From Bacteroidota bacterium (GTDB lineage: Bacteria > Bacteroidota > Bacteroidia > Chitinophagales > UBA10324): a stretch of 37,911 nt of DNA. Location of the stretch: NCBI GenBank assembly GCA_014190575.1, contig BJGQ01000030.1, positions 1 through 37,911 of the forward strand, read 5' to 3'. How positions within the stretch are numbered: position 1 is the stretch's first letter; every line of letters starts with the position of its first letter. Of this stretch, positions 1 through 37,911 are shown piece by piece. The notes under the pieces were generated by a model that was not told where the DNA came from, did not search any database, and worked only from the letters and a program-made list of their open reading frames with translations. Made by a program: the position numbers and the translations under genes.

Positions 1-117
1 ACCAAAAATGCTTCGTCGCTAACTGTTACACTCGATAATGTTGCGGATGGGTTGTATGAAGTGGTATTGAACAACAATCAGCAAACACTCATCCAACGAT
101 TGATTGTTCAGAGGTAA
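1..117 (+). CDS. 3' end of a T9SS type A sorting-domain protein (partial)
   Basis: Frame 1 is open from the first base to a TAA and encodes the last 38 residues of a protein whose start lies outside the window. The tail has alternating hydrophobic beta-strand character: a 'DGLYEVVL' strand, a short polar turn, then a final 'LIQRLIVQR' strand. This is the usual end of the type A Por-secretion C-terminal domain, where a G-[IL/Y]-Y motif precedes a closing strand with basic residues. The domain directs export across the outer membrane by T9SS and is then normally removed. The cargo part is not visible, so its function is unknown. A strong hairpin terminator follows ten bases later. Confidence 0.7.
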   Translation, partial: TKNASSLTVTLDNVADGLYEVVLNNNQQTLIQRLIVQR

Positions 118-126
118 AATTCTTAC

Positions 127-162
127 AGACCAACGCGGTTTATAAAACCGCGTCGGTCTTTT
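127..162 (+). terminator. Rho-independent terminator after the T9SS cargo gene
   Basis: A 5-bp outer arm (agacc/ggtct) and a 9-bp inner arm (acgcggttt/aaaccgcgt) are separated by one mismatched pair and closed by a 3-nt loop. A TTTT tract follows directly. The hairpin lies ten bases past the stop codon of the rightward gene. There is no matching U-tract on the other strand, so it should act on rightward transcription only. Confidence 0.85.
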
Positions 163-166
163 AAAA

Positions 167-1300
167 CTATATTTCTTCTTTCTTCATTTTGTAAATCACA
201 TTTCTTTTTTTCAGTTCATTGAGCATGAATTGAAAATTGGTTTCTTCTTCACCTAAATATTCCGGCGGATTAATTCCTTTGCGCGAATAATTTTTTTCAA
301 GTAATAATCGAACGGCAGCAGTACAAGTGAATCCTGTTGTGCGCGCCATAGATGATGTTTGTGTTGTTTTATCATATTGATCAAACAAATCGTAAGTGTA
401 ACGGATGTTTTTTCCGTTTTCATTTCCCTCGACTGTTACACGCATCGCCGTAAATTCTTCTTCACCGGTTTTATATTTCCATTGCGGCAACATGATCGCT
501 GCAGCAACATCTATCGGACGAATGGTTTTTCCTTTCACTGAAATTTCTTCTTCGCTGAAAAATCCCATGTCGCGCAGCATTTCCATTGCTTCGCGATGAC
601 CGGGATAGCGCAAAGTTTTTTCTTTCATGTTTTTAATCTTCATCGTTTTCAGAATGCTGCGCAAGCCGTCTGAATTAAATGATTCGAGTGTTCCGATGTT
701 TTCGAAGTGAATGAATTCGGGTTCGGTCAATGCTGGCCGTGTAACAGTTTCAAAATTCTCTACCAACCGTGCAGGTCGGGTGTATTCTTCAATCACATCA
801 ATGGGAGAGAAGGGTGCTTTGTATTGAAACGGCAATTTGCGTTCGAAGGGCAAACCACCCACAAGGCATTCAAAATTTTCAATCTTCATTCGTTGATTGT
901 GATAACCGAGAATGATATTATCCATACCAGGCGCAACCCCACAATCAACTATGGCTGTTACACTATTTTGTTTCGCCAGTTCATCCAACAGAAAAGCATC
1001 TTCGGGGAAGAATGAAATATCAACGACCTGCTTTTTGTTTTTTAAAATAGTTTTTAAAGTTTCGAAACCCATGAAACCAGGTACAGCTCCAACTACACAA
1101 TCTGCATCTTGAATTAAATCTGAAATAATTTTTTCATCTGTAAGATTTGCTTTCTGTGTTTGAATGTTCGCGATGTTTTTCAACTGCGATAAATTTTCGT
1201 CGCTGATATCAGCAGACAGGACTTTATAATCTGTTGCAAGGTCTTTTGCAATGGTGCGACCAACCATTCCGGCACCAAGCACAACAATTTTTTTACTCAT
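167..1300 (-). CDS. Saccharopine dehydrogenase-like NAD(P)-dependent oxidoreductase
   Basis: A 377-residue protein. It opens with a Rossmann dinucleotide-binding fold: beta strand 'KKIVVLGAG' and a GxGxxG motif (GAGMVG, about residues 9-14), with an acidic residue after the second strand (ADISDEN). The middle holds the saccharopine dehydrogenase C-terminal region, including 'DCGVAPGMDN' and 'VGGLPFERKLPFQYKAPFS'. Family members act on saccharopine or related amino-acid conjugates in lysine metabolism, and many bacterial homologues have unproven substrates. No partner lysine-degradation gene (for example a lysine-ketoglutarate reductase) is adjacent, so the reaction is left open. Start is ATG. 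murA lies 79 bp upstream on the same strand, so the two may be cotranscribed. A weak -7-like element (CACTTTTG, reverse strand of 1323-1330) could also give it its own promoter. Confidence 0.85.
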   Translation of the reverse strand: MSKKIVVLGAGMVGRTIAKDLATDYKVLSADISDENLSQLKNIANIQTQKANLTDEKIISDLIQDADCVVGAVPGFMGFETLKTILKNKKQVVDISFFPEDAFLLDELAKQNSVTAIVDCGVAPGMDNIILGYHNQRMKIENFECLVGGLPFERKLPFQYKAPFSPIDVIEEYTRPARLVENFETVTRPALTEPEFIHFENIGTLESFNSDGLRSILKTMKIKNMKEKTLRYPGHREAMEMLRDMGFFSEEEISVKGKTIRPIDVAAAIMLPQWKYKTGEEEFTAMRVTVEGNENGKNIRYTYDLFDQYDKTTQTSSMARTTGFTCTAAVRLLLEKNYSRKGINPPEYLGEEETNFQFMLNELKKRNVIYKMKKEEI

Positions 1301-1379
1301 GAACCAAATTATTTATGAGCCGCAAAAGTGGCGGAACAAAAATCAAATTTCAAATACAGGAAAATAATTACTGAGAAAA

Positions 1380-2687
1380 TTATATCCGCTTAATCTTCGC
1401 GCCCAGTTTATTTAATCGTGCATCAATATTCTGATATCCTCTGTCAATCTGATTGATGTTGTTGATGATGCTCTTTCCCTCGGCACTCATTGCAGCTATC
1501 AGCAACGCAACACCTGCGCGTATATCAGGACTCGTCATGCTGATTCCGCGTAACGGAAATTGCCGGTTCAATCCAATCACCGCCGCGCGGTGCGGGTCGC
1601 ACAAAATAATTTGCGCGCCCATCTCAATTAATTTATCAACGAAGAACAAACGGCTCTCAAACATTTTCTGGTGAATGAGCACAGTTCCTTTTGCCTGTGT
1701 GGCTGTAACCAAAAGAACAGAAAGTAAATCAGGAGTGAGACCGGGCCATATTGCATCGGCAATCGTCATCACGCTACCATCAATAAAAGTTTGAATTTTA
1801 TAAGTCGCCTGTTCAGGAATATAAATATCGTCGCCACGAATTTCCATTTCAATTCCGAGTTTGCGGAAAGCATCGGGAATCAATCCGAGTTGTTCGGGTT
1901 GCGCATTTTTAATGGTCAGTTCGCTTTGTGTCATCGCTGCCATGCCAATGAAACTTCCCACTTCAATCATATCGCTCAGCATGCGATGCTCTGTTCCGCC
2001 GAGTGATTGCACACCGTGAATGGTTAAGAGATTTGAACCGATGCCTTCAATTTTTCCGCCCATGCGCACAATCATTTTGCAGAGTTGCTGCAGGTATGGT
2101 TCGCATGCCGCATTGAAAATAGTAGTGGTTCCTTTCGCGAGTGATGCTGCCATAATAATATTGGCAGTGCCTGTAACAGATGCTTCGTCGAGCAACATGT
2201 AAGTGCCCGTTAACTGTGAAGCATCAATGGTGAAATTATTTTCTTTGTTATCGAAATTAAATTTTGCACCGAGTTTTTCGAAACCGATGAAATGTGTGTC
2301 CAATCTTCTTCTTCCGATTTTATCGCCGCCGGGTTTTGGAATGAATGCTTTTTTAAATCGTGCGAGCAGCGGACCAATCATCATCACCGAACCACGAAGG
2401 CGTGCCGCTTTCTTTGCGTAGTCGTCGGTGTTCATGTAATCGAGATTGATATTATCAGCGCGGAACGAATAAGTGTCTTCATTCTGTTTGCGAATCTCTA
2501 CTCCGAAATCGCGGAGCAGATCAATCAGCATATTCACATCCACAATGTTCGGGATGTTGCTGATGGTAACAGTTTCGCTGGTGAGCAGTGTGGCGCATAA
2601 AATCTGCAGCGCTTCGTTCTTGGCTCCTTGTGGTGTTATTTCTCCCTTGAGTTTGTAACCGCCGGTTACTTCAAATGCATCAGGCAT
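1380..2687 (-). CDS. murA: UDP-N-acetylglucosamine 1-carboxyvinyltransferase (MurA)
   Basis: Catalyses the first committed step of peptidoglycan synthesis in the cytoplasm, transferring enolpyruvate from PEP to UDP-GlcNAc. The 435-residue length is normal. The N-terminal 'GAKNEAL' (Lys23-Asn24) is the conserved UDP-GlcNAc/PEP contact, and the inside-out alpha/beta-barrel pattern runs through to the C-terminal 'GVALLIAAMSAEG' region. The flexible active-site loop reads 'KPGGDKIGRRRLD': Asp122 stands where E. coli MurA has catalytic Cys115. Cys is the residue alkylated by fosfomycin, and Asp at this site is known to keep the enzyme active while making it insensitive (Mycobacterium and Chlamydia MurA). 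Start is ATG. The DUF4290 gene lies 200 bp upstream on the same strand. Confidence 0.97.
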   Translation of the reverse strand: MPDAFEVTGGYKLKGEITPQGAKNEALQILCATLLTSETVTISNIPNIVDVNMLIDLLRDFGVEIRKQNEDTYSFRADNINLDYMNTDDYAKKAARLRGSVMMIGPLLARFKKAFIPKPGGDKIGRRRLDTHFIGFEKLGAKFNFDNKENNFTIDASQLTGTYMLLDEASVTGTANIIMAASLAKGTTTIFNAACEPYLQQLCKMIVRMGGKIEGIGSNLLTIHGVQSLGGTEHRMLSDMIEVGSFIGMAAMTQSELTIKNAQPEQLGLIPDAFRKLGIEMEIRGDDIYIPEQATYKIQTFIDGSVMTIADAIWPGLTPDLLSVLLVTATQAKGTVLIHQKMFESRLFFVDKLIEMGAQIILCDPHRAAVIGLNRQFPLRGISMTSPDIRAGVALLIAAMSAEGKSIINNINQIDRGYQNIDARLNKLGAKIKRI

Positions 2688-2887
2688 GTGGTGAATTGTA
2701 AATGGTGAATTTGATTTCGCGTTCGAAGATGAACTGATATTTCACACGAACTATTTTGTGTGTGAAAATTTTATTCACGAAGAAATGAGTGAGTGAACAG
2801 AAATATTATTTACCGCTGAGGCCAAGAGACACAGGGTTTATATTATTCTCTGAAACAATTATTGGAAACAATTTAAGGAAGAAAAAT
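2688..2887 (-). other. Intergenic region upstream of murA with an 8-bp inverted repeat
   Basis: No gene is seen. An inverted repeat TTTCACAC (2740-2747) / GTGTGAAA (2760-2767) with a 12-nt spacer lies about 55-80 bp upstream of the murA start. It has no U-tract on either strand, so it is more like an operator or mRNA leader structure than a terminator. A CATCTTCG, one base off the local -7 consensus, lies on the reverse strand between the repeat and murA. Function is not established. Confidence 0.3.
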
Positions 2888-3559
2888 TTATCTCTTTCTT
2901 CTGAACTGCTGGTGTTTCTGATTGCCTCCGCCGCCACCGCGTGCAGGTTTTACAAATCCTTTTTTGCGGAATGATTTTTCGCGACCGGTTTTTTCTTTGA
3001 GCGGCGCGCCCTTGATATTGTCGAGATTAAAATCGTCGCCGATTTGTAATTGACCACCGCTGATAATATCGAGGTCGTTTTTTATAACATCGTCGCTCAC
3101 ATGCTGGTTGTCGTTCCATTGCAGGTGAACGAGTTTCATGTAGTAAGCAACAGTTTCGGCAGCGCTTTTTTTCTTTTCCGGATCGTCAACATCATCCTTT
3201 ATTTTTTCGAGGAGACGCTCGAGGTTTTTTCCGTAGTTGCGATACTTGATTTTATTTTTCGGATAAGCCAGCGGTGCCACGCGCAAATCTTTTTCGCTCG
3301 GCGGATCGGGCATGGGATATGGCGAATCAACATCGAGCTTGTACTGGGTCATGATGTGCAGGTGATCCCACAACTTCATTTTATACTCTTCAATGTTTCG
3401 AAACTGAGGTGTGCTGTTGCTCATGATATTGATAAGTGCATTGGCAGCCGCATTGCGCTGATCGCGATCCTTAATTGTTAAAAGATGCTCAGCTAATTTT
3501 TGTGTGATGCGTCCATATTCCGGAATTTCCATCTTCGGACGCTGTGTATTGTATTCCAT
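2888..3559 (-). CDS. DUF4290 domain-containing protein
   Basis: A 223-residue protein of a family found almost only in Bacteroidota; its function is unknown. The N-terminal two-thirds matches the DUF4290 pattern as I remember it: 'MEYNTQRPKMEIPEYGR', then helical stretches with 'LWDHLHIM' and 'YPMPDPPSEKDL'. The tail is strongly basic and Gly-rich ('KPARGGGGGNQKHQQFRRKR'), which suggests binding to nucleic acid or another polyanion; that is inference. The frame could be extended to a TTG seven codons upstream, but that TTG overlaps the -7 element TACATTTG, so the ATG is preferred. No signal peptide or membrane segment is visible, so it is probably cytoplasmic. The gene is divergent from nadD. 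Confidence 0.8.
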   Translation of the reverse strand: MEYNTQRPKMEIPEYGRITQKLAEHLLTIKDRDQRNAAANALINIMSNSTPQFRNIEEYKMKLWDHLHIMTQYKLDVDSPYPMPDPPSEKDLRVAPLAYPKNKIKYRNYGKNLERLLEKIKDDVDDPEKKKSAAETVAYYMKLVHLQWNDNQHVSDDVIKNDLDIISGGQLQIGDDFNLDNIKGAPLKEKTGREKSFRKKGFVKPARGGGGGNQKHQQFRRKR

Positions 3560-3577
3560 ATTTGATTGGAGAAGTGA

Positions 3578-3585
3578 CAAATGTA
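3578..3585 (-). promoter_or_regulatory. -7 promoter element of the DUF4290 gene
   Basis: On the reverse strand this reads TACATTTG, an exact match to the Bacteroidota -7 element TAnnTTTG, 18 nt upstream of the preferred ATG. No TTG is found at the usual 19-nt spacing. It supports the ATG start over the upstream TTG. Confidence 0.5.
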
Positions 3586-3657
3586 AGAGGTAATGAGTTA
3601 TTTACTAAATGTTATTGTGGTAGAGGGAAAATCAAGCTGTAACAGCAATGTCAGATT

Positions 3658-3665
3658 TACTTTCG
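3658..3665 (+). promoter_or_regulatory. Putative -7 promoter element of nadD
   Basis: TACTTTCG, matching the local variant TAnnTTYG, lies 25 nt before the nadD ATG. No -33 TTG is seen at the expected spacing, so this is a moderate candidate. Confidence 0.4.
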
Positions 3666-3690
3666 AAATTAGCGCGCGTTAAAAAACAAA

Positions 3691-4278
3691 ATGAAAGTCG
3701 GGCTTTTCTTTGGTTCGTTTAATCCTGTTCACATCGGTCATTTGGTGATTGCCAATTTTATGGCAGAGAATACTGATTTGCAAAAAGTGTGGTTTGTAGT
3801 GAGTCCGCATAATCCATTGAAAGAAAAGAAAAGTTTATTGAAAGATGCAGACCGATTGCACCTGGTTCGTTTGGCAACAGAAGACAACACGAAATTTAAA
3901 GTGAGCGATATTGAATTCAAATTGCCGCAACCATCATACACCATTCACACGCTGACTTATCTGAAAGAAAAATTTCCGCAGCATGAGTTCGTTTTAATCA
4001 TGGGTTCCGATAATCTGGAATCATTAGAGAAGTGGAAGAACTACGAAATCATTTTGCGCGATTATGAAATTTATGTTTACAGCAGAACTGAAAAACTGAA
4101 AACTCCGTTGGCAAATCACGCGCATGTGAAAATATTTGAAGTGCCGGTAATGGATATTTCTTCTTCTGAAATCAGAAAACTCATCGGTGAAAAAAAGTCG
4201 GTGCGCTATCTTCTTCCTGAAATTGTGTATGAAGAAATTAAAACCAGAAAGTTTTACCGGAAAACTGTTACAGTTTAA
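3691..4278 (+). CDS. nadD: Nicotinate-nucleotide adenylyltransferase (NadD)
   Basis: Adenylates nicotinate mononucleotide to deamido-NAD, a required step in NAD synthesis. The 195-residue length is typical. The nucleotidyltransferase signature is complete: 'GLFFGSFNPVHIGH' near the N-terminus holds the G-S/T-F-[DN]-P-x-H-x-G-H motif, and 'SSSEIRKLI' near the C-terminus is the ISSTxIR-type phosphate-binding motif. 'VSPHNPLK' and 'MGSDNLESLEKWKNYE' are characteristic of NadD as opposed to CoaD. The start is the only sensible ATG. The gene converges on xth, and the two coding regions overlap by 11 bp at their 3' ends, leaving no room for a terminator between them. Confidence 0.96.
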   Translation: MKVGLFFGSFNPVHIGHLVIANFMAENTDLQKVWFVVSPHNPLKEKKSLLKDADRLHLVRLATEDNTKFKVSDIEFKLPQPSYTIHTLTYLKEKFPQHEFVLIMGSDNLESLEKWKNYEIILRDYEIYVYSRTEKLKTPLANHAHVKIFEVPVMDISSSEIRKLIGEKKSVRYLLPEIVYEEIKTRKFYRKTVTV

Positions 4279-5044
4279 TTTTCAACAACACGGGACAGTG
4301 GTCGCTGTGTTTTACATCAGGTAAAATTTCTGACGATACTAAATCTTTTTCCAATTCCTTGGTCGAGTTGTGGTAATCAATCCGCCATCCTTTGTTGTTT
4401 GCGCGCGCATTAAAAAAATTACTCCACCAGGTATATTGATGCGGTGCCTGATTGAAGTGACGGAAAGTATCCAGCCAACCTGTTTCAAAAAATTTTGTCA
4501 TCCATGCTCTTTCATCAGGAAGAAAACCGGATGAATTTTTATTTCCTTTCGGGTCGTGAATGTCAATTTCCTGATGACAGATATTGTAATCGCCGGAGAG
4601 AATAATTTTCTTTCTTGTCTTTTTCAACTTTAGTAAATAGTCCAGATAATCATTGAGGAAATTATACTTAAACCCCTGACGGATTTCTCCTGTAGTTCCG
4701 CTCGGAAAATAAGTGTTGATGAAAGTAGTGTCGCCAATATCCATTCGCAACACTCTTCCTTCGCTGTCATATTGATCCAGATTAATTCCTAATTTAATCT
4801 GGTCGGGTTTTATTTTAGTGAGAATACCCACTCCGCTGTATCCTTTCTTCTCAGCCGAAAACCAGAAATGATGGTAGCCAAGATTTTCAAATTCTTTCAC
4901 ATCAATTTGTTCCGGCTGCGCTTTTGTTTCCTGAAGCATCACCACATCATACTTGTTTTCTTTCAGCCAATCCACCAATCCTTTTTTCATGGCAGCACGA
5001 ATACCATTGACATTATAGGTGATGAGAGAAATTTGTGAGGACAT
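4268..5044 (-). CDS. xth: Exodeoxyribonuclease III (Xth/ExoA family AP endonuclease)
   Basis: A 258-residue Mg-dependent AP endonuclease/3'-5' exonuclease for base-excision repair. Family motifs run in order: 'SLITYNVNGIRAA' (metal-site Asn), 'DVVMLQETKA' (metal-binding Glu), 'YSGVGILTK', 'ILSGDYNICHQEIDIHDPK' (catalytic Asp/Asn), 'RIDYHN' and the terminal 'SDHCPVLL' with the catalytic His. The frame reads back to a TTG three codons upstream, but the ATG giving MSSQISL starts right at the first beta strand and is preferred. It lies 51 bp downstream of the amine oxidase gene on the same strand and overlaps nadD at its 3' end. Confidence 0.95.
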   Translation of the reverse strand: MSSQISLITYNVNGIRAAMKKGLVDWLKENKYDVVMLQETKAQPEQIDVKEFENLGYHHFWFSAEKKGYSGVGILTKIKPDQIKLGINLDQYDSEGRVLRMDIGDTTFINTYFPSGTTGEIRQGFKYNFLNDYLDYLLKLKKTRKKIILSGDYNICHQEIDIHDPKGNKNSSGFLPDERAWMTKFFETGWLDTFRHFNQAPHQYTWWSNFFNARANNKGWRIDYHNSTKELEKDLVSSEILPDVKHSDHCPVLLKIKL

Positions 5045-5095
5045 TTTATTCAACTAATTTTTTACAACATTAGAAAGAAATAATCAATCGCAGCC

Positions 5096-6784
5096 TTAAT
5101 GCGCATGCATTTGCTTGCCTTCTTCTTCAACTCTTTCATCAGAGTTATCGCCATCGCAAACCATCGCCACAATTTTGTTCGCTGCTTTTCTTCCGGTTTC
5201 TGCTGCGCCATTCATGTAACCCTGATAATTGAGCGAGCAATGCTCTCCGGCAAAAAGCAAATTGCCGACTCTCTTTTTTTCTGCGCCGCAAATTGTTGCG
5301 AACTGTCCTGGACGATAACAAGCATAACTCGCAAGAGTATGTGGGTGACTTGGCCAGTGCATCCGCTGCACATTGCCATTGTATTTTGCAGTGATGCCGC
5401 TCCAGATTTGTTCGAGCTTTGGCAGGTAAATATCTTTTTGCGATTGTGGTGTTCCGCTTCCTAAATCCAATCCGAGATTTCCGCCGAGGAAAACAGTGAA
5501 CCCGCCCTTCGTCCCTCCCTGCAACTGACTGTTGTCCCAACCGGTTTGAATGTTTGTATCCGAAAAAGTATATCCTGTGTATCCTTGATTTCTCCAGTAA
5601 CGATTGTTGAATCCCATCATCAGTTTTGCGTTGGAACCATAACCGAGATTTTGAATGGCATTTGTTTTCCAGTCTGGAAGTGTAACACCCGATAAATCAA
5701 CAGTGCGTAAAATGGTAAATGGAATTGCCATTACTACTACATCAGCAGTCACGAGTTGTGTGCTGCCATTCGGTTTTTCGAACCAGAGTTTGTAAGAGCC
5801 ATTGGCAAGTTGCGAGAGCTTCACTAATTTTCTTTCAGTAGTAACTCTGTTCTGAATCTGATCATAAAGCTTGCTGATCACGCGCTGATTTCCTCCCTCA
5901 ATTTTATATCGTTCATCACTCTCGCCAAACACATCAAATGTGCCTTGCGACACATCCGCAGAAAATAAATAAAGAAAGTTGATGGACGACTGGTCATCTA
6001 CTTCTCTACCATATTCAGTAAGATATGCCACTTCCAATGCTTGGCGAATCCATCCGCTCATGCCGATGTAATCGAAGTAAGCAGCGATGCTCATGTTATC
6101 ATAAAAACTCCATCCACCCGGATTTTGAAAATCAATGGTGTCGGGCAACGAATCAATGTCGCTTTGAATTTGTGAGGCGTAAGGAAGAAAAGCATCAATG
6201 ACTTCCTGCAATGAGTAATGCTGTCCGTTGAAAAAATAATCCTGATAGGTTAATGCGGTTTCACTTGGTAGAAATGTATCAATCAATGGAAGATTAAATT
6301 CATTGGCAAGATGAATCATATCAGTGTGAATGCTATCAATAAATTCTCCGCCTAATTCAGTTGTTAAACCCGGCGCCATAATATTGTTTGCAGTGTAAAT
6401 GCGACCGCCAACTCTTGCACTGGATTCATACACTTTAGAAAACACACCAGCTTTTTTTAATTGATAGCAACAATTCAATCCCGCCATTCCTCCCCCTACA
6501 ATTACAATATTGGCATCGCAACTTTTCTTTTCGCTTGAACCTGTTGCAGCCAAAATTTCATTTCCTTTTTTACATGATGCAACTAAACCAGCGGCGCCAA
6601 AAACCAATCCGGCTTTTGCAGTAGTTGAAATAAAATTACGGCGCGATGCACTTCGTGGTTCCGAAATCATATCAGCCAGTTCATCAACGGGTGGTGTTGA
6701 TTTATTTTTAGAAAGCAGTGCTAATTGAAATGCTTTTTTTAAAGTGCGAAGCAGTTCTGTGCGTGATTGTAAATGACGGCTCAT
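5096..6784 (-). CDS. Tat-exported flavin monoamine oxidase family protein (probable lipoprotein)
   Basis: A 562-residue FAD-dependent amine oxidase. The FAD-binding Rossmann motif is 'IVIVGGGMAGLNCCYQLKKAG' with the following 'RVGGRIY' (about residues 93-130), and the C-terminal FAD contact is 'LLFAGEHCSLNYQGYMNGAAETG'. Ahead of these is a twin-arginine signal: 'SRRNFISTT' (Arg48-Arg49), a hydrophobic stretch, and 'LVASC' with Cys71 as a possible lipobox. The enzyme is therefore probably folded with FAD in the cytoplasm, exported by Tat and lipid-anchored. About 47 residues precede the twin arginines; an internal ATG at 6670 (Met39) would give a shorter, classical Tat signal. From memory, related oxidases carry a similar 'MSR..LL..L..A..LA' N-terminus, so the longer start is kept. 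The substrate is not predictable. Confidence 0.88.
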   Translation of the reverse strand: MSRHLQSRTELLRTLKKAFQLALLSKNKSTPPVDELADMISEPRSASRRNFISTTAKAGLVFGAAGLVASCKKGNEILAATGSSEKKSCDANIVIVGGGMAGLNCCYQLKKAGVFSKVYESSARVGGRIYTANNIMAPGLTTELGGEFIDSIHTDMIHLANEFNLPLIDTFLPSETALTYQDYFFNGQHYSLQEVIDAFLPYASQIQSDIDSLPDTIDFQNPGGWSFYDNMSIAAYFDYIGMSGWIRQALEVAYLTEYGREVDDQSSINFLYLFSADVSQGTFDVFGESDERYKIEGGNQRVISKLYDQIQNRVTTERKLVKLSQLANGSYKLWFEKPNGSTQLVTADVVVMAIPFTILRTVDLSGVTLPDWKTNAIQNLGYGSNAKLMMGFNNRYWRNQGYTGYTFSDTNIQTGWDNSQLQGGTKGGFTVFLGGNLGLDLGSGTPQSQKDIYLPKLEQIWSGITAKYNGNVQRMHWPSHPHTLASYACYRPGQFATICGAEKKRVGNLLFAGEHCSLNYQGYMNGAAETGRKAANKIVAMVCDGDNSDERVEEEGKQMHAH

Positions 6785-6865
6785 GAGCGAATTTTTTTAT
6801 TGCGAATGAATGTAGAAGAATATTTGAGAATCCAATAATTTTTTCGATGAATGAAAAGCAGAATC

Positions 6866-6891
6866 TGAGGAGTAAAATATTTCATTCCTCA
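6866..6891. repeat. Near-perfect 26-bp palindrome between serS and the amine oxidase gene
   Basis: The arms TGAGGA/TCCTCA continue inward through one G-T pair, one mismatch and an AAAT/ATTT core, making a long hairpin about 27 bp after the serS stop. No U-tract follows on the leftward strand, so it is not a classical terminator. It could protect a transcript end, cause pausing or bind a regulator. Confidence 0.4.
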
Positions 6892-6917
6892 AAAAACATT
6901 TTCAAAAAATACATTTT

Positions 6918-8192
6918 CTACTTAATCCAATCAAACCCGGTATATGGTCGCAACACATCGGGAATGCGAATGCCTTCTTCGCTGGTTTGATAATTTTCTA
7001 AAAGTGCTGCAACGATTCGTGGTAATGCAAGCGCACTTCCGTTAAGTGTGTGAGCCAAATTTATTTTCCCGTTCTTGTCTTTGAAGCGGAGTTTCATTCT
7101 GTTAGATTGAAAAGTTTCGAAGTTGGAAACCGAACTTACTTCGAGCCATTTTTTTTGCGCAGCAGAATAAACTTCAAAATCAAAAGTGAGTGCCGATGCA
7201 AAACTCATATCGCCACCGCACAAACGGAGTATCCGGTATTTCAATCCGAGTGCATTCAATAAACTTTCGACATGACTCACCATTGCATCCAATGTTGCAT
7301 AAGATTTATCCGGATGTTCGAGTTGCACAATTTCCACTTTATCGAATTGATGCAGGCGATTTAATCCGCGCACATCTTTTCCATAACTACCTGCTTCTCG
7401 ACGAAAACATTGCGAGTAAGCACACATCTTCACCGGCAATTCTTCTTCCCTCAATAACACATCACGATAAATATTAGTAACCGGAACTTCAGCGGTAGGA
7501 ATGAGATAGTAACCATCTTCATTGACAAAATACATTTGCCCGTCCTTGTCAGGTAATTGACCCGTTGCATAACCTGAATCAGCATTGACCATCAAAGGCG
7601 GTTGAATTTCCTGGAAGCCAGCAGCAATCGCTTTATCTAAAAAAAAACTGATGAGCGCGCGCTGCAGTTTTGCACCTTTTCCCATGTAAACAGGGAAGCC
7701 TGCGCCCGTAATTTTATTTCCCAATTCAAAACTGATGAGGTTGTACTGTGTGGTTAATTCCCAATGCGGTTTTGCATCGGCAGTCAGTTTGGGTTCATCA
7801 CCACCTTCGCGCACCACTACATTTTCTTCAGGTGTTCTTCCCTTCGGAACACTTGCATGAGGCAGATTCGGAACCCGCACGAGCAAATCGTGTAACACTT
7901 TTTCGATGTGCGATTTTTTTTCTTCCAGTTGCTTGGCTTCTTCTTTCAGTGAAGCGGTTTCTTTTTTCTTCACTTCCGCTTCTTCCGATTTTTTTTGCGC
8001 CATCAACTGACCTATCTCTTTCGAAACTGCATTGAGTATCGCGAGTGTATTATCAAGTTCTGTTTGTGTTTTCTTACGGTCGGTATCATGCGCAATGATG
8101 TCGTCAATAATTTTTGTTCCATCGAAATGCTTTATGGCAAGACGGGTGAGCACATTTTCTTTATTATTCTGAATATGATTTAGCTGTAACAT
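6918..8192 (-). CDS. serS: Seryl-tRNA synthetase
   Basis: Charges tRNA-Ser with serine. The 424-residue length is normal for a class IIa SerRS. An N-terminal tRNA-binding coiled coil (about residues 32-105, rich in Lys/Glu with heptad Leu/Ile) is followed by the catalytic core: 'TAEVPVTN' (233-240, serine-binding TxE), motif 2 'QCFRREAGSYGKDVRGLNR' (261-279), and motif 3 'NGSALALPRIVAALLEN' (384-400). Start is ATG with no better alternative. It is divergent from rho across a 280-bp region, and has its own -7 element (TATCTTCG) 19 nt upstream. Confidence 0.98.
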   Translation of the reverse strand: MLQLNHIQNNKENVLTRLAIKHFDGTKIIDDIIAHDTDRKKTQTELDNTLAILNAVSKEIGQLMAQKKSEEAEVKKKETASLKEEAKQLEEKKSHIEKVLHDLLVRVPNLPHASVPKGRTPEENVVVREGGDEPKLTADAKPHWELTTQYNLISFELGNKITGAGFPVYMGKGAKLQRALISFFLDKAIAAGFQEIQPPLMVNADSGYATGQLPDKDGQMYFVNEDGYYLIPTAEVPVTNIYRDVLLREEELPVKMCAYSQCFRREAGSYGKDVRGLNRLHQFDKVEIVQLEHPDKSYATLDAMVSHVESLLNALGLKYRILRLCGGDMSFASALTFDFEVYSAAQKKWLEVSSVSNFETFQSNRMKLRFKDKNGKINLAHTLNGSALALPRIVAALLENYQTSEEGIRIPDVLRPYTGFDWIK

Positions 8193-8211
8193 TCTGGTTG
8201 AAAAATTTTTG

Positions 8212-8219
8212 CGAAGATA
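8212..8219 (-). promoter_or_regulatory. Putative -7 promoter element of serS
   Basis: The reverse strand reads TATCTTCG, 19 nt upstream of the serS ATG. The surrounding 12-mer GCGAAGATAATT (8211-8222) recurs exactly, in the same orientation and at a similar distance, upstream of gcvT (21809-21820). Confidence 0.45.
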
Positions 8220-8300
8220 ATTTTAAAATGAAGCGATGAAAGATGAAATGGAAACGATTGAAATTATTTTGAATGCAAGTGCCAGGGGCTTAAAAATTAT

Positions 8301-8330
8301 TTGCTCAATTAAACGCACTGATTACCTTTA
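8301..8330 (+). promoter_or_regulatory. Promoter of rho (TTG-N19-TACCTTTA)
   Basis: TTG at 8301-8303 is followed after exactly 19 nt by TACCTTTA at 8323-8330, one base off the Bacteroidota -7 consensus TAnnTTTG. If used, transcription would begin near 8337 and leave a leader of about 135 nt before the rho ATG. That is much longer than the 10-40 nt implied for most other promoters in the window. Confidence 0.55.
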
Positions 8331-8336
8331 CCCCAT

Positions 8337-8472
8337 CAACCGCTCTGTTCAGGTTGCTGAGTCGAAATTTTCCAAACCGTATTTACTGCTCTAAGTTTTC
8401 CTGTTCAGGCATCTTTCTAAATAATAATCACCAACTAAATTAACATAAACAACATTTTTTGCTGTTGACATT
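8337..8472 (+). promoter_or_regulatory. Long 5' leader of rho with a repeated CTGTTCAGG
   Basis: This stretch holds no ORF of note. The 9-mer CTGTTCAGG occurs twice, at 8345-8353 and 8401-8409, 56 bp apart, with C/T-rich sequence between and after. rho is autoregulated by termination in its leader in other bacteria, so a regulatory leader here is plausible, but no specific structure can be proven by eye. Confidence 0.3.
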
Positions 8473-10272
8473 ATGTACGACATTTTACAACTGAACGAAC
8501 TGCTCGTTCCCGAACTGCATGACATTGCAGAAAAATTACAACTTGCTGACCATAAGAAATTATCGAAACAGGATTTGATTTACAAAATCCTTGACAAGCA
8601 AGCCGTATCACCCGAACTCGTTGGCGGAAAACCTGCCGAAGCTTCAGATGAAAAAAAGAAACGCACCCGCACTAAAAAAGAGGATGCACCTGCCGCTGAA
8701 AAACCAGTGAAGGAAAAAGAAAAAAAACCGGCCCCTGCTGAAAAACCAGCGAAAGAAAAGAAGCACGAGAAAACTGCTGAAGAATCTGCTGCTGATCCTG
8801 CGCATTCACATGCACATAAAGAGAAAAAAGAAGCGCCACCCAAAATTGAATATCCATCAACACCATCGTACTCCGATGGAATAATTACTGTTGACCTTTC
8901 AGGTGGAACTTCATTTAATTACAATCCTGATTCGCGCAGAGAAGAGCCTGTGCGTTCGTATGAAAAACCTGCAGCTCCTGTTGCAGCAACTCCTCCTCCG
9001 GTTCAACAACCTCTGGTTGCACCACCCGTTCAGCAAGCAGTACCAATTGTTCAAGCACCAAGTCAGTCAATACAATCTGCACCTCAATCAGCGCCACCTT
9101 CACCACAACATCAGCATAAAACATTTCAGAAAAAAGAACCTGCTTTTAATGTTGACTTAGATGGAGTAGTGAGTTCAGAAGGAGTTTTAGAAATACTGAT
9201 TGATGGATATGGTTTCCTTAGATCATCTGATTACAACTATTTATCGTCGCCCGATGATGTGTATGTTTCTCCGGCGCAAATAAAATTATTCGGAATAAGA
9301 ACCGGTGATACTGTGGTTGGAACAATTGCTCCGCCGAAAGAAGGAGAAAAATATTTCAAACTCATTCGTGTGGATTGGGTGAATGGAAAAACTCCCGCCG
9401 ATATCCGCGATCGTGTTCCGTTTGATTATTTGAAACCATTATTCCCCGATGAAAAATTAGACCTGTGCAACGAGCCGAATAATTATTCATCGCGCATCAT
9501 GGATTTGTTTACTCCAATAGGAAAAGGTCAGCGTGGATTGATAGTGGCGCAACCGAAAACAGGTAAAACCATGTTGCTTAAGGAAGTGGCAAATGCCATT
9601 GCCAAAAATCATCCGGAAGTTTATCTCATCATTTTATTGGTGGACGAAAGACCGGAAGAAGTAACCGACATGGAGCGCAGTGTTCGTGCTGAAGTTATTG
9701 CTTCCACTTTTGATGAACCTGCTGATAAGCATGTGAAAGTTGCTGCCATCGCATTGGAAAAAGCAAAGCGAATGGTGGAGTGCGGTCACGATGTGGTTAT
9801 ACTTTTAGATTCCATTACCCGGTTAGCGCGTGCGCACAATACCACTGCTCCTTCTTCCGGAAAAGTTTTATCCGGTGGTGTGGAAGCAAATGCACTTCAT
9901 AAACCAAAACAATTTTTTGGAGCTGCCCGCAATATTGAAGGGGGAGGTTCACTTACCATTCTCGCCACGGCATTGACTGACACAGGCTCTAAAATGGATG
10001 AAGTGATTTTTGAAGAGTTCAAGGGAACCGGCAATATGGAACTGCAACTCGAGCGCAAATTGTCGAACAAACGAATTTTCCCTGCCATTGATGTAATTGC
10101 TTCCAGCACGCGCCGCGAAGATTTGCTATTGGATAAAGAAGCATTGCAGCGTATGTGGATTCTCCGCAATCACCTGGCTGACATGAATCCTGAGGAGGCA
10201 ATGAAATTTCTTTTAGACCAGATGAAGGGGACAAAAAGCAACGAAGAATTCTTAATTACCATGAATAGATAA
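8473..10272 (+). CDS. rho: Transcription termination factor Rho
   Basis: A hexameric RNA-dependent ATPase that ends transcription. At 599 residues it is far longer than E. coli Rho (about 419). The extra length is an insert between the N-terminal Rho_N helical domain (about 1-45) and the RNA-binding cold-shock-like domain (about 225-305). The insert's first half (50-125) is Lys/Glu/Ala/Pro-rich and basic; the second half (165-215) is Pro/Gln/Ala-rich. The ATPase core is complete: Walker A '[11 protein letters not shown]' (360-370), Walker B '[13 protein letters not shown]' (441-453), and the Q/R-loop region '[19 protein letters not shown]' and '[11 protein letters not shown]'. Such inserts are common in Bacteroidota and Actinobacteria and can affect RNA affinity or phase behaviour. 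rpmH follows after about 70 bp. Confidence 0.98.
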
Positions 10273-10302
10273 ATTGGATGTGGAAATGTGGGAAACTTCG
10301 CA

Positions 10303-10310
10303 CATATTTG
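10303..10310 (+). promoter_or_regulatory. Weak -7-like element upstream of rpmH
   Basis: CATATTTG, one base off TAnnTTTG and followed by CGC as at several other sites here, lies 35 nt before the rpmH start. No TTG is correctly spaced. It could let rpmH be transcribed independently of rho. Confidence 0.25.
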
Positions 10311-10344
10311 CGCTCCATTTTTTTGAAGGCTTAAATAAAAAGAC

Positions 10345-10503
10345 ATGAAAAGGACATATCAACCATCGAATCGCAAACGCAAAAACAAGCACGGCTTCCG
10401 CAAGCGCATGAAAAGCAATGAAGGCCAGTCAGTAATAAAAGCCCGCCGTCGTCGTGGTCGTAAAAAACTAACTGTTTCGAGCGAAAAGAAACTGAAAGGA
10501 TAA
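10345..10503 (+). CDS. rpmH: 50S ribosomal protein L34
   Basis: A 52-residue, very basic protein that is a clear L34: it starts '[19 protein letters not shown]' and has the conserved '[19 protein letters not shown]' block; only the short tail varies. It is a structural component of the large ribosomal subunit. The gene is easily missed because of its size. It stands just before rnpA, the arrangement conserved across bacteria, and here lies downstream of rho instead of next to dnaA. The stop and the rnpA ATG are 10 bp apart. Confidence 0.97.
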
Positions 10504-10513
10504 AATTATTCCG

Positions 10514-11008
10514 ATGGCAGGCCACCGTAACATCGGCTCTGCACAATCGCAATCGTTCAGCAAAGCAGAGCGACTAAATTCTAAAAAATTAATGGACGAA
10601 CTCTTCAACAAGGGTTCGTCCTTTGTTTTGTATCCATTCAGAGTGTATTGGATGAAGCATGAGCAACCCGTTCCATCAAAGGTGCAGGTGCTCATTTCTG
10701 TTCCAAAGAAAAATTTTCCATTGGCTGTTGACCGAAACAGAATCAAGCGGCTGATGCGCGAAGCATACCGGAAAAATAAATTTCTGATTATTGATTCAAT
10801 GAATGGTAATGAAAAAAATTTAGCTGTTGCATTTTTATTTACGGGTAAAAATTTATCACCACAAAACCTCACCCCTAACCCCTCTCTCAAGCAGAGGGGA
10901 ATGGCCACGCAGAAAAAATCTTCCGTGAAAAATCTTCCTCAATATAAATTAGTGGAAGAAAAAATGATTGAAGCATTGAACCAACTTTCAAAAAACAGTT
11001 TGAAATGA
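10514..11008 (+). CDS. rnpA: Ribonuclease P protein component, with an in-frame insert
   Basis: The protein subunit of RNase P, which matures tRNA 5' ends. The family's '[13 protein letters not shown]' motif (residues 74-86) and the preceding '[17 protein letters not shown]' are intact. At 164 residues it is longer than the usual 110-130. The excess lies between strand '[10 protein letters not shown]' and the C-terminal helix '[18 protein letters not shown]', about residues 113-140, and contains '[12 protein letters not shown]', encoded by a palindromic repeat (see the repeat entry). The insert falls at a surface junction and probably leaves the fold intact. The last bases overlap yidD as ATGA, indicating translational coupling. 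Confidence 0.95.
10867..10903 (+). repeat. Palindromic repeat element inside rnpA ([10 protein letters not shown] type)
   Basis: The core is CCCCTCT (10879-10885), a 7-nt loop and AGAGGGG (10893-10899), preceded by a C/A-rich arm. Read in the rnpA frame it gives [11 protein letters not shown] recall closely similar 'LTPNPSPKERG' peptides from short intergenic repeats of Bacteroidota that sometimes fall inside genes. It is much richer in C/G than the flanking sequence, and the RnpA family normally has no residues here. Only one copy is seen in this window. Confidence 0.6.
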
Positions 11009-11229
11009 TTTCAAAAATTTTCAGTTGGTTTTTTATTCTGCTCATCCGGTTTTATAAACAGGTAATTTCTCCTTGGCTCATGCCTGCCTGCCGTTACACT
11101 CCTACCTGCAGCGAATACGGAATGGAAGCCATAAAAAAATACGGACCATTCAAGGGCGGATGGATGGCGCTGAAAAGAATTGCAAGTTGTAATCCTTGGG
11201 GAGGACATGGGCATGACCCTGTTCCATAA
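11005..11229 (+). CDS. yidD: Membrane protein insertion efficiency factor YidD
   Basis: A 74-residue protein of the YidD (haemolytic DUF37) family, thought to assist YidC-dependent insertion at the inner membrane. It has the full conserved core: an amphipathic N-terminal helix ('[17 protein letters not shown]'), '[17 protein letters not shown]' with the invariant Cys pair, and '[23 protein letters not shown]'. The start overlaps the rnpA stop by 4 bp. In many phyla yidC comes next, but here an S41 protease follows after 175 bp. Confidence 0.96.
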
Positions 11230-11345
11230 TTTGAAAATTATTTGTTGATTGGATATTAGTTATAAGTATTACAAATGATTTTTAAAAAATTAAGATTTTT
11301 TTAAAATCAATTCAAAAATTTCAAATCTCCTTTTATCTTTTATTA

Positions 11346-11375
11346 TTGTGCAGAATAAATCATAGCATAATTTCG
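11346..11375 (+). promoter_or_regulatory. Promoter of the S41 protease gene (TTG-N19-TAATTTCG)
   Basis: TTG at 11346-11348 is followed by exactly 19 nt and TAATTTCG at 11368-11375. This fits the Bacteroidota promoter form with the C variant in the -7 element. The predicted start near 11382 gives a leader of roughly 20 nt, so the protease gene probably has its own promoter in addition to any read-through from rnpA-yidD. Confidence 0.6.
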
Positions 11376-11404
11376 TTACTCATAAAAACAAAATCCAACT
11401 ACAC

Positions 11405-13057
11405 ATGCGCAAACTAAAAAGATGGTCACTCATTCTTGCGCTCTCCCTCTCTGTTTTAATTCCGCTTGCTTTTGTAACCGACAATCTGTTCGAGGTTTCG
11501 AAGAACCTCGACATTTTCGCCACGCTTTACAAAGAGGTGAATACTTATTATGTTGATGATATTGACCCATCGAAGTTTATGCGCACGGGCATTGATGCGA
11601 TGCTCAATTCGCTCGACCCGTACACCAATTATATTTCGGAAGCGGAGATTGAGGGTTTCCGTTTTCAGACCACCGGAAAGTACGGAGGCATTGGCGCCAC
11701 CATTCGAAAGTCGGGAGATTATTTAGCAGTGGCAGAACCATACGAAGGATTCCCTGCAAATAAGGCCGGATTAATGGCAGGTGATATTATTTTAGAAATA
11801 GATGGAAAGAGTACTAAGGGGAAAACAACCGATGAAGCAAGCAAAGTGTTAAAAGGTTCGCCCGGTACAACCATTAAATTATTGATTCAACGCCCCGGTG
11901 ATAAAAACACAATGCTGAAAGAATTTCCGAGAGAAGAAATAAAGATTAATTCAGTGCCTTATCACGGAATGCTGAATAAAGAAATCGGATACATAAGATT
12001 ATCTCAGTTTACCGAGCAGTGCGGCAAAGATGTGGCAGATGCAGTGAGAGATTTAAAAAGTAAAAATGATTTGAAAGGAATTGTTTTCGATTTGCGTGGC
12101 AACCCTGGGGGTTTATTAAACGAAGCGGTGAATATCGTAAATGTGTTTATCGACAAAGGTCAAATGGTGGTGAGCACAAAAGGAAAAGTTGCCGAGTGGG
12201 ATAAAGAATACAAAGCACTGAATGAAGCAGTTGATACAAAAATTCCGGTTGTGGTTTTAGTGAACAGCGGTTCAGCATCTGCATCTGAAATAGTAAGCGG
12301 CGCGTTTCAGGATTTAGATCGTGGTCTAATAGTTGGACAAAAAACTTATGGCAAAGGATTGGTACAATCAACCCGACAATTAAGTTACGGCACGCAATTG
12401 AAAGTAACCACTGCACATTATTACACTCCATCGGGCCGTTGCATTCAGGCACTGGATTACGCTCATCGAAATGAAGATGGCAGTGTTGGAAAAATTGCCG
12501 ACTCATTAAAAACTCCATTCAAAACAAAAGTTGGAAGAACAGTTTATGATGGCGGCGGAGTTGACCCCGATATTTTATTGGATGCGCCAAAGTACAGCCC
12601 TATTTCAAAAAGTCTGATTGAGAAAAATCTGATTTTTGATTTCGCTACTCAGTATCGTCAGCAGCATGATTCAATTGTGAATGCAAAGGATTACAAACTG
12701 AGTGATGCCGACTGGAATGCTTTTCAGAATTTTATTAAGGACAAAGAATATGATTACACTACTAAAACTGAAGATGCATTAAAGGCATTACAAAAAAACG
12801 CAGAGACAGAAAAATATTTTGACGCCATACAAGCCGATTATGATTTGATAAAAAATAAAATCAGTCACGATAAAGAACATGATTTGCAAAAGAACAAAGA
12901 GGAACTGGTGAAATTACTGGAGCAGGAAATTGTAAGCCGCTACTATTATCAGAACGGCAGAATCATGAATGCATTGAACAACGACTCTGAAATATTAAAA
13001 GCCATAGATATTTTAAAAGATGTTTCGCTTTACAATTCAACATTGATGGTGAAATAA
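11405..13057 (+). CDS. S41 family C-terminal processing peptidase (CtpA/Prc type)
   Basis: A 550-residue serine protease that trims periplasmic or exported proteins at their C-termini. An N-terminal signal/anchor (basic 'MRKLKRW', then a hydrophobic run to about residue 23) places it in the periplasm. A PDZ domain (about 90-165, with 'GGIGATI' and 'PANKAGLMAGDIILEIDG') precedes the catalytic domain. The catalytic pair is visible: Ser292 in 'NSGSASASEIVSGAFQD' and Lys317 in 'KTYGKGLVQ'. The C-terminal about 150 residues form a helical extension. Bacteroidota often carry this protease after rnpA. A strong terminator follows. Its substrates are unknown; cell-wall hydrolases and lipoproteins are known substrates of the family. 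Confidence 0.93.
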   Translation: MRKLKRWSLILALSLSVLIPLAFVTDNLFEVSKNLDIFATLYKEVNTYYVDDIDPSKFMRTGIDAMLNSLDPYTNYISEAEIEGFRFQTTGKYGGIGATIRKSGDYLAVAEPYEGFPANKAGLMAGDIILEIDGKSTKGKTTDEASKVLKGSPGTTIKLLIQRPGDKNTMLKEFPREEIKINSVPYHGMLNKEIGYIRLSQFTEQCGKDVADAVRDLKSKNDLKGIVFDLRGNPGGLLNEAVNIVNVFIDKGQMVVSTKGKVAEWDKEYKALNEAVDTKIPVVVLVNSGSASASEIVSGAFQDLDRGLIVGQKTYGKGLVQSTRQLSYGTQLKVTTAHYYTPSGRCIQALDYAHRNEDGSVGKIADSLKTPFKTKVGRTVYDGGGVDPDILLDAPKYSPISKSLIEKNLIFDFATQYRQQHDSIVNAKDYKLSDADWNAFQNFIKDKEYDYTTKTEDALKALQKNAETEKYFDAIQADYDLIKNKISHDKEHDLQKNKEELVKLLEQEIVSRYYYQNGRIMNALNNDSEILKAIDILKDVSLYNSTLMVK

Positions 13058-13075
13058 TTTATAAATAATTTATTT

Positions 13076-13112
13076 AAAAGGCAGTCAATCATTTTTTTTG
13101 ACTGCCTTTTTT
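13076..13112. terminator. Strong terminator after the S41 protease gene
   Basis: Arms GGCAGTCAA (13080-13088) and TTGACTGCC (13098-13106) form a perfect 9-bp stem with a T-rich loop. TTTTTT follows and AAAA precedes, so it could work in both directions. It lies about 20 bp past the stop codon and ends the rho-rpmH-rnpA-yidD-protease stretch. Confidence 0.9.
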
Positions 13113-13141
13113 ATTCAACTAAAATTTCCTCGATACAAAAT

Positions 13142-13149
13142 TACATTTG
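13142..13149 (+). promoter_or_regulatory. -7 promoter element of the methyltransferase gene
   Basis: TACATTTG, an exact TAnnTTTG match followed by C, lies 25 nt before the ATG and just after the preceding terminator. No TTG at 19-nt spacing is seen. Confidence 0.5.
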
Positions 13150-13174
13150 CTGCGATCAGAAAACAGAATAGGAA

Positions 13175-13897
13175 ATGAACCGCCTCGAAGTCATTCAATT
13201 GTTAATCAATCACACAAAAGCAAAAAATTATCTGGAGATTGGTGTGTTTGATGGCAGAACATTTTTAGAGGTAAAGGCAAAAAGAAAACATGCGGTTGAT
13301 CCTTCCATGAAAATTTCTAACCGCTATAAATTTCATTCCATTCGTTATGATTTTAAAAATCTGATGAATAAATATTTTCACCAGACAAGCGATGCCTATT
13401 TTGAATCGCAGCAAAAAAAACTGGAACAAAATAAAATTGATGTTGCGTTCATTGATGGTTTGCACACTTATACTCAAACGCTAATGGATGTTAAAAATGT
13501 TTTAATCCACTTAAATACAAAGGGAATTATTGTAATGCACGATTGCTCTCCACCAACAAAAGCATCGGGCTGGCCGGCAAATTCACTGGAGAATGCAATC
13601 ACATTAAACATTCCTGATTTTAAAAATGAGTGGTGTGGCGATTCATGGAAAGCCATTCATCATTTAATTGAATGGAATAAAAAATTTAATGCACTCGATA
13701 TTTTTGTTTTGAATTGCGATTACGGATTAGGTATAGTAAAACCAAAAAATAATTTTTCAGTTTCAATGCTTGATAGTCTGAAACCCGATTCTATCTATGA
13801 AACATTGAGTTATGAATTTTTAAATTCCAATCGCTCGGGTGTAATTAACCTAAAAGAAGAAAACTATATAAGGGAGTACCTGAATAAAAATCCCTGA
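13175..13897 (+). CDS. Class I SAM-dependent methyltransferase (Methyltransf_24-like)
   Basis: A 240-residue protein. Motif I is 'NYLEIGVFDGRTF' (SAM-binding E/DxGxxxG), followed by 'HAVDPSM' as the acidic strand-2 end. 'IDVAFIDGLHTYTQTLMDVKNVLIHL' and 'GIIVMHDCSPP' are typical of Methyltransf_24 enzymes, which methylate small molecules or sugar moieties. 'EWCGDSWKAIHHL' is also characteristic of this subgroup, which is often found in glycan or natural-product clusters. Here it stands alone between a terminator and a convergent gene, so the substrate cannot be inferred. No signal peptide is seen, so it should be cytoplasmic. Its stop lies 6 bp from the end of the gene on the opposite strand. 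Confidence 0.8.
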   Translation: MNRLEVIQLLINHTKAKNYLEIGVFDGRTFLEVKAKRKHAVDPSMKISNRYKFHSIRYDFKNLMNKYFHQTSDAYFESQQKKLEQNKIDVAFIDGLHTYTQTLMDVKNVLIHLNTKGIIVMHDCSPPTKASGWPANSLENAITLNIPDFKNEWCGDSWKAIHHLIEWNKKFNALDIFVLNCDYGLGIVKPKNNFSVSMLDSLKPDSIYETLSYEFLNSNRSGVINLKEENYIREYLNKNP

Positions 13898-13903
13898 TTG
13901 ATT

Positions 13904-14233
13904 TTATTCTGCCTTTGGAATTTCATCTATCGAGTAAAATATTTTTCCGGCATTCGATAACACCAAATCCCGCTCCTTCATCACACCCGGACTTTCAGCC
14001 AGGATTAAAATTGCCTCGCATTGATTAATAACTGCCAGAGAGATTTCCATTATGGCTTTGTAACGACCAGGCACATTTGCCAAATCAACAATTCGTAATG
14101 CTGCATTCATTCCGATAATAGGTATGTGACCTTTCTCTAAAACTTTTGCTGCTGCTTCATTCATTGCATTGAGGTTATTCTTTCTCTGTTCTTCTGTTGC
14201 TGTTGAATAAGTGCCTACGACTCCGATTATCAT
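13904..14233 (-). CDS. Small DUF4406 / nucleoside 2-deoxyribosyltransferase-like protein
   Basis: A 109-residue single-domain protein. It starts with a Rossmann-like strand 'MIIGVVGTYSTATEEQRKNNLNAMNEAAAKVLEKGHIPIIGMN', has a middle 'LAVINQCEAILILAESPGVMKERDLVLSNAGKIFYSIDEIP', and ends shortly after. This layout (strand-helix, 'G..P.....', then 'CD..........G...E') is that of the nucleoside 2-deoxyribosyltransferase superfamily and the DUF4406 subgroup. The usual 'S.G...E' nucleophile region reads 'SPGVMKERDLV', so a Glu is available, but catalysis is uncertain. No operon partner is present. Known family roles are nucleotide salvage or nucleotide-derived signal handling, and neither is proven here. 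Confidence 0.55.
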   Translation of the reverse strand: MIIGVVGTYSTATEEQRKNNLNAMNEAAAKVLEKGHIPIIGMNAALRIVDLANVPGRYKAIMEISLAVINQCEAILILAESPGVMKERDLVLSNAGKIFYSIDEIPKAE

Positions 14234-14423
14234 TAGTTAAAAAAAGTTATTCGTGTATTAATATTGAATAATTCCAATCTGCTTCTTCATTTTTAAAAAA
14301 TCAAGTCCTTCATTTCCATAAATTTTCTATTCCGAAAAATACGATTGCTATTTTTTCTATTCCTAATATCTTCAAGAATAAACTCCTTTAGTATAGTTTA
14401 AGATATACTTCATCGTGTTCCAT
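14234..14423. other. Intergenic region between the DUF4406-like and M28 peptidase genes
   Basis: AT-rich with no gene seen. A small inverted repeat AGTATA (14390-14395) / TATACT (14404-14409) lies 15-35 nt upstream of the M28 promoter element and could be an operator. No terminator is recognised. Confidence 0.3.
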
Positions 14424-14431
14424 TAAATTCG
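14424..14431 (+). promoter_or_regulatory. Putative -7 promoter element of the M28 peptidase gene
   Basis: TAAATTCG followed by C lies 18 nt before the ATG, in the local TAnnTTYG form. No -33 TTG is visible at the expected spacing. Confidence 0.4.
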
Positions 14432-14449
14432 CACACTCAATTTCGTTTC

Positions 14450-16138
14450 ATGAAAAACAACACCAATTTATTTCGTTTGCTAATCAGACTTCTAGTTGTA
14501 ATTATAATTTCAACCAAAATAGTTTCAGCACAAATTATTTCTGCAGATGCCTTGAAAAAAGATGTGTACTTCCTCGCATCCGATAGTTTGAACGGACGGC
14601 AAACTGGAAGTAAGGGCGAACAAATTGCGTCTGATTATATCATTAAACAATACAAATTACTCGGCTTAAAACCGATGGGCGATAACGGAACTTTCCTTCA
14701 GGCATTTGAAGCCAATGTCGGTATAAAATATTCGGGAGAAAATTATTTGAGTGTGAACCGCGCCATGCTGCAGGCTGATTCAGATTACTATGCACTGAAT
14801 TTTTCGGCAAGTGGAAAAGCAATAGGATCATTGAAAAATGCGGGATACGGAATGAATGCTCCACAGATTGAAGTCAACGATTTTGAAAAAGCAAGTTCAG
14901 ATTCAGGAAAAATTTATTTAATAGAAACATCGTCACCTGATGGTGAAAGTCCGCATTCTAAATATTATCCGTACCTGGATTTGCAATCAAAAATTCAGAA
15001 TGCAATTAAGAGCGGAGCCACTGCAGTGTTACTTATTAATACACATGCTGATGCAGAAGACCCGTCAAAAAATTTTACAAAATATTTAACTCCGGTTTCC
15101 ATTCCGGTTGTGTTTGTGAAAAAAACTGCTTACGAAAAATATTTTACCGGAAAGAAAATTTTAATTCAGTTAAGTGTTGGGTTAGAAAAAATTTCGATAA
15201 CCGGTCATAATGTAATTGCATACAAAGACAACGGTGCAAAGACAATTGTTGCGATTGGTGCACATTACGATCACCTCGGGCACAATGAATTTGGAGGTTC
15301 TTTGCATAAAGGTGAAGGAAACGGAATACATAACGGTGCCGATGACAATGCAAGCGGAACTGCGGGAGTAATGGCTTTAGCCACAGCACTTTCAAATCAA
15401 AAAAATGCAAACAACAATTACCTCTTTATTAATTTTTCAGGGGAAGAATTAGGATTGATTGGCTCAAAATATTTTGCTGAACATTCAACTGTTGACACAA
15501 ATACTTTGAATTACATGATCAACATGGATATGATTGGCAGATACAATCCGGAGAAAGGAATGGAGATTGGTGGCCTGGGAACATCGCCTCAATATGATTT
15601 CATTCGCTCAATGAAAGACGATAGCTTAAAATGGAAATTGGGTGAGAGCGGAACCGGGCCAACCGACTTTACTTCTTTCTATCACATCAATGTTCCTGTA
15701 CTGAATTTTTTTACAGGAGTGCACGAAGATTATCACAAGCCAACTGATGATGCTGATAAACTGAATTATAAAAAGGAAGCAGAAATTCTTCAACTCGAAT
15801 TACGAATAATTGATTCGCTCAATAGTAAAGGCACACTAACTTTTGCAAGAACCAAGGAATCAGAAAGTACAGGCGCACCAACCTATAAAGTGAAACTCGG
15901 AATTATTCCTGATTACATGTATGAAGGTGTTGGGTTGCGGGTTGATGGAGTAGACGATGGATTGGTTGCCTCAAAAGCAGGAATACAAAAAGGAGATATC
16001 ATTATTAAAGTAGGTGACTTTACAATTTCTGATATTCATATATACATGAAGGCACTTGGTTCTATTACAAAGGGCGACACGGTAATTATTATTGTGAAGA
16101 GGGGCGATGAGGAAAAAAAATTATCCGCAAATTTCTGA
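14450..16138 (+). CDS. Secreted M28 family zinc aminopeptidase with PA and PDZ domains
   Basis: A 562-residue exported protease. A signal peptide (basic start, hydrophobic core, cut near 'VSAQ' at about residue 28) is followed by a PA-like lid domain inserted ahead of the catalytic core (about 90-250). Zinc ligands appear in order: 'AHYDHLG' (His272), 'GADDNASG' (Asp298/299), 'FSGEELGL' (Glu332 general base, Glu333), 'NMDMIGR' (Asp360) and 'GVHEDYHKPTDD' (His429). A C-terminal PDZ-like segment (about 475-560, 'GVGLRVDGVDDGLVASKAGIQKGDIIIKVG') may recruit substrates. It probably digests peptides in the periplasm or outside the cell. Its stop overlaps the tsaB start by one base (TGATG), so the two are very likely cotranscribed despite unrelated roles. 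Confidence 0.92.
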   Translation: MKNNTNLFRLLIRLLVVIIISTKIVSAQIISADALKKDVYFLASDSLNGRQTGSKGEQIASDYIIKQYKLLGLKPMGDNGTFLQAFEANVGIKYSGENYLSVNRAMLQADSDYYALNFSASGKAIGSLKNAGYGMNAPQIEVNDFEKASSDSGKIYLIETSSPDGESPHSKYYPYLDLQSKIQNAIKSGATAVLLINTHADAEDPSKNFTKYLTPVSIPVVFVKKTAYEKYFTGKKILIQLSVGLEKISITGHNVIAYKDNGAKTIVAIGAHYDHLGHNEFGGSLHKGEGNGIHNGADDNASGTAGVMALATALSNQKNANNNYLFINFSGEELGLIGSKYFAEHSTVDTNTLNYMINMDMIGRYNPEKGMEIGGLGTSPQYDFIRSMKDDSLKWKLGESGTGPTDFTSFYHINVPVLNFFTGVHEDYHKPTDDADKLNYKKEAEILQLELRIIDSLNSKGTLTFARTKESESTGAPTYKVKLGIIPDYMYEGVGLRVDGVDDGLVASKAGIQKGDIIIKVGDFTISDIHIYMKALGSITKGDTVIIIVKRGDEEKKLSANF

Positions 16139-16830
16139 TGCCTAATTTTCTTTTAATTGAAACTGCTGCTTCGGTCTGTTCAGTTGCAACAGCAAATGCA
16201 AATGGAATTATTGCAGTTCGAGAAAATGAAGAAGGGCAACAACATGCAACGCTCATCACGGTTTTTGTTGATGAGGTAATGAAAGAATCAGGTTTCGGTT
16301 TTGATAAAATAAATGCAGTTGTTGTAAGCGCAGGACCGGGATCTTACACCGGATTGCGAATTGGCGTAAGCGCAGCTAAGGGAATTTGTTTTGGCGCACA
16401 ACTTCCACTGATTGCCATAGATTCGTTGCAAGCATTGGCAACAGGATTTGCGGAAGAAAAAAAATATACAGGAATAATTTGCAGTTTATTTGATGCGCGC
16501 CGTGATGAAATATATTTTGGAATCTGGAATGAAAAATCAAAAACAATAATCAGGAGTCGGTCTGCAATTTTGAATGACGAATTTCTTTCAGTCATTAAAT
16601 CAATTGACACCCCAATTGTATTTGTTGGAAACGGAGCTGAGAAAGTTAAAAAGTTTTTATCGAATGAAACTCATGAATATCATTCCGATTTTAAATCATC
16701 TTCAAAATTTTTACACTCCACCGCATTAAAAAAATTTATGGAAAAAGACTTTGTTGATGTGGCTTATTTTGAACCCAATTACATCAAGCCATTTTATTTT
16801 GCTGAAGTAAAAAAAACGAAAATCATTTGA
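16138..16830 (+). CDS. tsaB: tRNA threonylcarbamoyladenosine biosynthesis protein TsaB
   Basis: A 230-residue ASKHA-fold protein, the scaffold partner of TsaD in making t6A at position 37 of ANN-decoding tRNAs. Motifs are the N-terminal 'LLIETAASVCSVATA' (phosphate-1-like strand), 'QQHATLITVFVDEVMKESG' and the hallmark 'VVSAGPGSYTGLRIGVSAAKGICF'. The C-terminal part ('VAYFEPNYIKPFYF') matches the usual 'P.YLR...' end. It starts on the last base of the M28 stop codon. It converges on the Rrf2 gene with a 24-bp gap and no evident hairpin. Confidence 0.95.
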   Translation: MPNFLLIETAASVCSVATANANGIIAVRENEEGQQHATLITVFVDEVMKESGFGFDKINAVVVSAGPGSYTGLRIGVSAAKGICFGAQLPLIAIDSLQALATGFAEEKKYTGIICSLFDARRDEIYFGIWNEKSKTIIRSRSAILNDEFLSVIKSIDTPIVFVGNGAEKVKKFLSNETHEYHSDFKSSSKFLHSTALKKFMEKDFVDVAYFEPNYIKPFYFAEVKKTKII

Positions 16831-16854
16831 TAAACTATTTTACTGGTATAAAAT

Positions 16855-17298
16855 TTACCGCCCGCTGATATTGCTCAATACCGCTGAACCCTTTTCAATT
16901 TCTTCAGCTAACTGTACTACATAGGTATTGGAAAGCATATTTAATAATTCGTCTCTCACTACTTTAAACTGATTGTGAATCGGACATTGTTTTTTTTCAG
17001 AACAATTTTTTAATCCCAAGCCGCACCCGGTAAATGTTTTATCTCCATCCAATGCGCGAACAACATCAATTAATTTTAACCGGGTTTGAGTTTTATTTAA
17101 ATAAAATCCGCCTGATGGTCCTTTTTGCGAACTGATAATTCCATTGTGCGAAAGTGATTGTAGAATTTTTGCAGTGAAGTGCTGAGGAGCATCAATTTCC
17201 TTACAAATTTCCATTATACCCAATTTATTTCCCGCGTTGTTTTGCGTGGCAACAAACACTACGGCTCTGATTGCGTATTCACATGATTTTGAAAACAT
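16855..17298 (-). CDS. Rrf2 family transcriptional regulator with a three-Cys cluster
   Basis: A 147-residue winged-helix regulator. The N-terminal DNA-binding part ('SCEYAIRAVVFVA', 'IMEICKEIDAPQHFTAKILQSLSHNGIISSQKGPSGGFYL') has the Rrf2 signature including the 'GPSGGF' wing. The dimerisation helix is followed by Cys95, Cys102 and Cys108 (in the longer-frame count) spaced C-x6-C-x5-C. Rrf2 proteins with three such Cys usually bind an Fe-S cluster and sense iron-sulphur status, nitric oxide or redox (IscR, NsrR). The x6 spacing differs slightly from the IscR x5. The frame reaches back to a TTG, but the ATG giving MFSKSCEYA is the standard start. No isc/suf or NO-reductase gene is in view, so the targets are unknown. 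Confidence 0.9.
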   Translation of the reverse strand: MFSKSCEYAIRAVVFVATQNNAGNKLGIMEICKEIDAPQHFTAKILQSLSHNGIISSQKGPSGGFYLNKTQTRLKLIDVVRALDGDKTFTGCGLGLKNCSEKKQCPIHNQFKVVRDELLNMLSNTYVVQLAEEIEKGSAVLSNISGR

Positions 17299-17380
17299 AG
17301 AATGCAAATCACCTATTTTGAAGTAAGGTTTAGAATGATTTTCGTCACAATTAATTTCTGCAATAATTTAAATATGAAAT

Positions 17381-17956
17381 TTATTTCACGGCTTGCAACA
17401 TTATAACGCGCATAATTTCTTTCACGCCTTTTTTAATTCCAACCGGATAATTTCCTTGCTGGAAAGATGGAAGCATTTGTTCATTAACAATTTTTATCCC
17501 GGCATCATCAGATAAGAGCTGGTCCATCCCAAGCCCTGTAAAGATCCGCACCTTACGCTGGTTAGCCGACACTACTATCATTATTCCATTATTAATTTCT
17601 TTTAATCCAATTCCCCATTTATTTCCTAGGTCTTCAGAAAATTCTTCAATTGAATTGAAAGGAGAAAAAGTTGCAGTGGTGACAACCGCAATGGTAACAG
17701 CAGTTTTTTCTTCAAATTCATTTACTAAAAAAGTAAGCGTGTCAATTGAATTGTTATCAATTATGTGTTCAAAATCGTTTATCCAACTTGTTGGTTTTTG
17801 AACCCCGGAATTATTGATTGATTTGCTTTTGGAAGTATCATTTGATGTTATAGGGATTTTGTCATCTGATTTATTTGTTGAATGCTGACATGAAGAAATA
17901 ACAACAATAAAAATCAGTGATAGAACAAATTGAAAATTGAATCTTGAGAATTCCAT
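17381..17956 (-). CDS. Lipoprotein with a TPM (YgcG-like) domain
   Basis: A 191-residue exported lipoprotein. A signal sequence with hydrophobic core 'FQFVLSLIFIVVISSC' ends in a lipobox with Cys23. After a Ser/Lys/Asp-rich linker comes a TPM domain (about 60-185): 'LVNEFEEKTAVTIAVVTTATF', 'DLGNKWGIGLKEINNGIMIVVSANQRKVRIFTGLGMDQLLSD' and the closing 'QGNYPVGIKKGVKEI'. TPM domains occur in photosystem repair factor Psb32 and bacterial YgcG/BA42-type proteins; the biochemical role is debated. The frame stays open for 56 codons into dedA, but that part has no matching character, so the ATG ahead of the signal peptide is chosen. It lies 17 bp after dedA and is probably cotranscribed with it. Confidence 0.88.
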   Translation of the reverse strand: MEFSRFNFQFVLSLIFIVVISSCQHSTNKSDDKIPITSNDTSKSKSINNSGVQKPTSWINDFEHIIDNNSIDTLTFLVNEFEEKTAVTIAVVTTATFSPFNSIEEFSEDLGNKWGIGLKEINNGIMIVVSANQRKVRIFTGLGMDQLLSDDAGIKIVNEQMLPSFQQGNYPVGIKKGVKEIMRVIMLQAVK

Positions 17957-17973
17957 TTTAAAGTATTTAATAA

Positions 17974-18618
17974 TCAAACCCGGACTTTTCTCCCCTTCAT
18001 CAATGCAACAACCACTGGAATAAATGAAACAATGATGATGCAAATAACGATATAACTGAAATGTTCTTTCACAAATGGAATGTTGCCAAACAAATAGCCA
18101 ACCAACAAAAACAACATTACCCAACTAACACCGCCAACTATATTGTAAAACGAAAAACGCCTGTATTTCATTTTCCCAACTCCGGCAACAAATGGCGCAA
18201 AGGTTCTTATGATTGGCATAAACCGACTTAAAACAATTGCGAGGTTACCGTGCTTCTCAAAAAACTCCTGCGTGCGTTCCAGGTTTTTTTTCTTCAAAAA
18301 CCATTTGTCCATTTCAAATGCTTTCGGACCTACCCATCTGCCAATTTGATAATTCATCATGTTGCCAGTAACAGCCGCAACAATCATTAAAGCAGCAAGC
18401 AATAAAATATTTAATCCGGTTGCTTCGTTGGCAGCGAGCGCTCCTGCAGCAAACAACAACGAATCGCCTGGAAGAAATGGAGTAATAACAAATCCTGTTT
18501 CACAAAAAACAATAAGAAATAAAATCAGGTAGGTCATCATTCCATATTGCGAAATAATTTCAGTCAAGTGTTTGTCAATGTGTAAAACAAAATCAATAAG
18601 AAAGTGAATGACCTCCAT
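17974..18618 (-). CDS. DedA family integral membrane protein
   Basis: A 214-residue inner-membrane protein of the DedA/SNARE-associated family; members move or flip phospholipids or undecaprenyl phosphate, and some affect membrane potential. Hydrophobic segments lie near residues 28-60, 70-90, 140-160, 165-185 and 190-210. The family signature is present: 'ETGFVITPFLPGDSLLFAAG' (re-entrant loop with E and PGD), 'GRWVGPKAF' and 'LSRFMPIIRTFAPFVAGVGKM' (R...P.RT..P..AG). It starts with ATG only 3 bp after the purD stop, so it belongs to the pur run. UptA/PopT-type undecaprenyl phosphate recycling is possible but not distinguishable here. Confidence 0.93.
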   Translation of the reverse strand: MEVIHFLIDFVLHIDKHLTEIISQYGMMTYLILFLIVFCETGFVITPFLPGDSLLFAAGALAANEATGLNILLLAALMIVAAVTGNMMNYQIGRWVGPKAFEMDKWFLKKKNLERTQEFFEKHGNLAIVLSRFMPIIRTFAPFVAGVGKMKYRRFSFYNIVGGVSWVMLFLLVGYLFGNIPFVKEHFSYIVICIIIVSFIPVVVALMKGRKVRV

Positions 18619-18621
18619 TTT

Positions 18622-19905
18622 TTAGTTTTTAAGATTTAAAACATCGAACCCGATGTCGTGACGAAAATATTTTTCTTCAAACTGAATTTTTTCAGCATTG
18701 GATTTAGAAATTTTCAATGCTTCTTCTAAAGTGTTTCCAAGTGAAGTAATTGCCAATACTCTGCCACCGGATGTTTGCAATTCTCCATTCGTCATTGTAG
18801 TTCCGGCATGAAAGACAACTGAATTTTTTATTGATTCAATTCCTGAAATTGTTTTTCCCTTTTCATATAATTCAGGATACCCTCCAGAGGTGAGCACAAT
18901 TGTTGCGCAATATTTTGATGAAATTGAAATTTTTTTCACGCTCAGTTTTTCATTTGCAGTAGCAAGAAATAATTCCACCAAATCACTTTCTATTCTTGGC
19001 AACACTGCTTCAGTTTCAGGGTCACCCATTCTGCAATTGTATTCAATCATAAATGGTTCCCCATTGACAATCATCAATCCGAAATAAATAAAACCTTTAT
19101 AAACCAATTTGTCTTCCTGCAATCCATCAATGGTTGGCTGAATCATTTGGCCAACAATTTTTTTCATGAGCAAATCATCAGCAAACGGAACAGGAGATAT
19201 TGCGCCCATGCCTCCGGTATTTAATCCGGTATCGCCTTCGCCAATTTTTTTATAATCTTTTGCAGTTGGAAGTAATAAATAATTTAACCCATCAGAGAGA
19301 ATGAAAACACTCATTTCTATTCCATGCAAAAATTCTTCAACCACCACTCGCTCACTTGCACTTCCGAATTTTCCGTGAAGCATATTTCTGAATTCTTCTT
19401 CTGCTATATCTAAAGTTTTACAAATCAAAACTCCTTTACCCGCAGCTAATCCATCCGCCTTTAAAACAACAGGAGTATTCAGTGCGCGGATAAACTCCAC
19501 ACCCTTTTCCAAACTATTTACATCGAAAGATTGATAAGCCGCCGTTGGAATGTTATGTTTCAGCATAAACTCCTTTGCAAATGCTTTACTGCCTTCTAAC
19601 TGTGCTGCATCTTTTGATGGACCAATGACCGGAATCTTTTTTAATTCAATATCAGAAATAAAAAAATCATAAATGCCTTTAACCAGTGGATCTTCAGGAC
19701 CAACCACAACCAACTCGATTTTATTTTCTAAACAACATTTTTTAATCGCGTCAAAATCTGTAGGGCTTAATAAAATATTTTTTCCATGTTGAGCAGTGCC
19801 TGGATTTCCAGGGGCAATAAATAATTGAGAACACAATTTACTCTGGGCAATGCTTCGTGCTAAAGCATGTTCGCGACCACCACTACCTAATAATAAAATG
19901 TTCAT
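18622..19905 (-). CDS. purD: Phosphoribosylamine--glycine ligase (GAR synthetase)
   Basis: Joins glycine to phosphoribosylamine, the second step of purine synthesis. The 427-residue length is typical. It starts 'MNILLLGSGGREHALA', diagnostic for PurD, followed by 'GPEDPLVKGIYDFF', the ATP-grasp region 'LKADGLAAGKGVLI' and 'VVEEFLHGIEMSVFILSDG', and the metal-binding 'NCRMGDPETEAVLPRI'. The C-terminal domain ends with 'GGRVLAITSLGNTLEEAL'. It is 29 bp downstream of comB and 3 bp upstream of dedA on the same strand. purN and gcvT are close by, placing two glycine-using enzymes and a formyl-folate user together. Confidence 0.98.
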   Translation of the reverse strand: MNILLLGSGGREHALARSIAQSKLCSQLFIAPGNPGTAQHGKNILLSPTDFDAIKKCCLENKIELVVVGPEDPLVKGIYDFFISDIELKKIPVIGPSKDAAQLEGSKAFAKEFMLKHNIPTAAYQSFDVNSLEKGVEFIRALNTPVVLKADGLAAGKGVLICKTLDIAEEEFRNMLHGKFGSASERVVVEEFLHGIEMSVFILSDGLNYLLLPTAKDYKKIGEGDTGLNTGGMGAISPVPFADDLLMKKIVGQMIQPTIDGLQEDKLVYKGFIYFGLMIVNGEPFMIEYNCRMGDPETEAVLPRIESDLVELFLATANEKLSVKKISISSKYCATIVLTSGGYPELYEKGKTISGIESIKNSVVFHAGTTMTNGELQTSGGRVLAITSLGNTLEEALKISKSNAEKIQFEEKYFRHDIGFDVLNLKN

Positions 19906-19934
19906 TCAAAAATAATTTTCAAAGATTAAAATTA

Positions 19935-20672
19935 TTAAATCATATCTTTTGAAATATCAGCACGAACCAAAGCGCCCCCCTTTAAAATGGGGACCACATT
20001 GGTTAAATCAGGTCGTAAACAATATTTGATATCATTCACTACACCGAATTTTGCAAGCCGTTTGTAGTGCGATGATTGCTTCATGTAGTGTAACATGTTT
20101 CGGCGCGAATTGAGGTATAATTTTTCGGCAGCAAATGCTGAATCACTATCGACTAAAAAATAATCTTTCAGTGTATTAATAATTGCCCCAGCGAAAATGG
20201 TGTCTTCGAGATTAAACTTATCACGCCATCCACTGCACAATAGAACAGTATCAGTGCTTTCATTCAACAGCCATCGTGTTAAGGCTGTAAAATTCAGAAA
20301 CCCTCCGATTAAAATTTCTTTCGCATCGCTCGACATTTTAATTGCGCGTGTTCCATTGGTAGTTGTGAGCACGAGTGTTTTTCCTTTCACTACACCATCC
20401 ATGTATTCGAACGGTGAATTTCCATAGGAGAAACCTTCTACTTTTTGTCCGCCACGCTCGCCGGCAAGTATATGATCGGGTTTGTCTTTATAAGATAAAC
20501 ATTCTTCAATGCTCTCAACAGGAATAACCTTCGTTGCCCCCTGATCGAGTGCAACTGTCATTGTAGTGGTTGCGCGCAATACATCAATCACAACTACAAC
20601 TTTTCCCTGCAATGGATAAAGCGGAAGAAGATTGGGGGTAAGAATTACTTCAAGGGATGATTTATCAGGCAC
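19935..20672 (-). CDS. comB: 2-phosphosulfolactate phosphatase family protein (ComB)
   Basis: A 245-residue protein of the ComB family. Characteristic stretches are 'VVVIDVLRATTTMTVALDQGA' near the N-terminus, 'LAGERGGQKVEGFSYGNSPFEY', 'TLVLTTTNGTRAI' and 'VLLCSGWRDKFNLEDTIFAGAI'. In methanogens ComB removes phosphate from (R)-2-phospho-3-sulfolactate during coenzyme M synthesis. Bacteria with this gene usually lack coenzyme M, and its role there is mostly unproven; sulfolactate formation is one option. No ComA or other sulfonate gene is adjacent. The start codon is GTG, with no ATG ahead of the first core strand. It lies 42 bp after gcvT and 29 bp before purD. Confidence 0.88.
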   Translation of the reverse strand: MPDKSSLEVILTPNLLPLYPLQGKVVVVIDVLRATTTMTVALDQGATKVIPVESIEECLSYKDKPDHILAGERGGQKVEGFSYGNSPFEYMDGVVKGKTLVLTTTNGTRAIKMSSDAKEILIGGFLNFTALTRWLLNESTDTVLLCSGWRDKFNLEDTIFAGAIINTLKDYFLVDSDSAFAAEKLYLNSRRNMLHYMKQSSHYKRLAKFGVVNDIKYCLRPDLTNVVPILKGGALVRADISKDMI

Positions 20673-20714
20673 GGAAAAATAATTTGTGAATGGTGAAATT
20701 TATTTCAGCAGTAA

Positions 20715-21800
20715 TTAATTTTTATAAAAAGGCAATCTCACAACTTGAGCAGCAATTTTATTATCACGAATAGAAATAAAAATTTTACTTCCTTCTGATG
20801 AATATTCTGTTTTTACATATCCCATTCCGATGGCTTTGTTCAACGAAGGCGATTGTGTTCCACTGGTTACTTTACCTATTGTTTCTCCAGCTTCATTCAC
20901 AATTAAATAATCATGGCGAGGAATTCCCCGATCTATCATTTCAAAGGCAACTAATTTTTTTGTAACGCCTTTTTTCTTTTGCTCTTCAATTTGTGTACGA
21001 TTTGTAAACTCCTTGGTGAATTTTGTAATCCATCCAAGTCCGGCTTCAATGGGTGAAGTTGTATCATCAATATCATTTCCGTACAAACAAAATCCCATTT
21101 CCAAACGAAGTGTATCACGAGCAGCTAACCCAATTGGCTGCATGTTAAATTCTTTTCCTGCTTCAAAAATTTTATTCCAGATTAAATCAGCATTTGAATC
21201 TTCAAAATAAATTTCAAATCCACCTGCACCGGTGTATCCTGTATTTGAAATCAAAACATTTTCTATTCCTGCAAAAACTCCCTTCTTAAAAGTGTAGTAT
21301 GGAATTTCAGAAAGATTAATGTCAGTTAATTTTTGCAATGCTTTAATTGCATCTGGTCCTTGAACAGCGAGCAAAGCAGTTTTATCACTGATATTACGCA
21401 TTTCCACATTATGAGAATTGAATTTCGAAATCCAATTCCAGTCTTTTTCAATGTTGCTTGCATTCACAACCAGCATCCATTCCTTTTCGCCAAGACGATA
21501 CACCAGCAAATCATCTACAATTCCACCTATATCATTTGGCAAACACGAGTACTGAATTTTTTCGGGAGTGAGTTTCGCCGCATCATTCGAAGTAACGCGC
21601 TGAATTAAATCAAGTGCTTTTTCTCCTTTCAAAATAAATTCGCCCATGTGCGAAACATCAAAAACTCCGGTGCGATTTCGAACTGCTAAATGCTCATCGT
21701 TAATGCCGGTGTATGAAATGGGCATGTTGTATCCTGCGAATGGCGCCATCTTGGCTCCAAGTGCCAAATGAAAATGCGTGAACGGTGTATCTTTAATCAT
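20715..21800 (-). CDS. gcvT: Glycine cleavage system T protein (aminomethyltransferase)
   Basis: Transfers the methylene group from aminomethyl-lipoyl H protein to tetrahydrofolate, releasing ammonia. The 361-residue length is standard. Motifs are '[13 protein letters not shown]', '[11 protein letters not shown]', '[17 protein letters not shown]' (folate-side Asp region), '[13 protein letters not shown]', '[21 protein letters not shown]' and the C-terminal barrel segment '[16 protein letters not shown]'. gcvH and gcvP are not in the window. It follows purN by 77 bp and has a -7 element of its own, so it may be transcribed both separately and with the purine genes. Its product, methylene-THF, is the precursor of the formyl donor PurN uses. 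Confidence 0.98.
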
Positions 21801-21809
21801 AAGTGGCAG

Positions 21810-21817
21810 CGAAGATA
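21810..21817 (-). promoter_or_regulatory. Putative -7 promoter element of gcvT
   Basis: The reverse strand reads TATCTTCG, 9 nt upstream of the ATG. It is identical to the serS element and lies inside the same 12-mer (GCGAAGATAATT). The short distance would mean a nearly leaderless transcript. No TTG at 19 nt is seen. Confidence 0.35.
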
Positions 21818-21877
21818 ATTGGGTTAGTTAGTTATTCGTTATTCGAGAAAAGTTATTTGTAATTACAGTTTGCATAA

Positions 21878-22453
21878 CTACTCTTTAGAAATTATTTTTT
21901 CAATTTCTGCAGCGAAATGTTTGTGTTCGAGATGATGAACTTTTTCAGCTATTGAATCCGGTGTATCATTTTCATCGAGCATCACACTTGACTGAAAAAT
22001 TATTTCTCCCTTGTCGAACTCTTCATCAATTAAATGAATGGTGATGCCGGTTTGTTTTTCGCTCGCGCGCTTTACTGCTTCATGCACTTTCATTCCGTAC
22101 ATTCCTTTGCCTCCATATTTTGGAAGAAGCGCAGGATGAATATTTATTATTTGATTTGGAAATTTTTTTATCAGTAGCTCAGGAATCAACCATAAATATC
22201 CGGCAAGCACAATCCAATCAGTTTTATGTTTTTGTAATTCATTTAATAATTGTTCCGGATTTTTTTGGTCATCCTTTGTAATCATCAGCACCGGAATTTT
22301 CCATTCGGCAGCCAATTCAATTATTCCAGCTTTCGGATTGTTGCAAACAATCAACTCCACTTTTATTTCAGAATGATTGTGAAAATGCTTCTGAATTTTT
22401 TGTGCGTTGCTTCCCTTACCCGAGGCGAAAATGGCGATGTGTTTCATTTTCAT
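21878..22453 (-). CDS. purN: Phosphoribosylglycinamide formyltransferase (GAR transformylase)
   Basis: Formylates GAR using 10-formyl-THF, the third step of purine synthesis. The 191-residue length is normal. It starts 'KHIAIFASGKGSNAQKI' and has 'IVLAGYLWLIPELLIKKFPNQIINIHPALLPKYGGKGMYG', with the catalytic Asn and His in 'NIHPALLP'. 'TGITIHLIDEEFDKGEIIFQ' supplies the catalytic Asp. The ATG overlaps the stop of the upstream lipoprotein gene (ATGA), which favours this start over a second ATG two codons later and indicates translational coupling. gcvT follows after 77 bp. Confidence 0.97.
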   Translation of the reverse strand: MKMKHIAIFASGKGSNAQKIQKHFHNHSEIKVELIVCNNPKAGIIELAAEWKIPVLMITKDDQKNPEQLLNELQKHKTDWIVLAGYLWLIPELLIKKFPNQIINIHPALLPKYGGKGMYGMKVHEAVKRASEKQTGITIHLIDEEFDKGEIIFQSSVMLDENDTPDSIAEKVHHLEHKHFAAEIEKIISKE

Positions 22454-23937
22454 AATCCGAATTCCTGCACAAATAATTGTTGAAACAATTGAGTGGCATT
22501 ACTTAACCCATCTATCTTTTGTAATTCAAGTGAAGAGAAAATAAAATTAACTTGACCGCTTTGATTTGTTTTGTATGCCATTACCGTTGAAGCTCCGCTC
22601 CACGGAAATAAAAAGTTAGTGCTGATTTTTTTACCAATCAGGTTTGCATCGTAAATCGGAACGGCTCCAGGAAATAAATTAAATGGTTTCACATTGCTGA
22701 TGATGGTATTGCTTTTCAGATTTGGATAACCCGCTTGTTGCGCAAACACACTTGATGTATCAGATAAAATTAATGCCGTATCAGAATATGCAACGAGTGA
22801 TTGAGCAGGAGTAAAATCTAAAAAAGTTGATTGCTCATCAAAGGATGATGAAACATAAACCGCTACAAATAATTTTCCTCCTGCATTAAAAAAATTATCT
22901 AGCGAGCGCTGCCCCAGCGACAATGATTTTGATGCATCGTTACTGAACCAGATGATTGCGTGGAACAACGAAAAAATTCTCGACTCCGTTAAATTATCAG
23001 GAGCAAGTTGCGTGTAAACTCCTGCTTGTTGCTGAAAAATATTCAGTGTGTCAAAAGCAGTAACTCCGGCCGCACTCATGTTTTGTGAATAGAATGTAAG
23101 TGCCGTTGCGCTTTGAGCAGGTGAAGAATAACCTTCAACTAATAATGTTGTTGAAGATGGTTTCTTAATAAAAATTTTATAAGAAGAAATGTAAGCCGAC
23201 TTCGCCTCAGATTTATCTACCGTACGAACGAATAATCTGTTTGTGTCATTCAGCAACATTCCATTCATCAATGTTGCCTGTGCCGTTAAATCGTTGTTTG
23301 CATAAACAGAGCATGCAGGATTATTTGTGGTAAAGGTAGTTGCGATGAATGTTCCACTGCTCACTGAAACATCCAAAGAATAAGGAGTTTGAGTGGTATC
23401 GTTCCAACATAATTCGTAGCGCAATAAATTTTCTTCACCATCAGGGTCAGATCCTTTCCAATAAAATTTTACAACCGGAAATGAAATGATTGGATTGTTT
23501 GTTCCTGAAACAAACGCAATTGAAGGTGCCGAATTTTTTACAGGCAATCCCAATTTTGCAGGAGTTGGGTCAGGCATATTTAAATTATCAATTGCTCTTA
23601 CATAAAAAGTAAAATCAACAGTGTCTTTTCCGGGAGGAATGGAAAGAATAAATGTACTGTCTTGTTTTTTTGTGAAGTTCCAGAAAGTTGAAGATGTAAT
23701 CAAAGAATCGAAAGTGAATTCATATCCTTTTATAAATCCATCGGCATCATCGCCCCACCATTGCAACTGCACTTGTGCATTCATTCTATCAGCACCAATG
23801 CGAATGATGGTATCAATAATTGTATGTGTTTCAGGAGTGAGATTTTCTTTCAGGTTTCCTTTCAATCCTGTTTTGCAGGAGAAGAAAATGGAGATGACAG
23901 AAAAAAGTAAAAGTGCTGAAAGAAATTTTTTATTCAC
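22450..23937 (-). CDS. Uncharacterised lipoprotein translationally coupled to purN
   Basis: About 495 residues. The N-terminus 'KKFLSALLLFSVISIFFSC' is a lipoprotein signal with Cys near residue 21, so it is exported and lipid-anchored. The first half (about 55-260) looks like two fibronectin-type beta-sandwich units, with 'VQLQWWGDDADGFIKGYEFTFD' and 'VKFYWKGSDPDGEENLLRYEL' as equivalent strands. The second half (about 265-495) looks alpha/beta ('LLVEGYSSPAQSATALTFYSQ', 'ALIWFSNDASKSLSLGQRSLDNFFNAGGKLFVAVYV'), resembling class I glutamine amidotransferase-like or DUF4350-type folds. I do not recognise a named family. No ATG is available; GTG is chosen and a TTG six codons upstream is possible. 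Its stop overlaps the purN start by 4 bp. Confidence 0.75.
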   Translation of the reverse strand: MNKKFLSALLLFSVISIFFSCKTGLKGNLKENLTPETHTIIDTIIRIGADRMNAQVQLQWWGDDADGFIKGYEFTFDSLITSSTFWNFTKKQDSTFILSIPPGKDTVDFTFYVRAIDNLNMPDPTPAKLGLPVKNSAPSIAFVSGTNNPIISFPVVKFYWKGSDPDGEENLLRYELCWNDTTQTPYSLDVSVSSGTFIATTFTTNNPACSVYANNDLTAQATLMNGMLLNDTNRLFVRTVDKSEAKSAYISSYKIFIKKPSSTTLLVEGYSSPAQSATALTFYSQNMSAAGVTAFDTLNIFQQQAGVYTQLAPDNLTESRIFSLFHAIIWFSNDASKSLSLGQRSLDNFFNAGGKLFVAVYVSSSFDEQSTFLDFTPAQSLVAYSDTALILSDTSSVFAQQAGYPNLKSNTIISNVKPFNLFPGAVPIYDANLIGKKISTNFLFPWSGASTVMAYKTNQSGQVNFIFSSLELQKIDGLSNATQLFQQLFVQEFGL

Positions 23938-24067
23938 TGCTGCAAAGTAAATCAACGAATTGAAAGTTGAATGGAAATACAGGTTATAAAAAAATTAAAA
24001 AACAAATTCATGAACTATATTAATTCATACAATTTTTATTGCTAGCAAGTATTTTTTTGCATGACTT

Positions 24068-25426
24068 TTATTCCTTCACAAATTTTTTACAAATAATTTT
24101 TTTGTTGTTGGAAACTGTGAGCATATAAATTCCAGAAGGCAAATCAGAAATATTGATTGTTAAATTTTGCACTTTGCTTACAATTAATCTTTTTAATTGC
24201 TGACCTTGGAGGTTAAATATTGCAACTATATTTTCTTCAGTTAAAATTTCTGAAATAATTATATTGTCAGATACAAGATTGGGGCTGATTGCAAAATTAT
24301 TTTCGGAAGAAATAATTGGGGCTGTGGCATTAATGTTTTTAAAATAACTATCAATAAAATTTGGTAGCCCCCAGATTGCTTCGGTTCCGGAAAGCAGAGT
24401 AAAACCATCATCATTATAATTACAAGCAGCCCCTGCAAGATTTGGATTATTTATAACTCCGAGTGTGTTTTGATATTCTTTGGAACAATAAATTTTTCCA
24501 TCAGGAGCTAATTGAAGTGCCGTATGTACAAGAGAAGATGATAACATAACTGAATATGGGAAATTTTGAAAATTGATTGTTGTTAAATCATATTGAAGAA
24601 TATTAATTGCGGTATCAGTATTTGAAGTATAAAGCTTTGAATTGTCTGATGAAAATGAAATACCATATGCATCACCGGGATTTGGAATTGGAACATAATT
24701 AGAAAGAGCCCCTGTTGTTGCATTGAAATCAAACAACTCAACTGGAGCATTTGTTACACCCCATCGAGCATCCGCTATTTTTTGTCCATTAGGAGAGCAT
24801 TTTAAATACCCAATTGAACTACCAGCGCCATTTGTAGGTAAACCGATAGAGGAAATAACAGCAGTCCCAACACCTGAAGTTGTAATTGGGTAAGCATAAA
24901 AATTATTATTAGTAGCAGCATGAACAATTACCCAGTAATCAATTCCGTTCGAGTTTAAAACCGCTGATAATTTTTCACATGCAGGAGTAAGGAGCGGAGT
25001 ATTGATACTGATAAGTCCACCAAGACCGCCATTTAAATTCATATCAACTACCGAATAACAAATTCCTGCCGGTTGTGATAAATTGATACAAGTAAAAATA
25101 AAATATTTATTGCTGCTACCCGGAAATGGAACAATGATGGCCGATTGAGTAGTTGAATGATCGCCATTTAAACTGTCATCCATAATAGACCCTGCTGAAT
25201 TATAAATTGTAATTCCATCAGTAGAAAACAAAAGATTACCGGCACTATCACAAACAGAAGCACAACCTTCTTGTGTAAATATCGGACCACTGATGGCTAC
25301 TGCAACTCCTGAATTAAAATCAATACCGGCCAAATTTCCAAAATGCCAAATGTTAGCCTGTCGTTGAGCAGAAGAATCTTTTGAAATAAAAAAAAAGAGG
25401 CTGTATAAAATCAATATTTTTTTCAT
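24068..25426 (-). CDS. Secreted beta-propeller-like protein with a T9SS type A sorting domain
   Basis: A 452-residue protein. A signal peptide ('KKILILYSLFFFISKDSSAQ', cut near residue 20) leads to a region (about 25-360) of repeated short strands such as 'WHFGNLAGIDFNSG', 'LLFSTDGITIYNS', 'KCSPNGQKIADARW', 'ISFSSDNSKLYTSN' and 'LQLAPDGKIYCSKEYQNTLGVI'. These are typical of seven-bladed WD40/YVTN-like propellers. The last about 80 residues form a type A T9SS domain, ending 'LPSGIYMLTVSNNKKIICKKFVKE'. It should be exported through the outer membrane and attached to or released from the surface. The specific ligand is unknown. It stands alone, with over 110 bp on both sides. Confidence 0.85.
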   Translation of the reverse strand: MKKILILYSLFFFISKDSSAQRQANIWHFGNLAGIDFNSGVAVAISGPIFTQEGCASVCDSAGNLLFSTDGITIYNSAGSIMDDSLNGDHSTTQSAIIVPFPGSSNKYFIFTCINLSQPAGICYSVVDMNLNGGLGGLISINTPLLTPACEKLSAVLNSNGIDYWVIVHAATNNNFYAYPITTSGVGTAVISSIGLPTNGAGSSIGYLKCSPNGQKIADARWGVTNAPVELFDFNATTGALSNYVPIPNPGDAYGISFSSDNSKLYTSNTDTAINILQYDLTTINFQNFPYSVMLSSSLVHTALQLAPDGKIYCSKEYQNTLGVINNPNLAGAACNYNDDGFTLLSGTEAIWGLPNFIDSYFKNINATAPIISSENNFAISPNLVSDNIIISEILTEENIVAIFNLQGQQLKRLIVSKVQNLTINISDLPSGIYMLTVSNNKKIICKKFVKE

Positions 25427-25552
25427 ACTGCAATTTATACAATATGATATTGAATTTTATTTCAAAGTGAAAAAAAGTACCCCATTCTTCCCCTAACAAA
25501 AAGAATCAACAAGTAGCAGTAAACACTTTTTTTATGTCATGATTTATTTTAG

Positions 25553-27469
25553 TCAATTTACTGCAACTTTCTCCTTCACAATTTCCCGCACTGCATCGGC
25601 AATGTTTGTGGCGCTGAAGCCGCAGTATTCATATTGCTGCGCGGGCGAACCGTGCTCAATAAATTTATCGGGTATGCCTAGGCGGCGCACCTCTGCATGG
25701 TAGTGGTGGTCGCTCATAAACTCGAGCACCGCGCTACCGAAGCCGCCCATCTTCACGCCATCTTCCACCGTAATTATTTTTTTGAAGCGCGAAAACACCG
25801 AATGTAACAGTTCCGCATCGAGCGGTTTCACAAAGCGCATGTCGTAATGCGCGGGTTGTATTCCGTCGGTCATTAATTCGCGGCAGGCATTCACCACAAA
25901 ATTTCCCGGATGACCGATGGAGAGAATGCAAACTTCTTCTCCGTCAGTAATCATTCTGCCTTTTCCAATCTCCAGTTCAGTAAACGGGTTGCGCCAATCG
26001 GGCATCACACCTTCACCGCGTGGATAGCGAATGCTGAAGGGAAAATTATTTTTCGCGAGCTGTGCAGTGTACATCAGGTTGCGCAACTCTTCTTCATTCA
26101 TGGGCGCGCTCACTACAATGTTTGGCAGGCAGCGCAGAAAAGCAATATCAAATTCTCCCTGATGAGTAGCACCATCTTCTCCAACTAATCCGCCACGGTC
26201 CAAGCAAAAAACAACATGTAGTTTCTGTAACACCACATCGTGTATCAATTGGTCGTAGCCGCGTTGCATGAACGACGAATAAATATTGCAGAACGGAATG
26301 AGTCCCTGCGTTGCCAGTCCGGCACTGAATGTTACAGCGTGTTGTTCTGCAATGCCAACATCAAATGCGCGGTGTGGCATTGCCTTCATCATAATGTTTA
26401 ATGAAGAACCCGAAGGCATAGCTGGAGTAATACCGACAATCTTTTCATTCTTTTCTGCAAGCTCCACCATCGTGTTTCCAAAAACATCCTGATATTTTGG
26501 TGGTGCAAATTCAATAGAAATTTTCTTTTTTATTTCTCCTGTGGATGCATCAAACAAACCTGGTGCGTGCCACTTGGTTTGATCGAGTTCTGCTAAATCA
26601 TATCCCTTTCCTTTTACAGTTACAATGTGTAACAGCTTAGCACCAGGGATTTTTTTTAAGTCATTAAATATTTCAGCAAGGTGATTCACATCATGACCAT
26701 CAACCGGACCGAAGTACCTAAGATTTAATGCTTCAAAAATATTTGAACTCTTCGATAGAATTCCTTTCAACGATGCTTCAACTTTGCTTATGCGCGCTTG
26801 TGCTCCTTTACCACCAATTTTTCCAAGTATATCCCATATTTCATTTCGGGTTCGGTTATAAGTTTTGGAAGTTGTTATGTCTGTTAAATATTCTTTCAGT
26901 GCACCAACATTCGGGTCAATGCTCATGCAATTATCATTGAGCACAATCAGCAGGTTGCTATTCAATACACCTGCCTGATTCATACCTTCGAATGCAAGAC
27001 CTGCAGTCATTGACCCATCACCAATTACTGCAATGTGTTGCTTATCTTTTAAGTTTTGATATTGCGAAGCCACAGCCATACCAAGTGCCGCAGAAATAGA
27101 AGTAGATGAATGACCAACGCCAAAAGTATCATACTCACTTTCACTGCGTGTTGGAAACCCTGCAATCCCTTTCCACTTTCTGTTTGTCTGAAAATTTTTT
27201 CTTCTCCCGGTTAAAATTTTATGCCCGTATGCCTGATGCCCTACATCCCAAACCAATTGATCATACGGAGTATTAAAAGCATAATGCAATGCAACAGTTA
27301 ATTCAACTACCCCAAGGCTGGCACCAAAATGCCCACCATAAACCGAAACTGAATCAATAATGTATTGACGAAGCTCTTTACAAACTTCCACTAACTTATC
27401 TTTCGGAAGTTTTCGAAGATCAGCAGGGAAATCAATTTTTTCGAGAAGAGGACCGGCTTGTATTTCCAT
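25553..27469 (-). CDS. dxs: 1-deoxy-D-xylulose-5-phosphate synthase
   Basis: Condenses pyruvate with glyceraldehyde 3-phosphate, the entry step of the MEP isoprenoid pathway, using thiamine diphosphate. The 638-residue length is standard. The ThDP motif runs 'GDGSMTAGLAFEGMNQAG' (150-167) to 'LNDNCMSIDP' (177-186). 'DVGHQAYGHKILTGRR' (75-90) is diagnostic for DXS, and the transketolase domain has 'FDVGIAEQHAVTFSAGLA' (catalytic Glu) and 'DRGGLVGEDGATHQGEFD'. The start is ATG with a promoter element close by. Its presence shows that this organism makes isoprenoids, and hence undecaprenyl phosphate and menaquinone side chains, by MEP. Confidence 0.98.
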   Translation of the reverse strand: MEIQAGPLLEKIDFPADLRKLPKDKLVEVCKELRQYIIDSVSVYGGHFGASLGVVELTVALHYAFNTPYDQLVWDVGHQAYGHKILTGRRKNFQTNRKWKGIAGFPTRSESEYDTFGVGHSSTSISAALGMAVASQYQNLKDKQHIAVIGDGSMTAGLAFEGMNQAGVLNSNLLIVLNDNCMSIDPNVGALKEYLTDITTSKTYNRTRNEIWDILGKIGGKGAQARISKVEASLKGILSKSSNIFEALNLRYFGPVDGHDVNHLAEIFNDLKKIPGAKLLHIVTVKGKGYDLAELDQTKWHAPGLFDASTGEIKKKISIEFAPPKYQDVFGNTMVELAEKNEKIVGITPAMPSGSSLNIMMKAMPHRAFDVGIAEQHAVTFSAGLATQGLIPFCNIYSSFMQRGYDQLIHDVVLQKLHVVFCLDRGGLVGEDGATHQGEFDIAFLRCLPNIVVSAPMNEEELRNLMYTAQLAKNNFPFSIRYPRGEGVMPDWRNPFTELEIGKGRMITDGEEVCILSIGHPGNFVVNACRELMTDGIQPAHYDMRFVKPLDAELLHSVFSRFKKIITVEDGVKMGGFGSAVLEFMSDHHYHAEVRRLGIPDKFIEHGSPAQQYEYCGFSATNIADAVREIVKEKVAVN

Positions 27470-27730
27470 TTAATGATTGATGGTGACTGAGAATACAACA
27501 AAGGTAAATGAATAAATGTTTTTAGAAAGCAGAAAGAACTTACGATTTAATTTCGTCATGAGTTTTTTTCAGTCGTTTAAATGAGTGAAATAAAATTTTA
27601 TTGCATCAAAAAATATATTTCTGAATAAGTAATCTTAAGTTGCATTCGCTAGTCGATAATGAAAATTATCTAACACAAAAGGTTTTGTTTTGAACACTGA
27701 AATTATTATTTTTCCATTGTAAAAATTAAA
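27470..27730. other. Divergent intergenic region between dxs and the CHU-type gene
   Basis: AT-rich with no gene. On the leftward strand the dxs -7 element TACCTTTG lies near the left end. A small inverted repeat ACAAAA/TTTTGT with a 2-nt spacer (27675-27688) lies about 45 bp upstream of the rightward gene. No clear promoter is seen for that gene. Confidence 0.3.
27499..27506 (-). promoter_or_regulatory. -7 promoter element of dxs
   Basis: The reverse strand reads TACCTTTG, an exact TAnnTTTG match 29 nt upstream of the dxs ATG. The -33 position lacks TTG. Confidence 0.5.
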
Positions 27731-30073
27731 ATGAAGCTGAAATATTTTTTTTTATTTATAAATCTGTTCATTACTACCAGAGTTTTTGCCACTCATATTA
27801 TTGGTGGCGAAATCACTTACAAATATCTTGGCAACAACAATTATAAAATCACACTGAAAGTTTATCGCGATTGTAATACCGGTCAGGCACCGTTTGATGA
27901 TCCGGCAGTTCTTGGTGTTTTTAACAGTCAGGGTTCATTGTTGTCAACCATTAATTTAGGAAATCCAATAATCACATACATTCAACCCACCTTGAATAAT
28001 CCATGCATAACAACACCTCCGGATATTTGTGTTGAACAGGCAATATATTCTTCAAATCAAAGTCTTCCGCCAATTAGCGGCGGATATCAAATTGTTTATC
28101 AGCGTTGTTGTCGAAATGGAAGCATCATAAATATTCTTGATCCCGGAAATGTTGGATCAACATACATTGCCAAGATTCCTGATGTTAGTGTTTTCGGATA
28201 TAACAGCAGTCCATACTTTAACAATTATCCACCCATTGCTATTTGTGAAGGAATGCCTTTAGTTTTTGATCATTCTGCTACTGATCCTGATGGAGATGTG
28301 TTGGTTTATTCTTTTTGTACTCCATACGAAGGAGCAACTGCTGGAAACCCAATGCCACAACCTCCGAATGGTCCACCTTATGGAACTGTTGCATGGGTCT
28401 CACCTTACAATGTAAATAATCAAATCAGCAGCACGCCGCAAATGGCAATTAATGCAAGTACCGGTTTGTTAACTGCAAATCCTGATGCTGTTGGCCAGTT
28501 TGTTGTTGGTGTTTGCGTTAAAGAATATCGAAATGGCGTTTTACTTGGAGAAGATCGAAGAGATTTTCAATTTAATGTTACACTATGTAACCCTGTTGTT
28601 GAGGCGAAATTTAAAACTTCAATTGGAAATCAAGATACAGTGTTAGCATGCGGACAATTAACAATAGCATTTAACAATATAAGTATAGGAGCACAGAATT
28701 TTATTTGGGATTTTGGAGATTTAACAACAACACTTGATCATTCAACTTTACAACAACCAAGTTATACTTATCCTGGAGTAGGAAATTATACAGTAACCTT
28801 AATTGTTAACCAGGGTTTGCCTTGTGGTGATACCGCAATAAAAGTTGTTAGCATACATAATCCGATTCAAACATTTTTTTCTGTGGATACGGTTTGTGCA
28901 TTATCACCTACTAATTTTAATGATGAATCTGTAACGCTTGAAGGATTCATGAGTTCATGGAAATGGAATTTCGATGATGGAAATAATTCTTTATTGCAAA
29001 GCCCTTCATATAATTATCAGCAAGGAGGAATATATAATGTTACATTAATTTCTGCTAATAATTTTGGTTGTAAAGATACGATTACAAAGCCTGTCTTAGT
29101 TTATTCGCTGCCAATACCCAATGCAGGACCTGATACAATGATTTGTGACATTGACAGTTTACACTTGTTTGCCGAAAACGGAATTAATTATTCATGGAGC
29201 CCGAATTACAATCTTAGTAATGTGAACATTTCAAATCCAATGGCGCAACCTGATGTGAACACAACTTATATTGTAACTGTAACCGACGCTCATAATTGCG
29301 TTAATATTGACTCAGCAATAATTCTGGTAGTTGATACTGTTATTTCTGTTGCAGGCCCTGATACAACAATATGCTTGAATCAACCTTTGCAATTGTTTTC
29401 AAGCAATGCTGTTTATTATCAATGGGAGCCTGCTTCACTCACTTCTAATCCTGATGTGATTGCACCGTTTGTTTATCCGCAAACGAATACAACTTTTACA
29501 GTTACTTCATTTATTGGTTCATGTTTCGATATTGATTCTGTTACTGTAAATGTGAATCCGATTCCGGTTCCCAATGCAGGACTTGGTGGCACCATTAATC
29601 AGGGAGAAAAAATTCAATTGCAAGGTTCAGGCGGAGGAACTTATTTATGGACTCCCCCGCAAGATTTAAGCGACCCGACCACTGACTGGCCAATTGCTTT
29701 TCCGCTTAACACTACAACTTATACAATGACTTTAACAAATGAATTCGGATGCATTGCTTCTGATACACTGGTTGTTATTGTCACCCACATTCATGAGTTG
29801 TATGTTCCAAATGCTTTTACTCCTAATGGCGATGGTACCAATGATTTCTTCTTATACTTTACAAGAGGAATCAGAAAAATAAATGAATTGAAAATTTATA
29901 ATCGATGGGGACAAATTGTTTATTCAAACAATGGATACGACGAAACTCCATGGAATGGTACTTCACCAAAAGGTTTAACTTCTCCAATGGGAGTTTATGT
30001 TTACTACATTGTTGCTGAAACTTACGATGGAGATTTGATTACTAAAATAGGTAACATCACCTTGTTAAGGTAA
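27731..30073 (+). CDS. Large secreted PKD-domain protein with a T9SS type B (gliding-motility) C-terminal domain
   Basis: A 780-residue surface or secreted protein. A signal peptide ends near 'VFATHIIGGEITYKYLG', an N-terminus often seen in this family. The N-terminal domain (to about 285) is beta-rich with many Cys ('CCRNGS', 'DPDGDVLVYSFC'). Two PKD-like units follow (about 290-380, 'FIWDFGDLTTT', and 380-465, 'WKWNFDDGNNSLLQSPSYNYQQGGIYNVTLI'). Three tandem Ig-like repeats come next, each beginning 'NAGPDT..C' or a variant (about 468-550, 550-635, 635-705). The end is a canonical type B domain: 'VPNAFTPNGDGTNDFF', 'IYNRWGQIVY', 'PWNG', 'MGVYVYYIVAET'. Type B proteins need a PorP-like partner for attachment, and none is adjacent. 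Adhesion or matrix binding is likely. Confidence 0.9.
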   Translation: MKLKYFFLFINLFITTRVFATHIIGGEITYKYLGNNNYKITLKVYRDCNTGQAPFDDPAVLGVFNSQGSLLSTINLGNPIITYIQPTLNNPCITTPPDICVEQAIYSSNQSLPPISGGYQIVYQRCCRNGSIINILDPGNVGSTYIAKIPDVSVFGYNSSPYFNNYPPIAICEGMPLVFDHSATDPDGDVLVYSFCTPYEGATAGNPMPQPPNGPPYGTVAWVSPYNVNNQISSTPQMAINASTGLLTANPDAVGQFVVGVCVKEYRNGVLLGEDRRDFQFNVTLCNPVVEAKFKTSIGNQDTVLACGQLTIAFNNISIGAQNFIWDFGDLTTTLDHSTLQQPSYTYPGVGNYTVTLIVNQGLPCGDTAIKVVSIHNPIQTFFSVDTVCALSPTNFNDESVTLEGFMSSWKWNFDDGNNSLLQSPSYNYQQGGIYNVTLISANNFGCKDTITKPVLVYSLPIPNAGPDTMICDIDSLHLFAENGINYSWSPNYNLSNVNISNPMAQPDVNTTYIVTVTDAHNCVNIDSAIILVVDTVISVAGPDTTICLNQPLQLFSSNAVYYQWEPASLTSNPDVIAPFVYPQTNTTFTVTSFIGSCFDIDSVTVNVNPIPVPNAGLGGTINQGEKIQLQGSGGGTYLWTPPQDLSDPTTDWPIAFPLNTTTYTMTLTNEFGCIASDTLVVIVTHIHELYVPNAFTPNGDGTNDFFLYFTRGIRKINELKIYNRWGQIVYSNNGYDETPWNGTSPKGLTSPMGVYVYYIVAETYDGDLITKIGNITLLR

Positions 30074-30113
30074 TAATTTTTAATTTTTAGGAAGCCTTTA
30101 ATAAAAAAATATA

Positions 30114-30143
30114 TTGATTGCTTAATCCAACACTTTAGATTTG
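30114..30143 (+). promoter_or_regulatory. Promoter of anmK (TTG-N19-TAGATTTG)
   Basis: TTG at 30114-30116 and TAGATTTG at 30136-30143 are separated by exactly 19 nt. This is a full match to the Bacteroidota sigma-ABfr consensus. The predicted start near 30150 gives a leader of roughly 68 nt. Confidence 0.7.
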
Positions 30144-30217
30144 TCCTCACTTAAAATTCCAATATTTGATATTGGTGTAACACATAAACTGAATTTTAAA
30201 CCTTAAACAAATTTATT

Positions 30218-31333
30218 ATGAAACAGTATCGAGTGGTCAGCATGATGACCGGAACCTCCATGGATGGAGTAGATTTAGCGTATTGCATCATTGAAGAAAA
30301 TGAAGGCAGGTACACTTACAAAATTGAAGTAGCAGATTGCATTCCGTTTCCGCAAAAATGGAAATTGCGTTTACAAAGTTTAGTGCTTCAAAATGCTGTA
30401 ACTTATTTAAAGACCGATGCATTCTTCGGTCACTACTTAGGAGAAGTAGCCCGCAATTTCATTGAAGAAAAACAACTGGCAGGAAAAATTGACTTCATCG
30501 CATCGCATGGTCAAACTGTTTTTCATCAACCTGAAAATCAAATGACCAGTCAGATTGGTGATGGTGCTGCAATTGCTGCTGAAACCGGATATCCCGTTGT
30601 TTGTAATTTCCGCACCACGGATGTTGCACTTAACGGACAAGGAACTCCGATTGCACCGATTGGCGATAAATTATTTTATGGCAACTTTAAATTCTGTTTG
30701 AACCTTGGCGGCATTTCAAATCTTTCAGCAAAACTTGATGATGGAAGAATGTTGGGTTGGGATGTTTCAGGTTGCAACATGGTATTGAATTTTCTTGCCG
30801 GAGAAATTGATTTGGAAGTAGATAAAGACGGAGTGATTGCACGCGAAGGAAAAGTGCACGAAGAATTATTAAATGATTTGAATACACAGTGGTACTACGA
30901 AAAAGCATATCCGAAATCATTAGGTGGCGGATGGGTGACCAAAGTATTTATGCCGATGTTCCGTAAGTATCGCATGAGCACTGAAGATAAATTGTGCACC
31001 GCTGTTGAACACATTGCCATGCAAATCGGAAAAGATTTGAATACTGTAATGGCAAATGAAAATATTTCAAAAGATGCCGGACACCAGATGTTGGTTTCAG
31101 GAGGTGGTGCTTTCAATAAATTTTTAATTGAAAGAATTAAAGCTCACGCTCCTGTTCAGTTGGTTGTGCCTGATGCTGCAACCATTAAATTTAAAGAAGC
31201 ATTAATCATTGCATTAATGGGTGTGCTTCGCTTGCGTGGCGAAATGAATGTGCTTGCTTCAGCTACCGGTGCTTCAGGCGACAGTTGTGGCGGAGAAGTA
31301 TTTCAGGGAACCAAGCAAATGATTTCTATTTAA
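30218..31333 (+). CDS. anmK: Anhydro-N-acetylmuramic acid kinase
   Basis: Phosphorylates and hydrolyses 1,6-anhydro-MurNAc from recycled cell wall to MurNAc-6-phosphate. The 371-residue length is typical. Diagnostic motifs are 'VSMMTGTSMDGVDLA' (about 7-21, ATP-binding loop and catalytic Asp), 'FIASHGQTVFHQP', 'GDGAAIAAETGYPVVCNFRTTDVALNGQGTPIAPIGDKLFYG', 'LNLGGISNLS', 'GWDVSGCNMVLN' and the C-terminal 'LVSGGGAFNKFLIERI'. No murQ is nearby. It is transcribed alone between a good promoter and a bidirectional terminator. Together with murA it shows that this cell both makes and recycles peptidoglycan. Confidence 0.96.
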   Translation: MKQYRVVSMMTGTSMDGVDLAYCIIEENEGRYTYKIEVADCIPFPQKWKLRLQSLVLQNAVTYLKTDAFFGHYLGEVARNFIEEKQLAGKIDFIASHGQTVFHQPENQMTSQIGDGAAIAAETGYPVVCNFRTTDVALNGQGTPIAPIGDKLFYGNFKFCLNLGGISNLSAKLDDGRMLGWDVSGCNMVLNFLAGEIDLEVDKDGVIAREGKVHEELLNDLNTQWYYEKAYPKSLGGGWVTKVFMPMFRKYRMSTEDKLCTAVEHIAMQIGKDLNTVMANENISKDAGHQMLVSGGGAFNKFLIERIKAHAPVQLVVPDAATIKFKEALIIALMGVLRLRGEMNVLASATGASGDSCGGEVFQGTKQMISI

Positions 31334-31372
31334 CTGATTTTTTTTGTTGATGAATGCATCAACGATTCGAAT

Positions 31373-31407
31373 AAAAAAAGACCACTCATTTTGGGTGGTT
31401 TTTTTTT
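31373..31407. terminator. Bidirectional terminator between anmK and the MoxR gene
   Basis: ACCACTC (31381-31387) and GGGTGGT (31393-31399) form a 7-bp stem with one G-T pair and a 5-nt loop. A run of T follows on the right and a run of A precedes on the left, so both the rightward anmK transcript and the leftward chaperone/MoxR operon can end here. Confidence 0.9.
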
Positions 31408-31449
31408 ATGCTTTTTTTCTGGTTGAAAAAAATCTGTTGCAAGTTTTCT

Positions 31450-32415
31450 CTACAACAACTTTCTGATAATATCATCAGTTTCTATTCCTTCGGCTTCTGC
31501 TTTGTAGTTGCGAACGATGCGATGGCGAAGTACAGGTGCGGCTATTGCTTTTACATCTTCAATATCCGGTGAATATTTATTACTGAAAGCTGCGTGACAC
31601 TTTGCACCAAGCACTAAAAATTGCGATGCTCTTGGTCCTGCCCCCCATTGTAAATATTGATTTGCTTCAGCAGTTCCTGCGGGAGTATTTGGTCGGGTTT
31701 TGTGAACGAGACTTACTGCATATTGCAATACATTATCTGCCACCGGAATTTTACGAATGAGTTGCTGATAAAAAAGAATGTCGTGCGCTGATAATATTTT
31801 TTTCATATCTGGTTTCACATTGGTTGTGGTGCTCTTCACCATTTGCACTTCATCAGCAAAATTCAAATAAGTGAGAATGATGTTGAACATAAAACGATCG
31901 AGTTGCGCTTCCGGTAACGGATAAGTTCCTTCCTGTTCAATCGGATTTTGTGTCGCTAAAACAAAAAATGGCTTATCAAGCTCATGCGTATTGCTACCAT
32001 AAGTAACCGAACGCTCCTGCATGGCCTCCAATAATGCAGCTTGTGTTTTTGGTGGAGTACGATTTATTTCATCCGCTAAAATAATGTGCGAGAATATCGG
32101 TCCTCTGTTAAAATGAAACTGACGATTTTCATTCAGAATTTCAGAACCCGTAATATCACTCGGCATTAAATCGGGAGTGAATTGAATGCGCTTGAAAGAA
32201 AGATCAAGCACATCGGCAATTGTTTTTACTAAAAGAGTTTTCGCTAATCCGGGAACACCAACTAATAAACTATGTCCATCGCACATAATTGAAGTAAGAA
32301 CCAATTCAACCACTTCGTCTTGGCCAACAATTACTTTACTGATTTCGCTTTTCAGTTGTTTTACATCCGCAGCAAGTCCGTCAATAGCTTCTGCATCTGA
32401 TTTATATTGCATCAT
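31450..32415 (-). CDS. MoxR family AAA+ ATPase
   Basis: A 321-residue AAA+ chaperone-like ATPase. Walker A is 'GVPGLAKT' (53-60), Walker B 'IILADEINRTPPKTQAALLEAMQE' (111-134), sensor 1 'LATQNPIEQEGTYPLPEAQLDRF' (153-175), and the C-terminal lid has 'GAGPRASQFLVLGAKCHA'. MoxR proteins usually work with VWA-domain proteins to assemble or activate complexes. Here no VWA or Bat gene follows; a terminator does. The start is set by an ATGA overlap with the upstream SurA-like gene; the reading frame extends 14 codons further but only inside that gene. It is the last gene of the chaperone operon, so it may serve envelope biogenesis. Confidence 0.93.
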   Translation of the reverse strand: MMQYKSDAEAIDGLAADVKQLKSEISKVIVGQDEVVELVLTSIMCDGHSLLVGVPGLAKTLLVKTIADVLDLSFKRIQFTPDLMPSDITGSEILNENRQFHFNRGPIFSHIILADEINRTPPKTQAALLEAMQERSVTYGSNTHELDKPFFVLATQNPIEQEGTYPLPEAQLDRFMFNIILTYLNFADEVQMVKSTTTNVKPDMKKILSAHDILFYQQLIRKIPVADNVLQYAVSLVHKTRPNTPAGTAEANQYLQWGAGPRASQFLVLGAKCHAAFSNKYSPDIEDVKAIAAPVLRHRIVRNYKAEAEGIETDDIIRKLL

Positions 32416-33770
32416 GGTTTTTGTGCTGTTTGTTTCCACTTGGTCATAGTATCGCAATCAACAAATTGCGGATCAATGAATGTATAACTACGGGCAATTT
32501 TTTCTTTCACCCAATCCGAAAATATATCAGCTTGTTTTTGTGAAAGAGCGGCTGCCTGAAATTTATCGTAATCATCTTTCATGTTGCCTTTGTGTGCAAC
32601 CGATTCTGTTTTCAGAAAAACAATCCGATACATCATCTTACCATCTTTATCTCTGAACAATTCTGGTTTTGAAAACTCACCGGCTTTTAAACTATCAATG
32701 GTAAACACAAGGCTCTTGTCATTATCGCCTAATTCCGGAATGGTGAAAAAAGTATTTCCGCTGGCGCTGTTTACCAGCATGCCCCCGTTGTTTTTGCTTT
32801 CTTCATCTTCCGAAAATTTATTTACTGCATCAGAAAAAGAAATTTTCCCCTCTGCTAATTTCTGATAAACTGTATCGGCACGCATTTGTGCTTTTGTTAA
32901 ATCAAACGAAGTAGTTTTTGGTGTGATTAGAATGTGGCGAACATTAATGCGCTCACCTCTGCGTTCAATCAATTGAATAATGTGGTATCCGAATGTTGAC
33001 TCCACAACATCTGAAATCTGACCAGGGACTTTTAATGAGAAAGCAGCGCCTTCAAAATTCGGATCCATTTCGCCGCGATTAAAAAATCCAAGTTCGCCAC
33101 CTTTATCTATTGATCCAGGATCTTCAGTATACAAACTTGCAAGTGTGGCAAAATCTTCGCCTTTCATTGCACGATTGCGCAAGTCATTAATTTTATCGAT
33201 AGCAAATTGTTTCATTTCAGGAATTACCTGTGGCTTGAAAATGATTTGACCTACTTGCACTTCTGCATCATAATACGGAAGACTATCAGTTGGAATCTTG
33301 TTGAAGAAAACTTTTACATCCGATGGATTCACTTTAGCATCGGCAATAATATTTTGTTGTTCTTTCGATGAAAGCATTTGATCTCTGATCTCAGTTCTGA
33401 ATTCATCCTTGATTTCTACAATTGATTTTCCGTAATACTCTTCCAGTTTTTCAATGCCTCCGGTCATGTTGCTGAAATACCGAACACGCTTATCTAATTC
33501 ATTGTCTACATCTTCATCAGCAATTTCAACACTGTCTAAAATGGATTGTGCAAGCATTAATTTTTGTGTCATTACCTGATCGAGCAATTCACATTTCAAA
33601 TTTGCAGGAGTGTTTTCTCCATACTCCTGAATGTATTGTTGGTTTTGCGCTTCTATATCTGACAACAAAATAATTTTGTCGTTCACGACGCCAACAATTT
33701 TATCAACCACTTTTTGGGCTGAAACAGATACAACAATAAAGCAGAGAAGAATGGTGGTAATGAATCGCAT
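32412..33770 (-). CDS. SurA-like periplasmic peptidylprolyl isomerase with two parvulin domains
   Basis: A 452-residue periplasmic chaperone. The signal peptide is 'MRFITTILLCFIVVSVSAQ'. The N-terminal helical chaperone region (about 20-165) opens 'VVDKIVGVVNDKIILLSDIE', as SurA does. The first parvulin domain (about 170-270) runs from 'VQVGQIIFKP' to 'GYHIIQLIER', and the second (about 275-388) from 'INVRHILITP' to 'YRIVFLK'. SurA carries nascent outer-membrane proteins to the BAM complex. The frame extends 12 codons upstream, but the ATG ahead of the signal peptide lies one base after the upstream stop and is preferred. Its own stop overlaps the MoxR start. Confidence 0.93.
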   Translation of the reverse strand: MRFITTILLCFIVVSVSAQKVVDKIVGVVNDKIILLSDIEAQNQQYIQEYGENTPANLKCELLDQVMTQKLMLAQSILDSVEIADEDVDNELDKRVRYFSNMTGGIEKLEEYYGKSIVEIKDEFRTEIRDQMLSSKEQQNIIADAKVNPSDVKVFFNKIPTDSLPYYDAEVQVGQIIFKPQVIPEMKQFAIDKINDLRNRAMKGEDFATLASLYTEDPGSIDKGGELGFFNRGEMDPNFEGAAFSLKVPGQISDVVESTFGYHIIQLIERRGERINVRHILITPKTTSFDLTKAQMRADTVYQKLAEGKISFSDAVNKFSEDEESKNNGGMLVNSASGNTFFTIPELGDNDKSLVFTIDSLKAGEFSKPELFRDKDGKMMYRIVFLKTESVAHKGNMKDDYDKFQAAALSQKQADIFSDWVKEKIARSYTFIDPQFVDCDTMTKWKQTAQKP

Positions 33771-33771
33771 G

Positions 33772-34629
33772 TCAGTAGGTTTCGAACTTTTTATTTTGCA
33801 ACGCATCTTCGTAAATGCTATTGTGAATGGTACTCAGGTAAGCCAGTTTTCTTTTATTCAAAATGATATTGATAATATCTTTGCGAACATATTGCATTGG
33901 CGCTGCATTTCCTTTCAATTTTAAATCATCAAAACTTACGAGGTATTGATACGCTGAATCGCTCATGGTTTGATACGATTTATTGTAAGGTGCATTGTCC
34001 AAATTATTTTCTTCTAGTGGCAAGATAGAAGTTAATTCGTCAATGGAAAACCAGGAACTATCTGATATCTGATATTTCACTGCATTGTCTATGCAAAAAT
34101 TCCGGAGTTTCGATTGGTTAACCTCGTTCTGCTTTTTCATCCACACTGTAGCTGAGTCCGTTTTTATTTTTAATGATTTCGGAAACATTACATAACGCAT
34201 TTTTGAAACCGCGGTTTTTAATTCAAAATTATCAATGTACTTTTTGTAGTAGTCTGTAATTTCCTGTTCATCTACAACGGTATCTAATTTTTGTTTGATC
34301 AATTCTTTTTCATAATAAAAAACAGTGAGCGATTCCCGATAATCAGTCAATTGTTTTTCTAAATCAGTATTTTTTTCTGAAAGATTTTCTTCAGCATAAT
34401 GCAAAATGAGGTTGTGCCTTATCCAGGCATCAATGTAATTTTTCACTGCTAAAACACTGTCTTCTGGTTTCGCTGCACCTTTTCCCACACCTTCCACATC
34501 ACTCTCGTACAAATATTTTTCGTACACCCGAGCAATTGGGTTTCCCTGTTCCGTTTTATTATTTGTTATGGTTGAACAGGAATTAAAGGTTAAGGTCATG
34601 CAAAGAATGAAGCGAACAACCGTATTCAA
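33772..34629 (-). CDS. PpiC/SurA-N-like periplasmic lipoprotein, probably without a working parvulin domain
   Basis: A 285-residue protein. The short signal 'VVRFILCMTLTFNSC' gives a lipobox Cys18. The rest is mostly helical: 'IDAWIRHNLILHYAEENL' and 'YRESLTVFYYEKELIKQKLDTVVDEQEITDYYKKYIDNFEL' resemble the SurA/PpiD N-terminal chaperone module. The C-terminal part ('VSKMRYVMFPKSLK' to 'VRKDIINIILNKRKLAYLSTIHNSIYEDA') is in the position of a parvulin domain but lacks the usual glycine-rich 'GG.LG' and 'GYHII' motifs, so isomerase activity is doubtful. The start appears to be TTG; the only later Met would cut the signal peptide. It lies 3 bp after the preceding gene and 1 bp before the next. 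Confidence 0.75.
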   Translation of the reverse strand: MNTVVRFILCMTLTFNSCSTITNNKTEQGNPIARVYEKYLYESDVEGVGKGAAKPEDSVLAVKNYIDAWIRHNLILHYAEENLSEKNTDLEKQLTDYRESLTVFYYEKELIKQKLDTVVDEQEITDYYKKYIDNFELKTAVSKMRYVMFPKSLKIKTDSATVWMKKQNEVNQSKLRNFCIDNAVKYQISDSSWFSIDELTSILPLEENNLDNAPYNKSYQTMSDSAYQYLVSFDDLKLKGNAAPMQYVRKDIINIILNKRKLAYLSTIHNSIYEDALQNKKFETY

Positions 34630-34632
34630 AAG

Positions 34633-36615
34633 TTACTTTTTGATAATGGTGCTCAACACATCTTCATTAATGTAAACAGGATATTTTTCGCGCAATGATT
34701 GAATCCAATCCTTTTCTAATTTCTCCTGAAAATCAGCAACAACATATCCGCGAGCTTCTTCCAATGGTTTTGGCATAACCGAAGTTAAAGAAGTAACTTT
34801 TAATATTTCAAAAGTTCCGTTTTCGCCGTTGTTGGTTTTGGATGAACCTACTTTCCATTCCAACCCTGAATTTTCATTTTCAAACTGAGTGCGTTTGTAT
34901 GTATCATTTTCGTATTTAAAAACAGTACTGTCGCTTTTATTCAACTTGGTTTTTATTGCTGCATCATCCATACCCTTTGCCGCCAATTTGTTATAAGCCA
35001 CAATTGCATTTGCATTTTTAAATGTACAGGTCTTGATTGTAATTTTTTCTTCGTCGGGATATTTATCTTTTGTTGCTGCATAGTACGAACGCAAACCAAC
35101 AGTATCCTTCACTGCTTTTGACCATACTTTTTGATCTGTCAATTCAAACAACAAAATTCCATCCATGTATTCCTTCATCAAATCAGCGAAAGCAGGATAT
35201 TCTTTATCCAATCGTTGTTCCTGAAAACTTAGCAAACTATTTTCAACAAACGAATTATACATTTTTCCAAACATGGTTGCTTTGTCATTTGGCTGCATGT
35301 ACTTGCGTTGATTCTTGTCAATGAAATCTGCTAAATCAGCTTGTGTGAAATTTTTCACTTCAGGTTTTAAAGTTTTATCTGTCAATGAAAAAAGAATTTT
35401 ATTCAATCCCGCTGCCTGATCCATTTTCCATAATCCTTTCATTAAACTCGAATCCATTTTCGAAAACAATTCAGTTTTAGCAGCATCATTTTCAGTATAG
35501 TTGAATTTTATTTTTGCTTTGTTGATGTATGAAGTTTTTGCAACCTCAGCACGAGAATCTTTTTCAACTTGTTTACGCAAAGTTTCGCGATAAGCATCTA
35601 ATGATGGAAGCGGTACACGGTCAATCAATTTTATAATATGCCAGCCATACTTGGTCATTACCGGTTTTGAATAATCACCAACATTTTTTAATGCAAATGC
35701 CGTGTTTTCAAAATCAGGAACCATTTTACCGGTGCCGAATGCTGGTAATTTTCCCCCTTCGCCTGCAGAAGTTTTATCTTCTGATTCACTTTTTGCAATG
35801 TCTTCAAAAACACCCCCTGCGGTTAACTCCTGATAGGCCTGATCAATTTTTGCTTTTGCTTTTAATGAATCATCATGAGTAGAATTCTTTGAAAGTTTAA
35901 CAAAAATATGTTCTACCTGAATGGTGCCACGAGAATTACGAATATCCAACACTTTTATAATGTGATATCCAAAACGCGTGCGGAAAGGTTTACTCATTTT
36001 ACCTACAGATGTATTGTAAGCAGCATTTTCAAAAGGATAAACAACCTGCAAGGCGGTAATGTATCCAAGGTCGCCGCCATTGTCTTTGGCGCTTGGGTCG
36101 CCTGAAGAATCTTTCGCCATTTTGTTAAAGTCTTTTCCTTTAACCAGCATATTATAAATTGCCATTGCTTTCAAATAAGCTTTCATGGTATCAACTGGTG
36201 CGGCATTCTGATCACACTTTATAAGTATGTGTTCAACATGCACTTCTTTTCCCAGGCGGGTGTAAGCTTCGTTCACTAACAGGTCGGTTACTTCTTTATC
36301 AATCAGGTAACTCTTAGCAAGAGTGGTTCGGTAAGTTGATAATTCATTGTTTACCGATGTGGCTGTATCCATTTTCATGTCGCGTGCTTCTTTCACTTTT
36401 TCGCGGAAGTTGATGTACAGGTTCAGGTAATCGCGCACAGCGCTTTCGCTGTAATCAATTTCTTTTCCCATGTTGTTCTTCTTATACACATTCAGAAACT
36501 CATCAACACCGATGTTTTCGTTTCCTACAGTAAATAGTGGCTTTGTTGTTTGAGCATGTGCCTGCATGAAAAAAGCAAGCAAAAGAAAAATTCCAAAAAA
36601 TTTTATTGACTTCAT
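34633..36615 (-). CDS. Large periplasmic peptidylprolyl isomerase with two parvulin domains (PpiC/PpiD-like)
   Basis: A 660-residue exported chaperone/isomerase. The signal peptide ends at 'QAHAQ' (about 21). After an N-terminal helical region come two full parvulin domains: about 124-225 ('VHVEHILIK', 'DNGGDLGYI', 'RFGYHIIKVL') and 233-332 ('IQVEHIFVKLS', 'GGKLPAFGTGKMVPDFENTAF', 'KYGWHIIKLID'). A long C-terminal half (about 340-660) is helical with a degenerate third domain-like part. It lacks the N-terminal membrane anchor of PpiD. It is the first gene of a four-gene leftward operon (spacing 3 bp, 1 bp, 4-bp overlap) and has a -7 element about 40 nt upstream. Likely clients are outer-membrane proteins and T9SS cargo. 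Confidence 0.92.
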   Translation of the reverse strand: MKSIKFFGIFLLLAFFMQAHAQTTKPLFTVGNENIGVDEFLNVYKKNNMGKEIDYSESAVRDYLNLYINFREKVKEARDMKMDTATSVNNELSTYRTTLAKSYLIDKEVTDLLVNEAYTRLGKEVHVEHILIKCDQNAAPVDTMKAYLKAMAIYNMLVKGKDFNKMAKDSSGDPSAKDNGGDLGYITALQVVYPFENAAYNTSVGKMSKPFRTRFGYHIIKVLDIRNSRGTIQVEHIFVKLSKNSTHDDSLKAKAKIDQAYQELTAGGVFEDIAKSESEDKTSAGEGGKLPAFGTGKMVPDFENTAFALKNVGDYSKPVMTKYGWHIIKLIDRVPLPSLDAYRETLRKQVEKDSRAEVAKTSYINKAKIKFNYTENDAAKTELFSKMDSSLMKGLWKMDQAAGLNKILFSLTDKTLKPEVKNFTQADLADFIDKNQRKYMQPNDKATMFGKMYNSFVENSLLSFQEQRLDKEYPAFADLMKEYMDGILLFELTDQKVWSKAVKDTVGLRSYYAATKDKYPDEEKITIKTCTFKNANAIVAYNKLAAKGMDDAAIKTKLNKSDSTVFKYENDTYKRTQFENENSGLEWKVGSSKTNNGENGTFEILKVTSLTSVMPKPLEEARGYVVADFQEKLEKDWIQSLREKYPVYINEDVLSTIIKK

Positions 36616-36830
36616 AAATGAATGGTTTTTATCAGAGGGTTATTTTTAAGGGTGGCAAATCTATACAAAATTGATTGACAGCATCCGCAGGTATAAAACT
36701 AAAATCGAGAATAATAAAACAGAACATTACGGATTCGGTGCGCTTATTTTGTCGCCCGCAAATAACAACAATTAAGCCGAAGGATTAAAGAACTCCTTTT
36801 GTTTGAAAGAAAAAATTTTTACCCACTGAT
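36616..36830. other. Divergent promoter region between the chaperone operon and the rlmD-like gene
   Basis: About 215 bp with no gene. The leftward -7 element TAGATTTG is annotated separately. For the rightward gene no convincing TTG-N19-TAnnTTTG is visible, though a CTTATTTTG followed by CGCC-like bases lies in the middle. No hairpin is evident. Confidence 0.3.
36656..36663 (-). promoter_or_regulatory. -7 promoter element of the PPIase-MoxR operon
   Basis: The reverse strand reads TAGATTTG, identical to the anmK element, 40 nt upstream of the first gene's ATG. No TTG is found at 19 nt. Confidence 0.5.
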
Positions 36831-37911
36831 ATGAAGCAAAATAGAGGAAGCATTCTAGAAAATATTGAGATTACCGCTTATGCAAATGAGGGAAGAAGTT
36901 TGGCCCGGATAAATAATAAAGTATTGTTTGTTGATGGTGCTGTGCCGGGTGATGTGGTGAATATCAAGCTGCAAAAATCAAAGAAGGATTGGATGGAAGG
37001 CCGCATTGATAAACTCATTTCGCCTTCACCGGAGCGTATTGATTCGTTTTGCAAACACTTCGGAACATGCGGTGGTTGCAAGTGGCAGTTTCTGGATTAC
37101 TCATCGCAATTAAAATATAAACAACAATCGGTTCTTGATTCGTTGCAACGAATTGGCAAGGTAGAGGCTAAAGAAATTTTGCCAATCATCGGTTCGTTAA
37201 ATCAGAAATATTACAGGAACAAATTAGATTATTCAGCAGGAGACAGAGCGTGGGTTACCAAGGAAGAATTAGATACTGAAGACCGGGTGTACAAACCTGC
37301 TTTGGGTTTTCATGTGGCCGGAAATTTTACAACTGTTTTGGATTTGGATGAATGTTTTCTGCAACCCGAACCTTCCAACAAAATAAGGTTAGCGGTAAAA
37401 GCTTTTGCTCTGAAACACGACATGAGTTTTTACGACAATTGGAACAAGCATGGTTTTTTACGAACCATGATTGTGCGCAATAATCTGAAGGGAGAATTTA
37501 TGGTGATTGTAGTAGTGGGTGAAATGAGAGAAGATTGGTTGTATCCGTTGTTAGATGAAATAAAAAATAATTTTCCGGAAGTAGTTTCATTGCACTACAT
37601 AGTAAACACAAAAGTGAACGATACCATTTACGATCAGGAGGTGATTACTTATTTCGGCGATGCCTTTATTATTGAAATGATGGAGAACCTGAAATTCCAA
37701 ATCAGTCCGAAATCTTTTTTCCAAACCAATCCAACTCAGGCATTAGAATTATATAAAGTAGTTCGCTCGTTTGCCGGATTGAACGGTGACGAATTGGTTT
37801 ATGATTTATATACTGGAACCGGAAGCATTGCATTGTTCGTTGCTGCACAAGCAAAACAGGTTGTTGGAATTGAACAGGTAGAAGACTCAATCCGTGATGC
37901 ACGACTGAATG
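36831..37911 (+). CDS. rlmD: 23S rRNA (uracil-C5)-methyltransferase, RlmD family (3' end outside the window)
   Basis: The first 360 codons are present; the gene runs off the window end. A TRAM domain (about 5-60, 'IEITAYANEGRSLARINNKVLFVDGAVPGD') leads to an Fe-S cluster site: Cys74, Cys80, Cys83 ('FCKHFGTCGGCKW') and Cys175 ('DLDECFL'). 'ISPKSFFQTNPTQALELYKVV' (291-311) and SAM motif I 'VYDLYTGTGSIALFVA' (323-338) identify the RlmCD/TrmA-RumA superfamily. These enzymes make m5U in 23S rRNA. The Fe-S cysteines and TRAM domain favour RlmD or RlmCD over TrmA; the exact target uridine cannot be told. The catalytic Cys lies beyond the window. Confidence 0.93.
   Translation, partial: MKQNRGSILENIEITAYANEGRSLARINNKVLFVDGAVPGDVVNIKLQKSKKDWMEGRIDKLISPSPERIDSFCKHFGTCGGCKWQFLDYSSQLKYKQQSVLDSLQRIGKVEAKEILPIIGSLNQKYYRNKLDYSAGDRAWVTKEELDTEDRVYKPALGFHVAGNFTTVLDLDECFLQPEPSNKIRLAVKAFALKHDMSFYDNWNKHGFLRTMIVRNNLKGEFMVIVVVGEMREDWLYPLLDEIKNNFPEVVSLHYIVNTKVNDTIYDQEVITYFGDAFIIEMMENLKFQISPKSFFQTNPTQALELYKVVRSFAGLNGDELVYDLYTGTGSIALFVAAQAKQVVGIEQVEDSIRDARLN

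Follow-up and report, generated by a model that had tools for sequence, protein, structure and literature searches.

The RNase P protein is needed by most bacteria, and the locus described here raises the question of how its gene, rnpA, came to contain a palindromic, GC-rich segment within its reading frame. The window, by which we mean the whole stretch of 37,911 nucleotides analyzed, belongs to an assembly of 3.19 Mb in 91 contigs (G000). We compared this genome with five congeners (G001, G002, G003, G004 and G005) and with more distant genomes; by named records, the genus sits among Chitinophagaceae MAGs. The features of rnpA that bear on the question are the following.

10514..11008, + strand: rnpA, RNase P protein component, 164 aa, with an in-frame insert; the end includes the stop codon
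10847..10927, + strand: 81 nt (27 codons) without counterpart in insert-free relatives; placed by MAFFT, ambiguous by some codons
10867..10902, + strand: repeat core CCTCACCCCTAACCCCTCTCTCAAGCAGAGGGGAAT, translated as 11 residues in the RnpA frame
10879..10885, + strand: left hairpin arm CCCCTCT
10893..10899, + strand: right hairpin arm AGAGGGG
10861..10924, + strand: proposed 64-nt mobile unit, made up of the core, 6 nt before it and 22 nt after it; putative boundaries, carried over from the right-hand offset in three copies elsewhere
10844..10860, + strand: proposed left copy of a 17-bp target duplication, GGTAAAAATTTATCACC; tentative, by eye against relatives
10925..10941, + strand: proposed right copy of the target duplication, GTGAAAAATCTTCCTCA; tentative, by eye against relatives

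The rnpA gene is the only such match in G000. Its product matches PF00825 in Pfam (E 6.5e-17), and a YidD gene lies directly downstream of it in the window. A preliminary description of this DNA had reported a palindromic repeat inserted in frame into rnpA, and both its coordinates and its account of the element proved right, although the in-frame copies turned out to extend further than it had supposed. The core hairpin has perfect 7-bp arms separated by a 7-nt spacer. Its C/G richness, described earlier as unlike the surroundings, is borne out by a GC content of 0.583 compared with 0.374 in the remainder of rnpA, a level reached by 1.8% of 36-nt windows. Within the window, CCTCACCCCTAACCCCTCTCTCAAGCAGAGGGGAAT occurs once, with 0 occurrences expected from 100 shuffles. 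Comparison with shuffled sequences gave no support for unusual RNA stability: folding of the 64-nt unit as single-stranded RNA gave a z of -1.33, and 21 of 200 shuffles folded equally well. Rfam returned no match in the stretch at the gathering score.

The same description had located the extra residues after the last core strand of RnpA and before its C-terminal helix. An AlphaFold2 model (48 sequences, mean pLDDT 79.5) agrees with this placement, putting the 27 residues between a strand at 102-109 and a helix at 144-163. In the model the RNase P protein fold is kept, with Foldseek matches that include 6ov1, 1a6f and 1nz0, and the insert is a low-confidence loop with a pLDDT of about 50. For rnpA without the insert, the five pairs with G000 or G002 as a member give dN/dS values of 0.17-0.30, and the sixth pair gives 0.16. 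These values indicate purifying selection on rnpA and argue that the gene is very probably functional.

Of the relatives examined, only G002 has the segment. We found RnpA matches in 57 genomes, G000 included, of which 30 were aligned and 25 were not; the remaining two, G009 and G047, have long RnpA matches that were read and contain no insert. Among the 30 aligned genomes, the 27 extra residues are present in G000 and G002 only. Insert-free rnpA genes were found in G001, G003, G004, G005 and G010 as well as in the more distant genomes examined, so that four of the five congeners lack what G000 shares with G002 alone. Likewise, among 30 named loci, the insert appears only in L187, which is the G002 contig (JAHEZG010000001.1, isolate nzgw146); L188-L192 duplicate contigs already represented by five loci in the 30-genome RnpA alignment. 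Between G000 and G002, positions 10867-10930 are 94% identical and the flanking parts of rnpA 77-88%.

The segment is not single-copy in its genome. Searching G000 with a 20-mer of the core gave 16 matches with at most 3 mismatches, 4 of them exact, compared with 1 for a reversed-pattern control. A covariance model was built from 15 G000 copies, the rnpA copy included; L011 was left out of its alignment because of the long nested loop there. This model gave 32 matches in G000 at E<0.01, 17 of them beyond the training copies, and delineates a conserved repeat unit of about 60 nt. The scans of the congeners and of 60 genomes used stricter filters and scored a capped number of candidates, and all counts from them are lower bounds: at least 33 matches in G002, 49 in G004, 34 in G005 and 5 in G003, and a match in at least 22 of the 60 genomes. 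The same model found no match in G001 under these filters. An exact 18-mer of the core is present in 11 of 395 genomes of the phylum, G000 included, with 0 control matches in each, and is therefore rare in the phylum. It is repetition, not hairpin energy, that exceeds chance. G004 carries arrays of copies in alternating orientation with a period of about 181 nt, and G005 has an inverted set of four (positions 1-706 of L149, which is on C57 of G004; also L148 and L150).

We then placed these copies relative to genes, naming the copy-bearing open reading frames from NCBIfam and Pfam. Thirty of the 32 G000 matches became loci, were examined in context and were classed by reading. In this count of in-frame against other copies, a comparison proposed in the preliminary description, 9 of 30 lie in frame inside eight genes: rnpA, dnaE (two copies), cysS, tsaE, miaB, sucA, sufD and a glycosyltransferase gene. 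Fourteen of 30 lie in no recognized open reading frame. A tenth in-frame copy, L075, sits near the cut end of an open reading frame at a contig end and is outside the comparison with relatives. Four others fall within the first ~30 codons of an open frame (L051, L061, L071 and L072) and may be leader DNA, and two are immediately upstream of a start codon (L060 and L070).

A single joined query to G001-G005 and G010 served to retrieve relatives of the copy-bearing genes, which were then aligned; some genes were not found in some genomes. For each of the nine in-frame copies, relatives without that copy exist. The cleanest comparison of occupied and empty sites among the other genes is tsaE, with 15 extra residues in G000 and G004 and none in G001, G002, G003 or G005. 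In miaB, 11 extra residues are found in G000 only, of seven genomes. The dnaE gene of G000 encodes 72 residues absent from G003, G004, G005 and G010; both of its copies lie inside this stretch, and one of them has a further palindrome in its loop. At four genes the copy replaces loop sequence, and insertion with deletion must therefore be assumed instead of clean insertion: sufD (copy in G000 and G004, not in G002, G003, G005 or G010), cysS (copy in G000 compared with six relatives without it), sucA (copy in G000 and a related stretch in G005, absent from G002, G003 and G004) and the glycosyltransferase (copy in G000, with G010 having its own copy). The congeners have in-frame copies of their own. 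The C-terminal part of dnaE carries one in G004 and G005 that is lacking in G000 and G003, pyrD of G004 contains one that is spanned by its PF01180 match (from the G004 sequence alone), and four are found in one 584-residue open reading frame of G005, in which Pfam shows only a UvrB-interaction domain and which we take by eye for mfd.

The reading frames used by these copies bear on how a palindrome could persist within genes. The repeat consensus is stop-free in four of six frames, and the nine gene-borne copies use three of the stop-free frames, with the exception of tsaE, where the copy is read in a stop-bearing frame with TAA changed to AAA. Open consensus frames together with selection against other copies are therefore enough to explain the in-frame state.

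Which genomes share a copy differs from gene to gene. G000 and G002 have the rnpA copy in common, whereas the tsaE and sufD copies are common to G000 and G004. This conflict means that loss or transfer must be added, as no single tree without them fits. The only grouping that we rely on in a tree of seven genomes is that of G001 with G003 (support 100); G010 came out next to G002 on a long branch, with many of its data missing, and its placement was not used. Since loss has to be allowed, the extra residues might be viewed as an ancient RnpA loop lost in relatives, or else as an ordinary lineage-specific loop that resembles the repeat by chance. Both are highly improbable. Over the 20-mer, the rnpA DNA matches other copies in the genome exactly, the loop is in no examined RnpA outside G000 and G002, and the peptide of the insert recurs as LTPNPSPKERG or LTPDPSPKERG in pyrD of G004 and cysS of G000.

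We are therefore confident that rnpA carries a copy of a mobile repeat that is short (about 60 nt), palindromic and without a gene of its own. We infer the repeat's mobility, the order of events, the tolerance of the loop and its translation as follows. Its insertion into rnpA would have taken place in an ancestor, or in a donor, common to two species of a single Chitinophagaceae genus. With a net gain of 81 nt, the frame would have stayed open, and the insertion would then be translated as a 27-residue loop. Its position away from the conserved fold, after the final core strand and ahead of the C-terminal helix, may be why the loop is tolerated. In-frame copies could have reached loops of other core proteins in the same way, with gene-breaking copies presumably purged by selection, which would leave many of the survivors intergenic.

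How the repeat moves was approached through the sequences flanking its copies. Among 105 copies, only four exceed the 99% level of mispaired flanks, where about one is expected: those with direct repeats of 28 bp (L163), 30 bp (L260), 15 bp (L164, perfect) and 41 bp (a copy on C5 of G000). A 17-bp direct repeat at L182 is just short of that level. Target duplication did not prove general in this test, as most of the 105 copies are without a detectable one relative to mispaired flanks. The right direct repeat starts 22-24 nt past the core in L163, L164 and L182, 8 nt past it in L260 and 4 nt past it in the C5 copy, and the ends of the unit are not uniform. When the 22-nt offset is applied to rnpA, a 64-nt unit and a 17-bp duplication add up to the 81 nt observed. 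The duplication at the G000 rnpA copy is not significant against mispaired flanks, and for the G002 copy the p value is no better than 0.024, in a different register; the 17-bp duplication in rnpA is thus a tentative reading by eye against relatives.

Short palindromes that occur in inverted pairs and alternating arrays are also what the consulted parts of one report describe for REPs (PMC3733652). The repeat could then be of the REP type and be mobilized by a RAYT (Y1 HUH transposase), with in-frame insertion as a by-product, a proposal that is compatible with a mobile repeat in rnpA and that we consider unlikely. Matches to PF01797 are present in 43 of the 60 genomes, and G001 lacks both the repeat and a PF01797 match. 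Over the 60 genomes, 19 have both, 3 the repeat only, 24 PF01797 only and 14 neither, a weak co-occurrence (one-sided Fisher p 0.049, kinship ignored). The loci themselves speak against such a link: one of 19 scanned PF01797 loci holds the repeat, at a distance of ~3 kb, neither PF01797 gene of G000 has a repeat nearby, and seven of eight PF01797 loci checked in the genus (2 of 2 in G000, 2 of 6 in G002, 1 of 5 in G003, 2 of 3 in G004 and 1 of 2 in G005) have no core match near them. Nor are GTAG or CGTC tags recognizable beside the stem.

A second palindrome family, CTTCGACAAGCTCAG, has 33 matches in G000 and 83 in G002 at up to 1 mismatch (control 0). The glycosyltransferase genes of G002, G004 and G005 contain in-frame pieces of it (L117, L118 and L119), which occupy the same loop in which G000 has the first repeat.

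Both palindromes are found within larger elements. The fetched loci include nine elements that are 109-140 bp long and share 18-bp inverted ends, TAGACTTCTTCGGAAAAT (L217, L218, L220, L226, L228, L232, L234, L235 and L240); five have the CCCCTCTCC core and four carry the CTTCGACAAGCTCAG palindrome, one set of ends with two cargoes. In G002 (20 compared with 8) and G005 (23 compared with 4), the end sequence is more frequent than its control. This would fit a MITE, mobilized by an insertion-sequence transposase, that had the repeat as its core and left the gene-borne copies as remnants without ends. We regard this as quite unlikely, since the gene-borne copies, rnpA included, are without the 18-bp ends, and the end sequence is hardly enriched in the core-rich genomes G000 (10 compared with 6) and G004 (7 compared with 5) and not enriched at all in G001 and G003. 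An insertion sequence with the 18-bp ends was sought and rejected: close pairs of ends occur, with no transposase-sized span by eye among the matches listed for the six genomes, in which assembly breaks could hide one.

In favoring a mobile repeat without a gene of its own, we can also envisage a bolder account. The palindrome may be mobile and protein-compatible, with a mechanism that leaves variable target duplications of 15-41 bp, unlike RAYT-moved REPs or MITEs driven by insertion sequences, and with tolerant loops reused by different palindrome families. This is speculative, and we think it rather improbable. If it were true, variable duplication length would let insertions restore the frame or duplicate a gene start, and rnpA, tsaE, dnaE and cysS would keep gaining copies.

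Among known systems, the parallel to Rickettsia palindromic elements, suggested in the preliminary description, holds in the sense that the two work alike, with in-frame copies in seven other G000 genes. As the consulted parts of two papers present them (PMC10969869, PMC3733652), both are palindromic and multicopy, lie in frame in unrelated genes, some of them core, add extra segments to the encoded products and have more copies outside genes. The likeness drawn here is in how the elements behave, and there are differences: the host here is a member of the Bacteroidota, and the unit is ~60 nt compared with the ~100-150 bp given for the Rickettsia elements, with only the copies inside inverted ends reaching 109-140 bp. 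Similarly, the intragenic REPs of the GTAG and CGTC classes, as far as consulted in Di Nocera et al. 2013 (PMC3733652), are short stem-loops that occur singly and as inverted pairs, with in-frame copies that include dnaE and tRNA synthetase genes. The repeat is set apart from them, by eye from that description, as it has no tag beside the stem, no A-T stem start and no RAYT adjacency. Some copies resemble MITEs in lying within elements with terminal inverted repeats, unlike the gene-borne copies. A further point of comparison is the PARCEL, or palindromic amphipathic repeat coding element. PARCELs of Mollicutes are likewise coding palindromic repeats that are apparently mobile, and they differ in being tandem intragenic repeats in repeat proteins, according to the parts of the source consulted (PMC2996958).

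Intragenic REPs were already listed in several bacterial species in 2013, in the portion of that work consulted (PMC3733652). The consulted passages of a 2024 review treat frequent in-frame palindromic insertion as a peculiarity of Rickettsia and a similar process in other prokaryotes as conceivable (PMC10969869). The Chitinophagaceae repeat is a further intragenic palindrome family and, as far as tested, belongs to neither published tag class. Searches by peptide, DNA word and topic, with coverage that excluded most subscription journals and the original RPE papers, found no account of it; the words and peptides brought up one unrelated virus paper. Six closely related genomes, one of them repeat-free, offer core-gene sites that are occupied in some and empty in others, an unusually good matched set in which the neutrality of insertion, the keeping of frame and the loss or transfer of copies become testable. 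As a small protein that lends itself to in vitro assay, the RNase P protein could allow a direct measurement of what its insert costs.

Several smaller observations accompany these results. At L060 (G000 C5:22611-22672), the repeat precedes an ABC-transporter-like gene, named by eye, and is flanked by two diverged ~41-bp copies containing the start codon, as though insertion had duplicated the start of the gene; L281 in G004 is a similar, weaker case of ~41 bp. A third palindrome, CCTCATCCGCCTTCGGCACCTTCTCC, is nested together with its complement arm in the repeat's hairpin loop at L074 (G000 C15), L148 (G004) and L152 (G005). In G005, yidD was not found directly after rnpA (L020), unlike in G000 and the other congeners. 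Finally, a 146-aa open reading frame runs opposite rnpA on the minus strand (10468-10908), with a GTG start inside the proposed 64-nt unit, and probably arose by chance.
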